Assembly: GCF_003696215.1 (NCBI RefSeq)
Contig: NZ_RFFG01000046.1
Location: 1 to 64,000 of the forward strand
Direction: 5' to 3'
Origin: Actinomadura harenae
GTDB lineage: Bacteria; Actinomycetota; Actinomycetes; Streptosporangiales; Streptosporangiaceae
Length of the DNA: 64,000 bases
Program-made: the position numbers and the translations under genes
Shown here: positions 1 through 64,000 of the stretch, in pieces
Layout of the letters: each line of letters opens with the position of its first letter
Position numbering within the stretch: the stretch's first letter is position 1
Notes under the pieces: generated by a model
What the model saw: the letters and a program-made list of their open reading frames with translations, nothing else
Databases searched by the model: none
What the model was told of the DNA's origin: nothing

Positions 1-1380
1 CGGGGCGACGTCGGCGAGCCGCGCCGCCAGCACCCCCCGGTCCCGGACGGCGGCGTCGCGTTCGGCCTCCGCGTCGTCCAGCGCCTCCTCGAACAGGTCC
101 CGCTCGGTGAGCGCGTCCGCGAGCTGCCCGGCGAGGTGGTCGGCGTGCTGCTCGGCCTGCGACCGGGCCTGCTCGGCGGCGGACGCCTCGTCCCGCAGCA
201 GCGTCAGTTGCCGCTTGGTCCGCCGCTCGGAGCTCGCCAGCACCGACTCCAGCTCGGCGAGGCGGGACCGCAGCCGGTCCAGCTCGGACGCCGCCCGCTC
301 CTCACCGGCCGCCGCGAGGGACTCGGCGGACTCCGACACAGCGGGCATCGTCTCCTCCTCGGGCGGCTCGGCCGGGGGCGGGACCTTCGGACGCAGCCGG
401 CGCGGCAGATGCTCGTTCAGCAGGGTCGCCGCGTCGGCCGCGACGCCCTCCGGGGACGCGCCCGACCTGGCGGCCAGCGTGTCGTCGAGCAGCGCGGTCA
501 GCAGGCCGTGCCGGTCCCGGACGGCGGCGCGGGTGAAGGTCGTGTCGTCCTCGGCGTTCCCGGACGACCCGAAGTACCGCGCGCCGCCCGCCGGGATCGC
601 CCGCTCGGGCAGCAGCCCGGCCAGCACCCGGCGGCCCGGCTCGATCACCACGGCCACGCTCAGCAGTCCGGGCCAGTGCACCCGGAACAGCGTGTCGATG
701 CTGCTCAGCGCCTTGCGGGAGTCGAGCGACACGACCAGCACGCCGACGCTGCGCTCGGGATGCCCGAGGCTGCCCGCGACCAGCGCGAGCCGCTCGTCCT
801 CGGCCCCGTCGTCCGGCTGGACGCCGTCCAGCGGGAACAGTTTCAGCGGCTCGCCGGTCACCGGCAGCCCGCCGGAGTCGCAGATGTGCTGGCGGTCGAT
901 GCCGAGCCGCACGCACGGCGCCACGGCGCGGTGCGTCCAGCCGCGCTCGGCGTGCGCGGCGACGCCCCACTCGACCAGCCCCCGGGGCGAGTCGCGCAGG
1001 ACGACCGCCGCGCGGACGGCGCCCGCGGCCGGGTCGCTCCAGCGGGCGGTGGTGCGGGCGACAAGCCGGGGCGGATCCGCCCCGGCGCCCTCCTCACGGT
1101 CGAAGCGCCACGGCCGGATGCCCGCGTCGTCGCCGGGGATCGGCGCGCGGGGCGGCGGTAGCGGAAGGGTGGCGGCTCGGGAGCCTAGCAGGCGGCTCTG
1201 GGGCAGCGCGGTGGCTCGCGGGGCGCACGCCTGGAGCACGCCGGTGCGCGCCGCGCCCTTCCCGAACGCCTCGAACAGGGCGTCGGCGAGGGCTCGGGTC
1301 GCGCGGCGCGGGCCGGCGTCGGCGATGCCGCGCATCCAGATCACACCGGCGCAGGCGGGGTCTGCGTGGTCGTCGATCAC
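1..1380 (-). CDS. Partial hypothetical protein with C-terminal coiled coil
   Basis: The frame is open from a GTG at 1380 to the left window edge (460 codons, no stop), so the C-terminus lies outside. The start is chosen because GAGGGA lies about 8 nt upstream. The first ~300 residues look globular with no signal peptide or obvious membrane segment. After a proline/glutamate-rich linker near residue 330 the chain becomes heptad-like and rich in Ala, Glu, Arg and Gln, including ASSERRTKRQLTLLRDEASA, which suggests a long coiled coil. I do not recognise the family. A cytoplasmic scaffolding or regulatory role is possible but is only inference. The opposite strand also shows long open frames here, which I read as GC-bias shadows. 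Confidence 0.6.
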   Translation of the reverse strand, partial: MIDDHADPACAGVIWMRGIADAGPRRATRALADALFEAFGKGAARTGVLQACAPRATALPQSRLLGSRAATLPLPPPRAPIPGDDAGIRPWRFDREEGAGADPPRLVARTTARWSDPAAGAVRAAVVLRDSPRGLVEWGVAAHAERGWTHRAVAPCVRLGIDRQHICDSGGLPVTGEPLKLFPLDGVQPDDGAEDERLALVAGSLGHPERSVGVLVVSLDSRKALSSIDTLFRVHWPGLLSVAVVIEPGRRVLAGLLPERAIPAGGARYFGSSGNAEDDTTFTRAAVRDRHGLLTALLDDTLAARSGASPEGVAADAATLLNEHLPRRLRPKVPPPAEPPEEETMPAVSESAESLAAAGEERAASELDRLRSRLAELESVLASSERRTKRQLTLLRDEASAAEQARSQAEQHADHLAGQLADALTERDLFEEALDDAEAERDAAVRDRGVLAARLADVAP

Positions 1381-1562
1381 GGTGTGCTTCCCTCTCGTCA
1401 CGGGTTCCGCACACCCCTATCCAAACCCGAACCGGGCCCTTCCCTCCGGCGAACGGCGTATGTCGCCGTTCTGAGAGTTTTCCGACGTTCACCGCCCGCG
1501 TCCTTTACGAAGTAAGATCCGTGCCGGGCGGCACCCACCGCGGACCGGCCCGGGAGGCGGGG

Positions 1563-1922
1563 TCAGCCGTGCGGGAACTGCTGGGTGTCGGTGCGGACGG
1601 AGTACTCCTTCGGTTCCTCCAGCGCGCCGCCGCGCCGCCGCTCGGTCCGGTGGCCGAACAGCGAGTAGTCCACGATCTCCGGGATCACGCGCGGCGCGTC
1701 CACGACCACGTCGGAGAACAGGTGGACCAGGCCGCACGCCACGAGGCCGACGACGATGATCACCGCGCCGACGGTGAACAGGATCCAGCTCGGCCCGACG
1801 CACAAGGCGATGCCGCCGAGCACGAACCCCAGGAAGACGATCGCGACGGCGACCCACGAGCTCGGCCTGCCCGCGTGTGAGCCGTGCTCGGCCACCGATT
1901 CGGTGGCCGTTGTGTCCGACAT
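1563..1922 (-). CDS. Small HGxxP-type two-TM membrane protein
   Basis: A 119-residue protein with an N-terminal AEHGSHAGRPSSWVAV stretch. This resembles the HGxxPAAW family of small actinobacterial membrane proteins, whose function is unknown. Two hydrophobic segments follow (about residues 23-44 and 48-70) and then a hydrophilic, probably cytoplasmic, Arg/Glu-rich tail. Several in-family proteins sit near trp genes in other actinomycetes, but that context is absent here: the neighbours are the coiled-coil protein downstream and a divergent beta-galactosidase. Start is the first ATG of the frame. Confidence 0.7.
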   Translation of the reverse strand: MSDTTATESVAEHGSHAGRPSSWVAVAIVFLGFVLGGIALCVGPSWILFTVGAVIIVVGLVACGLVHLFSDVVVDAPRVIPEIVDYSLFGHRTERRRGGALEEPKEYSVRTDTQQFPHG

Positions 1923-1988
1923 GACGAAACCCCCCAGAATCCGCCGGTTCTAGCTGGAATCTTCCCTGATCATCGCGGTGCGTAACCA

Positions 1989-2017
1989 TGGACGAGCGGA
2001 CGGTGCGGATCTAGCAT
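1989..2017 (+). promoter_or_regulatory. Promoter for GH35 gene, leaderless
   Basis: A -35 TGGACG (1989-1994) is separated by exactly 17 nt from a -10 TAGCAT (2012-2017). The GTG start of the beta-galactosidase follows 7 nt later, so transcription probably begins on the start codon itself. There is no Shine-Dalgarno sequence in between. Confidence 0.6.
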
Positions 2018-2024
2018 TCGCCCC

Positions 2025-3764
2025 GTGCTCCTTTCCGGTGCCCTGCACTACTTCCGCGTCCTGCCCGAACAGTGGCCCCACCGACTGGCGATGCTGCGGG
2101 CGATGGGCCTCGACACGGTCGAGACCTACCTCGCCTGGAACCTGCACGAACCCGAGCGGGGACGCTTCGTCCTCGGCGGCCGCGCCGACGTCGGCCGGTT
2201 CCTCGACCTCGCGGCGGACGCCGGGCTCGACGCGATCGTCCGGCCCGGCCCGTACATCTGCGCCGAATGGGACAACGGCGGGCTGCCGTCCTGGCTGCTG
2301 GCCGACCGGTCCGCGCGGCTGCGCTGCCACGACCGCGCCTACCTCGGGCACGTCGCACGCTACTTCGACGCCGTCCTGCCGGCGGTCGTGGAGCGGCAGC
2401 GGACGCGCGGCGGGAACGTCGTGATGGTGCAGGTGGAGAACGAGTACGGCGCGTACGGCACCGACCGCCGGTACCTGGAGTGGGTGCGCGACGCGCTGCG
2501 CGAGCGCGGCGTGGACGTCCCGCTCAGGACGTCCGACCCGCCGACCGACTACGTGCTGGCCGGCGGCGTCGTGCCCGGCGTCGCGGCGGCGGTGAACTTC
2601 GGGCACGACCCGGAGACCGCGTTCGCGACCCTGGCCCGGTACCGCCCGGACGACCCGCCGATGTGCATGGAGTTCTGGGACGGCTGGTTCGACCACTGGG
2701 GTGAGCGGCACTCGACCCGCGACGCGGCCGACGCCGCGAACGTGCTCGAGCGGATCCTCGCGACGGGCGCGTCGGTGAACCTGTACATGGCCCACGGCGG
2801 CACGAACTTCGGCACGACAGCGGGCGCGAACCTGGGCGGCGACGAGTCCACCGGCGCGTACCAGCCGACCGTCACGTCCTACGACTACAACGCGCCGATC
2901 GACGAGCGGGGCGCGCCGACGGCGAAGTTCCACGCGTTCCGGGAGGTGCTGGCGAAGTACCAGGCCCGCGCGATCCCCGAGCCCGAGGCGATGCCGCCGG
3001 TGCTGCCCGCCGGGACCGTCCGGCTGGACGAGACGCTGCGGCTGCTGGACGTCCCGCCCGCGAAGGTCGCCGAGGCGGTCGTGCCGCCGACGTTCGAGGA
3101 GCTCGGACTGCACCACGGGCTGGTCCTGTACCGGACGCGGGTCCCCGGCCCGCGCGGCGCGCACGACCTGCACCTGGACGGCCTGGCCGACCGCGCGCAC
3201 GTGTACATCGACGGCGCGCTCGCCGCCGTGCTGGAGCGGTCCGGCGAGACGTCCGCGCCGGTGGGGGTGCCGGGCGGGAGCGCGACGCTGGAGATCCTCG
3301 TCGAGTCGATGGGACGCGTGAACTACGGGCCCGGGCTCGGCGACCGGAAGGGGCTCGTCGGGGGCGTCCGGCACGCGCGGCAGTTCCTGCACGGGTGGAC
3401 GGCCGCCACCTACCCCGTGGACGACATCTCCCACCTGCCCTGGGGCAGGCGGGACCGGGCCGGGCGCGGGCCGGTGTTCCACCGCGGCGTCCTCGACGTC
3501 GGCGAGCCGCGCGACGGCTACCTCGCGCTGCCCGACTGGACCAAGGGCTACGCCTGGGTCAACGGCTTCTGCCTGGGCAGGTACTGGGACCGCGGGCCGC
3601 AGCGGACGCTCTACGTGCCCTGGCCGCTGCTCCGGCGCGGCGCGAACGAACTGGTCGTCCTGGAGCTGGACGGCGTCGCCGACCCGGTGGCCGAGATCAG
3701 GACCACGCCCGATCTCGGGGCACACCGGTTTCGTCGAACGAGATGCCGGACCGTCCGCTCCTGA
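2025..3764 (+). CDS. Beta-galactosidase, glycoside hydrolase family 35
   Basis: A 579-residue GH35 enzyme expected to release terminal beta-galactosyl residues by a retaining mechanism. The N-terminus starts directly in the TIM-barrel signature (LLSGALHYFRV, then GLDTVETYLAWN). The proton donor is the Glu of VENEYGAYG (about E140) and the nucleophile the Glu of MEFWDGWFDHWG (about E216). The C-terminal part (from about 340) holds the usual beta-sandwich domains, including WVNGFCLGRYWDRGPQ and TLYVPWPLL. No signal peptide, so it acts inside the cell. The GTG at 2025 is the only possible start: an in-frame TAA lies at 1983. The protein therefore lacks the 10-20 residues that often precede this point in the family, consistent with a leaderless mRNA. 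The next gene follows 16 nt after the stop. Confidence 0.92.
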   Translation: MLLSGALHYFRVLPEQWPHRLAMLRAMGLDTVETYLAWNLHEPERGRFVLGGRADVGRFLDLAADAGLDAIVRPGPYICAEWDNGGLPSWLLADRSARLRCHDRAYLGHVARYFDAVLPAVVERQRTRGGNVVMVQVENEYGAYGTDRRYLEWVRDALRERGVDVPLRTSDPPTDYVLAGGVVPGVAAAVNFGHDPETAFATLARYRPDDPPMCMEFWDGWFDHWGERHSTRDAADAANVLERILATGASVNLYMAHGGTNFGTTAGANLGGDESTGAYQPTVTSYDYNAPIDERGAPTAKFHAFREVLAKYQARAIPEPEAMPPVLPAGTVRLDETLRLLDVPPAKVAEAVVPPTFEELGLHHGLVLYRTRVPGPRGAHDLHLDGLADRAHVYIDGALAAVLERSGETSAPVGVPGGSATLEILVESMGRVNYGPGLGDRKGLVGGVRHARQFLHGWTAATYPVDDISHLPWGRRDRAGRGPVFHRGVLDVGEPRDGYLALPDWTKGYAWVNGFCLGRYWDRGPQRTLYVPWPLLRRGANELVVLELDGVADPVAEIRTTPDLGAHRFRRTRCRTVRS

Positions 3765-3780
3765 CTACGCTGCGTGCGCC

Positions 3781-5106
3781 ATGACGACCACGCACGGCCT
3801 CAGCGAGATCATCGTCGGGGAGGCGCTCGAACGGCGCAGCCCCGCCCAGGGAACGACCTATCTGTCGGGCTCGGGGCCCGTCCCCGGCGCGCACATCCCC
3901 CCGGTGCTCGTCGCGCCCGTCCCGGAGCTGGTGGAGGCGCTGCGGGCGTGCGACATGTACGGGATGGTGAGCGCGCACATCGACTGGGCGCGCCGGGGGC
4001 GGCCGCTGGTCCCGGACGGCGCTCCGGTGCCGGACGACGTGCTGGCGCTCGTCCGGGAGCGGCTCCCCGACACGGCGCCGCGCGGTGACGCGCTGCGCCA
4101 CGCGGCCCGGGTGTTCTGGGACGTCCTGGTCAGGGCCGACATCCTGCACCCCGACGACGAGGAGCGGGTGCTGCGGCCGGGCGCGACCGCCCTCGCGCTG
4201 ACCGGCCCGGACGAGGACGGGGCGCTCGCCGCCTGGCACCGCACGGTGATCGCCCTGCTCGACGAGTGGGGCCACGACGGGCGGCAGGGGCTCACCGCGA
4301 ACCTGCTCGTCTCGATCTACACCTACGACCAGCCGATCCCCCGGACGAGCATCACGCCGTGGCTGGACGAGGACGGCCGGGCCACCATGGGCCACCATCT
4401 GGACGCGCTGCGCGAGTGCGGGCTGGTCGAGTTCACCGCCGCGAAGGTCGGTATCACGCCGCTCGGCCGGTCGGTGACCCGCGTCCTGCTGGAGGACGCG
4501 ACCGGGATCCGGGTGCCGATGGTCGGCGACCACGCGGACGGCGACGCGGCCGGGCTGCTGGAGGCGCTGCCGTTCTACCCGTCGTTCATGGTCGACCCGG
4601 AGGTGCGGCTCTGGCTCGTCCACGGCGGCCGGACGCGGGAGGACGGCGCGGCCGAGTTCGCCGCGGCCCTGCGGGAGGTCGCGCCCGGCGCCCGCCGCGC
4701 CGGGCTGGACATCCTGACCGGCAAGTACGGGCGGGCGTTCGGCGAGGCCGGGCCCCGGGCCCTGCTGGACCTCGCGGACGATCCGGCGCTCGCCGGGCTG
4801 GTCCGGAGCCGCCTCGCGGACGGGGAGCGCGACGCGCTCTCCCGGCCCGCACCGGCCGGGTCCGACGCGTGGGCCCTGATCGACATGGTCGCGGAGGGCC
4901 TGGAGAGCGGCGAGCACACGCCGCACGCGATCATCACCGAGCTGGGGTACACCGGCTGGCCGGAGGACAAGTTCGCCAAGCTGCTGGGCCTGTTCGCCGA
5001 GTCGGACCATCCGTGGACCGGACGCGTCCTGACGCTGATGGCCGAGCACCACCCCGAGCCGTCCAGCGCGGCCGCCGCCCGCGCCCTGCTCGACCCGCTC
5101 GGCTGA
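3781..5106 (+). CDS. Hypothetical protein, 441 aa
   Basis: No family recognised. The protein is soluble, acidic and largely helical, without signal peptide or membrane segments. Residues around 215-230 (GITPLGRSVTRVLL) look like the end of a winged-helix or helical repeat seen in some actinobacterial hypothetical proteins, and the C-terminal third (ITELGYTGWPEDKFAKLLG, MAEHHPEPSSAAAARALLDP) reads like helical repeats. The ATG at 3781 has no Shine-Dalgarno sequence; TACGCT at 3766-3771 could be a -10 for a leaderless transcript, or the gene may be read through from the beta-galactosidase 16 nt upstream. A functional link with that enzyme cannot be inferred from sequence. Confidence 0.75.
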   Translation: MTTTHGLSEIIVGEALERRSPAQGTTYLSGSGPVPGAHIPPVLVAPVPELVEALRACDMYGMVSAHIDWARRGRPLVPDGAPVPDDVLALVRERLPDTAPRGDALRHAARVFWDVLVRADILHPDDEERVLRPGATALALTGPDEDGALAAWHRTVIALLDEWGHDGRQGLTANLLVSIYTYDQPIPRTSITPWLDEDGRATMGHHLDALRECGLVEFTAAKVGITPLGRSVTRVLLEDATGIRVPMVGDHADGDAAGLLEALPFYPSFMVDPEVRLWLVHGGRTREDGAAEFAAALREVAPGARRAGLDILTGKYGRAFGEAGPRALLDLADDPALAGLVRSRLADGERDALSRPAPAGSDAWALIDMVAEGLESGEHTPHAIITELGYTGWPEDKFAKLLGLFAESDHPWTGRVLTLMAEHHPEPSSAAAARALLDPLG

Positions 5107-5130
5107 GCCGGCGGGCGGGAGCACGGCCGT

Positions 5131-5156
5131 CCTCCGGCGCGGCGCGGCGCCGGAGG
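5131..5156. terminator. Bidirectional hairpin terminator
   Basis: Perfect 10-bp stem CCTCCGGCGC / GCGCCGGAGG with a 6-nt loop, between the convergent ends of the 441-aa protein gene and the oxidoreductase gene. No T-tract, as is common in actinomycetes. Confidence 0.7.
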
Positions 5157-5180
5157 GCCGGGGGCTGAGGCCGCGGCGGG

Positions 5181-6086
5181 TCAGAAGGTCAGGGCGACCT
5201 TTCCGTGGAGGCCGCCCGCGCGGAAGCGCTCGTGCGCGGCCCGGACGTCGTGGACGCCGAAGGCGGAGTCCACGCGGAGCCGCAGCCGGCCGTGGTCGAC
5301 GAGCTCGGTGAGCTCGTCCAGGCCGGGGCCGTCCTCGCGCACCTGGTGGACGGTGGTGCGGACGCCGCGCGCGGACAGGTCGGGCACCGGGCCGGCCTGC
5401 GTGGCGATCGAGGCGTACCGTCCGCCGTCGGCGACCGCGTCGGTCACGAACGCGCCGAAGGTGTCGAGGACGGCGTCGTAGGCGCGGTCCTCGAGGGCGC
5501 CGGGGTCGGTGGTGACCAGGCCGGCGCCGTGCTCGCGGGCGAAGGCGGCCTGCTCGTCCCGGGAGACCAGGGCGTCGACCCTCACGCCGCGCGCGAGGGC
5601 GATCTGGAGCGCCAGGCCTCCGACCGCGCCCGCGGCCCCGGCGACGAGGAGCCGCTCGCCGGACGAGACCGCGAGCCAGTCCAGGGTCTGGAGGGCGGTC
5701 AGCCCGGGGAGCGGGAGGGTGGCGGCCTCGGCCAGGGTGACCGCGTGCGGCGCGAAGGCCACGGCCTGCGCCGGGAGGGCGACCAGGTCGGCCCAGGTGC
5801 CCCGGCCGGTGGCGAGCTGGTGGGACATCGCGATGACGCGTTCCCCGGCGCCGAGGCCGCTGTCCCCGGCGTCGACGACGATCCCGGCCAGGTCCCAGCC
5901 GAGGGTCATCGGCAGCGGGGGCGTTCCGCCGCCGATGACGCCCTCGCGGGTCTTGTCGTCGACCGGGTTGAGGCTGGTCGCGATGGTCCGGATCAGGACG
6001 TCCCCGGGGCCCGGCTCGGGCCGGGGGACCTCGGCGAGGCCGAGGACGTCGGGGCCGCCGAACCGGTCGATCTGTATTGCGCGCAC
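5181..6086 (-). CDS. NADP-dependent oxidoreductase (MDR, quinone-reductase type)
   Basis: A 301-residue medium-chain dehydrogenase/reductase without the zinc ligands of true alcohol dehydrogenases. The N-terminal GroES-like domain begins MRAIQIDRFGGPDVLGLAEV and carries SLNPVDDKTREG. The Rossmann domain has LLVAGAAGAVGGLALQIA (about residues 145-162) as the nucleotide-binding loop, and the chain ends with the usual HGKVALTF. Expected to reduce quinones or alpha,beta-unsaturated carbonyls with NADPH in the cytoplasm; the real substrate cannot be told. It stands alone, convergent with the 441-aa gene and divergent from the MreB-like gene. Confidence 0.9.
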   Translation of the reverse strand: MRAIQIDRFGGPDVLGLAEVPRPEPGPGDVLIRTIATSLNPVDDKTREGVIGGGTPPLPMTLGWDLAGIVVDAGDSGLGAGERVIAMSHQLATGRGTWADLVALPAQAVAFAPHAVTLAEAATLPLPGLTALQTLDWLAVSSGERLLVAGAAGAVGGLALQIALARGVRVDALVSRDEQAAFAREHGAGLVTTDPGALEDRAYDAVLDTFGAFVTDAVADGGRYASIATQAGPVPDLSARGVRTTVHQVREDGPGLDELTELVDHGRLRLRVDSAFGVHDVRAAHERFRAGGLHGKVALTF

Positions 6087-6449
6087 AAAGAACCCTTCAC
6101 GCGGTGGACCGCTGACCTGCGCTGCAACACGCGCGATGATCTTGGGATTCCCCGGGGCGCGGCCCGTCCGGGACGGAAGGGGGCGCGCCGCCCGGCGAGC
6201 CGGTTTTCAGCCGAAACATGAGCGGGCTTTGACTTGGGCCGGACCCCCTTCCGGGAAAGAAACGATCATGGGCATTCCCGAGTCGCGCGCGTCCCGTCCG
6301 GTCCCGCGCCATACGGCCTCCCGCACCCTGGCCGGACGGCCCCGGCCCGTCCGGACCCCGGTCTCCCCGCCGCCCCCGGCCCGGCCGCCGCGGACCGGCG
6401 CGAGACGAAGCGGAACCGGCGGCGCGGCACCCCGGGGAGGTCGGCGGCC
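6087..6449. other. Intergenic region upstream of MreB-like gene
   Basis: This divergent region of about 360 nt contains no convincing gene. A 61-codon Pro/Arg-rich frame (ATG 6268, stop 6453) overlaps the MreB-like start by GTGA and is preceded by only a weak GGGAAAG; it may be a leader ORF or chance. The GGGGAGG at 6434-6440 is the ribosome binding site of the next gene. I see no clear -35/-10 pair. Confidence 0.4.
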
Positions 6450-7523
6450 GTGAACCCCGTCTTCTCCCCCGACATCGCCATCGACCTCGGTTCCCGCAGC
6501 GTGCGGGTGCACGTCCGGGGACGCGGGAAGGTCGTCGCGCAGCCGCCGCTGCTGGCGACCTGCGCGCGCACCGGGCGGATGCTGGCCGCCGGGGACTCGG
6601 CCGCCGAGATGCGGCGGCGCGCCCTGCCCTGGGTCCGGTTCGAGCGGCCGTTCGAGGCCGGGATCCCGATCGACACCGAGCCCGCGTCCCGGCTGCTGCG
6701 CCGCCTCGTCCGGGCCGCGCAGGGCAACCGCCCGTACCTGGTGAAGCCGCGGCTGGCGGTGGCCGTCCCGACCACGCTGACCGACGTCCAGGAGCGGGCG
6801 CTGCGGGAGGTGCTGTACTCGGTCGGCACCCGGCAGGCGCACCTCGTCCCGACCCCGATGGCCGCCGCGCTCGGTGCGGACCTGCCGGTCGAGGGCACGC
6901 ACGCGACCATGGTGGTGGACGTCGGAGCGACCGCGACCAGCGTCGCCGTGCTCGCCTGGGGCGGGCTGATCTGCGCGCACCACTCCCTGGCGGGAGGGGA
7001 CGCCCTGTCCCGCGCGATCGCCTCCCTGATCCGGCACCGGGACGGGCTGCTGATCGCGGAGCAGACCGCCGACGAGGCCAAGCTGCGGGTCGGCGCGGTG
7101 CGTCCCCGCGCGCGGCAGCGCACCCGGCGCATGGTCGTCCACGGCCGCAACCTGCGGACCGGGCTGCCCGGCGCGACGGTGCTGTCGTCCACCGACGTGG
7201 AGGCGGCCGTCGCGGGCCCGCTCGCCGAGATCGTCCGGACGGTCCGGACGGCGCTCGCGCTGTGCCCGCCCGAGCTGTCGGCCGACATCATCCCCACCGG
7301 CATGCTGCTGACCGGCGGCGGCTCGCGCCTGAAGGGGCTTCCCCTGGTGCTGCGCGAGGCGACCGGCCTGCCCGTCCGGGTGGCGGCGGACGCCGAGGAC
7401 GCCGTGGTCACGGGCGTGGCCCGCTACCTGGAGACGCTTCCCGCGTCGGTCCGGCGCTTCTACGCCGGTTCTCCCCGGCTGATCTGGCCGGGGACCAAGC
7501 CGTCCTGGCTCCCCGCGCACTGA
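6450..7523 (+). CDS. MreB/actin-like ATPase
   Basis: A 357-residue member of the MreB branch of the actin/Hsp70 superfamily. The phosphate-1 loop is IAIDLGSRSVRVHV near the N-terminus, phosphate-2 is MVVDVGATATSVAVL (about residues 152-166), and the adenosine loop is MLLTGGGSRLKGLPLVL near residue 290. The last 20 residues (FYAGSPRLIWPGTKPSWLPAH) are an unusual Pro/Trp-rich tail. The GTG at 6450 has GGGGAGG with a 9-nt gap; a longer frame upstream lacks family features. In spore-forming actinomycetes MreB-type proteins help build the spore wall. Here the gene is an orphan: no mreC, mreD or PBP neighbours, so whether it is a true MreB or a paralogue is open. Confidence 0.85.
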   Translation: MNPVFSPDIAIDLGSRSVRVHVRGRGKVVAQPPLLATCARTGRMLAAGDSAAEMRRRALPWVRFERPFEAGIPIDTEPASRLLRRLVRAAQGNRPYLVKPRLAVAVPTTLTDVQERALREVLYSVGTRQAHLVPTPMAAALGADLPVEGTHATMVVDVGATATSVAVLAWGGLICAHHSLAGGDALSRAIASLIRHRDGLLIAEQTADEAKLRVGAVRPRARQRTRRMVVHGRNLRTGLPGATVLSSTDVEAAVAGPLAEIVRTVRTALALCPPELSADIIPTGMLLTGGGSRLKGLPLVLREATGLPVRVAADAEDAVVTGVARYLETLPASVRRFYAGSPRLIWPGTKPSWLPAH

Positions 7524-7597
7524 CCGGAACGCGCCATTCCCTCCCCTCACATTCCCGTGCGGGGGGTGGGAGGCTGGTTCGGCTGAATCAGCGAACC

Positions 7598-7604
7598 GGA
7601 GGTG
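7598..7604 (+). promoter_or_regulatory. RBS fixing a TTG start
   Basis: GGAGGTG, 4 nt before TTG 7609, is the only strong Shine-Dalgarno sequence here and selects the unusual TTG start of the secreted protein. Confidence 0.6.
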
Positions 7605-7608
7605 CCTC

Positions 7609-8133
7609 TTGTTCGATTCTCAGAGTGCCGGACGGCGCGCGGCGCTGGCCGCGACGACCCTGGCCTGCGGTGCGGGCCTCGTCTGGGCGGGATCGCCGGC
7701 GTCGGCCGACGCCCGCGGGGACTGGCAGCCGTACCGGGCCAAGCCGTTCGTCGATGTCGGGGTGTGCGCGTTCACGGTGCGCGCCGACATCGTCAACGAC
7801 GAGGAGGAGGTGCGGACGCTCTCCACCTATCCGGACGGCAAGGTCGAGTGGCAGGAGTTCCGGGGCGATCTGCTCATCCGCTTCACCGGCAACGGCCACT
7901 CGGTGGTGCGGGACGTGCCGGGATACGGGTGGTTCCACCACCTCAAGGACGGCACGCTGCGCATTCGGATCGACGGCGGACTCAGCCTCGGGATCAAGCA
8001 GGGCAACGTCGGATCTCCGGCGGGCGAGTACATCCTGCACGGCCGCTTCAACGTGGAGCGCAAGGCGGACGGGAACTGGATCATGCATCCCGCGGGCGCC
8101 ACGGTCGAGAACCTCTGCGACACGCTGAGCTGA
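7609..8133 (+). CDS. Secreted hypothetical protein
   Basis: 174 residues beginning with a Sec-type signal peptide: Arg pair, hydrophobic ALAATTLACGAGLVWAG and a predicted cleavage after the Ala of SPASA (about residue 33). The mature part of about 140 residues is beta-rich (FVDVGVCAFTVRADIVND, RGDLLIRFTGNGHSVVRDV, LGIKQGNVGSPAGEYILHG) and has two cysteines that could form a disulphide. No known domain recognised. The layout resembles other actinomycete exported beta-barrel or lipocalin-like proteins of unknown role. It follows the MreB-like gene by 85 nt but has its own RBS and a very strong terminator. Confidence 0.8.
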   Translation: MFDSQSAGRRAALAATTLACGAGLVWAGSPASADARGDWQPYRAKPFVDVGVCAFTVRADIVNDEEEVRTLSTYPDGKVEWQEFRGDLLIRFTGNGHSVVRDVPGYGWFHHLKDGTLRIRIDGGLSLGIKQGNVGSPAGEYILHGRFNVERKADGNWIMHPAGATVENLCDTLS

Positions 8134-8171
8134 CACTCCCTCGGACATAGCCGACGCTCCCGCAGACGGGG

Positions 8172-8224
8172 CGCAGGCGAGAGAGCCCGGGTCCGCGCGC
8201 CGGACCCGGGCTCTCTCGCCTGCG
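8172..8224. terminator. Perfect 24-bp hairpin terminator
   Basis: Left arm 8172-8195 and right arm 8201-8224 pair perfectly over 24 bp around a 5-nt CGCGC loop. It separates the convergent secreted-protein gene and the HdeD-like gene and should stop transcription from both sides. Confidence 0.85.
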
Positions 8225-8234
8225 TGGAACCTGG

Positions 8235-8804
8235 TCAGCCGACCTGGCGTCCGACGCGGCGCGCGTCCATCTGCTCGCCGAGCTTGCGGAGCCGGAACGC
8301 CGCGCCGATCAGCACCGCGCCCATGACGATCGCGAACAGCCCGATCAGCCAGGCCACGGCGATCGCGCCGGAGACGGGCCAGATGAACAGCACGAGACCG
8401 AACAGCACCGACACCGCGCCCGCGGCGCCGAGCAGCCACGCGTCGTCCACCACCTTGCGGAGCCGGATCGCGCCGACGATCTCCAGGACGCCGGTGATCA
8501 GGGCCCAGGAGGCGATCAGCAGAAGCAGCACCAGCGCGGTGACACGGGGCCAGACGAAGGTCATCAGGCCGAGCAGGATGCCGCAGACCCCGGCGACGGC
8601 GAGCCAGCCGCGCGACTCGCCCTCGACGCCGGTGAACGCCCCGGCCAGCGCTACCACGCCGTCCACCAGGGCGTACGCGCCGAACAGGAGGGTGAGCGCC
8701 CAGACGGTGATGCCGGGCCAGAACAGGGCGAGCACCCCGAACAGGACGGCGAAGACGCCCCGGACGAGCAGCACCCACCAGTGGCGGCTGAGTTGACCGA
8801 TCAT
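8235..8804 (-). CDS. HdeD-family membrane protein
   Basis: 189 residues with about six transmembrane helices, typical of the HdeD/DUF308 acid-resistance membrane protein family. The repeated pattern is visible three times: VLFGVLALFWPGIT, ILLGLMTFVWPRVT and VLFGLVLFIWPVSG, each a helix with a Trp-Pro turn. Start ATG 8804 gives the natural MIGQLSRHWWVLLVRG N-terminus; a GTG-type extension to 8864 adds residues unlike the family. In enterobacteria HdeD helps acid survival; the role in actinomycetes is not established. It lies downstream of, and could be co-expressed with, the VIT1-like gene. Confidence 0.85.
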   Translation of the reverse strand: MIGQLSRHWWVLLVRGVFAVLFGVLALFWPGITVWALTLLFGAYALVDGVVALAGAFTGVEGESRGWLAVAGVCGILLGLMTFVWPRVTALVLLLLIASWALITGVLEIVGAIRLRKVVDDAWLLGAAGAVSVLFGLVLFIWPVSGAIAVAWLIGLFAIVMGAVLIGAAFRLRKLGEQMDARRVGRQVG

Positions 8805-8895
8805 GCCGGAGACCTGTCCGCGACCGGCTGCGGGCAACACCATCACCGCGCCCAGGATGGGCAAAATCGCACGAACAAGAAGATCAGGGCGGGCG

Positions 8896-9573
8896 TCAGG
8901 CGCCGATCAGGCTGCCCGCGACATAGGTGATCGCCATCGCGATCAGCCCGCCGAGGACGTTGCGCAGGACGGCCCGTCCCGGCGGCGCGCCCCCGAGGCG
9001 CGCGCTCGTCCAGCCGCAGATGACCAGCCCGATCACGACCGCGACGACCGTGACCCACACGCGCACCGACGGCGGCGGCAGGACGATCGCGAGCAGCGGC
9101 AGCAGCGCGCCGACGGTGAACGCGACGAAGCTCGCCAGCGCCGCCTCCCACGGGTTGGCCAGCCCGTAGGGGTCGACGCCGGCCTCCATCGCGGCGTGCG
9201 CGGCGAGCGGGTCGCGGGCCGTCAGCTCGAGCGCGACCTGCCGGGCCACCTTCGGCGTCAGCCCCTTGTCCACGTACGCCTGGGTCAGCTCGTCGAGCTC
9301 CTCCTCCGGCTCGTCCTCGAGCTCGCGCCGCTCGGTCGCCAGGAACGCGCGCTCGGTGTCGCGCTGGGTGCTGACCGAGACGTACTCGCCCGCCGCCATC
9401 GACAGCGATCCGGCGAGCAGGCCGGACAGGCCCGCGAGCAGCAGCGTCGACTCCTGGGCGGTCGCGCCCGCGACGCCGACGACGATGCCGGCGGTCGAGA
9501 CGATGCCGTCGTTCGCGCCGAGCACCCCGGCGCGCAGCCAGTTCAGGCGGTCGCTGAAGTTCTTCTGCTCCAC
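8896..9573 (-). CDS. VIT1/CCC1-family iron/manganese transporter
   Basis: 225 residues with the family layout: an N-terminal amphipathic segment and first helix (WLRAGVLGANDGIVSTAGIV), second helix with SMAAGEYVSVSTQRDTE, a charged acidic linker with the metal-binding-domain pattern (ERRELEDEPEEELDELT, residues about 80-130), then three C-terminal helices ending AMAITYVAGSLIGA. Family members move Fe2+ or Mn2+ across membranes for detoxification or storage. The Clp ATPase ends 4 nt before, so the two genes are likely co-transcribed. Confidence 0.9.
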   Translation of the reverse strand: MEQKNFSDRLNWLRAGVLGANDGIVSTAGIVVGVAGATAQESTLLLAGLSGLLAGSLSMAAGEYVSVSTQRDTERAFLATERRELEDEPEEELDELTQAYVDKGLTPKVARQVALELTARDPLAAHAAMEAGVDPYGLANPWEAALASFVAFTVGALLPLLAIVLPPPSVRVWVTVVAVVIGLVICGWTSARLGGAPPGRAVLRNVLGGLIAMAITYVAGSLIGA

Positions 9574-9577
9574 GGGA

Positions 9578-12142
<2,565 letters not shown>

Positions 12143-12199
12143 GAGATCCCCCCAAGAACGGCGACAAGGGGCTCGTTTCCGTCGAGGACGGGCCATAAC

Positions 12200-12218
12200 A
12201 CCAGGTCAGCCACCTGGT
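12200..12218. promoter_or_regulatory. Dyad upstream of Clp ATPase gene
   Basis: ACCAGGT-N5-ACCTGGT is a perfect 7-bp inverted repeat, 58-76 nt upstream of the Clp GTG. It is not a HAIR (HspR) or CIRCE (HrcA) sequence, so if it is an operator it belongs to another repressor. Confidence 0.4.
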
Positions 12219-12276
12219 TGGGTAAACAGCCGCCCGGTCGGCCCGCACGGCCCGCGCGCCCGGCGGCGCCGCCCCG

Positions 12277-12576
12277 TCAGTCTTGGGAGCGCCTGCGGCC
12301 TGCCTGGCGCATCGCCTTCTCCTTGGCCTTGTCGGCGGCGGAGCGGGCGCGGTGCAGGGCGCTCTGGGCCCAGGCGAACTCGGTGGCGAGGATCGCCAGG
12401 CCGAGGACGATGCCGAGGATGCCCGGCCCCGGCGTGACCATCATGACCACGCCGACGGCGAGGACGGAGGCGCCGACGACCAGCACACCGCCGCGCCAGG
12501 CGAGATGGGTCGCCCGGTTGCGGCGGACGTGCGCGCGAAATCGCGTCATCCGGCCGTTCGGTCGATCCTTTTCCAT
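12277..12576 (-). CDS. PGPGW-type small membrane protein (TIGR02611-like)
   Basis: 99 residues with two hydrophobic segments separated by the signature MVTPGPGILGIVLGLAIL (about 45-62), matching the PGPGW / TIGR02611 group of small actinobacterial membrane proteins of unknown function. Positively charged ends (RNRATHLAWRGG, KAKEKAMRQAGRRRSQD) suggest both termini face the cytoplasm. ATG 12576 is preferred; an in-frame GTG four codons earlier is also possible and neither has a clear RBS. The gene lies between the Clp ATPase and the SsgA-like gene, reading away from the latter. Confidence 0.75.
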   Translation of the reverse strand: MEKDRPNGRMTRFRAHVRRNRATHLAWRGGVLVVGASVLAVGVVMMVTPGPGILGIVLGLAILATEFAWAQSALHRARSAADKAKEKAMRQAGRRRSQD

Positions 12577-12913
12577 GTCAATAGCCACGCTTTTACCCAA
12601 GGTCAGGGGGTGATGGCCATGATGCGCATCGTGCCCGCTTTTATTCGGTCCGGGACGGGCCCTCCGGTGGTTGCACACGCGAGTCGGGTCCGTCTGGAGA
12701 ACACAACGACCCGGAGTGCCGAAATGATCCGATTGCCCAGGTCAAAGGCTAAATGTTCGGACGTGATATTGGTCACACGACACGCGGACGGCGGAATGTT
12801 CCCACAACTCGGCCCAGTTACGCGTCATAGATCGCGGGGACATCCGTGAGGGGAGTGAAGTTCCCACCCATCGCCCGCACCGCACCGCGGGACCGACGTC
12901 CGAAGGAATGGCC
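12577..12913. other. Divergent regulatory region, SsgA-like / PGPGW genes
   Basis: About 340 nt with locally lower GC and no credible gene. It must hold promoters for both flanking genes, but I cannot pick a convincing -35/-10 pair. GAAGGA (12902-12907) is the RBS of the SsgA-like gene. Confidence 0.35.
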
Positions 12914-13333
12914 ATGAACAGCAGCAGCACCACCGTCTCGGCCGAGCTGGGCCTCCGACTCGTCGTCCCCGACCGCACCACCGTCCCCCTGCTCGCCGGC
13001 CTGTCCTACGCGGCCGACGACCCCTACGCGATCCGGATGGCCTTCTACGTCGGCGACGACGAGCCGGTCGAATGGATCTTCGCGCGCGAGCTGCTGACCG
13101 TCGGCATCGTGCGCCGCGTCGGGGACGGCGACGTCGCGGTCTGGCCCTCGTCCGACGACGACGAGACCCTCGACATCGCGCTCAGCTCGCCGTTCGGCGA
13201 CGCGCTCTTCGAGGCGCCGCTCGGCCCGCTGGCCGACTTCCTGCACCGCACCTACCAGGTGGTGCCCGCCGGCCAGGAACCGCGCTTCATCGACATCGAC
13301 GCGGAGCTCGCCACGCTGCTCTGGTCGTCCTGA
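12914..13333 (+). CDS. SsgA-like sporulation/cell-division protein
   Basis: 139 residues matching the SsgA-like (SALP) family over the full length: SAELGLRLVVPDRTTVPL, YAADDPYAIRMAFYVG, VEWIFARELLTVG, VAVWPSSDDD, IALSSPFGDALFEAP and a C-terminal FIDIDAELATLLW. These proteins occur only in morphologically complex actinomycetes and control septum placement and spore-wall building; SsgB recruits FtsZ to sporulation septa. Length and the conserved VEW-FARDL core fit SsgB best, but I do not claim strict orthology. ATG 12914 is chosen over 12908 because GAAGGA then sits 6 nt upstream. Confidence 0.88.
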   Translation: MNSSSTTVSAELGLRLVVPDRTTVPLLAGLSYAADDPYAIRMAFYVGDDEPVEWIFARELLTVGIVRRVGDGDVAVWPSSDDDETLDIALSSPFGDALFEAPLGPLADFLHRTYQVVPAGQEPRFIDIDAELATLLWSS

Positions 13334-13342
13334 CCGGCGTCA

Positions 13343-13370
13343 GGGACGGCCAGGGCCCTCGGGCCGTCCC
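13343..13370. terminator. Hairpin between SsgA-like and sthA genes
   Basis: GGGACGGCC (13343-13351) pairs with GGCCGTCCC (13362-13370) around a 10-nt loop, between two convergent genes. Confidence 0.55.
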
Positions 13371-13402
13371 CGGACCGTCCGCCCGCGTGACGCGGCGGGA
13401 CT

Positions 13403-14908
13403 TCACTCCCCCGAATCCCCGCCCCCATCGACGACGCCCGCGACCGGGCCCGCGACCGGCCCGCCCGCGGGCCCGCCGGTCAGTTCGGTCAGTTCGGTCA
13501 GCCGCGCGACCTGGCGCATCTTGTTCATCGCGTCGAGCGCCGCGACCTTGTACGACTCCGCCAGCGTCGGATAGTTGAACACCGCGTTGACCAGGTAGTC
13601 CACGGTGCCACCGCAACCCATCACGGTCTGCCCGATATGCACCAGCTCGGTCGCGCCGGTGCCGAACACGTGGACGCCCAGCAGCGACCGGTCCTCCGGC
13701 GAGACCAGCAGCTTCAGCATCCCGTAGGAGTCCCCGATGATCTGGCCGCGGGCCAGCTCCCGGTACCGCGACACCCCGACCTCGAACGGGATCTTCGCCT
13801 CGGTCAGCTCGTCCTCGGTCCGCCCGACGAAGCTGATCTCGGGGATGGTGTAGATCCCGATCGGCTGCAGCTCGGCCATCCGGGCGACCGGCTCGCCGCA
13901 CGCGTGGTGCGCGGCGAGCCGTCCCTGCTCCATGGACGTCGCGGCCAGGGACGGGAAGCCGATCACGTCGCCGACCGCGTAGATGTGCGGGACCTCGGTG
14001 GCGTAGTGGGCGTCGACCTTGATCCGCCCGCGCCGGTCCGCGCCCAGGCCCGCCGCCTCCAGGTTCAGCCCGTCGGTCTGGCCCTGCCGTCCGGCCGAGT
14101 ACATGACGGTGTCGGCCGGGATGCGCTTGCCGCTCTCCAGGACGGTGATCACGCCCCCGCCGTGCCGCTCCACGGCCACGACGGCCTCCCGGAACCGGAA
14201 GGTGACCGCGAGGTCGCGCAGGTGGTACTTGAGGGCCTCGACGATCTCCAGGTCGCAGAAGTCGAGCATCCGCTCGCGCCGCTCGACCACGGTGACCTTG
14301 GTGCCGAGGGCGGCGAACATCGAGGCGTACTCGATCCCGATCACGCCCGCGCCGACCACGACCATGGACTGCGGGATGCGCTCCAGGTGGATGATGCCGT
14401 CGGAGTCGATCACCGTCCGGTCGTCGAAGGCCACCGTGTCCGGACGCGCCGGGCGGGTGCCCGTGGCGATGACGATCCGCTCGGCGCTCACCTTCGTCTC
14501 GCGCCCGGAGTCCTCGGCGGACACGCCGGACGTCACGCCGACCGTGTGCGGGTCGAGGAACCGCCCGGTGCCGGGCAGGACGGTGACGTGGTTGCGGGCG
14601 AGCTGGCTGCGCACCACGTCGACCTCGCGGCCGACGACGTGCCGGGTTCGCATCCCGAGGTCGGCGACGGTGATGTCCTCCTTGACCCGGTAGCTCTGCC
14701 CGTACAGCTCCCGCTGGCTGAGCCCGGTGAGGTACAGCACCGCCTCGCGCAGCGTCTTGGACGGGATCGTCCCGGTGTTGATGCAGACGCCGCCGATCAT
14801 GTCGCGGCGGTCCACCACGGCCACCCGCCGCCCCAGTTTCGCCGCCGCGATGGCGGCGCGCTGCCCGCCGGGACCCGAGCCGAGCACAAGCATGTCGAAG
14901 TCGTACAC
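13403..14908 (-). CDS. sthA: Soluble Si-specific NAD(P)+ transhydrogenase
   Basis: 501-residue FAD flavoprotein of the pyridine nucleotide-disulphide oxidoreductase family that moves reducing equivalents between NADPH and NAD+. FAD binding: [20 protein letters not shown] at the N-terminus. The usual redox disulphide is replaced by [18 protein letters not shown], with a single Cys, which is the mark of SthA rather than lipoamide dehydrogenase. NAD binding: [21 protein letters not shown] near residue 180. Dimerisation domain: [13 protein letters not shown] then [13 protein letters not shown]. The GTG start has GAGGGG almost touching it, and CACACT lies 7 nt upstream, so translation could be leaderless. 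Confidence 0.93.
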
Positions 14909-15012
14909 GCCCCTCAGTGTGGCGAAGGTCCGCTGTTTCCATAAGACCCGGCAAGACCCGACTTGGAATGATCTTTAGGCTGGGGCGGAACGAGCGGGGG
15001 TAGGCAGTGGGC

Positions 15013-15831
15013 ATGGAGATGCTGGGCGTCGACGTGGGTGGATCGGGCATCAAGGGCGCGCCCGTCGATCTGGGCACGGGCGAGCTGACCGCGGAGCGGC
15101 TGCGGGTGCCGACCCCGGAGCCGTCCGCCCCGGCGGCGGTCGCGGCCGCGGTGGCGCAGGTCGTCGAGCACTTCGGCGGGGACGGCCCGGTCGGGGTGAC
15201 CTTCCCCGGCGTGGTCGTCGACGGCACGACCCTGACCGCCGCGAACGTGAACCACGGCTGGATCGGACTGGACGCGGCGGAGCTGCTCGGCCGCGCCACC
15301 GGACGCCGGGTCACCCTCCTCAACGACGCCGACGCCGCCGGGATCGCGGAGATGACGCACGGCGCGGGCCGGGGACGGGCGGGGACGGTCGTCCTGCTGA
15401 CGCTCGGCACCGGCATCGGCAGCGCCCTGTTCGTGGACGGGACACTCGTGCCCAACACCGAGTTCGGCCACATCGAGATCCGTGGCAAGGACGCCGAGCA
15501 CCGCGCGGCCGCGCGGGTCCGCAAGGACAAGGACCTCACCTGGGAGCAGTGGGCCGAGCGGCTCAGCGAGTACCTCCAGCGGCTGGAGGGCCTGATCAGC
15601 CCGTCGCTGATCGTCCTCGGCGGGGGCGTGAGCCGCAAGGCCGACAAGTTCGTCCCGCTGATCGAGGGGGTACGGGCGCCGATCGTGCCCGCCGCCCTGC
15701 GGAACACGGCCGGGATCGTCGGCGCGGCGATGGCCGCGGCGAGGACGGCCGGGCCCGTCCAGGCCCACACCACCGCCCCCGCCACCGCCCCCGCCACGGC
15801 CTCCGACACGGCCCCGGCCTCGGCCTGGTGA
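15013..15831 (+). CDS. ppgK: Polyphosphate glucokinase
   Basis: 272 residues (ROK-type). It phosphorylates glucose to glucose-6-phosphate using polyphosphate, often also ATP, in the cytoplasm. Visible motifs: phosphate loop [37 protein letters not shown] with the catalytic Asp, [19 protein letters not shown] and the basic stretch [19 protein letters not shown] typical of PpgK. The last ~25 residues are a low-complexity Thr/Ala/Pro tail. ATG 15013 is preferred because GGGGGTAGG ends 8 nt before it; GTG 15007 is the alternative. Confidence 0.92.
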
Positions 15832-15875
15832 CCGGCTCCGGCCGGGCGGAGCGAACGCCGCCCGGCCGGAACCGG
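15832..15875. terminator. 18-bp hairpin between ppgK and GH38 genes
   Basis: Arms 15832-15849 and 15858-15875 pair over 18 bp with one mismatch and an 8-nt loop. It separates convergent genes and should end both transcripts. Confidence 0.75.
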
Positions 15876-15876
15876 A

Positions 15877-18195
15877 TCAGCCGAGGGCGACCGTCGCGAT
15901 CTCCCAGGGGCGCAGCGGCAGGACGAGACGTCCAGGCGCCGCCTCCGGCTCCCCGGTCGGACCGCCCGCCAGGTCGCAGCGGGTCGCCGAGGTGAAGTCG
16001 CCGGTCACGACCGCCTCGCCCGGCTCGGGGCGCTCGTTCACCACGCGCAGTTCGAGCTGGCCACCGCGGCGGCGCAGGGACGACAGGACCACGCCGTCCC
16101 CCTCGATCCCGATTCCGGAGCGGGGCTCCGGCGCGCCCTCCGGCGCGGTGCCCGCCACGGCCTTCAGCTCGTGCCCGTACAGCTCGGCCGCCGCGAGCAC
16201 CTCGGGCCCGGGACGGTCGCCGTCGTAGCGCATCAGGCCCAGCTCGAAGACGTGGCGGCCGGGGCACTGGGCGTCGGGGACGGCGACCTGCGGCCCGGCG
16301 GGCTCCTCGCGCAGGCCGTTGTCGTCGCGCGACAGCCAGTTCACCGACCGGAGCAGCGTCAGCGCGAGCTCGGTGCCGTCGTTGACGACCTCGTACTCGG
16401 TGACGTGCCGGAGCAGCACCGCGAGGCCGCCCGCCGCGACGAACGCGTGCGCGGAGAACGTCGGGAGCGGGACCTCGCCGTGCCCGCCCTCGCCGGTCAG
16501 GCCGCGCTCGACGACGGCGAACTGCCCCTCGCCGAACGAGGTCGCCGCGCGGCGCGGCAGCCGCAGGTGCAGCCGGACGCGGTGGTCGCGGGAGGGGTTG
16601 TCGAACGCGACGGACATCCGCGTGAACGGCTCGTCCGCGTGGACCTCCGCGAGCGTCCGCACGGCGACCCTCGCCGACGCGTCCGAACGGCCGTCCACCT
16701 CGGCCTCGACGGGCCATCTGTACTCGCGGGTGACCGCCACGGACGCGACGAGCGGCCCGGTCTCGACGACCTCGACGCGCTCGGACAGCGGCTCGTCCAC
16801 CAGGACGTCGCGCTTGGGCGGCGCGTAGTTGTAGGAGTCGCCGATGTCGCCGCCGTCCACGATCCGGCCGAGGTCCCGGAGGTCGACCAGGTCGTTGCGC
16901 GGACGGTCCGCCTCGACGCGCGCCGGGTGCCGCGGCTCGACGGCCGCGGCCTCGACGGTCGCGACGCCGAGCGGCGGAACCTCCACCAGCACCGGCTCGC
17001 CGACGCGGACCACGCCGCGCCGCCGCACCGGCGACGGGTTCACGACCAGGTGCCCGTCCCTGCCGACCTCGGCCGCCAGACGCCCGGTGACCAGGTCGAA
17101 CACGGCGTGCCCGAGCTGCTCGGCCTCGGCCATGCGGGCGGCGACCTGCTGCGCGGTCGCGTCGCTGCCGCATCCGGTGACCGAGTCGTGGCAGCTCACC
17201 TCGATCAGCTTCCGCCACGCCAGTTCGAGGAACCGGTCGGCCGAGCCGTCCGGGAGCCAGAGCGCGGCGAGCGGTTCGGCGTAGCGGGCGACGCGCCGTT
17301 CGGCCGCGCCCATCGCCGCCTTCAGCGGGATCCGGACGGAGAACACGCCGGGCAGGATGTTCGCGCGCGCGTGCGAGCGCATCTCGCCCTCGACCACGGG
17401 CAGGCCGTCGAGGGAGCCGTCCGTGAGGAACTCGCCCAGCGTCGCCAGCCGCATGGGCAGCGAGGCGTTCTCGACCTGCTCGGCGAGGTCGGCGGCCGGG
17501 GCGGTGTGGTCCGATCCGTACATCGCCAGCGACGGCCCGCCCTCGGGACGCCACTCGCGCAGCCAGGCCGCGACCTCCTCGGCGCGCTCGTCCACCAGGC
17601 CCGCGTCGCCGAACATGTGGACGGCGTTGCCGTAGCCGCCCGGCAGGTACTCGGTGCGGACCCGCGACCCGTCCGGGGCCTGCCAGGCGAACGCGTGCGT
17701 CGTCACCCGCGCCGGGACGCCGCGCCACACGCACGCCCGGTCGATCCCGAACCCGCGCAGGATCTGCGGCATCTGCGCGATGTGCCCGAACATGTCGGGC
17801 AGGTAGCCGAGCCGCATCGCGCCGCCGAGGTCGTCCGCGCGGCGCAGGCCGAGCTCCAGGTTCCGGACGATCGTCTCGCCCGAGCACAGGAACTCGTCCA
17901 TGAGGATCTGCCACGGCCCGACCGCGAGCCGCCCCTCCCGGACGAGGCGCCCGACCAGTTCCGCGCGCTCGGGCCGGATCTCCAGGTAGTCGTCCACGGC
18001 GGCCATCTGGCCGTCCAGGGTGAACCGCAGCCGGGGGTCGCGGTCCATCCGCTCGAGCACGTCGTCCAGCAGTCCGACCAGCCGCAGCCGGAACCGCTGG
18101 AACGGCAGGTACCACTCCCGGTCCCAGTGCGTGTGCGGGACCACCACCAGACCTTCGTCGTTCGCCGAGTCGTTCGCCGAGTCCGTCAACCGCAT
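15877..18195 (-). CDS. Alpha-mannosidase, glycoside hydrolase family 38
   Basis: 772 residues. The catalytic domain begins with the zinc-binding VVVPHTHWDREWYLPFQRF, followed by the family motif RLGYLPDMFGHIAQMPQ, which carries the nucleophile Asp, and by CHDSVTGCGSDAT with a further zinc ligand. The C-terminal half (from about 430) is the beta-sandwich region. No signal peptide: it cleaves imported alpha-mannosides inside the cell. Its ATG overlaps the stop of the PHP gene by 10 nt, so it is the last gene of the six-gene sugar operon starting at 23634. Substrate linkage cannot be told from sequence. Confidence 0.92.
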   Translation of the reverse strand: MRLTDSANDSANDEGLVVVPHTHWDREWYLPFQRFRLRLVGLLDDVLERMDRDPRLRFTLDGQMAAVDDYLEIRPERAELVGRLVREGRLAVGPWQILMDEFLCSGETIVRNLELGLRRADDLGGAMRLGYLPDMFGHIAQMPQILRGFGIDRACVWRGVPARVTTHAFAWQAPDGSRVRTEYLPGGYGNAVHMFGDAGLVDERAEEVAAWLREWRPEGGPSLAMYGSDHTAPAADLAEQVENASLPMRLATLGEFLTDGSLDGLPVVEGEMRSHARANILPGVFSVRIPLKAAMGAAERRVARYAEPLAALWLPDGSADRFLELAWRKLIEVSCHDSVTGCGSDATAQQVAARMAEAEQLGHAVFDLVTGRLAAEVGRDGHLVVNPSPVRRRGVVRVGEPVLVEVPPLGVATVEAAAVEPRHPARVEADRPRNDLVDLRDLGRIVDGGDIGDSYNYAPPKRDVLVDEPLSERVEVVETGPLVASVAVTREYRWPVEAEVDGRSDASARVAVRTLAEVHADEPFTRMSVAFDNPSRDHRVRLHLRLPRRAATSFGEGQFAVVERGLTGEGGHGEVPLPTFSAHAFVAAGGLAVLLRHVTEYEVVNDGTELALTLLRSVNWLSRDDNGLREEPAGPQVAVPDAQCPGRHVFELGLMRYDGDRPGPEVLAAAELYGHELKAVAGTAPEGAPEPRSGIGIEGDGVVLSSLRRRGGQLELRVVNERPEPGEAVVTGDFTSATRCDLAGGPTGEPEAAPGRLVLPLRPWEIATVALG

Positions 18196-19388
18196 AGTGC
18201 GATCACCTCGTTCCTGTCAGTTTCGAGGCGGTGTGTTCCTGTTCCGAGAGCGGGCAGCGTCACCCGGTCGCCGCGCACGGCCGCGCGCCGTCCGTCCGGC
18301 CCGCACAGGACGGTCCCGTCGGCGTCCAGCGCGTGCAGCTCGTCGCCGAGCCGCAGCAGGATCGGGCCGCCGCGCGGGCCGGGGGTGACGGCGGTCCGCC
18401 CGGCCGCGATCGCCGCGACGACCGCCTCCGGGGAGTCGTCCTCGGCGAGCACCCAGGTGGTCGGCTCGCCGAGCGTCTTGTGCTGGGACGGGTCGTGGAA
18501 GTCGCTGCCGCCGAGCGCGACCGTGTCGTCCCGCCAGAGCGCGGCCCACGCGAGCGGCGCGCCCCACGTCCGATCCCACCAGGACGAGTGCCACAGCTCC
18601 ACGTGCCGGGGCCGGGCGCCCGGCGGGACGTCGTGCCGCCACGCGCAGTCCCCCGACAGCGGATGGTTGATCGACAGCACGCCGCCGTCGCCCGGATCCC
18701 ACTCGGCCGCCGGGCGCCGGAAGTCGATCCAGCCGACGTCGCCGAACACGTTCGCGTGCCCGTAGTCGGTCGTGACCTCCTGCCCCGGGACCAGCACGAT
18801 CCCCGCGTGCTTGGACACCCCGGGCAGCTCCGGATGGTGGCTGACCGTGTTGTGGTCGGTGACGGCGAGGAAGTCCAGGCCCTGCCGCACCGCGAGCCCG
18901 GCCAGCTCGGGCACGGTCAGCGTCCCGTCGCTGTGCACGGTGTGCGCGTGCAGGTCACCGGCCAGCCACCGCGTCCCGGACGGCTCGGGCAGCCCGTCCC
19001 GCCGCGCCGGACGATCCGTCACGGCGGGCGGCACCGGCGTCTCCGGACGCTCCGGCGCGCGGTCGTGCAGCGTGACCGTGACCTCGTACGGAGTGCCGTC
19101 CGGCGGGATCCGGTGCAGCCGCAGCCACACGTGCCACTCCCCCGGTTCCAGCTCACCGGGCAGGTAGCCGGGCGTCGCCCAGTCGGCGGCGATCGTGTAG
19201 GTGTCCCGCGCGCCGCCCGACCAGCCCCGGAACCCGTCCGGACCGCCGCACCCGAGATCGATCACGCCGCCCGTGAAACCCAGCCGGACGGTCAGGGCCG
19301 CCGTCCCCGGCGGCACCTCGAACGGCACCTCGCGCATGATCCGCTCCAGCCGGTCCTCGAGCGTCCACACCCCCTCGAAGCGGATCAT
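18186..19388 (-). CDS. CehA/McbA-type metallo-hydrolase, PHP domain
   Basis: 400 residues. An N-terminal beta-sandwich domain (about 1-150, GVWTLEDRLERIMREVPFEV at the start) precedes a PHP-superfamily metal-dependent phosphoesterase domain with LAGDLHAHTVHSDGTL, FLAVTDHNTVSHH, VLVPGQEVTTDYGHAN and LGGSDFHD, which supply the His/Asp metal ligands. CehA/McbA-family proteins cleave phosphoesters or related bonds. ATGA overlap with the ABC ATPase gene and a 10-nt overlap with the alpha-mannosidase gene show translational coupling. Inference: it may remove a phosphate or phosphodiester from the imported glycan before the mannosidase acts. Confidence 0.88.
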   Translation of the reverse strand: MIRFEGVWTLEDRLERIMREVPFEVPPGTAALTVRLGFTGGVIDLGCGGPDGFRGWSGGARDTYTIAADWATPGYLPGELEPGEWHVWLRLHRIPPDGTPYEVTVTLHDRAPERPETPVPPAVTDRPARRDGLPEPSGTRWLAGDLHAHTVHSDGTLTVPELAGLAVRQGLDFLAVTDHNTVSHHPELPGVSKHAGIVLVPGQEVTTDYGHANVFGDVGWIDFRRPAAEWDPGDGGVLSINHPLSGDCAWRHDVPPGARPRHVELWHSSWWDRTWGAPLAWAALWRDDTVALGGSDFHDPSQHKTLGEPTTWVLAEDDSPEAVVAAIAAGRTAVTPGPRGGPILLRLGDELHALDADGTVLCGPDGRRAAVRGDRVTLPALGTGTHRLETDRNEVIALCG

Positions 19389-20464
19389 GCCGCCGCCGTC
19401 ACGTCGTCGGTCATCAGTTCTCCTTCGCGGTAGAGCAGGGAACGGCCCGGGCGGGGGCTCGCCCAGCCCTCGTCCCCGGGCCGGGGTTCGGCGTCCTCGG
19501 GGACGACGACGCGCACGGGCGCGCCGCCCTCCGTCTCCAGGGTCACCAGTGAGCTGGTACCCAGGTTCTCGATGACCACGACTCGCCCGTGGAACGCCGC
19601 GTCCACGGGCGCCGGGGAGTAGTCGAGGTACTCGGGCCGGACGCCGAACACGACCGGCGCGCCGTCCTCGACCCGCACCGGCGGGCGCAGCCGCGCCCCG
19701 GCCGCCTCGACCAGGCCGTTCACCACCCGCGCGTCCACGAGGTTCATCGGGGTCGAGCCGATGAACGAGGCGACGAACAGGTTCGCGGGCCGCCGGAACA
19801 CCTCGGCGGGCGTCCCGACCTGCCGGATCCGCCCGGTCTCCATGACCGCGATCCGGTCGGCCATCGCGAGCGCCTCGGCCTGGTCGTGCGTGACGAACAG
19901 CGTCGTCACGCCCAGCTCGTGCTGGAGCTTCTTCAGGAACGTGCGGGCCTCCAGGCGCAGCCGCGCGTCGAGGTTGGACAGCGGCTCGTCCAGCAGGAAC
20001 ACCGCCGGGCGCGCCGCCATCGCACGGGCCAGCGCGACCCGCTGCTGCTGCCCGCCGCTCAGCTCCGCCGGACGGCGTTCCAGCAGGCCGGCGAGCCCGA
20101 GCGACTCCGCGACGCCGGCCGCCGCCGCGCGCCGCTCGTCCTTGGGCGCCTTCTTGATCCGCAGCGGGTAGGCGATGTTGTCGGCGACGGTCATGTGCGG
20201 GAACAGCGCGTAGTCCTGGAAGACCATGCCGACGTCGCGGCGTCCCGGCGGCAGCCGCGTCACGTCGCGGTCGCCGATCCGGACCGTCCCGGACGTCGCG
20301 GTCTCCAGCCCCGCGATCGTCCGCAGCAGCGTCGTCTTCCCGCACCCGGACGGCCCGAGCAGCGCGAAGAACGCGCCGTCCGGGACGGCCAGGTCCAGCC
20401 CGTCCACGGCCCGGACGCCGCCCGGGTAGTCCTTGGTCAGCGCGCTCAGTTCGACCCCGGTCAC
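19385..20464 (-). CDS. Sugar ABC transporter ATP-binding protein
   Basis: 359 residues. Nucleotide-binding domain with Walker [19 protein letters not shown] (about 35-52), Q-loop [12 protein letters not shown], signature [16 protein letters not shown], Walker [19 protein letters not shown] and the switch His of [14 protein letters not shown]-terminal TOBE-like domain (about 240-359) is typical of MalK/UgpC/potA-type ATPases. Unlike many actinomycetes, which use one shared MsiK for several sugar porters, this operon carries its own ATPase. GTG start overlaps the permease stop (GTGA). Confidence 0.93.
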
Positions 20465-21276
20465 CGTTTGATCCCTCCGTGGAACCGGAACCCGTACCGG
20501 CGGCTGACCAGCAGGTACATCAGCACGACGGGCACCGAGTAGAGCAGCGAGAAGGTGGAGATCAGGGCGAGGTCCGGCTGCCCGCCCTCGGTGTAGAAGG
20601 TGTACATGATCACCGACGCCGGGGCCTTGTCCGGATCGCGCAGCAGCAGGAACGGCATCAGGAAATCGCCCCACACCTGCGCGACCGTCCAGATCCCGAC
20701 CATCGCCAGGCCCGGCCGGATCACCGGGACGACCACGTGCCGCAGCGTCTGGAGCGGCGACGCGCCGAACACCCGCGCCGCCTCCTCGTAGGACGCGGGC
20801 GTCGCGTCGGTGAAGTCCTTCAGCAGGAAGATCGCGGTCGGCAGCAGGCCGCCGGACAGCACCAGCACCACGCCGAGGTGCGAGTCGACCAGGTGCAGCT
20901 GCGTGGCGAGCAGGAAGATCGGCACCATCGCCGCCGTCCCGGTGATGATCGACGACAGCAGGAGCAGCAGGTAGAGCAGGACGTCCCGGCCCGGCAGCCG
21001 CACCCGGCTGAGCGCGTACGCGGCGAGCGCCGCGAACACGACGACGATCGCCGCCGTCCCGGCCGCGAGGATCACCGAGTTCTCCAGCGACCTCAGCGCG
21101 TACGGGTCGTCCAGCAGGACGCGGAAGTTGTCCAGCGTGAAGCCCGGCAGCGACACCTGGATCTTCGGGTTCGCGTCGAACGGGGCGCTGGCCAGCCACA
21201 GCATCGGCAGCGCGAAGAACGCGAGGACGAGCGACACGAACGTGGTCGCGGCGATCCGCCGCAGCGCCGTCCTCAT
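20461..21276 (-). CDS. Sugar ABC transporter permease (MalG type)
   Basis: 271 residues with six predicted membrane helices. The EAA loop is SYEEAARVFGASPLQTLRHV (about 190-209), where the ATPase docks. It ends [14 protein letters not shown]. Start ATG 21276 is preceded by a perfect GAAGGAGG and overlaps the upstream permease stop by four bases (ATGA). Pairs with the next gene to form the membrane channel. Confidence 0.92.
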   Translation of the reverse strand: MRTALRRIAATTFVSLVLAFFALPMLWLASAPFDANPKIQVSLPGFTLDNFRVLLDDPYALRSLENSVILAAGTAAIVVVFAALAAYALSRVRLPGRDVLLYLLLLLSSIITGTAAMVPIFLLATQLHLVDSHLGVVLVLSGGLLPTAIFLLKDFTDATPASYEEAARVFGASPLQTLRHVVVPVIRPGLAMVGIWTVAQVWGDFLMPFLLLRDPDKAPASVIMYTFYTEGGQPDLALISTFSLLYSVPVVLMYLLVSRRYGFRFHGGIKR

Positions 21277-22202
21277 GCCCGCCTCCTTCGCAGCGCCCGC
21301 AGGTAGGCGAACGCGATGAGCAGGTTGACCAGCAGCATGACCAGGGAGATCGCCGCGCCGAAGCCGAGCCGTCCCTCGCCGAGCGCGGTCCGGTACACGT
21401 AGGCCGACATGACCTCCGAGCGGTTCTCCGGCCCGCCCGCCGTGATGAGGAACGGGGTGAAGTCGTTGAACGTCCACAGGCTGACCAGCAGCAGGCTCGT
21501 CAGCGCGTGCCCGCGGATCTTCGGCAGCACCGCGTCCCGCAGGGTCTGCCAGGTGGACGCGCCCGCCAGCTTCGCCGTCTCCAGATGGGACGGCGGAACG
21601 TTCCCGAGCGCGGCCGTGTAGAGCATCATCGAGAACGCCGTCCCGCGCCAGACGTTGAACACGACGATGCAGGCCATCGGATGGTCCAGCAGCCAGGCGG
21701 TGCCGGGCGTGCCGAGCATCGCGTTCAGCGTCCCGCCGTCCCGGTCCAGCAGCGCCAGCCACAGGAACGCCACGACCGACCCGGGCAGGATCCACGCGAG
21801 CAGCACGAGCGCCTCGACCGTCCGGCGGACGGCGGCCGGGCGCTCCCGCATCACCCACGCGACCGAGAACCCGAGCACGGTCTGCCCGAGCACCGCCGAC
21901 CCGCCGACGAACTCCAGCGTCAGCCACAGCGAGTTGTGGAACCGGCCGTCCGCGAGCACGTCGGTGTAGTTCCGGACACCGGTGAAGTGCGGATGCGTGG
22001 CCGCGAGCCCGGTGAGCCGGTAGTCGGTGACGCCCAGGTACAGCGTCCACAGCGCCGGGAACACCAGGAACACGACGATGAGCACCAGCGCCGGGGCGAC
22101 GAACGCGGCCGCGCGCCGCCGCCCCAGCCCGACGACGTCGGTCGCTTCCTCCCTCACGGGCTCACGCGCGGCCTCAGTGCGCGTCGACGTTGCCGGAACC
22201 AC
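21273..22202 (-). CDS. Sugar ABC transporter permease (MalF type)
   Basis: 309 residues, six membrane helices, with the first near residues 33-55 after a charged cytoplasmic N-terminus. EAA motif: HLETAKLAGASTWQTLRDAV. GTG 22202 has GGAGGG 8 nt upstream and lies inside the 3' end of the solute-binding-protein gene (29-nt overlap); a second in-frame GTG at 22157 lacks a close RBS. Confidence 0.92.
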   Translation of the reverse strand: MVPATSTRTEAAREPVREEATDVVGLGRRRAAAFVAPALVLIVVFLVFPALWTLYLGVTDYRLTGLAATHPHFTGVRNYTDVLADGRFHNSLWLTLEFVGGSAVLGQTVLGFSVAWVMRERPAAVRRTVEALVLLAWILPGSVVAFLWLALLDRDGGTLNAMLGTPGTAWLLDHPMACIVVFNVWRGTAFSMMLYTAALGNVPPSHLETAKLAGASTWQTLRDAVLPKIRGHALTSLLLVSLWTFNDFTPFLITAGGPENRSEVMSAYVYRTALGEGRLGFGAAISLVMLLVNLLIAFAYLRALRRRRA

Positions 22203-23634
22203 CGACGATGCCCTCCAGTGCCTTGGTGTACCGCCCGGCCGCGTCGTCCGGGCCGTGCCCGGCGACGATGCCCGCCGTCGCCTCCTGCAAGGCCGTCGAC
22301 ACCTGCGTGTAGGCGGCGAGCCCCGGCCGGAACAGCGTGATCGGCAGCACCTTCTGCGCGACGTAGGTGAGGAACGGGTCGTCCTTCAGCGCGTCGGCGT
22401 TCACGTCGTTGCGCGAGGTGACCTCGGGGTTCCCCGCGATGCGCGCCTTCACCACGTCCGGCCGGTTCAGGTACGCCAGCAGGTCGAACGCCTGCTGCGG
22501 GTACTTGGTGTGCGGGTTGATCGTGGCGATCGCCCCGCCGGACACGCTCACGAACGACTGCCCCTTGACGCCCTTGCCGGGGGCCACCGCCGGGATCAGC
22601 GCGTACCCGACCGACTGGTCGCGGTCCGCCATCTTCGCGATGCCGTCCTTGGGGTTCAGCACCGCCCGCCACAGATAGACGCCCTCCAGCAGCACGCCGA
22701 TCTTGTTGTTCGCGAACTCCTCGAACGACTTGTCCCGCCCCTTCGCCTCCTCCTGGAGCTTCTTGTCACCGAGCCCGTTCGGCCCGTACAGCTGCTGGTA
22801 GAAGCCGAGGACCTGCTTCATCGCGGCCCCGCCGCCGGCCCACTTGCCGTTCGCGTAGATCTCCGCGCCCGCCCCCGCGAGCAGCGGCAGGACGCCCTGG
22901 GTCGTCGTCGCCTCGCCCATCGCCGTCCCGGCGTTGAACTGGAGCGGCGTGACGCCGGGCAGCCGCTTCAGCGCGCGCCCGGCGGCGAGGATCTCGTCCC
23001 AGCTCTTCGGCTGCCAGTTCGTGGGCAGCCCGGCCTGCGCGAACAGCTTCTTGTTGTAGAAGAGCACACGCCCGTCGGTGCTCGGGGGGATCCCGTACCG
23101 CTTGCCCTGGAACGATCCCAGCTGCTGGACGGACGAACTGATCTGCCCCCAGCCGTCCCAGGAGTCGGCGCGCGCGCCGACCACGTCCGTCAGCGGCTTG
23201 ATGTAACCGGCCTGCGCGAACTCCCCGACCCAGATCCCGTCCAGGCTGACGATGTCCGCCCCCGCCTTGGACTTCAGGTCGAGCGCGGTCTTGGTCTTGT
23301 ACGCCTCGTCGTCCACGCCGTAGCCGTGGTACACGACCTTGACGCGCAGGCCCTGGGCCTTCTCGGCGGCGACGAACCCGGGGATGACGGTCTTGGTGAT
23401 CCACGACGCCTCGGCGTCGTTCTTGCCGCCGACGATGGCGTTGCGCGCGATCGTGAGGGTGACGGACCTGGCCTTGGCGTTGCGCTGCGGGTCGGTCGAG
23501 GACGAACCGCCCCCGCAGGACGAGACGGCCGCGCCCACCAGGAGAAAGGCGAGCGCGGCCGTGAGCCGTGAGTGGAACCGTGAGTCGAGGTGCGGATGGG
23601 GTCGGGAGCGTTCCAGCCGTCCGGAGATGTCCAC
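22174..23634 (-). CDS. Extracellular sugar-binding lipoprotein
   Basis: 486 residues, ABC solute-binding family 1. The N-terminal signal has a long basic region and a lipobox LVGAAVSSC, so the mature protein is anchored by a lipid on Cys (about residue 40) outside the membrane. The body shows the usual two-lobe pattern (GADIVSLDGIWVGEFAQAGY, DGRVLFYNKKLFAQAGLP, NNKIGVLLEGVYLWRAV, SGGAIATINPHTKYPQQAF). GTG 23634 is chosen because GGAGG sits 5 nt before it. It is the first gene of the operon that ends with the alpha-mannosidase. Confidence 0.92.
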   Translation of the reverse strand: MDISGRLERSRPHPHLDSRFHSRLTAALAFLLVGAAVSSCGGGSSSTDPQRNAKARSVTLTIARNAIVGGKNDAEASWITKTVIPGFVAAEKAQGLRVKVVYHGYGVDDEAYKTKTALDLKSKAGADIVSLDGIWVGEFAQAGYIKPLTDVVGARADSWDGWGQISSSVQQLGSFQGKRYGIPPSTDGRVLFYNKKLFAQAGLPTNWQPKSWDEILAAGRALKRLPGVTPLQFNAGTAMGEATTTQGVLPLLAGAGAEIYANGKWAGGGAAMKQVLGFYQQLYGPNGLGDKKLQEEAKGRDKSFEEFANNKIGVLLEGVYLWRAVLNPKDGIAKMADRDQSVGYALIPAVAPGKGVKGQSFVSVSGGAIATINPHTKYPQQAFDLLAYLNRPDVVKARIAGNPEVTSRNDVNADALKDDPFLTYVAQKVLPITLFRPGLAAYTQVSTALQEATAGIVAGHGPDDAAGRYTKALEGIVGGSGNVDAH

Positions 23635-23651
23635 GGTGACCTCCAATGGGC

Positions 23652-23668
23652 GTCACCGTTAACGTGAC
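23652..23668. promoter_or_regulatory. Operator-like dyad, sugar operon
   Basis: GTCAC and GTGAC flank CGTTAAC; the centre GTTAAC is itself palindromic. It overlaps the putative -10, the classic place for a LacI- or GntR-type repressor. No such regulator gene lies next to the operon. Confidence 0.45.
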
Positions 23669-23689
23669 CGATGGGACGGGAGTCGTAAA
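23661..23689 (-). promoter_or_regulatory. Promoter of the mannoside-type operon
   Basis: Reading leftwards, -35 TTTACG (23689-23684), 17-nt spacer, -10 CACGTT (23666-23661), about 27 nt before the GTG of the solute-binding-protein gene. The -10 overlaps the dyad at 23652-23668. Confidence 0.45.
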
Positions 23690-23724
23690 GACCTAACCGA
23701 TCTTCGGTTCGCCCCGCCGCCCGG

Positions 23725-24564
23725 TCACGGGTCGGTCAGCTCGGTGGAGCGGGCCTCGAACATCTCCATCGCCTTGCGGGTGACCGGGCCCGGAGCGGCC
23801 GGCAGCGACGTGCCGTCCACCTTCCGGATCGGCTGGACGTTCCTGGTCGTGGAGGTCAGGAACGCCTCCTCGGCCCGGTACAGCTCCGACAGCGGAAGGT
23901 CGCCCTCGACGCCGCCGCACCACTCCAGGACGAGCCCGCGCGTGACGCCCGCTAGGCAGCCCGCCTCCAGCGGTGGCGTGATCAGCTCGCCGTCCAGGAC
24001 GACGAAGATGTTCGTCCCGGTGCCCTCGCACAGGTTCCCGGCGAGGTTCGCGAAGATCGCCTCGCCGCCGCCGCGCTCGCTGGCGTGCGCGAGCGCCAGC
24101 GCGTTCTCGGCGTAGGACGTCGTCTTCAGCCCGGCCAGCGCGCCGTGCTCGTTCCGCGCCCACGGGACGACGACCACGTCGGCGGTCTCCGGGAACGGGT
24201 CCTGCTCGGCCACGATGATCGTCGTGGTCGTGCCCTCGGTTCCGCGCTGCGAGCCGAGCGGTCCGGGGCCGGAGGTGTGGGTGATCCGGATGCGGGCGGA
24301 CGGCCAGTCCGGGGCGGCCGCGAGCGCCGCGCGGCACCCCTCGGCGAGCTCCTCCACGTCCGGTTCGGCCAGGCCGAGCCCGGCGGCGGACCTGCCGAGC
24401 CGCTTCAGGTGACGGGTCAGCGCGAACGGCTCGCCGTCCACCGCCTTGACCGTCTCGAACACGCCGTCGCCGACCAGAACGCCGTGGTCGAAGACCGACA
24501 CGACCGCCTCGTCGGGATCCAGCAGGGTCCCGTTGACCCACACCTTCGCCCGCTCACCGCTCAC
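23725..24564 (-). CDS. pabC: Aminodeoxychorismate lyase
   Basis: 279-residue fold-type IV PLP enzyme. It starts KVWVNGTLLDPDEAVVSVFD and has the PLP lysine in LKTTSYAENALALAHA (about 148) followed by EGTGTNIFVVLDGELITPP and GCLAGVTRGLVLEW. Together with the overlapping PabB-type gene this indicates release of pyruvate from 4-amino-4-deoxychorismate to give p-aminobenzoate for folate. A branched-chain aminotransferase role is less likely because of the partner gene. It overlaps pabB by 11 nt. Confidence 0.88.
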   Translation of the reverse strand: MSGERAKVWVNGTLLDPDEAVVSVFDHGVLVGDGVFETVKAVDGEPFALTRHLKRLGRSAAGLGLAEPDVEELAEGCRAALAAAPDWPSARIRITHTSGPGPLGSQRGTEGTTTTIIVAEQDPFPETADVVVVPWARNEHGALAGLKTTSYAENALALAHASERGGGEAIFANLAGNLCEGTGTNIFVVLDGELITPPLEAGCLAGVTRGLVLEWCGGVEGDLPLSELYRAEEAFLTSTTRNVQPIRKVDGTSLPAAPGPVTRKAMEMFEARSTELTDP

Positions 24565-25549
24565 CGGATGCCACCTCCAGAAGCCGAGCCGCCTTCAGCT
24601 CGGTCTCGTTCCATTCTCCCAGCGGGTCGGATCCCCAGGTGATCCCGGCCCCCGTCCCGAACCGGAGCACGCCGTCCTCCGCCCAGAACGTCCGGATGCC
24701 GACCGCGAGCGCGCCGCGCCGCCGGTCCGCGTCCACCCAGCCGACCGCCCCGCAGTACGGCCCGCGCGGGACCGGCTCGAGCACCTCCAGCAGCGACAGC
24801 GCGCTCGCCTTCGGCGCGCCCGTCACCGAGCCCGGCGGGAACGTCGCCTCGATCAGCTCCGGCCACCCCGCGCCCGGCTCCAGCTCCGCCCGGACGGTCG
24901 AGACCAGGTGCACCAGCCCCGGATGCTCCTCCAGCGCGAGCAGCTCCGGCACCGTCACCGACCCGACCGCGGCGACCCGCCCGAGATCGTTCCGGACGAG
25001 GTCGACGATCATCACGTTCTCGGCGCGGTCCTTGGGCAGCAGGTCCGCCTCGGTGCGCCCGGTCCCCTTGATCGGCTTGGACGTCACGACCCGTCCGTCC
25101 CGGGCCAGGTACAGCTCGGGCGACGCGGACGCGACCGCGATCCCCGGCAGCCGCAGCGTCATCGCGTACGGCGCGGGATTCCCCCTGGCCAGCCGCCTCC
25201 CGAGGCCCGCGATGTCGGCGTCCCCGGCGAGCGGCGCGGACAGCACCCGGCACAGGTTCGCCTGGTAGACGACGCCCTCCGCGATCGTCGCGCGGATCCG
25301 CTCGACGCCCCGCATGTAGGCGCCCTGGTCCAGCGACGAGACCCACTCCCCCGGCGGCCGCCACGGGCCGTCCGGGTGCGGCGCGGGCCGGACGTCCTCG
25401 AACCGCGCGCAGGTGATCTTGCCCTCGTAGCTGACGACGACCGCCCACCAGCCGCGTGAGTCCAGCGCCGCCGGGTCGCTGGTCACCTCGGCGAGCCCGG
25501 TCGCCAGCATCCCTCCGACGTGCGCGAACATGGCTCCTGGGGCGAACAT
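24554..25549 (-). CDS. pabB: Aminodeoxychorismate synthase component I
   Basis: 331 residues of the chorismate-binding enzyme family, shorter than standalone PabB/TrpE (about 450), with the N-terminal domain mostly missing; this short form is common in actinomycetes. Motifs: GVVYQANLCRVLSAP, SPELYLARDG, SKPIKGTGRTEADLLPKDRA, MIVDLVRNDLGRV, PPGSVTGAPKASALSLLE and GAGITWGSDP. It aminates chorismate, probably with a glutaminase encoded elsewhere, and feeds pabC. Start could be 25549 or the second ATG 25531; both have short purine-rich sequences close by. Confidence 0.88.
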   Translation of the reverse strand: MFAPGAMFAHVGGMLATGLAEVTSDPAALDSRGWWAVVVSYEGKITCARFEDVRPAPHPDGPWRPPGEWVSSLDQGAYMRGVERIRATIAEGVVYQANLCRVLSAPLAGDADIAGLGRRLARGNPAPYAMTLRLPGIAVASASPELYLARDGRVVTSKPIKGTGRTEADLLPKDRAENVMIVDLVRNDLGRVAAVGSVTVPELLALEEHPGLVHLVSTVRAELEPGAGWPELIEATFPPGSVTGAPKASALSLLEVLEPVPRGPYCGAVGWVDADRRRGALAVGIRTFWAEDGVLRFGTGAGITWGSDPLGEWNETELKAARLLEVASGER

Positions 25550-25618
25550 GGCCCCTAGTCTGCCGTCCCCGCGCGGGGCCGCGGCACACGGCGCGCCCGC
25601 CGGGCCGCCGCGCGCGGG

Positions 25619-26344
25619 CTAGTGCGAGGCCAGGACGCAGCCGAACGAGTCCGCGAGCCCCTTGAGGCCGTCCTCGGTGACGGTCAGCGCGCGTCGCTCC
25701 CGGGGGACGCGCGCGAACCAGTCGAGCTCGATCATCCGCGTGGTCAGCGCCGCGCCGAGCGCCCCGTTCAGGTGCGGACGGCGTTCCGTCCAGTCCAGGC
25801 AGGCGCCCGCGAACCGCCGCCGCGTCCGGCGCAGCGCGTCCAGGTCGAGCCCGATCTCCTCGAACCGGTGCTCGCCCTTCTCGGTCGTCGCGTACGGGAT
25901 GCCGGTCTCGACCGGGCGGCCGGCGTCCGGTTCGATCATGCCGCCGTCCGCCAGGGCCGCGAACAGCGCCACCCCGGCCTCCCCGGCGAGGTGGTCGTAG
26001 CAGGTGCGGGCGGTGTGCAGCCGCCGCGCCAGCCGCGACTGCCGCAGCCCCTTCACCTCGATGTCCGGGCTGATCCGGCTGAGCGCCTCGATCACCGCGG
26101 CGACCTCCTCCCCGGCGAGCCGGTAGTACCGCCACCGGCCCTGCGCGACGACGCTCACCAGGCCGCCGTCCAGCAGCTTCGCCAGGTGCGCGCTCGCGGT
26201 CTGCGGGCTCACCCCGGCGACCCGCGCGAGTTCCCCGGCCGCCAGCGGACGGCCGTCCAGCAGCGCGGTCAGCATCGCCGCCCGCGCCCGGTCGGCCATC
26301 AGCGCGGCCACCGGGGCGATATCGGAGTCATACGCCAGGCTCAT
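25619..26344 (-). CDS. ArsR-family winged-helix regulator
   Basis: 241 residues. The N-terminal winged helix (about 10-80) is clear: ARAAMLTALLDGRPLAAGEL, then recognition helix VSPQTASAHLAKLLDGGLVS and wing GRWRYYRLAGEEVA. The C-terminal ~130 residues contain CYDHLAGEAGVALFAAL and CLDWTERRPHLNGALGAAL, the effector/dimer region seen in long ArsR-type regulators near efflux genes. No ArsR metal-binding ELCVCDL-type motif is visible, so a metal signal is unlikely. No obvious target is adjacent. Confidence 0.87.
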   Translation of the reverse strand: MSLAYDSDIAPVAALMADRARAAMLTALLDGRPLAAGELARVAGVSPQTASAHLAKLLDGGLVSVVAQGRWRYYRLAGEEVAAVIEALSRISPDIEVKGLRQSRLARRLHTARTCYDHLAGEAGVALFAALADGGMIEPDAGRPVETGIPYATTEKGEHRFEEIGLDLDALRRTRRRFAGACLDWTERRPHLNGALGAALTTRMIELDWFARVPRERRALTVTEDGLKGLADSFGCVLASH

Positions 26345-26417
26345 GCCTTCGAGCCTAGGCGGCGGACGCTTCGACGCCGATGGAAGCGTCCCGTGCGACC
26401 GGATCGCGTAATCCGGT

Positions 26418-26446
26418 TTGGGGAAGCGGCCCGGACACGCTAATGT
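26418..26446 (+). promoter_or_regulatory. Promoter of tRNA Gly-Cys-Val cluster
   Basis: -35-like TTGGGG (26418-26423), 17-nt spacer, -10 TAATGT (26441-26446). The following leader shares GTCGCCG with the second tRNA cluster. Confidence 0.5.
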
Positions 26447-26478
26447 TCTCTCTGTCGCCGGGGAAGCCCGGACGGCAG

Positions 26479-26550
26479 GCGGAAGTGGCTCAGGGGTAGA
26501 GCATCACCTTGCCAAGGTGAGGGTCGCGGGTTCAAATCCCGTCTTCCGCT
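26479..26550 (+). tRNA. tRNA-Gly (GCC)
   Basis: 72 nt with a full cloverleaf: acceptor GCGGAAG / CTTCCGC, anticodon stem TCACC / GGTGA with loop TTGCCAA (anticodon GCC at 26511-26513), T-loop TTCAAAT. Discriminator T; CCA is not encoded. Identical to the copy at 33333. Confidence 0.95.
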
Positions 26551-26577
26551 CTGAGAGGCCGGACACGGCCTCGCTCT

Positions 26578-26651
26578 GGTGGAGTGGCCGAGAGGCGAGG
26601 CAACGGCCTGCAAAGCCGTGTACACGGGTTCAAATCCCGTCTCCACCTCCA
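26578..26651 (+). tRNA. tRNA-Cys (GCA)
   Basis: 74 nt including encoded CCA (26649-26651). Acceptor GGTGGAG / CTCCACC, anticodon stem ACGGC / GCCGT with loop CTGCAAA, discriminator T as expected for tRNA-Cys. It lies 27 nt after tRNA-Gly and has no counterpart in the second cluster. Confidence 0.95.
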
Positions 26652-26652
26652 A

Positions 26653-26727
26653 GGGCGATTAGCTCAGTGGGAGAGCGCTACCTTGACACGGTAGAGGTCA
26701 CTGGTTCAATCCCAGTATCGCCCACCA
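26653..26727 (+). tRNA. tRNA-Val (GAC)
   Basis: 75 nt including encoded CCA (26725-26727). Acceptor GGGCGAT / ATCGCCC, anticodon stem CTACC / GGTAG with loop TTGACAC, T-loop TTCAATC. It starts one nucleotide after tRNA-Cys. Identical to the copy at 33436. Confidence 0.95.
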
Positions 26728-26739
26728 CACGTAAGACGG

Positions 26740-26774
26740 AAGCCCCGCTTCTCTTCGGAGAAGCGGGGCTTTCG
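26740..26774 (+). terminator. UUCG-tetraloop terminator after tRNA cluster
   Basis: Perfect 14-bp stem (26740-26753 with 26758-26771) closed by TTCG and followed by a short T run. It ends the Gly-Cys-Val transcript. Confidence 0.85.
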
Positions 26775-27005
26775 CGTTCCCGGACGCCATCACCCTGACC
26801 TCGGTCCCGCACCGCGCGCCTGCGTGCCGTCCCGAGTCCCTGAGGTTCCCCGAGCCGGGTCGGCTCGGTGTGGGACACGAACAGGCAACGGATTGAACGG
26901 CCTTCTTGTCGGGTTCGCGGCGCGGTGTCACATTTCGGCCGGGATGACCGCGTGGTCGCGGTTCTCCGGGGGTCCCATCGCACTCGCCTTCTTGGAGGAC
27001 CGGCC

Positions 27006-28226
27006 GTGGCCCGATCTCGTGTTGCCCTCCGGCGCGTCGGCGCGCTCGCCCTGGCGGCGGGCCTGCTGACCGCCGGTCTCTCCGCACCGCCCGCGTTCGC
27101 CGACGGCCCCGGATCCGGATCGCCGTGGGTCGTCACGCTCGGCGACTCCTACATCTCCGGCGAGGCGGGACGCTGGGCGGGCAACAGCAACGACGGCGAA
27201 TCGCTGATCGACGCGCTGGGTCCGACGGCCTACTACGACAACGCCTCCCACACCGCCGAGCAGATCACCCGCTGCCACCGCTCACAGTCCGCCGAGGTCT
27301 ACATCGGCGGCGGCGTGAACGGCATGAACCTCGCCTGCTCCGGGGCCACGACCGGCACCCACACCGACTCCAGCGGCAACTTCAAGCCCGGGATCGACTT
27401 CTACAACAGCGGCGGCAACCAGGGCCAGGCTCTGATGCTGCAGAACTTCGCCTCGTCCCACAACGTCACGATGGTCGCGGTCTCCATCGGCGGGAACGAC
27501 TTCGGCTTCGGCGGCATCGTGCAGAAGTGCGTCACGGACTTCCTGACCTCGCCGTCGTGGCTGCCGAACTACTGCAACGACGACTCGGCGGTGACGTCCA
27601 ACTTCACCTCGTCCAACGTCGCCGCGCAGCGGGCCAAGATCGCCCAGGCGTTCCGGAACGTCGCCCAGGCCATGACGAACGCCGGGTACTCGCCGTCCTC
27701 CTACAAGATCGTCGCGCAGGACTACCCGTCGCCGATCCCCACGAGCTCGGGCTTCCGCTACTCGCAGTCCGGCTACACCCGGCAGTCGACCGGCGGCTGC
27801 GGCTTCTGGAACAACGACGCCAACTACGCCAACTCCACCGCGCTGACGGTCATCGACCAGACGGTGGCAGGCGCGGCGTCCGACGCGGGGCTTTCCAACC
27901 TGGTGACCATGCGCCTGTCCTCGGCGTTCAACTCCCGGCGGCTGTGCGAGAACACCGTCGGCCTCGTCGAGGAGGCGGGCCTGAGCTCCTGGCGGAGCGC
28001 GGGCGCCGTGGACAAGACCGAGTGGATCAACCAGATCCGCACCGTCACCACCATCGGTTCGGACTACTACATCCAGGAGTCCATCCACCCGAACTACTGG
28101 GGCCAGCTCGCCCTGCGCAACTGCCTGCGCCAGGCGTACAACGGCGGCTCCCCCCACGGCGGCGCCTGCACCCGCGGCGGCACCGGCACCAACGCCAACG
28201 GCGAACCCCTCATGACCCTGAACTGA
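27006..28226 (+). CDS. Secreted SGNH/GDSL hydrolase
   Basis: 406 residues with an N-terminal Sec signal (ARSRVALRRVGALALAAG, cleavage probably after SAPPAFA, about residue 32). The mature enzyme starts almost at once with block I VVTLGDSYISGEAGRW, whose Ser is the nucleophile. Block II Gly is in LACSGATTG, block III is VSIGGNDFGFGG, and the catalytic His is in ESIHPNYWGQLA. About seven to eight cysteines suggest disulphides. Family members hydrolyse lipid or carbohydrate esters outside the cell. GTG 27006 has GGAGGA 6 nt upstream. A strong terminator follows. Confidence 0.9.
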   Translation: MARSRVALRRVGALALAAGLLTAGLSAPPAFADGPGSGSPWVVTLGDSYISGEAGRWAGNSNDGESLIDALGPTAYYDNASHTAEQITRCHRSQSAEVYIGGGVNGMNLACSGATTGTHTDSSGNFKPGIDFYNSGGNQGQALMLQNFASSHNVTMVAVSIGGNDFGFGGIVQKCVTDFLTSPSWLPNYCNDDSAVTSNFTSSNVAAQRAKIAQAFRNVAQAMTNAGYSPSSYKIVAQDYPSPIPTSSGFRYSQSGYTRQSTGGCGFWNNDANYANSTALTVIDQTVAGAASDAGLSNLVTMRLSSAFNSRRLCENTVGLVEEAGLSSWRSAGAVDKTEWINQIRTVTTIGSDYYIQESIHPNYWGQLALRNCLRQAYNGGSPHGGACTRGGTGTNANGEPLMTLN

Positions 28227-28234
28227 CCCCGGAC

Positions 28235-28266
28235 AGGTGCTGGGCCGGAACCCCGGCCCAGCACCT
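28235..28266. terminator. Bidirectional 14-bp hairpin terminator
   Basis: AGGTGCTGGGCCGG and CCGGCCCAGCACCT pair perfectly around AACC, just after the SGNH hydrolase stop and upstream of the convergent HAD gene end. Confidence 0.85.
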
Positions 28267-28324
28267 ACCGGACCTCCCGCAACCGAACTGCTGAAGCCTG
28301 GTGGCTTGCGGCTCGGCCCGGCTG

Positions 28325-28768
28325 TCAGAAGTCGCCGTCGGCGACCTGGAGGACGGTGAGGCCGAGGCCGCGCCACATGGCGACGACGGTGGCGCGGTCC
28401 TCCAGAACCGCCGTGACCTGCTCGTTCGGACGGACGTGCCGCTTGTACAGCTCGGACTTGACGGTGGTGTCGCGGCGGCGGTCGCCGTCCTTGCGCATGA
28501 GCAGCGCCTCGCCGGGGACGGCGACGTGTTCAGCGAGCCAGGCACGGGTGGAGGCACGGCAGGCGTCGGACCGTCCGGTCACGTAGATGATGCCGTGGCC
28601 CGCTGCGGCGAGGGCCTGGACGACGGTGATGACGGGCGCGTTCGGGAGGTCTTCGCCGACTCGGTGCCAGTCGTACGGGGCGCGTTCGCGTGGTCCGGGA
28701 CGGCGGAGCGCGACGGTGCCGTCGATGTCGACCAGGAACAGACCCCGGCTCGGCTTGGTCGGCGTCAC
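28325..28768 (-). CDS. HAD-family phosphatase, polynucleotide-kinase-phosphatase-like
   Basis: 147 residues. HAD motif I is LFLVDIDGTVALRRPG (about residues 10-25), motif II GIIYVTGRSDACRASTRAWL, motif III Lys in DTTVKSELYKRHV, and motif IV VTAVLEDRATVVAMWRGLGL. The order and the small size fit stand-alone versions of the 3'-phosphatase half of T4-type polynucleotide kinase. No kinase domain is present. GTG 28768 is selected by AAGGAG 5 nt upstream; longer in-frame starts lack an RBS. The biological substrate is unknown. Confidence 0.8.
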   Translation of the reverse strand: MTPTKPSRGLFLVDIDGTVALRRPGPRERAPYDWHRVGEDLPNAPVITVVQALAAAGHGIIYVTGRSDACRASTRAWLAEHVAVPGEALLMRKDGDRRRDTTVKSELYKRHVRPNEQVTAVLEDRATVVAMWRGLGLTVLQVADGDF

Positions 28769-28903
28769 GGAGGCTCCTTGGCGGGCTGTGCGGAGAACAC
28801 GTCGGGCGGGTGCCGAACTCAACCATAGAAACCTCGCCCGTATCACCCGATATCCCGCCGGATGGAGCGTGCGCCGAGCGAGACCCGCCTGCCGGGTCAC
28901 GGG

Positions 28904-29062
28904 TCACTGCCGGAGCGGCAGGTCGCGCTGGTACCAGGTGCCCGGCTTGCCGCCGAGGTCGGACGCGTCTGCCTCGGCTACCGGGAAGTAGGCGCGGTTC
29001 GCCGGTTCGAAGGCCAGGACGGCCCGGGTGTGGCTCGCGTCCAGCCTCGTCAGCTCGGGCAT
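28904..29062 (-). pseudogene. Truncated GNAT acetyltransferase remnant
   Basis: A 52-codon frame starting ATG 29062 with a good GGAGGAG RBS. Its first ~28 residues (TRLDASHTRAVLAFEPANRA) look like the N-terminus of a GNAT acetyltransferase, which normally continues for 140 or more residues. Here the chain turns into unrelated GGKPGTWYQRDLPLRQ and stops. I read this as the 5' stub of a deleted acetyltransferase gene; a short functional peptide is less likely. Confidence 0.45.
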
Positions 29063-29222
29063 CTGCCGGCTCCTCCGGCCGTCCGGTCGCGGGTGTGGTC
29101 GGTGTCTCGGATGCCGAGGTCGACGGGGTCGGCAGGGTCGGCGGTAGGGCCCGGTCCCCGAGCGGAGCGGTCGCCGCGTTCGGGCCGGACCGGGCATCTG
29201 ATCAGGCCGGTAGCGTTGGGGG
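29063..29222. promoter_or_regulatory. Divergent promoter region, ABC-F gene leaderless
   Basis: TAGCGT at 29211-29216 is a TANNNT -10 followed after 6 nt by the GTG of the ABC-F gene, and there is no Shine-Dalgarno sequence. Transcription probably starts at the GTG. Confidence 0.45.
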
Positions 29223-30860
29223 GTGAGCGCCACACTTGTCGCTAAGGATCTTGTCGCCGGGCACGGCGACCGTCTGCTGTTCTCCGGCCTGGACCTGGTC
29301 GTCGCCCCCGGCGACGTCGTCGGGTTGGTCGGGGCCAACGGGGCCGGCAAGTCGTCGCTGCTGCGGCTGCTCGCCGGGGTGGACGCGCCCGAGTCCGGGA
29401 GCGTCCGGCTGAGCCCGCCGACGGCGCTGGTCGGATATCTACCGCAGGAGCCCGAGCGGCGGCCGGGCGAGACGATCGAGGCGTTCCTGGGACGCCGGAC
29501 GGGCGTGACACAGGCGCAGGCCGACCTGGACGAGGCGACGACGGGCCTGGTCGACGAGGTCGAGGGCGCGGACGACGCGTACGCCGAGGCGCTGGAGCGG
29601 TGGCTCGCGCTCGGCGGCGCCGACCTGGCCGACCGGGCGGGCGAGGTCGCCGCCGAACTCGGCCTCACCGTCGATCTCGACCAGCCGATGACGTCGCTGT
29701 CGGGCGGGCAGGCGGCGCGGGCCGGACTGGCGTCGCTGCTGCTCAGCCGGTACGACGTGTTCCTGCTGGACGAGCCGACCAACGATCTCGACCTGGACGG
29801 CCTGGAGCGGCTCGAGCGGTTCGTCACCGACCTGCGGGCCGGGACGGTCCTGGTGAGCCACGACCGCGAGTTCCTGACCCGGACGGTCACCCGCGTCCTC
29901 GAACTGGACCTCGCGCAGCAGCAGATCAACGCCTATGGCGGCGGGTACGAGTCGTACCTGGCCGAGCGGGACGTCGCGCGGCGGCACGCGCGGGCCGACT
30001 ACGAGGAGTACGCCGACAAGCTGTCCTCGCTCAAGGACCGGGCGCAGACGCAGCGGGCGTGGATGGACAAGGGCGTCAAGAACGCGCGCCGGAAGGCGGG
30101 CGACAACGACAAGATCGGCCGGAAGTTCCGGTCGGAGTCGAGCGAGAAGCAGGCGGCCAAGGCGCGGCAGACCGAGAAGGCGATCGAGCGGCTGGACGTC
30201 GTCGCGGAGCCGCGCAAGGAGTGGGAGCTGCGGATGGAGATCGCCGCCGCGCCGCGCTCGGGCGCGGTCGCGGCGACCCTGCGGGGCGCGGTCGTCCGGC
30301 GCGGGTCGTTCACGTTCGGCCCGGCCGACCTGGAGATCGGCTGGGCGGACCGGGTCGCGATCACGGGCGCGAACGGCGCGGGCAAGACGACGCTGCTCGG
30401 GGCGCTTCTGGGACGGATCCCGGTGGACGAGGGGCACGCCTCCCTCGGCCCCGGCGTCCTGGTCGGGGAGATCGACCAGGCGCGCGGGCTGTTCCTCGGC
30501 GACGCGGCGCTGCTGGACGCGTTCGGCGCGGCCGTCCCGGAGACGACCGCCGCGGACGTCCGGACGCTGCTGGCGAAGTTCGGCCTGCGCGCCGAGCACG
30601 TGCTGCGCCCGGCGGCCACCCTCTCCCCCGGTGAGCGGACCCGCGCGGCGCTGGCGCTGCTCCAGGCCAGGGGCGTGAACCTGCTCGTCCTGGACGAGCC
30701 GACCAACCACCTCGACCTGGCCGCGATCGAGCAGCTGGAGCAGGCGCTCGACTCCTACACCGGCACCCTGCTGCTGGTCACGCACGACCGCCGGATGCTG
30801 GACGCCGTCCGGACGACGCGGCGGCTGCGGGTCGAGCACGGAAAGGTCATCGAGCTCTGA
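29223..30860 (+). CDS. ABC-F family ATPase
   Basis: 545 residues with two ABC domains in one chain and no membrane segments, the ABC-F pattern. Domain 1: Walker A VGANGAGKSSLLRLLAG, signature SLSGGQAARAG, Walker B LLDEPTNDLDLD. A basic alpha-helical linker (about 240-330, KNARRKAGDNDKIGRKFRSE) is the P-site tRNA interaction motif region. Domain 2: ITGANGAGKTTLLGALLG, TLSPGERTRAALAL, VLDEPTNHLDLAA. ABC-F proteins act on ribosomes, as translation factors or antibiotic-protection proteins. No known resistance subfamily is evident; it may be housekeeping. No antibiotic-biosynthesis genes are adjacent. Confidence 0.92.
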   Translation: MSATLVAKDLVAGHGDRLLFSGLDLVVAPGDVVGLVGANGAGKSSLLRLLAGVDAPESGSVRLSPPTALVGYLPQEPERRPGETIEAFLGRRTGVTQAQADLDEATTGLVDEVEGADDAYAEALERWLALGGADLADRAGEVAAELGLTVDLDQPMTSLSGGQAARAGLASLLLSRYDVFLLDEPTNDLDLDGLERLERFVTDLRAGTVLVSHDREFLTRTVTRVLELDLAQQQINAYGGGYESYLAERDVARRHARADYEEYADKLSSLKDRAQTQRAWMDKGVKNARRKAGDNDKIGRKFRSESSEKQAAKARQTEKAIERLDVVAEPRKEWELRMEIAAAPRSGAVAATLRGAVVRRGSFTFGPADLEIGWADRVAITGANGAGKTTLLGALLGRIPVDEGHASLGPGVLVGEIDQARGLFLGDAALLDAFGAAVPETTAADVRTLLAKFGLRAEHVLRPAATLSPGERTRAALALLQARGVNLLVLDEPTNHLDLAAIEQLEQALDSYTGTLLLVTHDRRMLDAVRTTRRLRVEHGKVIEL

Positions 30861-30888
30861 GGCACGGCGCGGTCACCGGGCCCCCGGG

Positions 30889-31737
30889 TCAGGGACGAGT
30901 GGCACGGGCGGCGAGCCGGACGATCCGGGTGCGGCCGTCGCCCCTCGGCCAGATCGGGAGCCAGTCCGCGGGCCAGGCGTAGCCGGGCAGGCCGTCGCGG
31001 TGGAGCCCGGCGACGCGCGGCTCGTCCAGGGACGCGGCGGCGAAGCGGTAGAGGGCGGCGGCCCGCGCGTTGATCACGCCGTGGTCGAGCAGCCGGGGCA
31101 GGCCGCCCTCGGCGCCGACCAGCGACTCGGCGCTCAGGCCGGTGAGCGGGTAGCCCTCCGGGAAGGCCCGGCGCAGGTCGAGGAAGAAGCCGACCGTCCC
31201 CTTGCGCGGGTCGCCGAGGAGGGGGCCGAGCGGGGCCAGCGGGCCCAGCGCGAGGCGCGGGTGGGCGACCATGGCGTGCGTGTAGAGGACGCGCATGAGC
31301 GCCACGTTCATCATGAAGCGCTCGGCGGGCAGCTCGGCGAGGGCCAGCGGCAGGTGGTCCAGGTAGCCGTCCACGACGCTGGCGTTGTGCGCGCGGTACC
31401 AGGCGGCCGGGGACGGCCGGCGGAGGAACCGCTGCCAGAGCGCCACGCGCGGGTTGGCGGCCTGGACGCCGTCCAGCAGGGCGGCCTCGGTCTTGTCCTG
31501 GAGGAGGCGCTCGTTGACGGCCCGCCACCACGGGCTTCCGGGCGGATCGCCGTCCGGCGCGTTGAGGACGCCCCGGGTGATCGTCCAGCGCAGGAAGCTC
31601 AGTTCGGCCCGTCCGTACCGGGCGTAACGGCCGCGGTAGAACGCGGCGGCGAGGCGCAGGCGGGCGGACGGGGGCCCGTCCCGGACGGCGCTGACCCGCG
31701 CCGCCGCCCTCTCGGCGGCCGCACCCTCGTGTCCCAC
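30889..31737 (-). CDS. Hypothetical protein, 282 aa
   Basis: Soluble protein of unknown family. Visible features are an N-terminal helical region (AAAFYRGRYARYGRAELSFL), WRAVNERLLQDKTEAALLDG, an aromatic-rich middle (LRRPSPAAWYRAHNASVVDG) and a C-terminal PGYAWPADWLPIWPRGDG. No signal peptide or clear cofactor motif. GTG 31737 is the most likely start: CACACT 6 nt upstream may be a leaderless -10. A longer upstream frame would overlap the divergent phospholipase gene and has no family features. Confidence 0.6.
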   Translation of the reverse strand: MGHEGAAAERAAARVSAVRDGPPSARLRLAAAFYRGRYARYGRAELSFLRWTITRGVLNAPDGDPPGSPWWRAVNERLLQDKTEAALLDGVQAANPRVALWQRFLRRPSPAAWYRAHNASVVDGYLDHLPLALAELPAERFMMNVALMRVLYTHAMVAHPRLALGPLAPLGPLLGDPRKGTVGFFLDLRRAFPEGYPLTGLSAESLVGAEGGLPRLLDHGVINARAAALYRFAAASLDEPRVAGLHRDGLPGYAWPADWLPIWPRGDGRTRIVRLAARATRP

Positions 31738-31882
31738 CCTTCCAGTGTGACAAAGCGTCCAGGGCCCGATTCGGGTGAGGGTTTTTCGGGTTTTTGTCCC
31801 CCTTCCGTCCTGTCCTGTTCTTCCGCTCGCGCCCCGTGCATGGTGATACTCCTCACGCGATCCGGTGAGCGGAGGGAGTCCC

Positions 31883-33181
31883 ATGGGCATCGACGACCTG
31901 ACTCGGCGCGGGTTCCTCGCGGGAACGGCGGGCGCGGCCGCCGTCCTGGCGGCGGGCGGCACGGAGGCCGACGCGGCGGCGTCCACCAGGGCCCCCGTCT
32001 CGAAGCTGCCGGAGCCGTCGAAATCGGGCATCGACCACATCGTCGTCGTGATGATGGAGAACCGCTCCTTCGACCACTACCTCGGCTGGCTCCCGGGCGC
32101 GGACGGCAGGCAGGACGGCCTGACCTTCACCGACGCCCAGGGCGGGAAGCACGCCACGCACCACCTGACCGTCCCGTGGGGCTGCGGCTTCAACGACCCC
32201 GACCACTCCTACGGCGGCGGACGCGTCGAGTACAACGGCGGCAAGTGCGACGGCTGGCTGCGCGCCGGGCACAACGACGTGTTCTCGATCGGCTACTACA
32301 AGGGCGCCGACCTGGGCTTCCACGGCCACGCCGCCCGCGACTGGACGGTCTGCGACCGCTACTTCCCGGCGATCATGTCGTCCACCTTCCCGAACCGGAT
32401 CTTCCAGCACGCGGCGCAGACCGACCGGACGTCCAACACCTTCACGATCTCCCAGCTCACCACCATCTGGGACCGCCTGAAGGCGAAGAAGGTCTCCTGC
32501 CGCTACTACTTCAGCGACGTCCCGTTCACCGGGCTCTGGGGCCTGAAGCACCTGGACGTCAGCCGGAACATCGGCGAGTTCTACGCCGACGCCAAGGCCG
32601 GGCGCCTGCCCGCCGTCAGCTTCGTCGAGCCCGGGTTCCTCGGCGAGGCGCTGCCCGGCATGTCCGAGGACGAGCACCCGCTCGCCGACATCCGCCTCGG
32701 CCAGAGCTTCCTCAACCGGGTCTACACGGCCGTCACGACGTCCCCGAACTGGCCCCGCACCCTCTTCGTGATCAACTACGACGAGTGGGGCGGCTTCTTC
32801 GACCACGTCCCGCCGCCCACCGGCCCGGACCCGCGCCCCGACCTCGGCACCGGCCTGCGCGGCTTCCGCGTCCCCTGCCTGCTGATCTCCCCCCGCGCCC
32901 GGCGGCGGTCGATCGCCCACGAGGTCTACGACCACACGTCCGTCCTCAAGGCCATCGAGTGGCGCTGGGGCCTGAAGCCCCTGTCCGTCCGGGACGCCGC
33001 CGCCCGCAACATCGCCGAGGTCCTCGACTTCCACGCCAAGCCGAACCTGCACGCCCCGCGCTACTCGGTCCCCCAGCCGACCACGCTCGGCTGTATCGAG
33101 CCCCACGCCCACACCGGCGACGACTGGCACGATCTGGCCGCCTACGCCACCCGCCACGGCTTCGCCGCCCGGCACCGCTGA
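31883..33181 (+). CDS. Tat-exported phospholipase C / phosphoesterase family protein
   Basis: 432 residues of the phosphoesterase (phospholipase C / acid phosphatase AcpA) family. The Tat signal is DLTRRGFLAGTAGAAAVLAA, with the twin arginines at 7-8. The catalytic start motif IVVVMMENRSFDHYLGWLPG (about 52-71) carries the metal/nucleophile residues. Later motifs are YFPAIMSSTFPNR, FVEPGF, FVINYDEWGGFFDHVPPP and YDHTSVLKAIEWRWGL, all typical. It probably hydrolyses phospholipid head groups or other phosphoesters outside the cell, possibly for phosphate supply. GGAGGGAG lies 4 nt before ATG 31883. Confidence 0.9.
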   Translation: MGIDDLTRRGFLAGTAGAAAVLAAGGTEADAAASTRAPVSKLPEPSKSGIDHIVVVMMENRSFDHYLGWLPGADGRQDGLTFTDAQGGKHATHHLTVPWGCGFNDPDHSYGGGRVEYNGGKCDGWLRAGHNDVFSIGYYKGADLGFHGHAARDWTVCDRYFPAIMSSTFPNRIFQHAAQTDRTSNTFTISQLTTIWDRLKAKKVSCRYYFSDVPFTGLWGLKHLDVSRNIGEFYADAKAGRLPAVSFVEPGFLGEALPGMSEDEHPLADIRLGQSFLNRVYTAVTTSPNWPRTLFVINYDEWGGFFDHVPPPTGPDPRPDLGTGLRGFRVPCLLISPRARRRSIAHEVYDHTSVLKAIEWRWGLKPLSVRDAAARNIAEVLDFHAKPNLHAPRYSVPQPTTLGCIEPHAHTGDDWHDLAAYATRHGFAARHR

Positions 33182-33272
33182 GGGCCGCCGACCACCTGGC
33201 GGAACGGGCCTCTCCGGGGGTCGAGCCGCTGATCAGCTCGGCTCCGATGTCACGAGCACTCGGAATCCACGC

Positions 33273-33278
33273 TAAAGT
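33273..33278 (+). promoter_or_regulatory. -10 of second tRNA cluster
   Basis: TAAAGT, preceded by ACGC and followed by a leader ending TTGTCGCCG, matches the arrangement in front of the first cluster (TAATGT, then TGTCGCCG). The -35 is not clear. Confidence 0.45.
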
Positions 33279-33332
33279 TTTCCTTGTCGCCGCGAGGGAC
33301 CGGCCCGAAAGGGAAGGCACCGAGCAGCACAC

Positions 33333-33404
33333 GCGGAAGTGGCTCAGGGGTAGAGCATCACCTTGCCAAGGTGAGGGTCGCGGGTTCAAATCCCGTCTTC
33401 CGCT
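33333..33404 (+). tRNA. tRNA-Gly (GCC), second copy
   Basis: 72 nt, base-for-base identical to 26479-26550, again without encoded CCA. Confidence 0.95.
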
Positions 33405-33435
33405 CTCCGGATCACCCTCCCAGGGTGGACGTTCC

Positions 33436-33510
33436 GGGCGATTAGCTCAGTGGGAGAGCGCTACCTTGACACGGTAGAGGTCACTGGTTCAATCCCAGTA
33501 TCGCCCACCA
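33436..33510 (+). tRNA. tRNA-Val (GAC), second copy
   Basis: 75 nt, identical to 26653-26727, with CCA encoded at 33508-33510. A 31-nt spacer replaces the tRNA-Cys found in the first cluster. Confidence 0.95.
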
Positions 33511-33525
33511 GCAGGCATGAATCTC

Positions 33526-33557
33526 AGGCCCTGTTCCCTCACGGGAACGGGGCCTTT
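33526..33557 (+). terminator. Terminator after second tRNA cluster
   Basis: 13-bp stem with one G-U pair (33526-33538 with 33543-33555), loop TCAC, then TT. Confidence 0.75.
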
Positions 33558-33625
33558 GGCTTTCTCCGACGCGATTCGATCATCGTGAGGGCCGACGTAA
33601 TGATCACGTCCGGCCTCCGGAGAAC

Positions 33626-34081
33626 CTAGTCCCGGGGGCGCGTGAGCGCGTCGGTGAAGTCGGCCAGCAGCCCCTGGAAACGCTCGCGGTCCGCCGGGGG
33701 CAGGGCCGTCAGGGCGTCGGCGATGACGGCTTCGGCCTTCGGCGTGACCGTCGCGAGCGTGTCGCGTCCTGTGGCGGTCAGGTGGTTGTCCACGATGCGG
33801 CCGCGTCCCGCGCTGCGCTCGACGAGGCCCCGGTCCTGGAGACGCTGGAGCAGTCCCCCGAGCGTCTGCGGGGTGTGGAACGTGGCCCTGGCCAGTTCGG
33901 ACGCCGAGGCGCCCGGCTGCCGCTCCACCTCCCGCAGCACGGCCCACAGGCCCAGGTTGAGGTCGAACGGGCGCAGGGCCTCGTCGAGGCGCTGCGCCAG
34001 CACGTGCTGCGCGCGCTTGAGCGTCAGGCCGAATTCGACCACCGGGGACCTGTCCGGGGCGGGGTCACTGTTCATGGCCAC
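33626..34081 (-). CDS. MarR-family regulator
   Basis: 151 residues with the MarR winged helix: LGLWAVLREVERQPGASASE, recognition helix FHTPQTLGGLLQRLQDRGLV, wing GRGRIVDNHLTATGRDTL. Dimer helices are at both ends. The N-terminus is either GTG 34081 or ATG 34075; TAGCTT (34093-34088) lies 6 nt before the GTG without any RBS, so a leaderless mRNA starting at 34081 is likely. Ligand unknown. It is 110 nt downstream of the DUF3533-type gene on the same strand and could regulate that transporter. Confidence 0.88.
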   Translation of the reverse strand: MAMNSDPAPDRSPVVEFGLTLKRAQHVLAQRLDEALRPFDLNLGLWAVLREVERQPGASASELARATFHTPQTLGGLLQRLQDRGLVERSAGRGRIVDNHLTATGRDTLATVTPKAEAVIADALTALPPADRERFQGLLADFTDALTRPRD

Positions 34082-34142
34082 GGCCAGAAGCTATCAGGCG
34101 CCTTCCATGGTCCGAGCTCGGGTGCGCCGGGTGGGGTGCGGT

Positions 34143-34179
34143 ACGGTCCGACGCCGGCGCGGGGCCGGCGTCGGACCGT
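34143..34179 (-). terminator. 16-bp hairpin after DUF3533 gene
   Basis: Perfect 16-bp stem (34143-34158 with 34164-34179), 5-nt loop. It follows the stop of the membrane-protein gene and separates it from the MarR gene. Confidence 0.75.
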
Positions 34180-34190
34180 TCGTGGGGAGT

Positions 34191-35540
34191 TCAGCCGATG
34201 GCAGCGGGCTGTGGTTCCGGCGTGCGGGGTGCGGACCGGTGCAGGCCCTTGCGGTCGTAGAGGCGGGTGACGGCGAGACCGAGGGCCAGTGAGAGGGCGA
34301 AGCCGATCCCCGTCATGGTCCAGGCGCGGCCGAGCCCGGCATCGGCCTGGGCGCCGAAGTAGAGGATGGACCGGACGCCGTCGACCACCTGGCGGAAGGG
34401 CTCGAAGTCGGCCAGGAACCGGTAGAAGGAGGGCAGTGCCTCCAGTGGGATGGTGCCGCCGGCGGACGGGATGGCCAGCCCGATCAGCACGAGCATGGAG
34501 ACGATGGGGCCCGGCGTGCCGAAGGCGGCGAGCAGGCCCAGGGCGGTGATGCCCATCGCGGCCGTGGCGCACGATCCGAAGAACCACAGCAGTGGCAGGT
34601 GGGAGGCGTCGATACCGATGACGCCCACGGCCGCCGCCATGGCCAGTGCCGAGGTCAGCATCGACAGGACGACCATGAGTACCGAGCCGACCGCGAAGTG
34701 ACGGACCCGGCTGATGTGCTGGGCGGGCTTGAGGGAGCGGAACGGGCCCCTGTCGTTCGCGATCCAGCCGAGGGTCGCGTCCAGGCGGGAGTGGATCACG
34801 TTGGCGCCGAGCATGCCGCCGAGGACGAGGACGAGGGTGTAGAAGAACGCGCTCAACCCGAGGCCGCTGTGGTGGCCGAGCGGGTGCCCGTCCTTGACCA
34901 CGGACTTGACCGGGTCGGCGATCATCAGCTGCGCCGCCGCGCTCTGCGTGGTGGGCCGTCCGGCGGTGCCGGACGGCGTCTGCTGTGCGGTTTGCCGGGT
35001 CAGCTGCTGGGTGAGTTGCTGCCCCACCTGGGCGGAGGTGGTCTGGACGACCTTGCGGTTGATCTCGGTGGCCATGGAGGAGCCGAAGCTTCCGGCGGCG
35101 GGGTTGGTCAGCACCGTCATGGTCGGCGGGTGGGGCTGCTGCTGGGCCGGGCTGGCGAGGGCCGCCACGGAGGCGGAGAAGTTCTCCGGGATGACGAGCG
35201 CCCCGAAGGCCTTGTCCTTGCCCAGGAGGTCGTCGGCGGTGCGGCGGTCGACCTGCTTCCAGGCGATCTTGCCCTTCAGATCGGGGGCGTTGGTGGTCTG
35301 CGAGGCGATCTGCGCGCCGAGGTTGATCTGCCTGCCGGCGACCTGGGTGCCCCGGTCGGCGTTGACCAGGGCGATCGGCAGGTCCTTCATCGAGCCGACC
35401 GGGTCGTTGTTGGCGCCCAGGTAGAGCAGCGACAGGACGAACGACAGCAGGCCGAGGATCAGCGCCGAGGACAGCCACAGGCTCCGGCGGCGCAGCAGCC
35501 TGCGCTCGCTCGTCCTGAAGGTGTGGGTCGGCTCGGTCAT
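34191..35540 (-). CDS. YhgE/Pip-like membrane protein (DUF3533 / ABC-2 type)
   Basis: 449 residues. One N-terminal helix (LWLSSALILGLLSFVLSLLY, about 20-40) is followed by a large exported domain (about 45-225) starting with PIALVNADRGTQVAGRQINL, a mark of YhgE/Pip and DUF3533 proteins, and then five or six C-terminal helices (about 230-425). Related proteins are predicted ABC-2-type exporters or phage-infection-protein-like factors without their own ATPase. Divergent from a MerR regulator across two strong dyads, so export of a compound sensed by that regulator is the likeliest role (inference). Confidence 0.85.
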   Translation of the reverse strand: MTEPTHTFRTSERRLLRRRSLWLSSALILGLLSFVLSLLYLGANNDPVGSMKDLPIALVNADRGTQVAGRQINLGAQIASQTTNAPDLKGKIAWKQVDRRTADDLLGKDKAFGALVIPENFSASVAALASPAQQQPHPPTMTVLTNPAAGSFGSSMATEINRKVVQTTSAQVGQQLTQQLTRQTAQQTPSGTAGRPTTQSAAAQLMIADPVKSVVKDGHPLGHHSGLGLSAFFYTLVLVLGGMLGANVIHSRLDATLGWIANDRGPFRSLKPAQHISRVRHFAVGSVLMVVLSMLTSALAMAAAVGVIGIDASHLPLLWFFGSCATAAMGITALGLLAAFGTPGPIVSMLVLIGLAIPSAGGTIPLEALPSFYRFLADFEPFRQVVDGVRSILYFGAQADAGLGRAWTMTGIGFALSLALGLAVTRLYDRKGLHRSAPRTPEPQPAAIG

Positions 35541-35627
35541 GGGTGCTCCAGTTGCGGTGTCGCGCCCGCAGCGGTGCTGAGGTGCGGAGGGTGGTGTTTC
35601 CAGTGTTCCGGCTGGTCGACAGTCTTC

Positions 35628-35646
35628 TGGAAAGCTTTACTTTCCA
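35628..35646. promoter_or_regulatory. Dyad 1 in DUF3533/MerR promoter region
   Basis: TGGAAAG-CTTTA-CTTTCCA, perfect 7-bp arms. Confidence 0.5.
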
Positions 35647-35649
35647 CTA

Positions 35650-35666
35650 CGATAGTCGAACTATCG
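35650..35666. promoter_or_regulatory. Dyad 2 in DUF3533/MerR promoter region
   Basis: CGATAGT-CGA-ACTATCG, perfect 7-bp arms, 3 nt after dyad 1. It is probably the binding site of the MerR protein encoded 60 nt to the right. A tentative promoter TTGGCC-17-GAGAAT (35671-35699) follows it toward the MerR gene. Confidence 0.55.
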
Positions 35667-35726
35667 GATATTGGCCCCCACCTGGACATATGGGAGAATG
35701 GTCACACACAGGAAGCGAGCGAGCAC

Positions 35727-36407
35727 ATGAGGATTTCCGACCTGAGCCGCCTGTCCGGGACACCGGTCGGGACGATCAAGTACTACCTGCGGGAGGGCCT
35801 GCTGCCACCCGGACGGCCCCTCGGGGCCACCCTGACCCTGTACGGCGAGGAGCACGTCCAGCGCCTGCGGCTGATCCGCGCCCTGACCTCCCGCGGTGGC
35901 CTGTCCATCGCCGCCACCCGCGACGTGCTCGCGGCGATCGACCAGCCGCTCGATCCTCTCGCCACGCTCGGCGTCGTCCACTACGCGCTGCCCACCCCCG
36001 TGGACGCCGCCGAGGCGGACGCCGTGGACGAGCAGTCGCTGCGGGTCGATGAGCTTCTGGCCGCGATGGGATGGGAGGTTTCCCCGGAGTCGCCGCACCG
36101 GCGCGCGCTCGCCGCGAGCCTGATGGACCTCAGCCGCCTCGGCATGGAGTACGGCACCGAGGACCTGCTGCCTTACGCCGAACTGGCCGCCGCCGCCGCC
36201 AGGCTCGACCTCGACCGGCTCGAGAACATCGAAGACCGCCTCCGGCTCGCCGAGCACGCCGCGATCGTCGTCCTGCTCCTCGAACCGGTTCTGGCGGTCC
36301 TGCGACGCCTCGCCCAGGAGGACGAGTCCCGCCGCCGGACCGCCTGGGCCCGCACGACCGACGGCGCCGGCCCACGGCCCGACCCGCACCCAGCCGACGG
36401 CCGCTGA
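35727..36407 (+). CDS. MerR-family regulator
   Basis: 226 residues. The DNA-binding domain (1-70) is clear: RISDLSRLSGTPVGTIKYYL, REGLLPPGRPLGATLTLYGE, EHVQRLRLIRALTSRGGLSI. A long C-terminal domain (about 75-226) with LRVDELLAAMGWEVSPESPH and helices up to LLLEPVLAVLRRLAQEDESR is the effector part and lacks metal-binding cysteines. It resembles the large MerR regulators found next to drug-efflux genes in actinomycetes. The ATG at 35727 begins exactly at the HTH. Confidence 0.88.
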   Translation: MRISDLSRLSGTPVGTIKYYLREGLLPPGRPLGATLTLYGEEHVQRLRLIRALTSRGGLSIAATRDVLAAIDQPLDPLATLGVVHYALPTPVDAAEADAVDEQSLRVDELLAAMGWEVSPESPHRRALAASLMDLSRLGMEYGTEDLLPYAELAAAAARLDLDRLENIEDRLRLAEHAAIVVLLLEPVLAVLRRLAQEDESRRRTAWARTTDGAGPRPDPHPADGR

Positions 36408-36658
36408 ACTCCCCTCGGCTCGGATCGTCGCACCGGGACATGCGAGCCGGGAGGCGGCGGGGTCAGGTGGGAACCACCGGGCACCGCTCGCCCGCCGACC
36501 AGAAGATCTGCTCGTCTCGAGCAGCGCACACCCGCCTGCCCGGCCACAGACTCCACCGCGGCCTTGGGCGCATCCCCGCACCGGGGCACCCATTTGTGAG
36601 CGGTACGTGCCGCAGCAGAACGTCACACAGAGCTACTTCGGGACCGGTGGCATGGACC
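36408..36658. other. Non-coding gap between MerR and DDN genes
   Basis: About 250 nt between convergent genes. It holds a short CTGCTCG-TCT-CGAGCAG hairpin (36508-36524) that may terminate transcription, and otherwise nothing I can name. Confidence 0.35.
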
Positions 36659-37120
36659 CTAGTCCCGGGCCTCCGTGGGCAGGGCGCTTGATTTCGGGTC
36701 GAGCACCAGCAGCGGGATGTGCCGGTCGGTCTTCTCCCGGTACTCGGCGTAGGACGGGAACGCCTTCTCAGCCCGCTCCCACCACTCGGCCCGCTCCGCG
36801 CCCTCGACCTCGCGCGCGACGAAGACCTTCGTCACGGTCCCGTCCTGGAGCAGGAACTCGGGGTGGGCCTTGATGTTGTAGTACCAGGTCGGATGCCCGG
36901 GAGCGCCGCGCTTGGACGCGATGACGGCGTACCGGCCGTCGTGCTCCACGCGCATCACCGGCGTGTACCGGAGCCTTCCGCTCTTCGCGCCGCGCAGTGT
37001 CATGAGCACGATCGGCGACCCGCCGATCTGCAGGCCTTCCGTGGTCCCCGATTCCAGGATCCGCTTGGTCTGCTCTCGCGCGTGCTCTGAGAGGGGCATC
37101 TCCACGATCTCGTCTGCCAT
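36659..37120 (-). CDS. Deazaflavin-dependent nitroreductase-like protein (DDN family)
   Basis: 153 residues of the F420-dependent DDN/FDOR-A split-barrel family: LMTLRGAKSGRLRYTPVMRV and KRGAPGHPTWYYNIKAHPEF are the two cofactor-binding signatures. These enzymes use reduced F420 to reduce quinones or nitro compounds at the membrane. RBS AGGAGA sits 8 nt before ATG 37120. It follows the SDR gene by 28 nt and is surely co-transcribed with it. Confidence 0.9.
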   Translation of the reverse strand: MADEIVEMPLSEHAREQTKRILESGTTEGLQIGGSPIVLMTLRGAKSGRLRYTPVMRVEHDGRYAVIASKRGAPGHPTWYYNIKAHPEFLLQDGTVTKVFVAREVEGAERAEWWERAEKAFPSYAEYREKTDRHIPLLVLDPKSSALPTEARD

Positions 37121-37148
37121 GGCCTCGTTCTCCTTTCTGTCCGCGTTC

Positions 37149-38015
37149 TCAGGCCTCGTCCGCCGGCAACGCGGGCGGGTAGGGCGCGCCGATGACGGCG
37201 GAGCGGCTGACGTCCTCCCAGGCGGTCGCCTCGGCGATCTGCCGCCGCGAGTAGTCGAGGGACATGTCGACGGCGTTCGCGCCGAGGAGCAGGTGCGTGG
37301 GCGGGTCGCCGCGCTTGACGACCCGGACGACGATCTCCGCCGCCCGCGCCGGGTCGCCCGCGGGACCGGGGCCGCCGCCGCGCTTGAGCATGGCGCCGAT
37401 CGTGGGGTCGTAGTCCGCGGGGATGTCGTGGACCGTCATCGAGGAGCCGTTGGCGTCGGTCGCGAAGTAGCTCGGCTCGACCGTGAGGACGCCGACGCCG
37501 AACGGCGCGGTCTCCGCCGCGAGCGCCCGGCTGAACCCGTCGACGGCGAACTTGGCCGCCTGGTAGCTCGCGACGCCCGGGACTCCGCCGACGCGTCCGC
37601 GCGCCGAGGAGATCTGCACGATCAGGCCGCCGCCCTGGGCGCGCAGGAGCGGGATCACCGTTCTGGAGACGTTGTAGACGCCCCAGAAGTTGGTCTCGAA
37701 CTGGGTGCGGAAGTCCTGGTCGTCGCCTGTTTCGATCGGGGCGACGTTGGTGTATCCGGCGTTGTTGACGACGACGTCGAGCCTGCCGAAGCGCGCGGCG
37801 GCGTCCTTCACCGCGGCCTGGACGGCGCCGGGGTCCGTCACGTCCAGGTCGAGCGCGAGCAGCCGGTCGCCGTGGGACTCGACGAGGCCCGCGAGCCGCT
37901 CCGGACGGCGCGCCGTGGCGACGACGCGGTCGCCCGCGTCGAGGGCGGCCTGGACGAGGGCACGCCCGAGACCGCGTGAGGAGCCTGTGATGAACCATGT
38001 CTGCGCCTGCCGCAT
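37149..38015 (-). CDS. SDR-family oxidoreductase
   Basis: 288 residues, classical short-chain dehydrogenase: cofactor loop WFITGSSRGLGRALVQAAL, LDVTDPGAVQAAV, VNNAGYTNVAPIE, catalytic Ser in VQISSARGRVGG and the Tyr-Lys pair in VASYQAAKFAVDG. The TARRPE after strand 2 suggests NADPH. ATG 38015 starts at the family N-terminus with GAGG 9 nt upstream. First gene of an SDR-DDN operon behind a promoter/operator at 38059-38108. Confidence 0.9.
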   Translation of the reverse strand: MRQAQTWFITGSSRGLGRALVQAALDAGDRVVATARRPERLAGLVESHGDRLLALDLDVTDPGAVQAAVKDAAARFGRLDVVVNNAGYTNVAPIETGDDQDFRTQFETNFWGVYNVSRTVIPLLRAQGGGLIVQISSARGRVGGVPGVASYQAAKFAVDGFSRALAAETAPFGVGVLTVEPSYFATDANGSSMTVHDIPADYDPTIGAMLKRGGGPGPAGDPARAAEIVVRVVKRGDPPTHLLLGANAVDMSLDYSRRQIAEATAWEDVSRSAVIGAPYPPALPADEA

Positions 38016-38058
38016 GCCGGTCACCTCTTCCCTCCAAGGCTTTGAAGTCACCTTCGTC

Positions 38059-38076
38059 ATTGAAGGTGCCTTCAAT
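38059..38076. promoter_or_regulatory. Operator of SDR-DDN operon
   Basis: ATTGAAGG-TG-CCTTCAAT, perfect 8-bp arms, sits over the predicted transcription start. A second, weaker version TTGAAG-TC-ACCTTC lies next to it (38042-38055), so two dimers could bind in tandem. Confidence 0.6.
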
Positions 38077-38079
38077 GGC

Positions 38080-38108
38080 AGCGTACGTCGGCCCGCGCCG
38101 TGCGTCCA
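38080..38108 (-). promoter_or_regulatory. Promoter of SDR-DDN operon
   Basis: Reading leftwards: -35 TGGACG (38108-38103), 17-nt spacer, -10 TACGCT (38085-38080). Same -35 and spacing as the beta-galactosidase promoter at 1989. Confidence 0.6.
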
Positions 38109-38311
38109 GAGTCGTCCGGAACGGCGTTCGGAGGAGCGTTCGGAGGAGCGCTGCGTGAGGGGGTCGCGGCGGCTGGTGATCATGGTGCCGGACGATCCGG
38201 ATTCGGGCGTACCTACTGGTCGGAAGGGTGTGCGCGCCGAGTCCGCCGGGTGACACACTGCGGGCGGGGGACGGGTTCGTCGGGGGCGATGACTTTGGGT
38301 GGAGGAGATCC

Positions 38312-38806
38312 ATGGCGCAGATCACGCGGCGCTCCGAGAAGGAGCCGCTGCTGAAGACGACGTTCCTCTCACACGGAACGCTGGAGGTGATCGACCTCCA
38401 GAAGTCGCGGCGCTTCTACGAGGAGGTGCTCGGGCTGGAGGTGATCCAGCACGCGCCGATCGGGCTCCTCGTGCGGCTCGGCAGCGACCACGTGTACGTG
38501 TGCGTCGAGACGCCGAAGGCGGAGCAGCACGACATGCCGCTGCTCGGGCACAACGGCCTCGACGTGGGCAGCCGCGAGGACGTCGACGACGCGCACGCGA
38601 AACTCTCGGCCGTCCGCGAGGAGTACGGCATCCGGAAGCTGACGCGTCCCGTCGACCAGCACGGGACGTACGCGTTCTACGTGCAGGACCTCGACCGCAA
38701 CTGGTGGGAGATCGGGCACCTCCCGCCCGGTGGCCACATGTTCCGCTTCGCGGACCCCAAGTACGACCTCACCGCCGAGGACGCGCCCGTGGCGCAGACC
38801 GACTGA
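38312..38806 (+). CDS. VOC-family (glyoxalase/dioxygenase fold) protein
   Basis: 164 residues with one vicinal-oxygen-chelate module repeat pair: LSHGTLEVIDLQKSRRFYEE starts the first betaalphabetabetabeta unit, and FYVQDLDRNWWEIGHLPPGG closes the second with the typical metal-ligand Glu of NWWEIGH. His residues HGT and HNGLDVGS could complete the metal site. It is likely a dioxygenase, lyase or antibiotic-binding relative; the substrate is unknown. GGAGGAG lies 4 nt before ATG 38312. Confidence 0.88.
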   Translation: MAQITRRSEKEPLLKTTFLSHGTLEVIDLQKSRRFYEEVLGLEVIQHAPIGLLVRLGSDHVYVCVETPKAEQHDMPLLGHNGLDVGSREDVDDAHAKLSAVREEYGIRKLTRPVDQHGTYAFYVQDLDRNWWEIGHLPPGGHMFRFADPKYDLTAEDAPVAQTD

Positions 38807-38824
38807 CACCAGGGACTTCTCGAC

Positions 38825-38863
38825 GGCGGCGGCGCCCGCGATTCCTACGCGGGTGTCGCCGCC
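38825..38863. terminator. Hairpin between VOC and MocR genes
   Basis: 16-bp stem (38825-38840 with 38848-38863) with two G-U pairs in the rightward transcript and a 7-nt loop. Confidence 0.6.
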
Positions 38864-38886
38864 GCCGCGCGTTGGGAGGGCGGCGG

Positions 38887-40323
38887 TCAGCGCTTCGTGA
38901 CGGCTCGGAACGACCTGGTGAGGCGGGCGAGTCCCGCGGGGACGCGGTCGGTGGGGATCGCGCCGTAGCCGAGGACGATCCCGGGCCGCGGCGTCTCGTG
39001 GCAGTAGGACGCCAGGTCCTCGACGGCGACGCCGAGGCGGCGGGCCTCGGTCACGACCGCCGGGATGTCGGCGGGCGCGTCCGGTCTGAGGACGGCGCAC
39101 ACGTGCAGCCCCGCCGTCGACGGGACCGGGTCGAGCCACTCGGCCAGGTCGCCGGCGAGGGCCTCGGTGATCAGCTCGTGGCGCGCGGCGTAGGTCCGGG
39201 TGGCCTTGCGGACGTGGCGTGGCAGCTCGCCCGAGTCGATGAAGCGGGCGAGCGCGGCCTGCGTGACAGGGTCGCCGTGCCAGTCGGTGAGCCGCTTGAC
39301 CGCGTGCAGCGCCGGCCGCAGTGAGGCGGGCGCGATGAGGAAGCCGACGCGCAGCAGCGGCAGCAGGGTCTTGGAGAAGGTGCCGACGTAGACGACGCGT
39401 CCGGCGCGGTCGAGGCTGTGGAGCGGGTCCAGGGGACGGTCGGAGAAGCGGAACTCGCTGTCGTAGTCGTCCTCGACGATCACGGCGTCGTGGCGTCCGG
39501 CCCAGTCGAGCAAGGCGGCGCGGCGGGCCAGGGACATGGGCGTGCCCAGCGGGAACTGGTGCGAGGGCGTCACGTAGACCAGGCGCGCGCCGCCCGGGAG
39601 AGCGTTCACGTCGAGGCCCTCGCGGTCGACGGGGACCGACACGACGCGGGCGCCGAGGGAGTGGAACAGGTGCCGGGCCGGCGGGTAGCCGGGGTCCTCG
39701 ACGGCCACGACGTCGCCGGGGTCGATGAGGACGCGTCCGACGAGGTCGAGGGCCTGCTGCGCGCCGTGGGTGACCAGGACGTCGGCGGCGGTGGCGCGCA
39801 CCGACCGTGAGCGTCCGATGGAGCGGGCGACGGCCTCGCGGAGGCCGTGGTGTCCGGCGGCGTCGCGGTATCCGGCGGTCCTGATGGTCGCGGCGCGCCA
39901 CTCCGCGGTGAGGAGCCGCCTCCAGACGGGGAGCGGGAACAGCTCCGGGTCCGGTGTGCCCACGCCGAAGTCGTAGAGGGGCGTTTCCGGTTCGACCGTC
40001 CGGGGTCCGGGCGGGACGTCCCAGAGCGGACGCGGACGCGCCGCGTCGCCGTCGCGGACGGCGCGGGGACTCCCGACGGGGGCGGCGCCGACGAACGTGC
40101 CGGATCCGACGCGGGCGACCAGCAGGCCCTCGGCGGTCAGCCGTTCGTAGGCGACGGAGACGGTGTTGCGGGAGACGTCCAGGCGGCGGGCGAGCTCGCG
40201 TGTCGGGGGCAGGCGCTCGCCGGGACGCAGGCGTCCGTCCAGGATCGCGTCCAGGAGCTGCCGGTGGATGCGGGTGGCGAGGTCGCCGGGCCCGTCCAGG
40301 CCGAGGTGGAGGTCGATCGCGAT
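38887..40323 (-). CDS. MocR/PdxR-type regulator, apparent ATC start
   Basis: About 478 residues. The N-terminal GntR winged helix (LATRIHRQLLDAILDG, LRPGERLPPTRELARRLDVS, NTVSVAYERLTAEGLLVARV) is joined by a linker near 90-120 to an aminotransferase-I domain with VIVEDDYDSEFRF and the PLP lysine in GTFSKTLLPLLRVGFL. Such regulators sense PLP or amino acids. The start is odd: in frame there is a TAA 15 nt upstream of codon ATC (40323), no ATG/GTG/TTG in between, and the family N-terminus falls exactly at IAIDLHLGL. So either ATC is used, or a CTG at 40299, or a mutation removed the start. Confidence 0.78.
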   Translation of the reverse strand: MAIDLHLGLDGPGDLATRIHRQLLDAILDGRLRPGERLPPTRELARRLDVSRNTVSVAYERLTAEGLLVARVGSGTFVGAAPVGSPRAVRDGDAARPRPLWDVPPGPRTVEPETPLYDFGVGTPDPELFPLPVWRRLLTAEWRAATIRTAGYRDAAGHHGLREAVARSIGRSRSVRATAADVLVTHGAQQALDLVGRVLIDPGDVVAVEDPGYPPARHLFHSLGARVVSVPVDREGLDVNALPGGARLVYVTPSHQFPLGTPMSLARRAALLDWAGRHDAVIVEDDYDSEFRFSDRPLDPLHSLDRAGRVVYVGTFSKTLLPLLRVGFLIAPASLRPALHAVKRLTDWHGDPVTQAALARFIDSGELPRHVRKATRTYAARHELITEALAGDLAEWLDPVPSTAGLHVCAVLRPDAPADIPAVVTEARRLGVAVEDLASYCHETPRPGIVLGYGAIPTDRVPAGLARLTRSFRAVTKR

Positions 40324-40382
40324 TGGCCCATCGTGTTATGCGGATATTGGCACTTCAGGTCGCCAATCGGAGGCCGTTGACT
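40322..40382. promoter_or_regulatory. Repeats in MocR / nitroreductase promoter region
   Basis: ATTGGC at 40322-40327 and again at 40346-40351 (24-bp step), plus the inverted GCCAAT at 40362-40367, lie in front of a TTGACT (40377-40382) that may be the -35 of the rightward gene. MocR proteins typically bind direct repeats in such divergent regions. Confidence 0.45.
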
Positions 40383-40421
40383 GGTATCGAACGAAATCGA
40401 GAACGACCTAGGAGTACCCCC

Positions 40422-41039
40422 GTGACCCCCGTCGACATGTGGTTCGACCCGAAGTGCCCCTGGGCCTGGAACACCTCCCGCTGGCTGCTGGAGGTGGAGA
40501 AGGTCCGCGATGTCGACGTGCGCTTCCACGTGATGAGCCTGTGGCTGCTGAACGACGGCCGCGAGGACCTGGAGGAGTGGTACGCGCGGTGGCTGTCCGA
40601 CACGCTCGGGCCCGTCCGCGTGGCGATCGCCGTCGAGCAGAAGTACGGAACGCCCACCCTCACCGACCTCTACACCGCACTCGGCAACCGCATCCACCAC
40701 GAGAAGATGCCGATCGGGCGGGACCTGTACGAGAGCGCCCTGTACGAGGTGGGCCTGGACCGCCGCCTCGCCGACGCCGCCGACACCGACGAGTTCGACG
40801 AGGCCCTCCGGCTGAGCCACCACACGGGCCTCGACCCGGTGGGTGAGAACCTCGGAACCCCCGCGATCCATGTTCCTGGCCCGGACGGCAAGGTCAACGC
40901 GTTCTTCGGACCGGTCGTCACGCCCGTCCCGCGCGGCGAGGACGCCGGACGCCTCTGGGACGGCGTCCTGCTCGTCACCGGCGCGCCCGGCTTCTACGAG
41001 CTGAAGCGCGGACGCACCGAATCCCCCCGCGTCGATTGA
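40422..41039 (+). CDS. DsbA-fold protein, mycothiol-dependent nitroreductase family
   Basis: 205 residues closely following the pattern of the mycobacterial mycothiol-dependent nitroreductase Rv2466c as I remember it: MWFDPKCPWAWNTSRWLLEV, VRFHVMSLWLLND, GPVRVAIAVEQKYG, LYTALGNRIHHEK, ALRLSHHTGLDPVGENLGTP, AFFGPVVTPVPRGEDAG and YELKRGRTESP. The thioredoxin-type active site reads CPWA, so only one catalytic cysteine remains. It should reduce its substrate with mycothiol in the cytosol. GTG 40422 follows AGGAG by 7 nt. The MFS gene overlaps its stop. Confidence 0.88.
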   Translation: MTPVDMWFDPKCPWAWNTSRWLLEVEKVRDVDVRFHVMSLWLLNDGREDLEEWYARWLSDTLGPVRVAIAVEQKYGTPTLTDLYTALGNRIHHEKMPIGRDLYESALYEVGLDRRLADAADTDEFDEALRLSHHTGLDPVGENLGTPAIHVPGPDGKVNAFFGPVVTPVPRGEDAGRLWDGVLLVTGAPGFYELKRGRTESPRVD

Positions 41040-42298
41040 GCCGGGTCCTTCCGCCGGCCGGGCCCGCGCGCGTCCTGGCGCTCGGCCAGCTGGCGAACTC
41101 GATCGGCGACGGCGCGTTCTACGCCACCTCGGCGCTGTTCTTCACCCGGGTCGTCGGCCTCTCGCCGTCCCGGGTGGGGCTCGCCCTGACCATCGGCTGG
41201 ACGTGCGGGATACTGGCCGGGGTCCCCCTCGGCCAGGTCGCCGACCGGTGGGGCCCGCGCCGGACGACGGTGACGCTGGCGCTCGCGACCTCGGCGTCCC
41301 TCGGCGCGCTGCTCGCCGTGCGGTCCTTCCCGCTGTTCCTGCTGGTCGTGTGCGTGTACGCGTGCTGCCAGGGCGGCCTGAACTCCGCCCGGCAGGCGCT
41401 GCTCGCCGGCCTGGTGGAACCGGAACGGCGGACGGTGGTGCGCGCCCACCTCCAGTCGACGCTCAACGCGGGACTGGCCCTGGGCGCCGGGCTGGGCGGA
41501 CTGGCCCTGACGTTCGACGACACCGCGTCCTACCTGGCCGTCCTCGCCATGGACGCGGTGAGCTTCGCCGTCGCGGCGCTCGTCCTCCGGCGGCTCCCCG
41601 AGGTCGTCAAGGGTGAGGTGGAGGAGACGGACGGGCGGCGGGCCGGTGGGCCGCGGGTGGCGGTGCTGCGTGACCGTCCGTACGCGATGCTCATGGTGCT
41701 GAGCGCCGTCATGTACCTGAACATGCCGCTTCTCAGCCTCGGGCTGCCGCTGTGGATCGTCGGGCGCACCGACGCGCCGGGCTCGACGGCCGCCGTGATC
41801 CTCGTGCTCAACATGGTCACCGTCGTGGTGTTCCAGGTCAGGGTGGCCGAGCGGGTGGACGGGCCGCGCGCCGCCGCCCGGGCCTCGCGGCGGGCCGGGG
41901 CGCTGATGATCGTCGCCTGCGCGGTCTTCGCGTCGTCAGCGGCCTCCGTGGGGGCGGCCGCCGCCGTCGCGATCCTGCTGGCCGGGGCGCTGGTCCAGGC
42001 GTTCGCCGAGATGCTGCACAGCGCGAGCGCCGCCGAACTCGGCTTCGGACTCGCACCGGACGGACGTCAGGGCCAGTACCAGGGCTTCTTCGGCATGGCC
42101 CCGCAGCTCGCGCGGATGGCGGGCCCGACGGTCCTGACCACGCTGCTGCTCGGGTGGGGAACCCCGGGCTGGGTGGCCCTGGGCGCGGTGTTCCTGGTCG
42201 GCGGGCTCGCGGTGGGACCGGTCGTCCGCCTCGCGGTGAACCGCGCGGGGACGGGCCGGACGGTGCGCCCGGCCGTCGCCGAGCGCGCCGTCCGGTGA
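41036..42298 (+). CDS. MFS transporter
   Basis: 420 residues with 12 predicted helices. The loop 2-3 motif is GQVADRWGPRRTTVTLALAT, and a long hydrophilic loop between helices 6 and 7 (about 190-215) divides the halves. It starts with TTG at 41036, overlapping the nitroreductase-family stop by four bases (TTGA), which indicates translational coupling. An efflux role linked to the same signal as the neighbouring enzyme is likely (inference). Confidence 0.85.
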   Translation: MSRVLPPAGPARVLALGQLANSIGDGAFYATSALFFTRVVGLSPSRVGLALTIGWTCGILAGVPLGQVADRWGPRRTTVTLALATSASLGALLAVRSFPLFLLVVCVYACCQGGLNSARQALLAGLVEPERRTVVRAHLQSTLNAGLALGAGLGGLALTFDDTASYLAVLAMDAVSFAVAALVLRRLPEVVKGEVEETDGRRAGGPRVAVLRDRPYAMLMVLSAVMYLNMPLLSLGLPLWIVGRTDAPGSTAAVILVLNMVTVVVFQVRVAERVDGPRAAARASRRAGALMIVACAVFASSAASVGAAAAVAILLAGALVQAFAEMLHSASAAELGFGLAPDGRQGQYQGFFGMAPQLARMAGPTVLTTLLLGWGTPGWVALGAVFLVGGLAVGPVVRLAVNRAGTGRTVRPAVAERAVR

Positions 42299-42305
42299 GG
42301 GGCCG

Positions 42306-42761
42306 TCACTCCCAGGTCGTCCCGGCGGGGATCCGCAAGGTGGTGTTGATGCGGTTGAAGAAGTTGGTGATCGCCACCATCAGCACCAGCGATCCGAGCT
42401 GCCGCTCGTCGTAGTGCTGCTCCGCCTCGGCCCAGATCTCGTCGGAGACCGCGCCGGGACGGTCCGCCAGGCGGGTCGCGGCCTCGGCGAGAGCCAGCGC
42501 GGCCCGCTCGGCGTCGTCGAACAGCGGGTTCTCGTACCAGGCGGCCAGCGCGAGCAGCTTGTCGTCGCCGATCCCCGCCTTGCCCGCGGACTTGGCGCCG
42601 GCGTCGACGCAGGCGCTGCACCCGTTGATCTGGCTCGCGCGCAGATGCACCAGCTCGAGCGTCTCGCGCGGGACGCCACCGGAGTACACCTCCTTGAAGA
42701 TGTGCTGAACGCCCTGGGTGATGCCTGGTTGGGGCGCGGTGTCCCGGATGCGTGCGGTCAT
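42306..42761 (-). CDS. Carboxymuconolactone decarboxylase / AhpD-like protein
   Basis: 151 residues. The AhpD-type redox motif CSAC in RASQINGCSACVDAGAKSAG (about 43-62) with the following helix, WYENPLFDDAERAALALAEA and FFNRINTTLRIPAG are typical of the carboxymuconolactone-decarboxylase superfamily (alkylhydroperoxidase-like). In this family the two cysteines act in peroxide reduction. ATG 42761 has AGGAG 5 nt upstream. It diverges from the ECF41/SigJ-type sigma factor, the standard partnership of ECF41 loci, so it is probably that sigma factor's target. Confidence 0.9.
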   Translation of the reverse strand: MTARIRDTAPQPGITQGVQHIFKEVYSGGVPRETLELVHLRASQINGCSACVDAGAKSAGKAGIGDDKLLALAAWYENPLFDDAERAALALAEAATRLADRPGAVSDEIWAEAEQHYDERQLGSLVLMVAITNFFNRINTTLRIPAGTTWE

Positions 42762-42822
42762 CTCTGCTCCTGAGAGGGTGTCGTCGATCGGTGAACGCCA
42801 CTACGACGTCCGCCCGGAAGGA

Positions 42823-42850
42823 GAGGTAACGCGGCCCTCGGAGTTACCTC
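42823..42850. promoter_or_regulatory. Inverted repeat in CMD / ECF41 promoter region
   Basis: GAGGTAAC and GTTACCTC, perfect 8-bp arms separated by 12 nt. Also in this region, reading leftwards, TGTCACC (42880-42874) resembles the ECF41 -35 TGTCACA, but the -10 16 nt on is CGCC rather than CGTC. Confidence 0.45.
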
Positions 42851-42903
42851 ACCGGCGTCCGGCGCGTCCTTGTGGTGACACCCGCCGCACCCCGAGGAGA
42901 ACC

Positions 42904-43761
42904 GTGACCGATCAGGACGACCTCGCCGCGGAGTTCGAGGCGCGGCGCGCCTACCTCCACGCGATCGCGTTCCGCGTGCTCGGCTCGCACGCCGATGCCG
43001 ACGACGCCGTCCAGGAGGCGTGGCTGCGGCTCGCGCGGACCGGCCGCGACGGCATCGACGACCTGCGCGGATGGCTCACCACGGTGACCGGGCGCATCTG
43101 CCTGGACCTGCTCCGGCGACGCGGCGTCCGAGGCGAGCAGCCACTCGAACTCCATATCGGCGCACTCCCCCAGGACCCCGCCGATCCCGAGCATGACGTC
43201 ATGCTCGCCGACTCGGTCGGCCTCGCGCTGTACGTCGTCATGGACGCCCTCACCCCGGCGGAACGGGTCTCGTTCGTCCTGCACGACGTGTTCGACGTCC
43301 CGTTCAGCGGCATCGCGGAAATCCTCGGCCGGAGCACCGCGGCCACCAAGATGCTCGCCAGCCGGGCTCGCGGACGGCTGCGCTCAGGCACCCCCGCGTC
43401 CGGCTCCGACGCCGCCGCCCGGGACGTCATCGACGCGTTCCTCGCGGCGGCGGGCCGGGGCGACCTGGCCGAACTGCTGACCATCCTGGCCCCGGAGGTC
43501 GAACTGCACGCGCAGGGCCCGGCGGGTCTCGTGACGGTCCGCGGCGCGACCGAGGTCGCCTCCCAGGCGACGAGGTTCGCGAACCCGGACGCGACGGCCC
43601 ACCAGTCCCTCGTGGACGGCGTCCCCGGCGTCCTCATCACCATCGCCGGACGCCCGGTCACGGTCATGGCCTTCACCGTCGAGCACGGGACCATCACCAC
43701 CATCCGCGCCCTCACCGACCCACCCCACCTCGCCCGAGTCGTCCCGTCCTGGATCCCCTGA
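42904..43761 (+). CDS. ECF41/SigJ-type sigma factor with SnoaL-like domain
   Basis: 285 residues. Region 2 includes YLHAIAFRVLGSHADADDAV and EAWLRLARTGRDGIDDLRGW; region 4 is LTPAERVSFVLHDVFDVPFS, GIAEILGRSTAATKMLASRA. The extra C-terminal domain (about 170-285, AARDVIDAFLAAAGRGDLAE and on) is the SnoaL/NTF2-like extension that works as a built-in anti-sigma module in ECF41 proteins. GTG 42904 follows GAGGAGA. There is no separate anti-sigma gene. It ends 13 nt from the convergent HATPase gene. Confidence 0.9.
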   Translation: MTDQDDLAAEFEARRAYLHAIAFRVLGSHADADDAVQEAWLRLARTGRDGIDDLRGWLTTVTGRICLDLLRRRGVRGEQPLELHIGALPQDPADPEHDVMLADSVGLALYVVMDALTPAERVSFVLHDVFDVPFSGIAEILGRSTAATKMLASRARGRLRSGTPASGSDAAARDVIDAFLAAAGRGDLAELLTILAPEVELHAQGPAGLVTVRGATEVASQATRFANPDATAHQSLVDGVPGVLITIAGRPVTVMAFTVEHGTITTIRALTDPPHLARVVPSWIP

Positions 43762-43774
43762 CCGCCATGCCGAC

Positions 43775-44218
43775 TCAGCTCCCCGGCCACGCGAACACGG
43801 CCTGGACGGTCCGTCCGCGCCCATCGCCGTTCCAGCACCAGTGCGCAGCCAGCGCCCCCACGGTGAGCAGGCCGCGACCGCACTCCTCGATGCGGTCCAG
43901 GTCGTCCAGGCAGGGCAGAGAGCGGGCATGCGGTTCGGAGGCCCCACCCTGGTCGACGACACCGACGACGACCCGACCCTCCTCATGGCGCACCTCAACG
44001 GTGAAGGTGCCACCCGCATCGCCCGAGCGGGTATGGCGAACGGCGTTCACGGCCAGCTCGTCCAGCACCAGAAGAATGTCGTCCAGCAGGGGAGAACCGT
44101 ACAGAAGCTGCGCGGCGAAGACCCGAACCGCCTTCGCCTGAACGGGATCTCCGGGGAAGACACGCCGCCAGAACATCGGCGCTGCCGGAGTGGCGGACAT
44201 GGGAGTGGTGAGCAACAT
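43775..44218 (-). CDS. RsbW-type ATP-binding protein (HATPase_c)
   Basis: 147 residues, a single GHKL ATPase domain like anti-sigma factor kinases. N-box: LVLDELAVNAVRHTRSG; G1 box VVVGVVDQGGASEPH; G2-like IEECGRGLLTVGALAAHW. It has no membrane or sensor part. In actinomycetes dozens of such proteins sit beside XRE/DUF397 gene pairs, as here, and are thought to act in developmental signalling. Start ATG 44218 follows GAGGTG by 4 nt. Confidence 0.87.
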   Translation of the reverse strand: MLLTTPMSATPAAPMFWRRVFPGDPVQAKAVRVFAAQLLYGSPLLDDILLVLDELAVNAVRHTRSGDAGGTFTVEVRHEEGRVVVGVVDQGGASEPHARSLPCLDDLDRIEECGRGLLTVGALAAHWCWNGDGRGRTVQAVFAWPGS

Positions 44219-44547
44219 CGATCACCTCACAAGGACGGCGACGTCGCCTGGCACGGCGACCCGAACTCCCCCATCGTCACCACCGGCCACCACCACGGTC
44301 CCGGATTCCAGCCCCCTCCCGACCGAAACCGCAGGTCGCACACACCGATCGAGAATGTGGGACATCGGAACGTTCGACGAGCACACGTGCGCGTCGCGAA
44401 CGTTCGTCCACTGCACGGAAATCGCCCGCCCGCTCGGCCAACACGGACGCAAACGACCGGCATTCTCCGTCACCGCGTGCTAACACGGAGTGGATGACCT
44501 GATCTGCCGAGCTCCCCTCCCGCTCGGCCCTCCCCTGGAGGCCCCCG
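44219..44547. promoter_or_regulatory. Divergent region with paired GAACGTTC sites
   Basis: About 330 nt without a gene. GAACGTTC occurs at 44368-44375 and, as CGAACGTTCG, at 44397-44406; centres are 30 bp apart, close to three helical turns. They are likely sites for the XRE protein to the right. GGAGG 6 nt before GTG 44548 is its RBS. Confidence 0.45.
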
Positions 44548-45423
44548 GTGACCAGTCCGTTCGTCCGCCGACGCCGCCTCGCCACCGAACTGCGCGCGCT
44601 GCGAGAGGAGCACGGCGTCACGGCCGAAGAGCTCGCCGGACGGCTGCACAAGTCCCGCACGATGCTCTCGAAGCTCGAGAACGCCCACTCCCGGCCCAAC
44701 CTGGCCGAGATCATGAAGATCCTCGACCTGCTCGGCGTGACGGGCGAGCGCTGGCACGAGATCGTCACCATCGCCCGCGACGCCGCCGAACGCGGCTGGT
44801 GGGACTCCTTCGGTGACGCCATGGGGTCACGCCAGCGCCTCTACGCCGACATCGAGTCCGGCGCCACGACCATCCGTGGCTACAACCAGTTCGGTTTCCC
44901 CGGCCTGCTGCAGACACCGGAGTTCATGCGGGCGCTCATCCGCCTCGATCACGCGGACGGACCGCTCGGCTACCAGCCCGCACGCATGATCCAGGCCCGG
45001 CTGAAGCGGCAGGAGGTCGCACTCCGCCAAGGCGGACCGGCACTGGAGATCGTCTTGGACGAGTTCGTGATCCGCCGGCTCGCGGTCCCCGCCGAGGTGA
45101 TGAGCGCCCAACTCCATCACCTGGTGGGCGTGGTGTCGGCGGAGCCTCGCCTGAGCGTCCGCATCCTCCCGGTCGACGCTCGGATCGAGGGCGGATTCCT
45201 CGCTCGCTCCTCGTTCACGATCTACACCTTCCCGGACCCCCGCGACCCGGCCATGGCGGTCGCCGACACGGTCAACGCGGACCTGGTGCACACCGATCCC
45301 GCGGACGTAGGACGGTACGACGTGATGTACGCACGGCTCCGGAAGGCGTCGCTCTCCCCCGTCAGGAGTCTCACCCTCATGGAAGAGGGAGCCACCCGCT
45401 TGACCGAGCTGGCAGGATCGTAA
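44548..45423 (+). CDS. XRE-family regulator with DUF5753 domain
   Basis: 291 residues. HTH_31-type helix-turn-helix (about 10-65): LRALREEHGVTAEELAGRLH, SRTMLSKLENAHSRPNLAEI. The rest is a DUF5753 domain (about 95-285) with TTIRGYNQFGFPGLLQTPEF, ARLKRQEVALRQGG and VRILPVDARIEGGFL. This is the WhiJ-type architecture common in Streptomyces and relatives, usually paired with a small DUF397 protein, here 2 nt downstream. Members influence differentiation and antibiotic production. Confidence 0.92.
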   Translation: MTSPFVRRRRLATELRALREEHGVTAEELAGRLHKSRTMLSKLENAHSRPNLAEIMKILDLLGVTGERWHEIVTIARDAAERGWWDSFGDAMGSRQRLYADIESGATTIRGYNQFGFPGLLQTPEFMRALIRLDHADGPLGYQPARMIQARLKRQEVALRQGGPALEIVLDEFVIRRLAVPAEVMSAQLHHLVGVVSAEPRLSVRILPVDARIEGGFLARSSFTIYTFPDPRDPAMAVADTVNADLVHTDPADVGRYDVMYARLRKASLSPVRSLTLMEEGATRLTELAGS

Positions 45424-45425
45424 CC

Positions 45426-45623
45426 ATGGCCCCCCAGTACGCAGTCTGGCGGAAATCCACCCACAGTGCACCGGATGGCGAGTGTGTCGAGGCCGCCCGA
45501 TTCCCCTCCGGGACGGTAGGCGTCCGCGACAGCAAGGCGGCCGAGACAAGCCCCGTCCTGGAGCTCTCCTTGGACGAGTGGGCAGGCTTCCTCCACGCCG
45601 CTCGAGCATGTCCTGCACTGTGA
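45426..45623 (+). CDS. DUF397 protein
   Basis: 65 residues with the hallmarks WRKSTHSAPDGECVEAAR, VGVRDSK and LSLDEWAGFLHAAR. DUF397 proteins are small partners of XRE/DUF5753 regulators and may act as their antagonists in a toxin-antitoxin-like or anti-regulator manner. Only 2 nt separate it from the XRE gene. Confidence 0.92.
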   Translation: MAPQYAVWRKSTHSAPDGECVEAARFPSGTVGVRDSKAAETSPVLELSLDEWAGFLHAARACPAL

Positions 45624-45671
45624 CCTGACACGGCATCCGCCCCCTCCACCAGCCCCCAAATGCAGCACGAA

Positions 45672-45699
45672 GGGCCCGCAACCTCACGGTTGCGGGCCC
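45672..45699 (+). terminator. Terminator after DUF397
   Basis: Perfect 12-bp stem GGGCCCGCAACC / GGTTGCGGGCCC with TCAC loop. Confidence 0.8.
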
Positions 45700-46025
45700 G
45701 CCATCTTCGCGACCTGTCATGTCATGAAGATGGACCACCAAACAAAGAACGCTGACATGCGCTCTCTTTCTAATCGTTCCGCCCTCGCAGGATGACGCCT
45801 GAAGACTACCGGGCCAGTGTGGACTTCTGGCGCCATTTCGGAAAGTTCCTTATTGGACAAGTTGTTCACCGAATGGGGCCCATCTCACCCCACCTCGCGC
45901 GGTCCAGCTGCGCACACTCCAGTCACGACGGCCTCTATCGAACCTCTTCTCGACTCGATATGACCAGCTGGGCATTACAGATTTCCGCCGGGTGCGGGAA
46001 CTCTGATTGTGAGAGGTCTTCGCGT
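45700..46025. other. Low-GC non-coding stretch
   Basis: About 320 nt between the DUF397 terminator and the 3' end of the SARP gene, clearly less GC-rich than its surroundings. A rightward frame from ATG 45792 opens MTPEDYRASVDFWRHFGK, which reads like protein, but the frame soon runs into the antisense of the SARP gene. I see no RBS or hairpin. It may be a decayed gene fragment. Confidence 0.35.
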
Positions 46026-49000
46026 TCAGGCGTGGGAGGTGGCGTCGGTGTCGTCTTGGAGTTGGGCGCGGACGGCGTCGGCGGCGGGGACGCCGAGGGC
46101 GGTGAAGAGCTGGAGCGCCCGTTCGAGGAACGGGCGCGCGGCCACTTTTCCGTGCATGACGGACTTGACGGTGCCAATGCCCCACAGGGCCCTGGCCTCC
46201 TGGTTGGCGTCGCCTGTGGAGCGGGCCAGGCCGAGGGCCTCGTCGTAGGCCGTGTAGGCAGCGGACGGGCGGGACGCACGGCGGTGTGCGTCGGCCACGC
46301 CCAGAAGGGCCTCGACTTCAAGGAAAGGCTCGCGGAGTTCTCGGGCTTGTCGAAGGGCCTTTTTGAGGTGGAGGAGGCCCTCGCCTTCGCGGCTCGGGCC
46401 GTTCACGTAATGGGCGCCGAGGTGGATCAGGCAGTCGGTCTCGCCGCGGCGGTCGCCGATCTCGGAGTAGATGGCGAGGGCGTCGCGGTAATGAGCGAGG
46501 GCCTCATCGAAACGCCCTTGCTTGTCGTAGACCACGCCGAAGTTGTTCAGCAGGTTGGCCTGGTGTTGCTTGCTCGGTTCCATCACGTTCTCGACGCGCC
46601 GGAAATAGACGAGCGCCTCGTGCGTGCGGTCGAAGATCAATTCGAGTTCGCCGAGGTTGTTGAGCGTCATCCAGCCGTCTCGCGCGTCTCCCGCGGTCTC
46701 GTAGAGCTTCAGCGCGGCCTGGAGATAGGAGATCGCTTCGTTGTAGCGGCCCTGATGCCATTTGACGATTCCGGCGTGGTCCAGGGTCGAGGCTTCACCG
46801 GCGTGGTCGCCGAGGGAACGCCAGAGGGTGAGCGCCTGGTCGTAATAGCCGGATGCGACGTCGTATTCGGATCGGGTCCAGTGGATGAGGCCGATCTGGT
46901 CGAGTGCGGCGGCGGCGCCCGCCCGGTCGCCCAGGTGTTCGTGGATGCGGAGGGACTCGGTGGCCGACTCGAGGGCGGAGGGGTGATCGCCCGTCCGCCA
47001 GAACGTCCTGCCGAGGTGGGCGAGGGCGCGGGCCGTTCCGGCTTCGTCCCGCTGGGTTCGGCGGGCCTGGACGGCGGCCTGGTGGACGCGCACGGCGTCG
47101 TGCCAGCGTCCGGACTCCTGGAGGTGGGCGGCGAGCGCGTCGCTGAAGCGGCCGGTGTACTCGCCGAGGTCGTGGGCGGCGCTGTAGTCGACCATCGGGA
47201 CCAGGTTGTCGGCCTCCTCGTCGAGGCGGACGCGGTCGGTTCCCTCCGCGAGTGCGAGGTAGTGGCCCAGGAGGCGGCGCACCGGGGGCGGTACCGCGGG
47301 GGGCGGGGGCGGTGCGGCCAGGCCGTGGGCGTACTCGTGGAGCAGGTCGTGGAAGCGGTAGTGGCCCCGGTCGATCTCGGCCAGGAGGTGGTGGTCGGCG
47401 AGTTCTTCGAGGACGGGTTCGGCGCGCGTGGGCGGCATGTCCAGCAGGACACCCGCGGCCTCGGTGGTGATGACGGGGCCGGGATGCAGGGAGAGCAGGC
47501 GGAACGCCTCCCGCGGGAGCGGTGGCAGCCCTTCGTAGGACAACGCGAACGCCGCGAGCAGGTGGCGGTTCTCGGCGCGGATCTCGGCCAGGCGGCCGGG
47601 GCGGACGCGCAGGCGGCGGACCAGGTCGGCGACGTCCCAGTGGGCGCGGTGGCGCAGGCGGTTGCCGGTGAGCTGGAGGGCTAGGGGCAGGTGTCCGCAG
47701 AGCCGCGCGACCTCGGCGACGTCGGCGCCGGACGCGTCGGCGCCGGTCCCGCTGACCCGGACGAACAGGTCGGCGGACTCGTCCGGCGGGAGGACGTCGA
47801 GCGTGAGCGGCCGGGCGTCGTCCAAGCCCGCGAGGGTGCGCCTGCTGGTGGTGATGACGAGGCTGCCCGCGCCGCCCGGGAGCAGCGGGTTCACCTGGGT
47901 GACGCCGAGCGCGTCGTCCAGGACGACCAGGACGCGGCGGTGCGCGAGGTGGGAGCGCCACAGCGCCGAGCGGCGGTCGGTGTCGACCGGGGCGCTGCCG
48001 GGTTCGACGCCGATCTTGCGGAGCAGCGTGCCGAGCGCCTCGGCGGGGTGGATGGGGCTGCGTTCGGCGCTGTGCCCGTGCAGCGAGAGGAAGAGGCAAC
48101 CGTCCGGGTAGCGGTCGGCGAGCCGGTGCGCGAGGTGGACGGCCAGGACGGTCTTGCCGACTCCCGGCATGCCGTCGATCGCGATGACGGAGACGCCGCC
48201 GTCGTCCGCGAGGGCCCGCAGGGCGCGCATCTCCCGGTCGCGTCCGGTGAAGGTGCCGAGGTCGCGGAGCAGGTCGTTGGTCGGCGGTGGACGGCGCGTC
48301 CCCCGGGACGACGTCGGCGGGTCGAGCGCGGCGTCTCCCACGAGGATCTGCCGGTGCAGTTCGCGCAGCGCCGTTCCGGGGGTGGCGCCCAGGCGTTCGT
48401 CCATGCGCCGGCGGGCCGACTCGTATTCGTCGAGAGCATCTCCGGAACGGCCCGAACGGTGCAGGGCCAGCATCAGCAGCGCGACGGCGCGGTCATTCTC
48501 GGGGTTCGCCGCGACGACGTCCGGGAGTTCCCCGACGAGTTCTTCATGGCGGCCGAGTTCGAGAATGAGTTCGACTCGTTCGAGGGTGCAGCCGAGCAGT
48601 TCACCGGCGATCCTTTGGCGGACGCGCGCGGCCCAGTCGCCCGACACGTTCTGCAGGGGAATGCCGCCGGCCAGCCGCTCGGCGTCGCCATAGACCTCCA
48701 CGGCGTGTTCGCGGCGGCCCCGCGCGGCGAGGTCGGCGGCGCGCTTCCGCAGTTCGTGGAAGCGCCGGTAGTCGACGTCGTCGGCGCTCGCGTCCAGCAC
48801 GTACGCGCCGGTCGCGCGGGTCAGGCGCTCGCGGGGGTCGGTCCGGGTGAGCTGGGTGCGCAGCCGCGCGATGTGGCTGTAGAGGAAGTTGCGCGCCTTG
48901 GCGGGCGGCTCGCCCTCCCAGATCCGGTCGATGAGGGTCTCGGTCGGGACCGGGCGGTCGCCCGCCAGCAGCAGGGAGGCGAGGATGATCCGTTCCTTCG

Positions 49001-49067
49001 CCCAGGGCGACGAGGGCGTTCCGCCGTCCGCCTGGATCTCCACCAGGCCGAGAATTCGGAATTCCAC
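46026..49067 (-). CDS. AfsR-type SARP regulator: SARP, NB-ARC and TPR domains
   Basis: 1013 residues. The N-terminus is an OmpR-like winged helix (FRILGLVEIQADGG, then IILASLLLAGDRPVPTETLI) followed by the bacterial transcriptional activation domain (about 95-245, DVDYRRFHELRKRAADLAAR). An NB-ARC ATPase (about 280-560) has Walker A IDGMPGVGKTVLAVHLA, Walker B RVLVVLDDALG and SLVITTSRR. From about 640 on there are TPR repeats (GRTFWRTGDHPSALESATES, and several similar units). It is probably a switch that binds direct repeats. GTG 49067 with GGGAG 6-7 nt upstream gives the natural SARP N-terminus. Divergent from the 49306 operon. Confidence 0.92.
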   Translation of the reverse strand: MEFRILGLVEIQADGGTPSSPWAKERIILASLLLAGDRPVPTETLIDRIWEGEPPAKARNFLYSHIARLRTQLTRTDPRERLTRATGAYVLDASADDVDYRRFHELRKRAADLAARGRREHAVEVYGDAERLAGGIPLQNVSGDWAARVRQRIAGELLGCTLERVELILELGRHEELVGELPDVVAANPENDRAVALLMLALHRSGRSGDALDEYESARRRMDERLGATPGTALRELHRQILVGDAALDPPTSSRGTRRPPPTNDLLRDLGTFTGRDREMRALRALADDGGVSVIAIDGMPGVGKTVLAVHLAHRLADRYPDGCLFLSLHGHSAERSPIHPAEALGTLLRKIGVEPGSAPVDTDRRSALWRSHLAHRRVLVVLDDALGVTQVNPLLPGGAGSLVITTSRRTLAGLDDARPLTLDVLPPDESADLFVRVSGTGADASGADVAEVARLCGHLPLALQLTGNRLRHRAHWDVADLVRRLRVRPGRLAEIRAENRHLLAAFALSYEGLPPLPREAFRLLSLHPGPVITTEAAGVLLDMPPTRAEPVLEELADHHLLAEIDRGHYRFHDLLHEYAHGLAAPPPPPAVPPPVRRLLGHYLALAEGTDRVRLDEEADNLVPMVDYSAAHDLGEYTGRFSDALAAHLQESGRWHDAVRVHQAAVQARRTQRDEAGTARALAHLGRTFWRTGDHPSALESATESLRIHEHLGDRAGAAAALDQIGLIHWTRSEYDVASGYYDQALTLWRSLGDHAGEASTLDHAGIVKWHQGRYNEAISYLQAALKLYETAGDARDGWMTLNNLGELELIFDRTHEALVYFRRVENVMEPSKQHQANLLNNFGVVYDKQGRFDEALAHYRDALAIYSEIGDRRGETDCLIHLGAHYVNGPSREGEGLLHLKKALRQARELREPFLEVEALLGVADAHRRASRPSAAYTAYDEALGLARSTGDANQEARALWGIGTVKSVMHGKVAARPFLERALQLFTALGVPAADAVRAQLQDDTDATSHA

Positions 49068-49105
49068 TCGTGCTCCCTTCGGGAAGATTTCCGACGGGCA
49101 GCCTT

Positions 49106-49132
49106 TTGACAGTCGGATCCTTTCACTGTCAA
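49106..49132. promoter_or_regulatory. TTGACAGT inverted repeat near SARP start
   Basis: TTGACAGT and ACTGTCAA, perfect 8-bp arms with an 11-nt spacer, 39-65 nt upstream of the SARP GTG. Confidence 0.5.
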
Positions 49133-49196
49133 GCGGGCCGGACCAGAAGGAAGGCGACTGTCCCCTGGCCACTTCGGGCCGGTTCCTCCACCCCGG

Positions 49197-49243
49197 CCGC
49201 AAGGGTCCCCGCAAGGTACGCCGCAAGGTGCATTTCGGACTAT
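49197..49243 (+). promoter_or_regulatory. Three CCGCAAGG repeats and -10, GT operon
   Basis: CCGCAAGG occurs at 49197-49204, 49209-49216 and 49221-49228, an exact 12-bp period. GACTAT (49238-49243) lies 9 nt after the last repeat and may be the -10. Direct repeats close to a -10 with no -35 is the layout of SARP-activated promoters, although the usual period there is 11 bp. Confidence 0.5.
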
Positions 49244-49305
49244 CGGCGTGGGGTCGCTACGAAACGGGCGGCGTGGATGCCGCCCTGAAGGGGGCATGAA
49301 CGCAG

Positions 49306-50517
49306 ATGTCCGACAGCGATTGGCGCCCGTTCCCGGTCGGGATGGACGCCGGCCGATGGGTGACGCGCGGCGGATGCAAGACGCTGCTGGTCGTGGTGCA
49401 CACCGTGACCGGCGGGCAGCGGCTGCTGTCCGCCGCACGGCTGGTGGAGAACGACCTGCGCGTGCAGGTCGTCTTCACCCAGGGGCCGGACGCCTTCGGC
49501 GCCGGAGTCAAGGAGTTCCTCGACGGGATCGGCGCGGCGGCCGTCCCGTGGCGGCAGGCGGTGCGGACGGAGTTCGACCTCGCGCTCGCCGCCGGCTACG
49601 GCGGGCTGGCCGATCTCCACGCCCCGGTCGTCGTCATGCCGCACGGGATCGGCCACACCAAGCTCCTCGCGCGGCGTGAGGGCCGCGCGGTGGGCGAACG
49701 CGTGGCGTACGGGCTCGACGCGCAGCGGCTCGTCCGGGACGGGACGCTCGTGCCGTCCGCGGTGGTGCTGCCGCACGAGGACGACCTCGCCGCGCTCGGC
49801 CGGAGCTGCCCGGAGGCGGTGCCCGCGGCGCACGTGCTGGGCGACCCGAGCTTCGACGTGCTGGAGGCCAGCCTGTCGCGGCGCGCGTCGTACCAGGTGG
49901 CGCTGGGCGCGGGCGATGGCCGCAAGCTGGTGGTGGTGTGCTCGACCTGGGGGCCGAAGTCGCTGCTCGGGCGGCGTCCCGAGCTGTGGTCACGGCTGCT
50001 CGACGAGCTCCCCGAGGACGAGTACCAGGTGGTGACGCTGCTCCACCCGCACGTCTGGGCCGCCCACGGCGAGTACCAGCTGCGAAGTTGGCTGGCCGAC
50101 CGGCTGAGACGCGGGCTGAGCCTGGTCCCGCCGTCGGCCGACTGGCTCGCGGTGCTCGCCGCCGCGGACTGGATCGTCGGCGACCACGGCTCGGCGACCG
50201 TCTACGGAGCGGCGGCCGGGGTGCCGGTGCTGCTCGCCAGCTTCCCGCCCGAGGAGGTGGCGCCGGACTCGGCCGCCGCCCGGCTCGCGCAGGTCGCGCC
50301 CCGCGTCGGGCGGGGCGCGCTGCCGCGGCAGCTCGCGCAGGCCGCCGAGGGCTTCTCCGCGGACCGGCACCGCGCGGTCGTCGCGCGGATCACGTCCCGG
50401 CCCGGCCGGTTCGGGCGGCTGATGCGGCGCCTGATCTACCGGCGGATGCGGCTGCCGCAACCGCCGACGGTCCCCGGGACGCCGCCCGCCGCCGCCCCGC
50501 CCTTCCTGACCCGGTGA
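49306..50517 (+). CDS. GT-B-like protein related to CDP-glycerol glycerophosphotransferases
   Basis: 403 residues, no signal peptide or membrane helix. The N-terminal half has a Rossmann-like start (LLVVVHTVTGGQRLLSAARL, VQVVFTQGPDAFGAGV) and HAPVVVMPHGIGHTKLL. The C-terminal half has VVVCSTWGPKSLLGRRPELW, EYQVVTLLHPHVWAAHGEY and DWIVGDHGSATVYGAAAGVP, which parallel the nucleotide-donor loop and the SDxSS-type motif of CDP-glycerol glycerophosphotransferases and UDP-GlcNAc epimerases. So a GT-B glycosyl- or phosphoglyceryl-transferase fold is likely, with unknown substrates. First gene of a three-gene operon (GTGA overlap or 11-nt gap, then ATGA overlap). Confidence 0.75.
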   Translation: MSDSDWRPFPVGMDAGRWVTRGGCKTLLVVVHTVTGGQRLLSAARLVENDLRVQVVFTQGPDAFGAGVKEFLDGIGAAAVPWRQAVRTEFDLALAAGYGGLADLHAPVVVMPHGIGHTKLLARREGRAVGERVAYGLDAQRLVRDGTLVPSAVVLPHEDDLAALGRSCPEAVPAAHVLGDPSFDVLEASLSRRASYQVALGAGDGRKLVVVCSTWGPKSLLGRRPELWSRLLDELPEDEYQVVTLLHPHVWAAHGEYQLRSWLADRLRRGLSLVPPSADWLAVLAAADWIVGDHGSATVYGAAAGVPVLLASFPPEEVAPDSAAARLAQVAPRVGRGALPRQLAQAAEGFSADRHRAVVARITSRPGRFGRLMRRLIYRRMRLPQPPTVPGTPPAAAPPFLTR

Positions 50518-50528
50518 ACGGAGGCGTC

Positions 50529-51185
50529 GTGTCCGATCTCGTGATGCTGGTCCGGACGTACGAGCCGGACCGTCCGCTGCGGGTCTGCCGCGTCCCGTAC
50601 CCGCCGGCGGCGCGCGGCACGACCGCCGTGCTCGTCATCCCCCGGGGCGGCGGGCTCCGCGCGCCCCGGCTGGCGCTGTTCACCGGCCGGGACGACGACA
50701 ACGCCGCCGAGCTGTGCCCGCCCGGCGCGCTCACCGCGCTGGACGCGCACGTCGTGGCCCGCTACGACGACGCCCAGGACCTGCCCCGCCGCGAGTTCGC
50801 CGACGTGCTGACCGGACGGGTGAGACGCCCGTCCCGCAGCGCCTTCGAGCGGCTGTCGGCCGTGCTGCGCCGCTACCCGGGCTGCTCGGTCGCGGTCGGC
50901 CCGTCCGGGGACCAGGAGGTGGCGGTGCTGCGCGGCGGCGCGACCGTCCGCAGCCTCAGCACCCCGCGCCGGTCCCGGTCCGGCGCGGACCTGTGGCCGG
51001 ACGTCCACGGCTCCTTCCTCTACTGCTGGACGACCGCCGGGCTCCCGCTCGGCGACCTGTCCCACTGCGTCCTGATCGTCGGACGCCTCGGCACGTTCGG
51101 TGACCGCCCGCACCTGGAGGCGTCGGGCCGGGTCCTCATCACGTCCGTCGAGGACGGCGTGGCGGTTCGGAGGCTGGCGTCATGA
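50529..51185 (+). CDS. Hypothetical protein, 218 aa, in GT-PfkB operon
   Basis: No family recognised. It is a soluble beta-rich protein: SDLVMLVRTYEPDRPLRVCR, AVLVIPRGGGLRAPRLALF, YPGCSVAVGPSGDQEVAVL and a C-terminal HGSFLYCWTTAGLPLGDLSH, VLITSVEDGVAVRR. GTG 50529 is chosen because GGAGG lies 4 nt upstream; GTG 50514, overlapping the previous stop, is the alternative. Its last codons overlap the PfkB start (ATGA). It is probably a partner of the enzymes encoded on either side. Confidence 0.75.
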   Translation: MSDLVMLVRTYEPDRPLRVCRVPYPPAARGTTAVLVIPRGGGLRAPRLALFTGRDDDNAAELCPPGALTALDAHVVARYDDAQDLPRREFADVLTGRVRRPSRSAFERLSAVLRRYPGCSVAVGPSGDQEVAVLRGGATVRSLSTPRRSRSGADLWPDVHGSFLYCWTTAGLPLGDLSHCVLIVGRLGTFGDRPHLEASGRVLITSVEDGVAVRRLAS

Positions 51186-52108
51186 GCCCGATCGTGCTGG
51201 TGGCGGGGGCCGTGAGCCTGTACGCCACGGTCGGCGTCCGGGACTTCCCGGTCGCGTACGCGTCGCGGTCCAAGCCGTCCTGGGTGGAGTTCGGATGCTC
51301 CGGCGTCGCGCTGAGCGTCTCGCGCGTGCAGGCGGCGTTCGGGCACCGGGTGCGGCTGTGCACGCTGGTCGGCGACGACAGCGCCGGGACGGCCGTCCGC
51401 GACGACCTGGCGCGGCTGGGGCTGCTCGGTCCCGGCGTCCTGCGGACACCGGTGTCGACGACCGGCGTCGTCCTGGTGAACGAGCAGGGACGGCGCATGG
51501 GACTGCCCTACCTCTCCCCCATCGACCACGAGGTCTACCCGTGGGACGTCCTGGAGGCGCAGGCGTCCGGGGCCGACCTGCTGGTGCTGACGAACATCCG
51601 GCCGATCCGACCGCTGGTCGGGCGGGCCGCGCGCCTGGGCGTCCCGATCGCGGTCGACCTGCACCAGATCGACGGCCCGGACAACGAGTACAACCGGCCG
51701 TGGCTGGAGCACGCGAGCGTCGTGTTCGCCAGTCACGAGCGGCTGCCCGAGCCCGGGGTCTGGGCGGGTGAGGTGTTCCGCCGCTTCCCGCGCTGCGGCG
51801 TCGTCGGCGTCGGCATGGCCGAGCGCGGCGCGGCGGTGGCGCTGCGGGACGGGCGCCTGATCAGGGTGGACGCCGTGGTGCCCGGCCGCGTCGTCAACAC
51901 CTCGGGCGCGGGCGACGCGCTGTTCTCGACCTTCCTGGCCGTGTGGCTGCGCACCGGTGACCCGGTCGCGGCGCTGCGGTCGGGGGTCGTCCACGCGGGC
52001 TGGAAGATCGGCTTCCGCCGTCCGTCGGCCGCGACGCTGCGTCCCGGCGAGCTGGCGGCGCTGTGCGAGGCCGATCCGCCGCGGGTCGTGGTCGGACGCT
52101 GGGACTGA
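51182..52108 (+). CDS. PfkB-family carbohydrate kinase
   Basis: 308 residues, ribokinase/PfkB fold: FGCSGVALSVSRVQAAFGH near residue 38 takes the place of the first PfkB signature, LCTLVGDDSAGTAVRDDLAR follows, and the ATP-site signature VVNTSGAGDALFSTFLAVWL (about 238-257) carries the catalytic Asp. A DLHQIDGPDNEYNRPWLEHA segment is unusual and may contribute to substrate choice. It phosphorylates an unknown sugar, nucleoside or sugar-linked compound. Last gene of the SARP-flanked operon. Confidence 0.88.
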   Translation: MSPIVLVAGAVSLYATVGVRDFPVAYASRSKPSWVEFGCSGVALSVSRVQAAFGHRVRLCTLVGDDSAGTAVRDDLARLGLLGPGVLRTPVSTTGVVLVNEQGRRMGLPYLSPIDHEVYPWDVLEAQASGADLLVLTNIRPIRPLVGRAARLGVPIAVDLHQIDGPDNEYNRPWLEHASVVFASHERLPEPGVWAGEVFRRFPRCGVVGVGMAERGAAVALRDGRLIRVDAVVPGRVVNTSGAGDALFSTFLAVWLRTGDPVAALRSGVVHAGWKIGFRRPSAATLRPGELAALCEADPPRVVVGRWD

Positions 52109-52129
52109 CCCCGCTCATCGGGGCAGCTC

Positions 52130-52184
52130 GGGTCAGCGGGGCGGGCCGGGGCAGCAGGACCGACCGGGTCAGCGGGGCGGGCCG
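52130..52184 (+). repeat. 19-bp direct repeat, 36-bp step
   Basis: GGGTCAGCGGGGCGGGCCG at 52130-52148 and again at 52166-52184, between the stop of the PfkB gene and the convergent NB-ARC gene (whose 3' end it overlaps). Probably slippage; I see no hairpin. Confidence 0.6.
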
Positions 52185-54319
52185 TCCGCCAGGTCGGCCA
52201 GCCTCCGCTCGACGGCACCGGCCGGCAGGCCGAGGCCGGTCAGGATCGTCCTGGCCTCGTCGAGGAGCCGGACGGCGGTGACAGGGGCGCCGCCGTCCAC
52301 CTCGAACTCGGCGTAGGCCCGCAGGACGGAGGCCGTTCCGGCGCCGGATCCGATCTCCCGCATCCGGGCGAGCGCCTCGGCGAACAGCGGCGCGGCCTCG
52401 TCGCGCGCGCCGATTCCGGCCTTCGCGCGCGCGAGGAAGAGGATCGTGCGGGCCATGCTGTTGGGGTCGCGGACACCGCTGAGGGCGTCCCGCGCCTCGG
52501 TGAGGACCCTGACGGCCTCGTGCGCGCGTCGCGCGTCCACGAGGACTCCCCCGAGGTCGGCCAGGGTGCGCGCGGCCCGCCGGGTCTCTCCGAGTTCGCG
52601 GTAGACGGCGATGGCGTCCCCGTAGCGGCGGACGGCCGGGTCCCAGCGGCGCCGGTCCGCGTCGAGGATGCCGAGCCTGCGGCTGATCCCGCCCACGCGC
52701 TGCCGGTTTCCCAGCTCCTCCCAGAGGGCGCGCGCGGCGAGGAAGTCGCGTTCCGCTCCGTCCAGGTCGCCCAGGACGCGGCGGGTGAGGCCCGTGCGGC
52801 TGAGCATCTTGGCCTCGGCCTCGGCGTCGCCCGCGCTTCGGGCCGCCGCCAGCCCGAGTTCCTCGAAGCCGAGCCGGTCCGTCCGGTGGCCTCGATGGAC
52901 GAAGAGGGGCCACAGGGCGTCCACCAGGAGCCAGCACGCTTCGTACAGCCCGGCTTCCGCGGCCATGGACGCGACGGCGTGCAGGCCGGTGAACTCGGCG
53001 TCCAGCCAGTCCAGGGCCTCGGCGGACGTCGCGAACTCCAGCGCGCCCGGCACCCCGGCGGCCTCGCCCGGCTCGCGAAGCCGCCGGTAGGGAGCGATCG
53101 CGCCGCTCGCCGCGAGCGCCGTCCGCAGGCACCAGGCCGTGGCGCGTTCCATGGCCGCCGCACGCTCCTCCGGCGCGATGGACTCCAGTGCCGTCTGGCG
53201 TGCGTGCAGCCGCGTCAGCTCATGGAACCGGTACCGCCCGGACGGAACCTCGTCGAGCAGGTTGGCGTCGGCGAGGGTCTCCAGGGCGAGCGCCGCGTCG
53301 TCCACCGGGACGGCGGCCAGCGCGGCCGCGACATGCGCGTCGAACGCGCCGCCGGGGTAGAGGCCGAGCAGCGCGTAGAGGTACTGCGCGGGCTCGGGCA
53401 GGGCCTGCCGGGACAGTTCCAAAGCGGCCTCCACGGTGACGCCGTCCTGGAGGTCCTGCGCGGCGAGGACGGCCAGCCGCCGCCGCTCCTCCTCCAGGGC
53501 CTCGACGATCCCCTCGACCGTCCAGGCCGGGCGGCTGGCCAGGCGCGCGGCGGCGACCGTGAGCGCCAGCGGCAGCCCCGCGCACAGCTCCGCCAGCCGG
53601 ACGGCGTGGGTGTGCTCGCGGTCGACCCGGTCCGCGCCGACCATCAGGGCGAGCAGCTCCATCGCCGCCGCGTCCTCGAACGGCTCGACCCGGACGCCCC
53701 GCGCGCCCCGCACCAGCAGCCCGGCCAGCCGCCACCGGCTGGTGACCAGCGCGAGACTGCCGGACGAGGCGGGCAGCAGCGGCGTCACCTGCGCGGCCGA
53801 GAACGCGTCGTCCAGCACGACCAGGACGCGCCGGTCCGCCGACATCGACCGGTACAGCGCGGCCCGTTCCCCCAGCTCCACCGGGATCCGGGCGGGTGGG
53901 ACGCCGAGCGCGCGCAGGAACCCGCCGAGGACGTCGGCGGGCAGGGCGGGCCCGACCGGGGCGTGACCGCGGAGATCGGCGTAGAGCTGGCCGTCCGGGA
54001 AGTCGTGCTGCCGTGAGTGCGCCCAGTTCAGTGCGACGGTGGTCTTGCCGATGCCCGGCGGGCCGCTCAGCACGACGGCGCCACCGGGACCATCCGGGCC
54101 GTCCGGATCCGGCCGAAAGCGGTCGAGCTCCTCGAGCGTCCTCGTCCGGTTCACGAGCGTCCGGGTGGCGGGGAGCTGCCGCGGCCGGACGGGCTCCCGC
54201 GCGGGCGCGCGCATGTTGACGGTGCCGCTGAGCTCGCCGACCTGGATGACGGGCCCCGCGACGTCCCCGCTGAACTCGTTCACGGGACGCTCGTGGGGAG
54301 GGCCGTCGGCGTGCGTCAT
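52169..54319 (-). CDS. NB-ARC/TPR STAND protein
   Basis: 716 residues: a short N-terminal effector-linker FSGDVAGPVIQVGELSGTVN (about 18-37) of the type that precedes STAND ATPases, an NB-ARC domain (about 50-330) with Walker A VLSGPPGIGKTTVALNWAHS and Walker B RVLVVLDDAFSAAQV, a winged-helix segment, and TPR-like repeats (about 450-716, AGDAEAEAKMLSRTGLTRRV, LGNRQRVGGISRRLGILDAD). There is no SARP or other DNA-binding domain. ATG 54319 is 8 nt downstream of TAAATG, without RBS, so probably leaderless. Convergent with the GT-PfkB operon; could sense the same signal as the SARP protein. Confidence 0.87.
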   Translation of the reverse strand: MTHADGPPHERPVNEFSGDVAGPVIQVGELSGTVNMRAPAREPVRPRQLPATRTLVNRTRTLEELDRFRPDPDGPDGPGGAVVLSGPPGIGKTTVALNWAHSRQHDFPDGQLYADLRGHAPVGPALPADVLGGFLRALGVPPARIPVELGERAALYRSMSADRRVLVVLDDAFSAAQVTPLLPASSGSLALVTSRWRLAGLLVRGARGVRVEPFEDAAAMELLALMVGADRVDREHTHAVRLAELCAGLPLALTVAAARLASRPAWTVEGIVEALEEERRRLAVLAAQDLQDGVTVEAALELSRQALPEPAQYLYALLGLYPGGAFDAHVAAALAAVPVDDAALALETLADANLLDEVPSGRYRFHELTRLHARQTALESIAPEERAAAMERATAWCLRTALAASGAIAPYRRLREPGEAAGVPGALEFATSAEALDWLDAEFTGLHAVASMAAEAGLYEACWLLVDALWPLFVHRGHRTDRLGFEELGLAAARSAGDAEAEAKMLSRTGLTRRVLGDLDGAERDFLAARALWEELGNRQRVGGISRRLGILDADRRRWDPAVRRYGDAIAVYRELGETRRAARTLADLGGVLVDARRAHEAVRVLTEARDALSGVRDPNSMARTILFLARAKAGIGARDEAAPLFAEALARMREIGSGAGTASVLRAYAEFEVDGGAPVTAVRLLDEARTILTGLGLPAGAVERRLADLADGPPR

Positions 54320-54378
54320 CCCTCGCACATTTACCCGGGCACGACGGCCTGTCAACTACCGGACGGCCTGTCAACAAC

Positions 54379-54418
54379 GCCGCGGGCCCGTCCCGGAGGA
54401 CCGGAACGGGCTCGCGGC
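54379..54418 (-). terminator. Terminator after DHA2 exporter
   Basis: 18-bp stem (54379-54396 with 54401-54418) with two non-Watson-Crick positions and an AGGA loop, just past the exporter stop. Confidence 0.65.
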
Positions 54419-54431
54419 GCCGGGCGGAGGG

Positions 54432-56054
54432 TCAGTGCGCGGGAACGGTGTCGACCGCGGTCTCCTCGGCGGACGTGGACTTCGCGGCGGGCCCGGATCC
54501 GCGGAGCGGGACCTCCTTGATGAACCAGGCGGCGACGAAGGCCAGGGCGGCGAGGATCGCGCCGCCGATCGCGACGCCGTGCACGCCGCTGGTGACACCC
54601 GCCTCGAACGCCTTGCGGATCTCGTCGGGGAGCGTCTTCAGCACGGCCGGGGTGAAGTGCCCGCCACCGGAGACGATCTGGTGGGCCTTCGCGGCGCCGA
54701 GGTGGTCGGTGAGCACGCCCTCGAGCCGGTTGGTGTAGATCGAGCCGAGCAGCGCGACACCGAGGGAGCCGCCGATGGTGCGGAACAGGGTGACGGCGCC
54801 GCTAGCCGCGCCCATGTCGCGCAGCTCGACGCTGTTCTGCGTGACCAGCATGCTGATCTGCATGATGAATCCCATGCCCAGGCCGACGCCGAGGGTCATG
54901 AAGGAGCTCATGGCCGTCGAGGTGTCGACGGTCAGCATCAGCAGGACGAGCATGCCGCCGGTGAGGACCGCGCCGCCGATGATCGGGTAGGCCCGGTAGC
55001 GGCCGTTGCGGGTGATGAGCTGGCCGGTGGTCAGCATCACGACGAGCATGCCGAACATCAGCGGGAGCAGCAGCAGGCCGCTGTTGGTCGGGGACGCGCC
55101 CTGGACGTTCTGCATGTACTGCGGCAGGAAGTTGACCGCGCCGAACATCGCGCCGCCGACCAGGAAGCTGAGGATCTGCGCGGCGACGAAGTTGCGGCTG
55201 CGGAACAGGCGCATCGGCAGGATCGGCTCGGGGACGCGGGTCTCGGCGAACACGAACGCGACCAGGGAGACGACACCCGCGACCGCGAGGCCGATGATCT
55301 GCGCCGAGGCCCAGGGGTACTGGCTGCCGCCCCAGCTGGCGACCAGGGTGACGCAGACGACGCCGACGGTCAGCAGGGCCGCGCCGATGACGTCGATCTT
55401 CGCCTTGAGGCGGCGCGAGTGCAGGTGCATGCCGAACCCGGTGACCAGCAGCGCGACCACGCCGATCGGGACGTTCACGTAGAACGCCCAGCGCCAGCTC
55501 AGGTGGTCGGTGAGGAAGCCGCCGAGCAGCGGGCCGCCGACGAACGCGACGGGCATCATGCCGCCGATCATCGCCTGGAACTTGCCGCGCTCGCGGGGCG
55601 GGACCAGGTCGCCGATGATCGCCATGGCGCCGACCATCAGGCCGCCGGCGCCGAGGCCCTGGAGGGCGCGGAAGCCGATCAGCTCGTTCATGTTCTGCGC
55701 CAGGCCGGACAGCATCGACCCGACGAGGAAGATCACGATCGAGGACATGAACATGCCCTTGCGGCCGTACAGGTCGCCGAGCTTGCCCCAGATCGGGGTC
55801 GCGGCCGCGGCCGCGAGGGCGTAGGCGGTGACGACCCACGACAGGTGGGCGAGTCCGCCCAGGTCACCGACGATGGTCGGCAGCGCGGTGCCGACGATCA
55901 GGTTGTCGAGCATGGCCAGGAACATGCCGAGCATCAGCCCGAAGATGCCGATGTAGATCTGACGCTGGCTGTTGGCCTCGCCCTCCGCCGCCGGGGCCGC
56001 GCCCGGCCCGTCCGCGGCGGGCGGCGCGGCCTGCCCGTTTCCTGCCTGCGACAT
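54432..56054 (-). CDS. DHA2-family (EmrB/QacA) multidrug MFS exporter
   Basis: 540 residues with 14 predicted helices. Motif C-type and DHA2 signatures are visible: MFLAMLDNLIVGTALPTIVG in helix 1, LGDLYGRKGMFMSSIVIF (motif A), ALQGLGAGGLMVGAMAIIGD, and GKFQAMIGGMMPVAFVGGPL. The C-terminus is cytoplasmic and acidic. It exports lipophilic drugs by proton antiport. ATG 56054 has GGGGAG 8 nt upstream. Divergent from a TetR regulator across a 75-bp nested palindrome, so tight repression by that regulator is very likely. Confidence 0.93.
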   Translation of the reverse strand: MSQAGNGQAAPPAADGPGAAPAAEGEANSQRQIYIGIFGLMLGMFLAMLDNLIVGTALPTIVGDLGGLAHLSWVVTAYALAAAAATPIWGKLGDLYGRKGMFMSSIVIFLVGSMLSGLAQNMNELIGFRALQGLGAGGLMVGAMAIIGDLVPPRERGKFQAMIGGMMPVAFVGGPLLGGFLTDHLSWRWAFYVNVPIGVVALLVTGFGMHLHSRRLKAKIDVIGAALLTVGVVCVTLVASWGGSQYPWASAQIIGLAVAGVVSLVAFVFAETRVPEPILPMRLFRSRNFVAAQILSFLVGGAMFGAVNFLPQYMQNVQGASPTNSGLLLLPLMFGMLVVMLTTGQLITRNGRYRAYPIIGGAVLTGGMLVLLMLTVDTSTAMSSFMTLGVGLGMGFIMQISMLVTQNSVELRDMGAASGAVTLFRTIGGSLGVALLGSIYTNRLEGVLTDHLGAAKAHQIVSGGGHFTPAVLKTLPDEIRKAFEAGVTSGVHGVAIGGAILAALAFVAAWFIKEVPLRGSGPAAKSTSAEETAVDTVPAH

Positions 56055-56082
56055 CGCTAGTCTCCCCTGGAGGACGGTTTCC

Positions 56083-56157
56083 AACTTACTTGCCGTCCGG
56101 CTAGTTTGCTTACCTGTCGTACGGTAAGCTCTGAACTAGCCGGTCGTCAAGTAAGTT
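56083..56157. promoter_or_regulatory. 75-bp nested palindrome between DHA2 and TetR genes
   Basis: Three pairs of arms share one centre near 56119: AACTTACTTG (56083-56092) with CAAGTAAGTT (56148-56157), CCGGCTAGTT (56097-56106) with AACTAGCCGG (56134-56143), and GCTTACC (56108-56114) with GGTAAGC (56123-56129). The inner GCTTACC-N8-GGTAAGC looks like a core TetR operator; the outer arms repeat CTTAC half-sites. Confidence 0.75.
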
Positions 56158-56165
56158 TCAGGGGC

Positions 56166-56765
56166 ATGGGAGTGATGATGGGCGGACGACGGGGCGACAC
56201 CCGGGAGCAGATCCGCAGGGTCGCGCTCGAGCTGTTCGCCGAGCAGGGCTACGAGAAGACCTCGCTGCGCGAGATCGCCGAGCGTCTCGGGGTGACCAAG
56301 GCCGCCCTGTACTACCACTTCAAGACCAAGGAGGACATCATCGCCAGCCTCTTCGAGGAGGTCGGCGAGAGGATGGACGAGCTGGTCACGTGGGCGAAGT
56401 CCCAGCCGATGACCCGCGAGCACCGGATAGAGGTCCTCGAACGCTACGCCGAGATGATGCGCGGCCCCGCGGGCGACCTCATGCGCTTCATGTCGCAGAA
56501 CCAGCAGGAGGTCCGCGACCTGAAGCCGGGCGAGGACGCGCGCGCCCGCTTCCGCAGCCTCGCCCGAGTCCTGGCGGACGACCGCGACCCCGTGGTCGAC
56601 CAGCTCCGCGCGCGCCTGTCCATCATGTCCCTGCACATGAGCGTGTTCCTCACCAACGACATGGACATCTCCGACGACCAGCGGCACGAGGCCGCCCTGG
56701 AGATCGCCATGGAGCTCATCGACGGGAGCCGGTCCCGCGCCCCCGGCCGGCGGCCCGCGAACTGA
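56166..56765 (+). CDS. TetR-family repressor
   Basis: 199 residues. The HTH (about 12-60) is textbook: TREQIRRVALELFAEQGYEK, TSLREIAERLGVTKAALYYH, FKTKEDIIASLFEEV. The C-terminal ligand domain follows from about 65. TAAGTT (56152-56157) lies 8 nt before ATG 56166 so a leaderless start there is likely; ATG 56178, with GGGAG 5 nt upstream, is the alternative. It should bind the palindrome at 56083-56157 and control itself and the divergent exporter. Confidence 0.9.
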   Translation: MGVMMGGRRGDTREQIRRVALELFAEQGYEKTSLREIAERLGVTKAALYYHFKTKEDIIASLFEEVGERMDELVTWAKSQPMTREHRIEVLERYAEMMRGPAGDLMRFMSQNQQEVRDLKPGEDARARFRSLARVLADDRDPVVDQLRARLSIMSLHMSVFLTNDMDISDDQRHEAALEIAMELIDGSRSRAPGRRPAN

Positions 56766-56771
56766 CCCGCA

Positions 56772-56802
56772 CCACCGGCGGCGGAGCACCCGCCGCCGGT
56801 GG
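56772..56802. terminator. Bidirectional terminator TetR / SEDS
   Basis: Perfect 13-bp stem CCACCGGCGGCGG / CCGCCGCCGGTGG with a 5-nt loop between convergent genes. Confidence 0.8.
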
Positions 56803-56807
56803 CCGGT

Positions 56808-58379
56808 TCACCTGCCGTCGGGACGGCGCAGGCTGACGATCTGGGTCATCCCCTCGTCCTGGATGGCCTGTGGCGGCGGACGCCGGACACTGTCGCTCAG
56901 CCGCACCAGGACGGCGATGAGGATCCAGTTCGCCATCAGCGACGAACCGCCCTGCGTCATGAACGGAGTGGTGATGCCCGCGAACGGGATGAGCCCGGTG
57001 ACGCCGCCGACGATGACGAACAGCTGGAGCGCGAACACGAACGCGACGCCGCCCGCGAGCAGCCGGTTGAAGGCGTCCTTGGACGCGACCGCGATCCGGA
57101 AGCCGCGCTGCACCAGCAGCAGGTAGACGGTCAGGATCGCCATCGCGCCGGTCAGGCCGAGCTCCTCGCCGAACGAGGTGAAGATCTCGTCGCTGAACGC
57201 CAGCGGGGTCATGTACGGGCGCCCCTGCCCGAGGCCCGTGCCGAGCACCCCGCCCTGCCCCATCGCGAACAGTCCCTGCTCGAGCTGCGAACTGTCGGAG
57301 TACTGGCCGCCCATCGCCGTGCAGTCGGCGATGGGATGCGGGTGCGTGACGCCGAACTCCTTCAGGATCTGGCCGCTCTTGAGCTGGCAGCCGCCGTTGA
57401 AGTACGGACTCGGGTCCTTCCAGATCTCGACGCGCTGCACCAGGTGCTCCAGCGGCCCGTGGACGGCGACGCCGAGGTAGTAGATCGACAGCGATCCGAC
57501 CGCGAACAGCAGGACGCCGATGACGACGTATCCGCCGCGTCCGGTGCCGAGGTAGAGCATGCAGACCAGCAGGCCGAAGAACAGCAGCTGGAAGCCGAAG
57601 TCGTTCTGGATCAGCAGGACCCCGATGCTGACCAGCCAGATCACCACGATCGGCATCAGATGCCGGGCGCGCGGCAGCGCCACGGGGCCGACCTTGCGCC
57701 CGGTGACGGCCATCGCCTGGCCGTTCTTGGCCAGATAGCCCGCGAACAGGGTGATCAGCGCGAGCTTGGAGAACTCGGCGGGCTGCACCGAGAACGGGCC
57801 GAGCCGGATCCACACCCGGGCGCCGTTGATGTTCGCGCCGATGCCCGGGACGATCGGCAGCACCAGGAACAGCAGCCCGGCGAGGCCGAGCGTGTAGTGG
57901 TAGCGGCGCAGCGTGCGCGGGTCCCGCAGGACCAGGACGAACACGGCGAACAGGCCGAGTGACAGGGCCGTCCACATCAACTGCCCCGCGACGTCCGCGC
58001 CCGCCCCGAACGGGACATAGTGCTTACCGGGATGGTCGTGCTCGAACTGGAGCTTGCTCTGCAGGTAGTCGCCCGCCGTGGTCTGGTCGATCCGGTAGAT
58101 GATCGCCAGCCCGACGCCGTTCAGCAGCAGCGCGCAGGGCACCAGCAGCGGGTCGGCGTGCGGCGCCCAGCGCCACACCACCCCGTACGCCACGGCCGAC
58201 AGCACGACGATCGCGGCGCCGTAGCCGAACAGCGAGGCGGGCAGCCTCCCGTCCCGGACGAGGCCGACCTGGGCGAACGCGGAGACGGTCACGACGAGCG
58301 CGAACGCGGTCAGCGCGAGGGACGCCGCGCGGCGCGGCCCGGGGAACCGGTAGGGCGGGACGCTGTCGGGTGCGCTCAA
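56808..58379 (-). CDS. SEDS-family (FtsW/RodA/SpoVE) membrane protein
   Basis: 523 residues, longer than usual for the family, with about ten or more helices. Signatures: ARVWIRLGPFSVQPAEFSKL, VLLIQNDFGFQLLFFGLLVC, LGTGLGQGRPYMTPLAFSDE and FTSFGEELGLTGAMAILTVY. SEDS proteins polymerise glycan strands from lipid II together with a class B PBP. No PBP gene is adjacent, unlike the rodA-pbpA pairs of the actinobacterial origin region, so this is likely an accessory, perhaps sporulation-linked, copy. ATG 58379. Confidence 0.9.
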   Translation of the reverse strand: MSAPDSVPPYRFPGPRRAASLALTAFALVVTVSAFAQVGLVRDGRLPASLFGYGAAIVVLSAVAYGVVWRWAPHADPLLVPCALLLNGVGLAIIYRIDQTTAGDYLQSKLQFEHDHPGKHYVPFGAGADVAGQLMWTALSLGLFAVFVLVLRDPRTLRRYHYTLGLAGLLFLVLPIVPGIGANINGARVWIRLGPFSVQPAEFSKLALITLFAGYLAKNGQAMAVTGRKVGPVALPRARHLMPIVVIWLVSIGVLLIQNDFGFQLLFFGLLVCMLYLGTGRGGYVVIGVLLFAVGSLSIYYLGVAVHGPLEHLVQRVEIWKDPSPYFNGGCQLKSGQILKEFGVTHPHPIADCTAMGGQYSDSSQLEQGLFAMGQGGVLGTGLGQGRPYMTPLAFSDEIFTSFGEELGLTGAMAILTVYLLLVQRGFRIAVASKDAFNRLLAGGVAFVFALQLFVIVGGVTGLIPFAGITTPFMTQGGSSLMANWILIAVLVRLSDSVRRPPPQAIQDEGMTQIVSLRRPDGR

Positions 58380-58866
58380 GGGGGATGCCTCTCAGCCGGG
58401 TCGACGATGACGCACCCAAATATTTGCACATTTGCGCAACGAATAAATACGATGGCCCGGTCGGGCGGGAGACGCCGGACGCCGGCCCTGACCCCCGGCG
58501 TCCGCACCGGTCCCACCCGGACAGGTGGCCGTCCGGGCCCCTCGTGACCGGGCCCGGACGGCCCGCCGCCCGGCGCATGCACGGACGTCCTGCGCGCGCC
58601 GCGCACGGACGTCCTGCACGAAGGGGGGTCGCCAGGCGGCCCCGGTCCCGGAGGACCACCCGATCCGTCCCCCGGGGCCGGGGTCTTCCCTGCCCGGACT
58701 CGCGTTCCAGGTCGGGGGCGCCGCGCCGCGCGGCCCGGACAGGGCACCCCAGATCCCCGTCCGAACCGGGGCGGTCGCGCGGCGGCACCCCGACCTGGAA
58801 CGCTCCAGGCGCCCACCGGTGCCCGGTCGGCCGGCCCCACCGCCGCCCGGCCGGACGGTCCGGGGG
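58380..58866. other. Repeat-bearing non-coding region
   Basis: About 490 nt without a credible gene. An AT-rich patch (58415-58450) next to the SEDS start is its likely promoter zone. GCACGGACGTCCTGC occurs at 58579-58593 and 58603-58617. The 19-bp CGATCCGTCCCCCGGGGCC at 58661-58679 recurs at 59027-59045, part of a larger duplicated 3' flank. Confidence 0.55.
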
Positions 58867-58893
58867 CTAGTGGACCCGTATCCGGATCTTCAT
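58867..58893 (-). pseudogene. Collapsed third copy of the small SH3-like gene
   Basis: A nine-codon frame, ATG AAG ATC to CAC TAG (MKIRIRVH), with GGGAG 6 nt upstream. It begins like the two SH3-like genes to the right (MKLW, MKTW) and ends like them (KRVR, RKVR, here RIRVH), and the DNA after the stop matches the flank after the 59142 gene. I read it as a paralogue that lost its middle. A leader peptide is the alternative. Confidence 0.35.
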
Positions 58894-59141
58894 GAACGTC
58901 TCCCTCGCGCTCGGCGCGGAGGCCGCCTCGCGCTTCGCGTGCCGACCGCCGTTCGCCCACGTCAGGCCCCCGAGAAACGCACCGCGCCGGCCGACCTGGG
59001 ACAGGGCACGACCCCGGAGGACGGGGCGATCCGTCCCCCGGGGCCAGAGGGGTGCCGGTCGCCTGGACACCCACTCCAGGCGGACCCCTCGTGTCCGGCC
59101 GGCCGAGCCCCACCGCCAGGCCGGCCGGACGCTCCATGGAG
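58894..59141. repeat. Duplicated 3' flank of the SH3-like gene
   Basis: Contains the second copy of the 19-mer (59027-59045) plus matching GGCCGGCC, CCCCACCGCC and CCGGCCGGACG blocks in the same order as 58661-58866. No gene seen. Confidence 0.5.
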
Positions 59142-59465
59142 CTAGCGGACCCTCTTCAGGTAGTGACCGTCGGCCCAGCCCATCGGGCGGGTGAGATGAA
59201 CCCAGGTGCGGTTGTCGGCACGGTGCGTCCTGCAGTCACCGGGGACCCGCTTGGCGTCGTAACGCAGGCGGGCGACGACCCGGTACCGCAGGCCCGGGCC
59301 GGACCTGACGTTCAGGGTGTGGCCGGGCAGAATGTGCACCACGTCGTAGTAGCAGACCGGCGCGGACGCCGGGCTCGCGATCGTGCTCGCATCCGCCTGC
59401 GCGGGCGCCAGCAGCGAGGCCGCGGCCAGCGGGACGGCCAGAGCTGCCGTCTTCCAGAGCTTCAT
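59142..59465 (-). CDS. Small secreted SH3-like protein, copy 1
   Basis: 107 residues with a Sec signal peptide (KLWKTAALAVPLAAASLLAP, cleavage after about ADA, residue 27). The mature ~80 residues look like a bacterial SH3 domain: YDVVHILPGHTLNVRSGPGL, RYRVVARLRYDAKRVPGDC, TWVHLTRPMGWADGHYLKRV. Two cysteines (CYYD and GDC) probably pair. Such SH3b domains often bind cell-wall peptidoglycan. Very similar in plan to the next gene, with conserved GWADGH and PGDCR. Confidence 0.85.
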   Translation of the reverse strand: MKLWKTAALAVPLAAASLLAPAQADASTIASPASAPVCYYDVVHILPGHTLNVRSGPGLRYRVVARLRYDAKRVPGDCRTHRADNRTWVHLTRPMGWADGHYLKRVR

Positions 59466-59639
59466 GAGTAACCCCCTTCACGTGCTCGTGCGAACTGTCG
59501 AAGAAGTGCAACACGAGCTGAAAGAAGCCTCAAGAAAGGCTGAACTCACCAGAGCGCCACATAGCGCCCTGGAGAGCCCTGTCGTCGCAGGTCAGAGGGG
59601 GTGAGACGGGACGATCTCCCGCGCCGGAGCCAGCCCACA

Positions 59640-59655
59640 GTGACCCCGTGGTCAC
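59640..59655. promoter_or_regulatory. Palindrome upstream of SH3-like copy 1
   Basis: GTGACC-CCGT-GGTCAC, perfect 6-bp arms, about 175 nt upstream of the ATG. The same element, with one change, sits at the same distance before copy 2. Confidence 0.5.
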
Positions 59656-59706
59656 AGGCGGGCGATCCACCGTTCGGGCAGCTCAGAGCCCCAGAACCCG
59701 ATTCGG

Positions 59707-60021
59707 CTACCGGACCTTCCGCAGGAAGTGGCCGTCCGCCCAGCCCTTGGGCCGGTGGAGGTAGACCCAGCCGTGCCGGGACTTGCGGCAGTCACCGGGC
59801 ACCCGCCTGGCGTCGTGCCTCAGATGGCCCACCACCCGGAATCTCCGGCCGGGACCCGTCCGGACCCTCAGGACGTGATGGTCGTGGACACGGATCACGT
59901 TCCAGCGGCAGGTGTGCACCGGCCTCGGCCGGGCCGTCTGGCTCGCCTCGGCCTGGGCGGGGGCCAGCATCGAGAACGTGATCAGGGGGACGGCCAGGGC
60001 CGCCGTCTGCCAGGTCTTCAT
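59707..60021 (-). CDS. Small secreted SH3-like protein, copy 2
   Basis: 104 residues, tandem paralogue of the previous gene: signal peptide KTWQTAALAVPLITFSMLAP, then CRWNVIRVHDHHVLRVRTGP, RRFRVVGHLRHDARRVPGDC, WVYLHRPKGWADGHFLRKVR. It is richer in His and Arg than copy 1. ATG 60021 has GAAGGAGGG 5 nt upstream; a longer frame to 60087 has no RBS. Upstream DNA is also similar to that of copy 1, so the duplication included the promoter. Confidence 0.85.
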   Translation of the reverse strand: MKTWQTAALAVPLITFSMLAPAQAEASQTARPRPVHTCRWNVIRVHDHHVLRVRTGPGRRFRVVGHLRHDARRVPGDCRKSRHGWVYLHRPKGWADGHFLRKVR

Positions 60022-60193
60022 GGTTCCCTCCTTCGCGTACTGCGCGGGCTGTTGAAGGAGTGCAGCACGGGTCAGGAGGGGCCTCAAGGAAGCCTGAGCT
60101 CACCGAGCCGACAGGTGGCCCCGAGGCGAGCCCTATAAGCGCAGGTCAGCGGCCTGACAGCAGGACGGGCGCCCGCTCCGGAGGCACAGCACC

Positions 60194-60209
60194 GTGACCT
60201 CGTGGTCAT
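60194..60209. promoter_or_regulatory. Palindrome upstream of SH3-like copy 2
   Basis: GTGACC-TCGT-GGTCAT, matching the element at 59640-59655 with one arm mismatch, about 175 nt upstream of the ATG of copy 2. Confidence 0.45.
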
Positions 60210-60283
60210 ACGCCCACGAGGCCACGTTCTCCCTGCTCAGAGGCCATCGAGCCGAGCCCGGCGCCGTCCGACCCGCGGCCGGT

Positions 60284-61999
60284 TCAGTGGACCCGGCTGG
60301 CCGTCCGGGCCGTGTCCTCCGCGTGCTCCTCGTGGACGAACCGCTTGCCGCGCAGCAGCGAGGCGACGGCCGCGACCAGTGACATGACTATGGCCAGCGA
60401 GAACACGATGACCAGACCGTGGTGGAACGGCCCGGAGATCAGGTGCGGGAAGTAGGACCGTCCGGTCAGCGCGGCGGCGTCGCCGGGCGGCAGGGAGGCG
60501 AGGACGCCGCCCTGGCCGAGCAGGCTGCCGATCGGGTTGTAGCCGAGGAACGCGGCGAACAGCGTGCCGACCGGCGGCAGGCTCGCGACATGATCCGCCG
60601 CCGACGCCGGGACGCCGTGGGAGGTCAGGCCGCTCGACAGCGTGCCCGGCAGCCGGTCCGCGAGGCCCGCGATCATCAGCGAGAAGAACACGCCGATCGA
60701 CAGGACCATCCCGGCGTTCATGAAGGTGGCCCGCATCCCGGACGCCACGCCCCGCTGGTCGGCCGGGACCGCGTTCATGATCGCGGTGGTGTTGGGCGCG
60801 GCGAACAGCCCCGAGCCCAGCCCGTTCACGAAGATCAGCAGGGCGAACAGCCAGTACGGGAAGTCGGTCGGGATCAGCAGCAGTCCCGCGAAGGCCGCCG
60901 CGGACACCAGCAACCCGCCGGACGCGAACGCCCGCGCGCCGTGCCGGTCCGACAGGTGGCCCGAGAGCGGCCCGGCGACCAGGAACCCGACGGTCAGCGG
61001 CAGCAGGTAGATCCCGGCCCACAGCGGGGTGTCGGCGAAGTCGTAGCCGTGCAGCGGCAGCCAGATGCCCTGCAGCCAGATGATCAGCATGAACTGCATG
61101 CCGCCGCGGGCGATCGCCGCGAGCAGCCCGGCGGCGTTGCCCGCGGCGAACGCCCGGATCCGGAACAGGCCGAGCCGGAACATGGGCTCCGGGACCCGCG
61201 TCTCGATGAGGCAGAACGCCGCCAGCAGGGCGATCCCGCCGATGATCCCGGTGAGCACCCACGGGTTCGTCCAGCCCATGACGTGGCCGCCGTAGGGCTG
61301 GATGCCGTAGGTGATCGCGGCGAGCAGCGCGGTCAGCCCGACGGCGAAGGTGAGGTTCCCGGCCCAGTCGATGCGGATCCGCGTGGCGCGCCGCGCGGTC
61401 TCGACGAGGCTGCGGTAGGCCCAGATCGTCCCGATGATGCCGATCGGCGCGGACGCGAAGAACACCAGCCGCCAGCTGACCTCGCTCAGCAGGCCGCCCG
61501 CGACCAGCCCGAGGAAGCTGCCCGCGATGCCCGCGACCTGGTTGACGCCCATGGCCATGCCGCGCCGGTCGGCGGGGAACGCGTCGGTGAGGATGGCCGC
61601 GGAGTTGGCCATCAGCATGGCGCCGCCGATGCCCTGGAAGATCCGCCAGGCGATCAGCCAGATCGCGCCCGCGGAGCCGTGCAGCGGGTCGAGCGCCAGC
61701 ACGAGCGTCCCGACCGTGAACACCGCGAAGCCCGCGTTGTACATGCGGACGCGCCCGAACAGGTCGCCCAGCCGTCCGAGGGTCACCACCAGGACGGCCG
61801 ACACGAGCATGTAGCCCATCAGGATCCACAGCAGGTAGCTGACGTTGCCGGGCTGGAGCGGGTCCAGGTGGATCCCGCGGAAGATCGCGGGCAGCGAGAT
61901 GATCACGATGGAGGAGTTGACCGTGGCCAGCAGCATGCCGAGCGTGGTGTTGCTCAGCGCGATCCAGGAGTAGCGGGTCGAGTTGCGGGCGGTGCCCAC
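60284..61999 (-). CDS. DHA2-family MFS exporter, second
   Basis: 571 residues with 14 predicted helices: MLLATVNSSIVIISLPAIFR (helix 1), LGRLGDLFGRVRMYNAGFAV (motif A), RIFQGIGGAMLMANSAAILT and MGVNQVAGIAGSFLGLVAGG. It has a long periplasm-side loop near 480-520 and a short cytoplasmic tail. Such proteins export drugs or metabolites. GTG 61999 follows GGAGG by 5 nt. Not closely similar to the exporter at 54432. A dyad at 62046-62061 lies in its promoter region. Confidence 0.92.
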   Translation of the reverse strand: MGTARNSTRYSWIALSNTTLGMLLATVNSSIVIISLPAIFRGIHLDPLQPGNVSYLLWILMGYMLVSAVLVVTLGRLGDLFGRVRMYNAGFAVFTVGTLVLALDPLHGSAGAIWLIAWRIFQGIGGAMLMANSAAILTDAFPADRRGMAMGVNQVAGIAGSFLGLVAGGLLSEVSWRLVFFASAPIGIIGTIWAYRSLVETARRATRIRIDWAGNLTFAVGLTALLAAITYGIQPYGGHVMGWTNPWVLTGIIGGIALLAAFCLIETRVPEPMFRLGLFRIRAFAAGNAAGLLAAIARGGMQFMLIIWLQGIWLPLHGYDFADTPLWAGIYLLPLTVGFLVAGPLSGHLSDRHGARAFASGGLLVSAAAFAGLLLIPTDFPYWLFALLIFVNGLGSGLFAAPNTTAIMNAVPADQRGVASGMRATFMNAGMVLSIGVFFSLMIAGLADRLPGTLSSGLTSHGVPASAADHVASLPPVGTLFAAFLGYNPIGSLLGQGGVLASLPPGDAAALTGRSYFPHLISGPFHHGLVIVFSLAIVMSLVAAVASLLRGKRFVHEEHAEDTARTASRVH

Positions 62000-62045
62000 G
62001 CGGACCTCCGGAGGGGGCGACGGCGGGTGCTGTTCAATCGTTTCT

Positions 62046-62061
62046 TATGCTAACTAACATA
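62046..62061. promoter_or_regulatory. AT-rich dyad upstream of second exporter
   Basis: TATGCTAACTAACATA, 12 of 16 positions symmetric, in a locally AT-rich stretch between the exporter and the 62121 gene. It resembles MarR-type operators (TTAGTTAGCATA core on the other strand). TAACAT (62055-62060) could be a -10 for the rightward gene. Confidence 0.4.
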
Positions 62062-62120
62062 CGCCAAAGGGTGGCATCCGTCACGTTCCGGGTAGGAGTG
62101 CGGCGAAGGAGGCGCACCCG

Positions 62121-62831
62121 GTGTCCGACGTCGAACTGGCCCGTGATCTGGCCGACTCCCTGCTGCTCGCGGCGGGCCGCCCGCGCCGCGCCCTGGCCCC
62201 GCCCGGGCCCGGCGCCGCGTCCCGCGTCCGCGCCGACTGCGCGCTGCGCGCCGAACCGGACGCGCTCGTCCGGATGCGACTGCGCTTCCTGCACTTCCAG
62301 GCCCGCCGGGTCGAGCCGGACGGCGTCGCGGACTGCCACGGCATCGCCCTGCACCCCGGGGACGAGGCCGTCGCGGAGGAGATCGCGCCCGAGTACCGGC
62401 TCGCGGACCTGCTCGCCGCCGAGCACACGCTGGTCCGGGTCGTCCCGGCGCGCCGGACGGTCGAGCCCCTCGTGTGCGGACGCGTCGTCCGCAGTCGCTG
62501 GCCCATCCACGTCCTCGTGCGCACGCGCGCGGAGGCGTTCGCCCGCGCCGGACGCCGGGCACAGGGGTTGACGCGGCTGAGCATCGAGGTCCTGAACGTC
62601 ACCGACTGGCCGCACTCGCTCGACCCGGACGACGCGCTGCGGCGCTCGCTGCTCGTCCCGCATCTGATCGTCGCGCTGGACGGCGCCGTCTTCGTCCCGC
62701 CGGACCGCCCGCGCGAGCGGGACGACCTCTGGCCGGTCCTGCTGGCGGGCGACCTGCTGCTCGCCTCGCCCGTCCCGCTGCCCGACCGCCCGGACATGCC
62801 GATCACCGGGCGGCGCGCCGCCGGCGCCTGA
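62121..62831 (+). CDS. Hypothetical protein, 236 aa
   Basis: No family recognised. It is a soluble, Arg/Asp-rich protein: VELARDLADSLLLAAGRPRR at the start, FLHFQARRVEPDGVADCHGI, RSRWPIHVLVRTRAEAFARA and LVPHLIVALDGAVFVPPDRP in the middle, LPDRPDMPITGRRAAGA at the end. GTG 62121 follows GGAGG by 8 nt. Divergent from the DHA2 exporter and 55 nt before an SDR gene that has its own promoter. Confidence 0.65.
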   Translation: MSDVELARDLADSLLLAAGRPRRALAPPGPGAASRVRADCALRAEPDALVRMRLRFLHFQARRVEPDGVADCHGIALHPGDEAVAEEIAPEYRLADLLAAEHTLVRVVPARRTVEPLVCGRVVRSRWPIHVLVRTRAEAFARAGRRAQGLTRLSIEVLNVTDWPHSLDPDDALRRSLLVPHLIVALDGAVFVPPDRPRERDDLWPVLLAGDLLLASPVPLPDRPDMPITGRRAAGA

Positions 62832-62848
62832 CCGGCGTGGCGGCGCGG

Positions 62849-62879
62849 TTGACATGGAGCGCGCTCCAGATGCTGGGAT
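62849..62879 (+). promoter_or_regulatory. MerR-type promoter with spacer dyad
   Basis: -35 TTGACA (62849-62854), 19-nt spacer, -10 TGGGAT (62874-62879), then 7 nt to ATG 62887. The spacer contains the perfect 14-bp palindrome TGGAGCGCGCTCCA (62855-62868). A long 19-bp spacer filled by a dyad is the hallmark of MerR-activated promoters. Confidence 0.65.
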
Positions 62880-62886
62880 CGGTGCC

Positions 62887-63588
62887 ATGACCGAATCCCA
62901 CGTCACCCTCATCACCGGCGGCGGCACCGGCATCGGCGCGGCCACCGCCCGCGAGCTGATCGCCGCCGGACGCAAGGTCGCGATCACCGGCCGACGGCAG
63001 GACCGCCTCGACCAGGTGGCCAAGGAACTGGGCGAGCCGGACGCCCTGCTGACCATCGCGGGCGACGCCTCCGACTACGGGGACGTCGAGGCCGCCGTCC
63101 GGGCCACGGTCGAGCGGTTCGGGCGCCTCGACGCCGTCGTCGCGAACGCGGGCGGCGCCAAGGGGCGCTCGGTGGCCGACTCCGACCCGGACGACATGCG
63201 CGAGATGGTCCTGACCAACGTGCTCGGACCGGCCTACCTGATCAAGGCGGCGCTGCCCGAGCTGACGGCGTCCAAGGGCCGGATCGTGATCGTCGGCAGC
63301 GTCGCCGGGTTCGTGAACACCCCCGGCAACCTGTACGGCGCGACGAAGTGGGCGATGACCGGCCTGGCGGAGAACACCCGCCGTCTGGTGTCCTCCGACG
63401 GCGTCGGCGTCACGCTGATCGCGCCGGGCGCGACCGAGTCCGACTTCTGGGAGCACGTCGGGAAGCCGGACTACCCGCACATGCTGACGTCGGAGGACAT
63501 CGGCCGCGCCATCGTCTGGGCGGTGGCGCAGCCGTACGGCGTGGACGTGAACACCCTGGTCGTCCGCCCGATCGGCCAGGCGAACTGA
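62887..63588 (+). CDS. SDR-family oxidoreductase
   Basis: 233 residues: TLITGGGTGIGAATARELIA (cofactor loop, about 7-26), ITGRRQDRLDQVAKELG, GDASDYGDVEAAV, VVANAGGAKG, catalytic Ser in IVIVGSVAGFVN and Tyr-x-x-x-Lys in GNLYGATKWAMTGLAENTRR. Classical SDR of unknown substrate; the ARG after strand 2 suggests NADP(H). No RBS; the ATG lies 7 nt after the -10, so the mRNA is probably leaderless. Controlled by a MerR-type promoter but no MerR gene is in view. Confidence 0.9.
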   Translation: MTESHVTLITGGGTGIGAATARELIAAGRKVAITGRRQDRLDQVAKELGEPDALLTIAGDASDYGDVEAAVRATVERFGRLDAVVANAGGAKGRSVADSDPDDMREMVLTNVLGPAYLIKAALPELTASKGRIVIVGSVAGFVNTPGNLYGATKWAMTGLAENTRRLVSSDGVGVTLIAPGATESDFWEHVGKPDYPHMLTSEDIGRAIVWAVAQPYGVDVNTLVVRPIGQAN

Positions 63589-63606
63589 CCGGACCGTCCC
63601 GCGCGG

Positions 63607-64000
63607 CTACTCCTTGAACAGCAGCCGCTCGAACGGCACCGGCTCCTCGAAGGGGTCGGGCTTGGCGGCGGGGGCCCGTCCGATGATCGTGTCGGCGAGC
63701 TCCCGCCCGGCCCGGGTGACCCGCTCGGCCAGCTCGCCGCTCCCCCAGTCCTCGGTCGCCGCGTACACGGCGGTCCGCTGGACGGAGGCGCGCAGGTAGG
63801 CGAACAGCGGACGCATCGCGAAGTCGATCGCGAGCGAGTGCCGGGGCGTGCCGCCGGTCGCGCCGAGCAGCGTGGGCGTGTTCTCCAGCGCGTCCTTGTC
63901 GAGCACGTCGAAGAACGTCTTGAACAGGCCGCTGTAGGACGCCTGGAACACCGGTGTGACGGCGATCAGGGCGTCCGCGCCGGTCACGGCCTCGACGGCG
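63607..64000 (-). CDS. NAD(P)H-dependent FMN reductase, partial
   Basis: The frame continues past the right window edge, so the N-terminus (including the first FMN-binding GSxxxxSxT) is missing. What remains, about 130 residues, has the flavodoxin-like DALIAVTPVFQASYSGLFKT, FFDVLDKDALENTPTLLGAT and HSLAIDFAMRPLFAYL, which fit the CE1759/MsuE-type FMN reductases. These supply reduced flavin to monooxygenases. It is convergent with the SDR gene, 18 nt apart, with no hairpin. Confidence 0.85.
   Translation of the reverse strand, partial: AVEAVTGADALIAVTPVFQASYSGLFKTFFDVLDKDALENTPTLLGATGGTPRHSLAIDFAMRPLFAYLRASVQRTAVYAATEDWGSGELAERVTRAGRELADTIIGRAPAAKPDPFEEPVPFERLLFKE

Follow-up and report, generated by a model that had tools for sequence, protein, structure and literature searches.

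A predicted array of TetR operators between the divergent repressor and DHA2 exporter genes of Actinomadura harenae

The 75-bp element at positions 56083–56157 very probably constitutes the control region of a divergent repressor/exporter gene pair of the SCO3367/SCO3366 type, in which the repressor would act at two operators, A and C, and would be released by a ligand, with a third operator copy, B, placed between them. The DNA analysed, referred to as the window, comprises positions 1 to 64,000 of the forward strand of Actinomadura harenae contig NZ_RFFG01000046.1 (GCF_003696215.1). Judging by its sequence, the element is better described as an array of TetR operators, A, C and a weaker middle copy B, than as one nested palindrome. 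Read in this way, the odd palindrome becomes a switch of predictable kind, for which homologous operators are known from experimental mapping. The direct evidence comprises the sequence, its conservation, its exclusive linkage to this gene pair and its match to published operators; from these we infer where exactly the promoters lie, that B is bound, that the repressor controls its own gene, that a ligand releases it and how many dimers occupy each site.

The element is located between two divergently transcribed genes:

54432–56054, − strand: gene encoding a DHA2/EmrB-type MFS exporter of 540 amino acids (TIGR00711 and PF07690)
56166–56765, + strand: gene encoding a TetR-family repressor of 199 amino acids, counted from the ATG at 56166 (PF00440 and fold model)

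The start codons of the two genes are separated by 111 bp, within the 200 bp taken as the upper limit for a divergent TetR/MFS pair, although the start of the TetR gene is not certain, with further ATGs at 56175 and 56178. The exporter matched TIGR00711 with 286.4 bits (curated cut-off 230.2, E 4e-85), indicating a DHA2 (EmrB) member of the MFS. The repressor matched PF00440 (TetR_N; E 5.4e-19, 68.1 bits, cut-off 24), and this helix-turn-helix domain, together with the all-helical two-domain fold of the structure model (mean pLDDT 86), identified it as a member of the TetR family. As modelled, the repressor has an ordinary TetR fold that is nearest to PDB entries 7eqf and 7eqe, the top structural match being 7eqf (Z 19.3). 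These entries, representing a TetR/AcrR family regulator, are also its closest solved relative (E 9.7e-42, 42% identity), with Z about 19 across 178–184 residues. Both are titled 'a transcription factor' and were solved with and without ligand, 7eqf being the ligand-bound form; a literature search found no open-access paper describing them. The ligand of 7eqf may give a hint at the inducer class of the repressor's family.

All three pairs of perfect arms on which the earlier note was based were found, at 56083–56092/56148–56157 (10 bp), 56097–56106/56134–56143 (10 bp) and 56108–56114/56123–56129 (7 bp). The centre they were said to share was not: the axes of the outer two pairs lie at 56120.0 each and that of the inner pair at 56118.5, 1.5 bp away, so that the three pairs do not form a single nested palindrome about a common axis. 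Both 10-bp pairs merge into a single pair of 24-bp arms (56083–56106/56134–56157) with 22 of 24 positions complementary. These arms are far above chance expectation. When the 451-bp region was shuffled 300 times with a first-order Markov model, the best arm pair reached 19/24 at most, and since no shuffle attained 20/24 the arms cannot be attributed to chance; among the remaining tiles of 451 bp in the 64-kb window, just one contained an arm pair of at least 22/24. Comparison of the arms revealed that A and C are copies of one asymmetric motif of 18–24 bp in opposite orientation, which accounts for the nested appearance, with B lying between them, 24 bp downstream of A. Three sites are thereby accommodated within 75 bp, spaced 24 and 27 bp apart:

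56083–56106, + strand: predicted operator A, the left 24-bp arm, nearer the exporter gene (core CTTACTTGCCGTCCGGCTAG at 56085–56104; published 18-bp register at 56088–56105)
56109–56128, + strand: middle copy B (CTTACCTGTCGTACGGTAAG), a probable third, weaker operator that holds the inner 7-bp arms and overlaps the −10 region
56134–56157, − strand: predicted operator C, the right 24-bp arm, nearer the TetR gene (core CTTACTTGACGACCGGCTAG at 56155–56136; published 18-bp register at 56152–56135)

A pattern search of the whole genome (9.35 Mb) with CTTACYTGNCGNCCGGCWAG returned A and C as the only exact matches. B has two mismatches to this family pattern, and just one other site in the 9.35 Mb is equally near to it. 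The score of B was 9.5 bits, against 33 and 37 bits for A and C, and it departs from the A/C consensus at positions that are invariant there (CTAG to TAAG, CCCGG to TACGG). A wider regulon in this genome was considered and rejected, given the lack of any further exact match and a total of 39 matches against 71 for the reversed control pattern; matches with two or three mismatches were no commoner than with that control, those with three representing background.

The operators were identified in turn in relatives of the gene pair. Both A and C were present upstream of the TetR gene in all 80 of the nearest TetR relatives, down to a protein identity of about 46%, and most of the core positions show little or no variation (direct reading confirmed both operators at loci L018, L056 and L075). 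A search for the A/C pair by DNA alone, using no protein information, covered 297 genomes from the class and 65 from the genus and yielded 43 loci including the window, all 43 of which lie between homologs of this TetR and this exporter. In the combined set of 103 loci, 22 of which were picked by the pattern itself, the unbiased set being the 80 loci confined to close relatives of this TetR, A showed at most three and C at most four mismatches, their orientation was always opposite, and their spacing was 45–53 bp, mostly 49–51 bp. The near-invariant A/C pair is a reliable marker of this repressor–pump pair across actinomycetes.

With a threshold of no more than four mismatches to its own consensus, B was found in 17 of 95 rows, all of which fall into a single clade of the tree of TetR proteins, the one that contains Actinomadura, Actinoallomurus and Kibdelosporangium. 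Its distribution on this tree requires two changes, compared with a mean of 15.9 with shuffled labels, and it varies little within the clade; in L003 and L007 it agrees with the A consensus at each of its first 11 bases. Streptomyces loci, like those of a second, diverged group in the genus of the window, contain A and C with spacers different from that of the window. The result that the earlier note had named as speaking against its reading, conservation of the inner 22 bp alone between variable outer arms, was the reverse of what was observed, the outer copies being nearly invariant and the inner one restricted to a clade. With the third site limited to a clade, nature provides both a two-site and a three-site version of one switch for comparison.

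The closest experimental precedent is SCO3367 of S. coelicolor, whose gene diverges from the MFS gene SCO3366 across an interval of 158 bp. It gave two shifts in EMSA, and of its two DNase I footprints one is nearer SCO3367 and the other nearer SCO3366; a luminescence reporter demonstrated that it represses SCO3366, and S. albus J1074 served as the host for SCO3367 (PMC3511530). Its putative operators were given as ACTTGACGCCCGGCTAGT and ACTTGCCGGGCGGCAAGT (PMC3511530). The former differs from C of the window (56135–56152) by one mismatch in 18 and the latter, read on the − strand, from A (56088–56105) by two in 18, no other site of the window being as near to either. The two systems share divergent TetR and MFS genes and two operators, one nearer each gene; they differ in that the window has the additional middle copy B, whereas SCO3367 gave just the two shifts and footprints. 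Many Streptomyces loci with the same operators encode homologs of this TetR/exporter pair. The window pair therefore appears to be of the SCO3367/SCO3366 type, with orthology suggested by operators and gene order rather than by protein comparison. SCO4008/SCO4007, considered at first as a possible named relative, was dropped once the SCO3367 operators had been matched. The view in the earlier note that the TetR protein has its operator DNA here, with the DHA2 pump as repressed target, agrees with what conservation and the SCO3367 operator match predict. On these comparisons the switch is of an ordinary, highly conserved and already characterised kind, with one extra copy in this lineage; B is the sole element for which, as far as we found, the literature holds no report.

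Candidate promoters were placed by comparison of the homologous loci:

56145–56150, − strand: predicted exporter −35, TTGACG, inside C (TTGAC invariant in C at 80/80 loci)
56121–56126, − strand: predicted exporter −10, TACCGT (TACCTT or TACCGT at 54/78 loci)
56110–56116, + strand: tentative TetR-gene −10, TTACCT/TACCTG, at the position of the Streptomyces TACACT and weak in the window

The predicted exporter promoter of the window reads TTGACG-N18-TACCGT, and the 18-bp spacer is kept at 66 of 78 loci. The A of TTGACG was invariant in C (80/80), whereas operator A mostly has TTGCCG, with C at that position in 75/80; this main constant difference between the two operators would be due to the exporter −35 sitting in C. 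The −10 of the TetR gene is probably the TACACT/TACAGT hexamer found in the A–C spacer of 56 of the 78 homologous loci, and in 62 of the 78 a candidate was located at a distance of 24–26 bp from the A-core start; in the window itself this promoter is not well resolved. The earlier note had proposed TAAGTT (56152–56157) as the TetR −10, a placement that we do not favour, as the transcript would then have a leader of only a few bases ahead of the ATG (56166), and the likely −10 of the homologs lies in the A–C spacer. A scan for consensus promoters of the E. coli type found none in the region.

Based on this arrangement, A and C would mark the two outer limits of a pair of promoters that face each other and overlap, with C overlapping the exporter −35 and A the upstream part of the repressor promoter, and a repressor bound at either operator would also get in the way of transcription from the opposing promoter. 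With repressor dimers seated on A and C, both genes would be turned off, combining repression of the pump with autoregulation. Where B is present, in the Actinomadura clade including this genome, it would cover the −10 region. Binding of a ligand, probably a pump substrate, to the C-terminal domain of the repressor would then release it from the DNA. We tentatively entertain, with more doubt than belief, a further idea, namely that Actinomadura, Actinoallomurus and Kibdelosporangium have a weaker third operator over the −10, that a few Streptomyces separately gained a copy 24–35 bp beyond C, and that the 24-bp step reflects a selected dimer geometry that sharpens repression.

The status of B bears on an alternative according to which only A and C are operators and the inner GCTTACC/GGTAAGC arms are two similar −10 hexamers facing each other (TTACCT on the + and TACCGT on the − strand). 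B does overlap both predicted −10 hexamers and scores much below A and C, and Streptomyces manage with A and C alone, SCO3367 having produced no more than two shifts and two footprints. However, B is like A over its whole length of 20 bp, and so also at the TG.CG centre, which lies outside the −10s; its A-like beginning in L003 and L007, its retention within the clade and the single other genomic site as near to the pattern likewise argue for a binding site. We therefore regard the alternative as rather unlikely, though deserving some weight, and B as a probable third, weaker predicted operator.

Much less room is left for two readings of the element as a single structure. One 75-bp nested palindrome with a single axis, recognised by a higher-order cooperative assembly of TetR, would account for the complementarity of the 24-bp arms and for A and C always being opposite and 45–53 bp apart, but we consider it very unlikely given that the inner pair has a different axis, that the A–C distance differs between loci by as much as 8 bp, enough to rotate one site against the other through the greater part of a helical turn, and that the S. 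coelicolor footprints are two and separate (PMC3511530). That the repeat works as a hairpin of RNA or DNA, be it a terminator, an attenuator or a cruciform, instead of an operator is extremely improbable: although pairing of the 24-bp arms is conceivable, it would leave a loop of 27 nt without a T-run, and the predicted transcription starts lie inside the spacer, so that neither leader would contain both arms. A hairpin would, moreover, have no need of conservation of the sequence itself or of the constant TTGACG/TTGCCG arm difference. An RNA terminator or attenuator at 56083–56157 was also discarded following a negative terminator search.

The array of separate operators resembles other TetR-family systems to differing degrees. 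SimR/SimX of the simocyclinone producer also has a TetR-family repressor that binds at two distinct operators in the region from which its own gene and that of an MFS exporter diverge, and its ligand abolishes repressor binding (PMC5812520); it differs in being located in an antibiotic gene cluster, and the likeness is one of architecture, the proteins being others. Tn10 TetR/TetA likewise has two operators in a divergent intergenic region and both genes repressed (summarised in PMC3511530), yet its operators are 15-bp palindromes and it belongs to another TetR subfamily; the window repressor matched the TetR model in the region of the DNA-binding domain alone, far below the cut-off. With QacR and CprB, two further members of the TetR family, the control DNA also takes up more than one dimer (PMC4150764), but there two dimers occupy one operator (22 bp in CprB, PMC4150764), whereas the window has separate copies. 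Copies of 18–24 bp would in principle be long enough for two dimers each; by analogy, the two shifts and two operators of SCO3367 fit one binding unit per copy. Of the proposal in the earlier note that several dimers bind cooperatively, the involvement of more than one dimer is retained, the element being longer than one dimer covers and composed of separate copies, while cooperativity between the sites found no support here; the variation of the A–C spacing over 45–53 bp argues against strict helical phasing.

Further variants of the arrangement were observed. In the genus of the window, a diverged TetR/DHA2 branch with 38–47% TetR identity (L128, L129, L132, L133, L137, L138, L142, L144 and L145) has A and C almost unchanged, mostly 45–46 bp apart, and is without B; L145 has TTGACG in both operators, so that the pattern matches both strands. 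The Streptomyces loci L070, L076, L055 and L074 have an extra operator copy 24, 24, 26 and 35 bp beyond C, respectively, oriented like C, giving a third site placed elsewhere than B. Elsewhere in the window, at 8172–8224, an inverted repeat was found whose 24-bp arms pair perfectly around a loop of 5 nt (CGCAGGCGAGAGAGCCCGGGTCCG/CGGACCCGGGCTCTCTCGCCTGCG); it is stronger than the repeat at 56083–56157 and has the look of an intergenic hairpin of the bidirectional terminator type.

Follow-up and report, generated by a model that had tools for sequence, protein, structure and literature searches.

Two small neighbouring genes on the minus strand of a 64,000-nucleotide stretch of Actinomadura harenae DNA (the window) seem to encode related secreted proteins, and beside them lie a nine-codon frame, MKIRIRVH, and a SEDS gene. 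The original prediction, made from the letters of this stretch, read the locus as a tandem family of tiny SH3-like proteins whose third member had lost its middle, took this turnover as a sign of selection, for example in cell-wall or inter-strain interaction, and pointed to the orphan SEDS gene next to it. The question raised by the locus is whether a third gene ever stood there, what kind of protein the family encodes and what the turnover of its members means. The coordinates of the features are collected in Table 1.

Table 1. Features of the array, its upstream elements and its flanks in the window
Feature	Position	Strand	Description
Copy A	59142..59465	minus	107 aa, probably secreted SH3-type protein; ORF, orthologues, SH3 fold model
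Copy B	59707..60021	minus	104 aa, probably secreted SH3-type protein; ORF, G073 orthologue
MKIRIRVH frame	58867..58893	minus	scar of copy C, read from sequence: a piece resembling a gene start, joined to the closing codons of the family
Remnant of the distal upstream region of copy C	58941..58985	minus	matches the region upstream of G073 copy C
Palindrome TGACC-N4-GGTCA	59641..59654	.	operator-like; 189 nt upstream of copy A
Palindrome TGACC-N4-GGTCA	60195..60208	.	operator-like; 187 nt upstream of copy B
Promoter-like block CTTGAGGC...CGTG.TGCACT, copy A	59505..59534	minus	one of 2 genome sites; promoter reading by eye
Promoter-like block, copy B	60059..60088	minus	second of 2 genome sites
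Hairpin 1 after copy A	59092..59141	minus	-35.8 kcal/mol, z -3.4
Hairpin 2 after copy A	59050..59092	minus	-21.2 kcal/mol, z -1.3, within shuffle range
Hairpin 3 after copy A	59005..59050	minus	contains one 19-mer; -34.6 kcal/mol, z -4.2
Hairpin 1 after scar	58810..58866	minus	aligns with copy A hairpin 1; z -1.1, within shuffle range
Hairpin 2 after scar	58695..58810	minus	long nested palindrome; -89.5 kcal/mol, z -7.0
Hairpin 3 after scar	58636..58690	minus	contains the other 19-mer; -36.5 kcal/mol, z -1.9, within shuffle range

Two small basic proteins with a probable SH3b-type fold

Both genes were found as open frames, the start of copy B being set at the inner ATG at 60021 (a longer frame with a TTG start is also in the ORF list). 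The two proteins are 59% identical in amino acids and their upstream DNA is 66.7% identical over 228 aligned nucleotides, which confirms the predicted pair of about 105 residues with a common plan, upstream region and size. Copies A and B are single-domain, basic proteins with two cysteines, and no catalytic domain was found in either. The N-terminus resembles a signal peptide in all eight proteins of the array family (judged by eye), the two cysteines of the mature part are invariant in these eight, and the pI of the mature part ranges from 9.45 to 12.0 (10.6 for copy A and 12.0 for copy B). A and B are probably secreted.

The mature part of copy A, the only protein modelled, gave a model with a pLDDT of 96.7 from an alignment of 38 sequences; a model built earlier on 8 sequences was of low quality (pLDDT 63). 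The best structural match was the phiSM101 endolysin 4krt (Z 10.4, 66 aligned, rmsd 1.9), with further matches to the fungal muramidase 8b2g (Z 9.0) and to 2krs (Z 8.4), while eukaryotic SH3 structures scored near Z 5.5; the top rows of the structural alignment were mostly SH3-type domains of wall hydrolases. Foldseek returned no match to the same model at E<=0.001, the best being 2krs with an E value of 0.039. Comparison of the 38-sequence profile with PDB sequences gave 4krt (E 1.5e-9), 2krs (E 3.6e-7) and 2kq8 (E 1.5e-6), and the profile of the eight copies gave only chance-level matches (S18, an NADH subunit, and 2krs with an E value of 0.61). Pfam SH3_3 (PF08239) matched 36 of the 38 aligned members and five of the eight array-family members at E<=1, the best of the latter at 6.9e-5, and its cut-off of 27 bits was not reached by copy A (19.3 bits), copy B having no match. 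Model, profile and fold support the SH3-like assignment, though both proteins stay below the Pfam cut-off.

The eight-copy profile also found the domain at E<=1e-6 in at least 51 of 200 genomes of the taxonomic family (own included) and in at least 17 of 68 genera, up to 24 candidates being scored per genome, so that both counts are lower bounds; in these members the domain is often repeated within one frame. Of nine loci inspected in other Actinomadura relatives, six (L010, L011, L013, L014, L021 and L026, by eye) encode a related protein whose C-terminus is a hydrophobic stretch with RRR behind it, a hint of an envelope location. On contig C51 of genome G001 (L011, L021, L026), three neighbouring SH3 genes form a second, separate tandem set, and their proteins combine such an end with a signal-peptide-like start.

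The array in related genomes

A search of the genus with copy B gave matches at E<=1e-8 in 4 of 65 genomes (own included): that of the window, A. oligospora ATCC 43269 (G073), A. logoneensis NEAU-G17 (G034) and G033, where the match spans 45 residues. With copy A as the query, 12 of 59 genomes (own included) matched at E<=0.001, mostly weakly. A title-level search of the literature, which sets the extent to which we call the array undescribed, found no title on such an SH3 array.

The array consists of one gene of 155 aa in G033, of two genes and the scar in the window, of copy A, a further copy D and a fragment of copy C in A. logoneensis, where there is also one unlinked copy, and of three intact tandem genes in A. 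oligospora. Gain and loss of copies, as had been proposed, is thereby borne out in four genomes. The order MFS, TetR, array, MFS is common to the window, A. oligospora and G033, with the SEDS gene between TetR and the array in the window and G033. The same genes of A. logoneensis lie on two contigs, both of which end inside the array in what looks like hairpin sequence, so that the gene order given for this species is a presumed one. Two observations were made beside the array: the window encodes an NB-ARC/TPR protein (52169-54355, minus) adjoining the MFS gene, and the SH3 gene of G033 (L128 6141-6608) contains a 30-nt tandem repeat, by which a 10-residue motif with the end GMAKVRSGP is encoded about six times in a row, one loop of the domain having been amplified.

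Orthologues of copy A are 77% identical in amino acids in A. oligospora and 76% in A. logoneensis, and the orthologue of copy B in A. oligospora is 73% identical. In coding DNA, the window and A. oligospora are 84.6% identical for A and 80.3% for B, against 69-71% between A and B; these identities show the A/B split to be older than the split between the window species and A. oligospora. Over three neighbour genes (3798 columns), G033 was outermost (p-distance of 0.096-0.099 against 0.077-0.089 among the others) and the site patterns favoured a grouping of the window with A. oligospora (53 against 35 and 29). At third positions, the window was closest to A. logoneensis, whose distances to G033 and A. 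oligospora were both 0.169. The tree of the four genomes is not firm. The diagnostic sites of A and B form a mosaic pattern in A. logoneensis, for which unequal crossing-over was considered.

A third copy and its scar

A full-length third copy stands at the syntenic place in A. oligospora (copy C, L035 8160-8477, 105 aa). It has the start, the cysteines and the GW...YL end of the family and lacks LNVRSGPG, and 16 of its 79 mature residues are tyrosines. The alignment of the window with this genome falls into a left block (58395-58857, 74.5% over 483 columns) and a right block (58980-64000, 88.5% over 5091 columns), and the gap between the BLAST anchors measures 122 nt in the window and 597 nt in A. 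oligospora.

The MKIRIRVH frame was found at this place, with the predicted nine codons (eight and a TAG), and four pieces of the sequence around it were compared with the family (24 comparisons in all). The outer piece (58941-58985) matched the distal upstream region (4/1500 GC-matched controls as good), piece 58879-58912 matched the region of the gene start (11/1500) and piece 58867-58890 matched the terminal 60 nt of the gene (1/1500), the start and end pieces overlapping by 12 nt. Piece 58905-58945 is ambiguous between the distal upstream region (39/1500) and the signal and linker region (113/1500), and neither match survives the 24 comparisons. Matches to the family, in the correct order of distal upstream region, gene start and gene end, were seen for three of the four pieces. 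Compared with the signal region of copy A, the stretch 58895-58985 outscored all 200 shuffles under strict scoring, and under looser scoring 11 of 200 did as well, such matches being cheap because the sequence is GC-rich. A scar made of a C-terminal remainder only was considered and rejected: against the C-terminal region, the 35 nt before its final 11-mer were equalled by 9501 of 10000 controls, but they resemble the start region, where 142 of 10000 controls and 9 of 1379 GC-matched ones equalled them.

In A. logoneensis, copy C is left as an internal fragment that resembles residues 24-61 (57%, E 3.8e-5), so the boundaries of this loss differ from those in the window, and the simplest reading is that of two separate losses, one in the lineage of the window and one in A. 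logoneensis. The ordered pieces and the intact copy C of A. oligospora uphold the view of a third copy that lost its middle; on this sequence evidence the MKIRIRVH frame is the deletion scar of a third array member.

Duplicated 3' flanks and hairpins

The 19-mer noticed in the flanks of copy A and the scar is exact at both of its sites (58661-58679 and 59027-59045), where a search recovered 18 of its letters without mismatch, and makes up half of hairpin 3. Taken alone it is weak, since 1.0 match with up to three mismatches is expected per window and 27 of 100 shuffles reached two. When the 9.35-Mb genome was searched with 58600-58866, the flank that lies 3' of the scar, two collinear blocks were found in the flank of copy A, at 59074-59135 (82%, E 3.4e-7) and at 59013-59045 (88%, E 3.3e-4). 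The two flanks align past the 19-mer, and the proposed duplication of the flank stands. The search scored 40 out of 363 candidates from the first look, so that weaker copies may exist elsewhere; its other matches were the inverse of the flank itself and one match of 37 nt at another place. The flank of copy A, used as the query, gave a few further short matches outside the array in A. logoneensis and A. oligospora.

Copy A and the scar are each followed by three hairpins in equal order. In the window, hairpins 1 and 3 of copy A and hairpin 2 of the scar fold distinctly better than shuffled sequence, and the other three do not; hairpin 3 has four homologues in L035 and L037 that do, with z values from -3.6 to -6.7. 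From their sequence the hairpins look terminator-like, without a U-run. The hairpin flank of copy D in A. logoneensis (L037 556-669) contains a perfect 57-nt tandem duplication, a sign of recent rearrangement.

Upstream elements

The palindrome TGACC-N4-GGTCA occurs exactly twice in the window and was found at -184 to -190 before copies A, B and C of A. oligospora and copy A of A. logoneensis; it was absent from the 194-253 nt inspected before copy D and the unlinked copy of A. logoneensis, the G033 gene and the scar. The block CTTGAGGC...TGCACT has two sites in the whole genome at up to three mismatches, before A and B, and CTTGAGGC precedes 7 of the 10 units inspected. Genome-wide, palindrome and block occur together at such spacing only before A and B, and the scar has neither of them. 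We regard the promoter-like block as a candidate promoter and the operator-like palindrome as a candidate operator.

Evolutionary rates and the meaning of the turnover

Comparison of the window with A. oligospora by a simple counting method gave a dN of 0.137 and a dS of 0.311 for copy A (ratio 0.44) and a dN of 0.188 and a dS of 0.367 for copy B (ratio 0.51, and 0.62 for the mature part). For copy A, the ratio was 0.22 between the window and A. logoneensis, inside the range of the neighbours, and 0.36 between A. oligospora and A. logoneensis. The three neighbour genes had ratios of 0.16-0.30 between the window and A. oligospora and of 0.16-0.31 over all pairs, with dN from 0.03 to 0.10, and none of their 994 stretches of 105 residues was as diverged as A or B between the window and A. 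oligospora. Between paralogues, the ratio was 0.56-0.65 for A and B and, in A. oligospora, 1.07 for A and C and 1.20 for B and C. Judged by these rates, A and B evolve fast yet constrained, and copy C may be relaxed or under selection that favours change. The suggestion that the turnover reflects selection for change finds no support in the orthologue ratios of 0.22-0.51, all below 1.

The raised ratios between the window and A. oligospora would also suit nearly neutral debris, that is, low-use secreted proteins that duplicate and decay by chance, as would the presence of matches at E<=1e-8 in only 4 of 65 genomes of the genus (own included) and the fact that copy C decayed in two lineages, in each to end points of its own. 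We consider this unlikely, since A and B are open and orthologous in the window and A. oligospora, the cysteines are invariant in all eight copies and the upstream elements keep a nearly fixed spacing. Diffusible cationic antimicrobial or inter-strain agents, whose turnover would be an arms race, would agree with the very basic mature parts, with the faster change of A and B than of their neighbours between the window and A. oligospora and with the gain and loss of copies. However, the ORF list, read by eye, has no further gene inside the array that could give immunity, no antimicrobial family was among the Pfam and NCBIfam matches, and the low orthologue ratios point the other way, which makes this explanation rather improbable.

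Assembly, SEDS gene and neighbourhood

The scar could be an error of assembly that collapsed a hairpin-rich stretch and hid an intact third gene; the assembly consists of 279 contigs, and the contigs of A. logoneensis break off within the array, apparently in hairpins. But the paralogues are only about 60-71% identical in DNA, so the copies are too different to be merged, and the scar has a sequence of its own and sits inside a contig of 65,972 nt. We hold such an error to be very improbable and keep to a deletion of copy C.

The SEDS gene starts at 58379, on the same strand as the MKIRIRVH frame, and is 92% identical to a gene in the same neighbourhood of G033. It is also about 55-61% identical to a gene in most genomes of the genus, 54 of 65 (own included) having a match at E<=1e-150; the 11 genomes without one include A. 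logoneensis and A. oligospora, whose best matches are distant paralogues elsewhere. No SEDS gene was found beside the array in these two species, and because two of three relatives keep the array without it, the link proposed between the SEDS gene and the array is weak, G033 alone having both. The gene may be an old resident lost in A. logoneensis and A. oligospora or a gain common to the window and G033. An AT-rich block with TTGCGCAA.TGTGCAAA lies before the SEDS gene in the window (about 58405-58450) and in G033 (L128, about 5820-5865), and also in A. oligospora (L035, about 7725-7770) despite the lack of a SEDS gene there, where it could be a left-over SEDS promoter.

That MKIRIRVH is a leader peptide which, with the hairpins, attenuates the SEDS gene has next to no likelihood in our judgement: the shared strand, a purine-rich GAGGGAG before the ATG (by eye) and the hairpins between frame and SEDS start would fit, but like hairpins lie behind the array in A. 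oligospora and A. logoneensis with no SEDS gene downstream, the SEDS gene of G033 follows a full SH3 gene with no leader, and the end of the frame matches the end of the SH3 genes.

Discussion

The locus is probably a lineage-specific Actinomadura tandem array of small SH3b proteins that gains and loses copies and whose products probably bind the envelope. Each intact unit would pair a gene with a conserved upstream region of its own, and a hairpin set lies behind some copies. The proteins would be exported by way of the N-terminal signal peptide, and the mature part would fold as a single SH3b barrel, which the two invariant cysteines may hold together. They could bind the wall or another envelope polymer, a ligand guessed from the fold, with the strong positive charge helping, and deletion and recombination across the repeats of the upstream regions and hairpins would shift the copy number. 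To judge by the fold, envelope binding is the likely role of A and B; because a catalytic domain is absent, they may modulate wall enzymes or form a surface coat that the cell can do without, rather than act as enzymes themselves. A bolder version, in which the strongly basic, stand-alone SH3b proteins of a fast-changing array cover or adjust the wall of one Actinomadura clade, controlled by a regulator that recognises TGACC-N4-GGTCA, and in which an enemy that attacks the wall (a phage, for instance, or the lysin of a competitor) selects for the loss of copies and for the roughly six-fold amplification of the VRSGPG loop in G033, is speculative and has a small chance of being right.

The array offers a clean example of birth and death among small envelope-type proteins of actinomycetes, with one gene found in related species in an intact, a fragmentary and a scarred form. 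Should the proteins bind the wall, a minimal natural set of SH3b binders would be at hand for comparison. No general principle is overturned; this is ordinary birth and death of small genes around a known fold.

Among known systems, the SH3_3 domains of Pfam, such as 4krt and 2krs (CPF_0587 of C. perfringens), have the barrel and the LNVRSGPG...GW...YL pattern in common with the array proteins, which differ in being stand-alone domains with a signal-peptide-like start and no enzyme attached, in their two cysteines and very basic character, and in falling under the Pfam cut-off. The SH3b domains of the C. perfringens autolysin are described as proposed binders of peptidoglycan peptides (PMC8470621). 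The SH3 proteins of the taxonomic family and of G001, G005, G009 and G015 contain such a domain once or several times; they are often multi-domain or end in the hydrophobic stretch with RRR, and in G001 their genes are neighbours. The SH3b domain of lysostaphin is described as anchoring to peptidoglycan by binding pentaglycine in a groove (PMC6461655). Its structure (5leo) is of the same fold class as copy A, with a middling Z of 6.9, and offers a working model for wall binding on the level of the fold; the lysostaphin domain anchors an enzyme, whereas the array proteins carry none.
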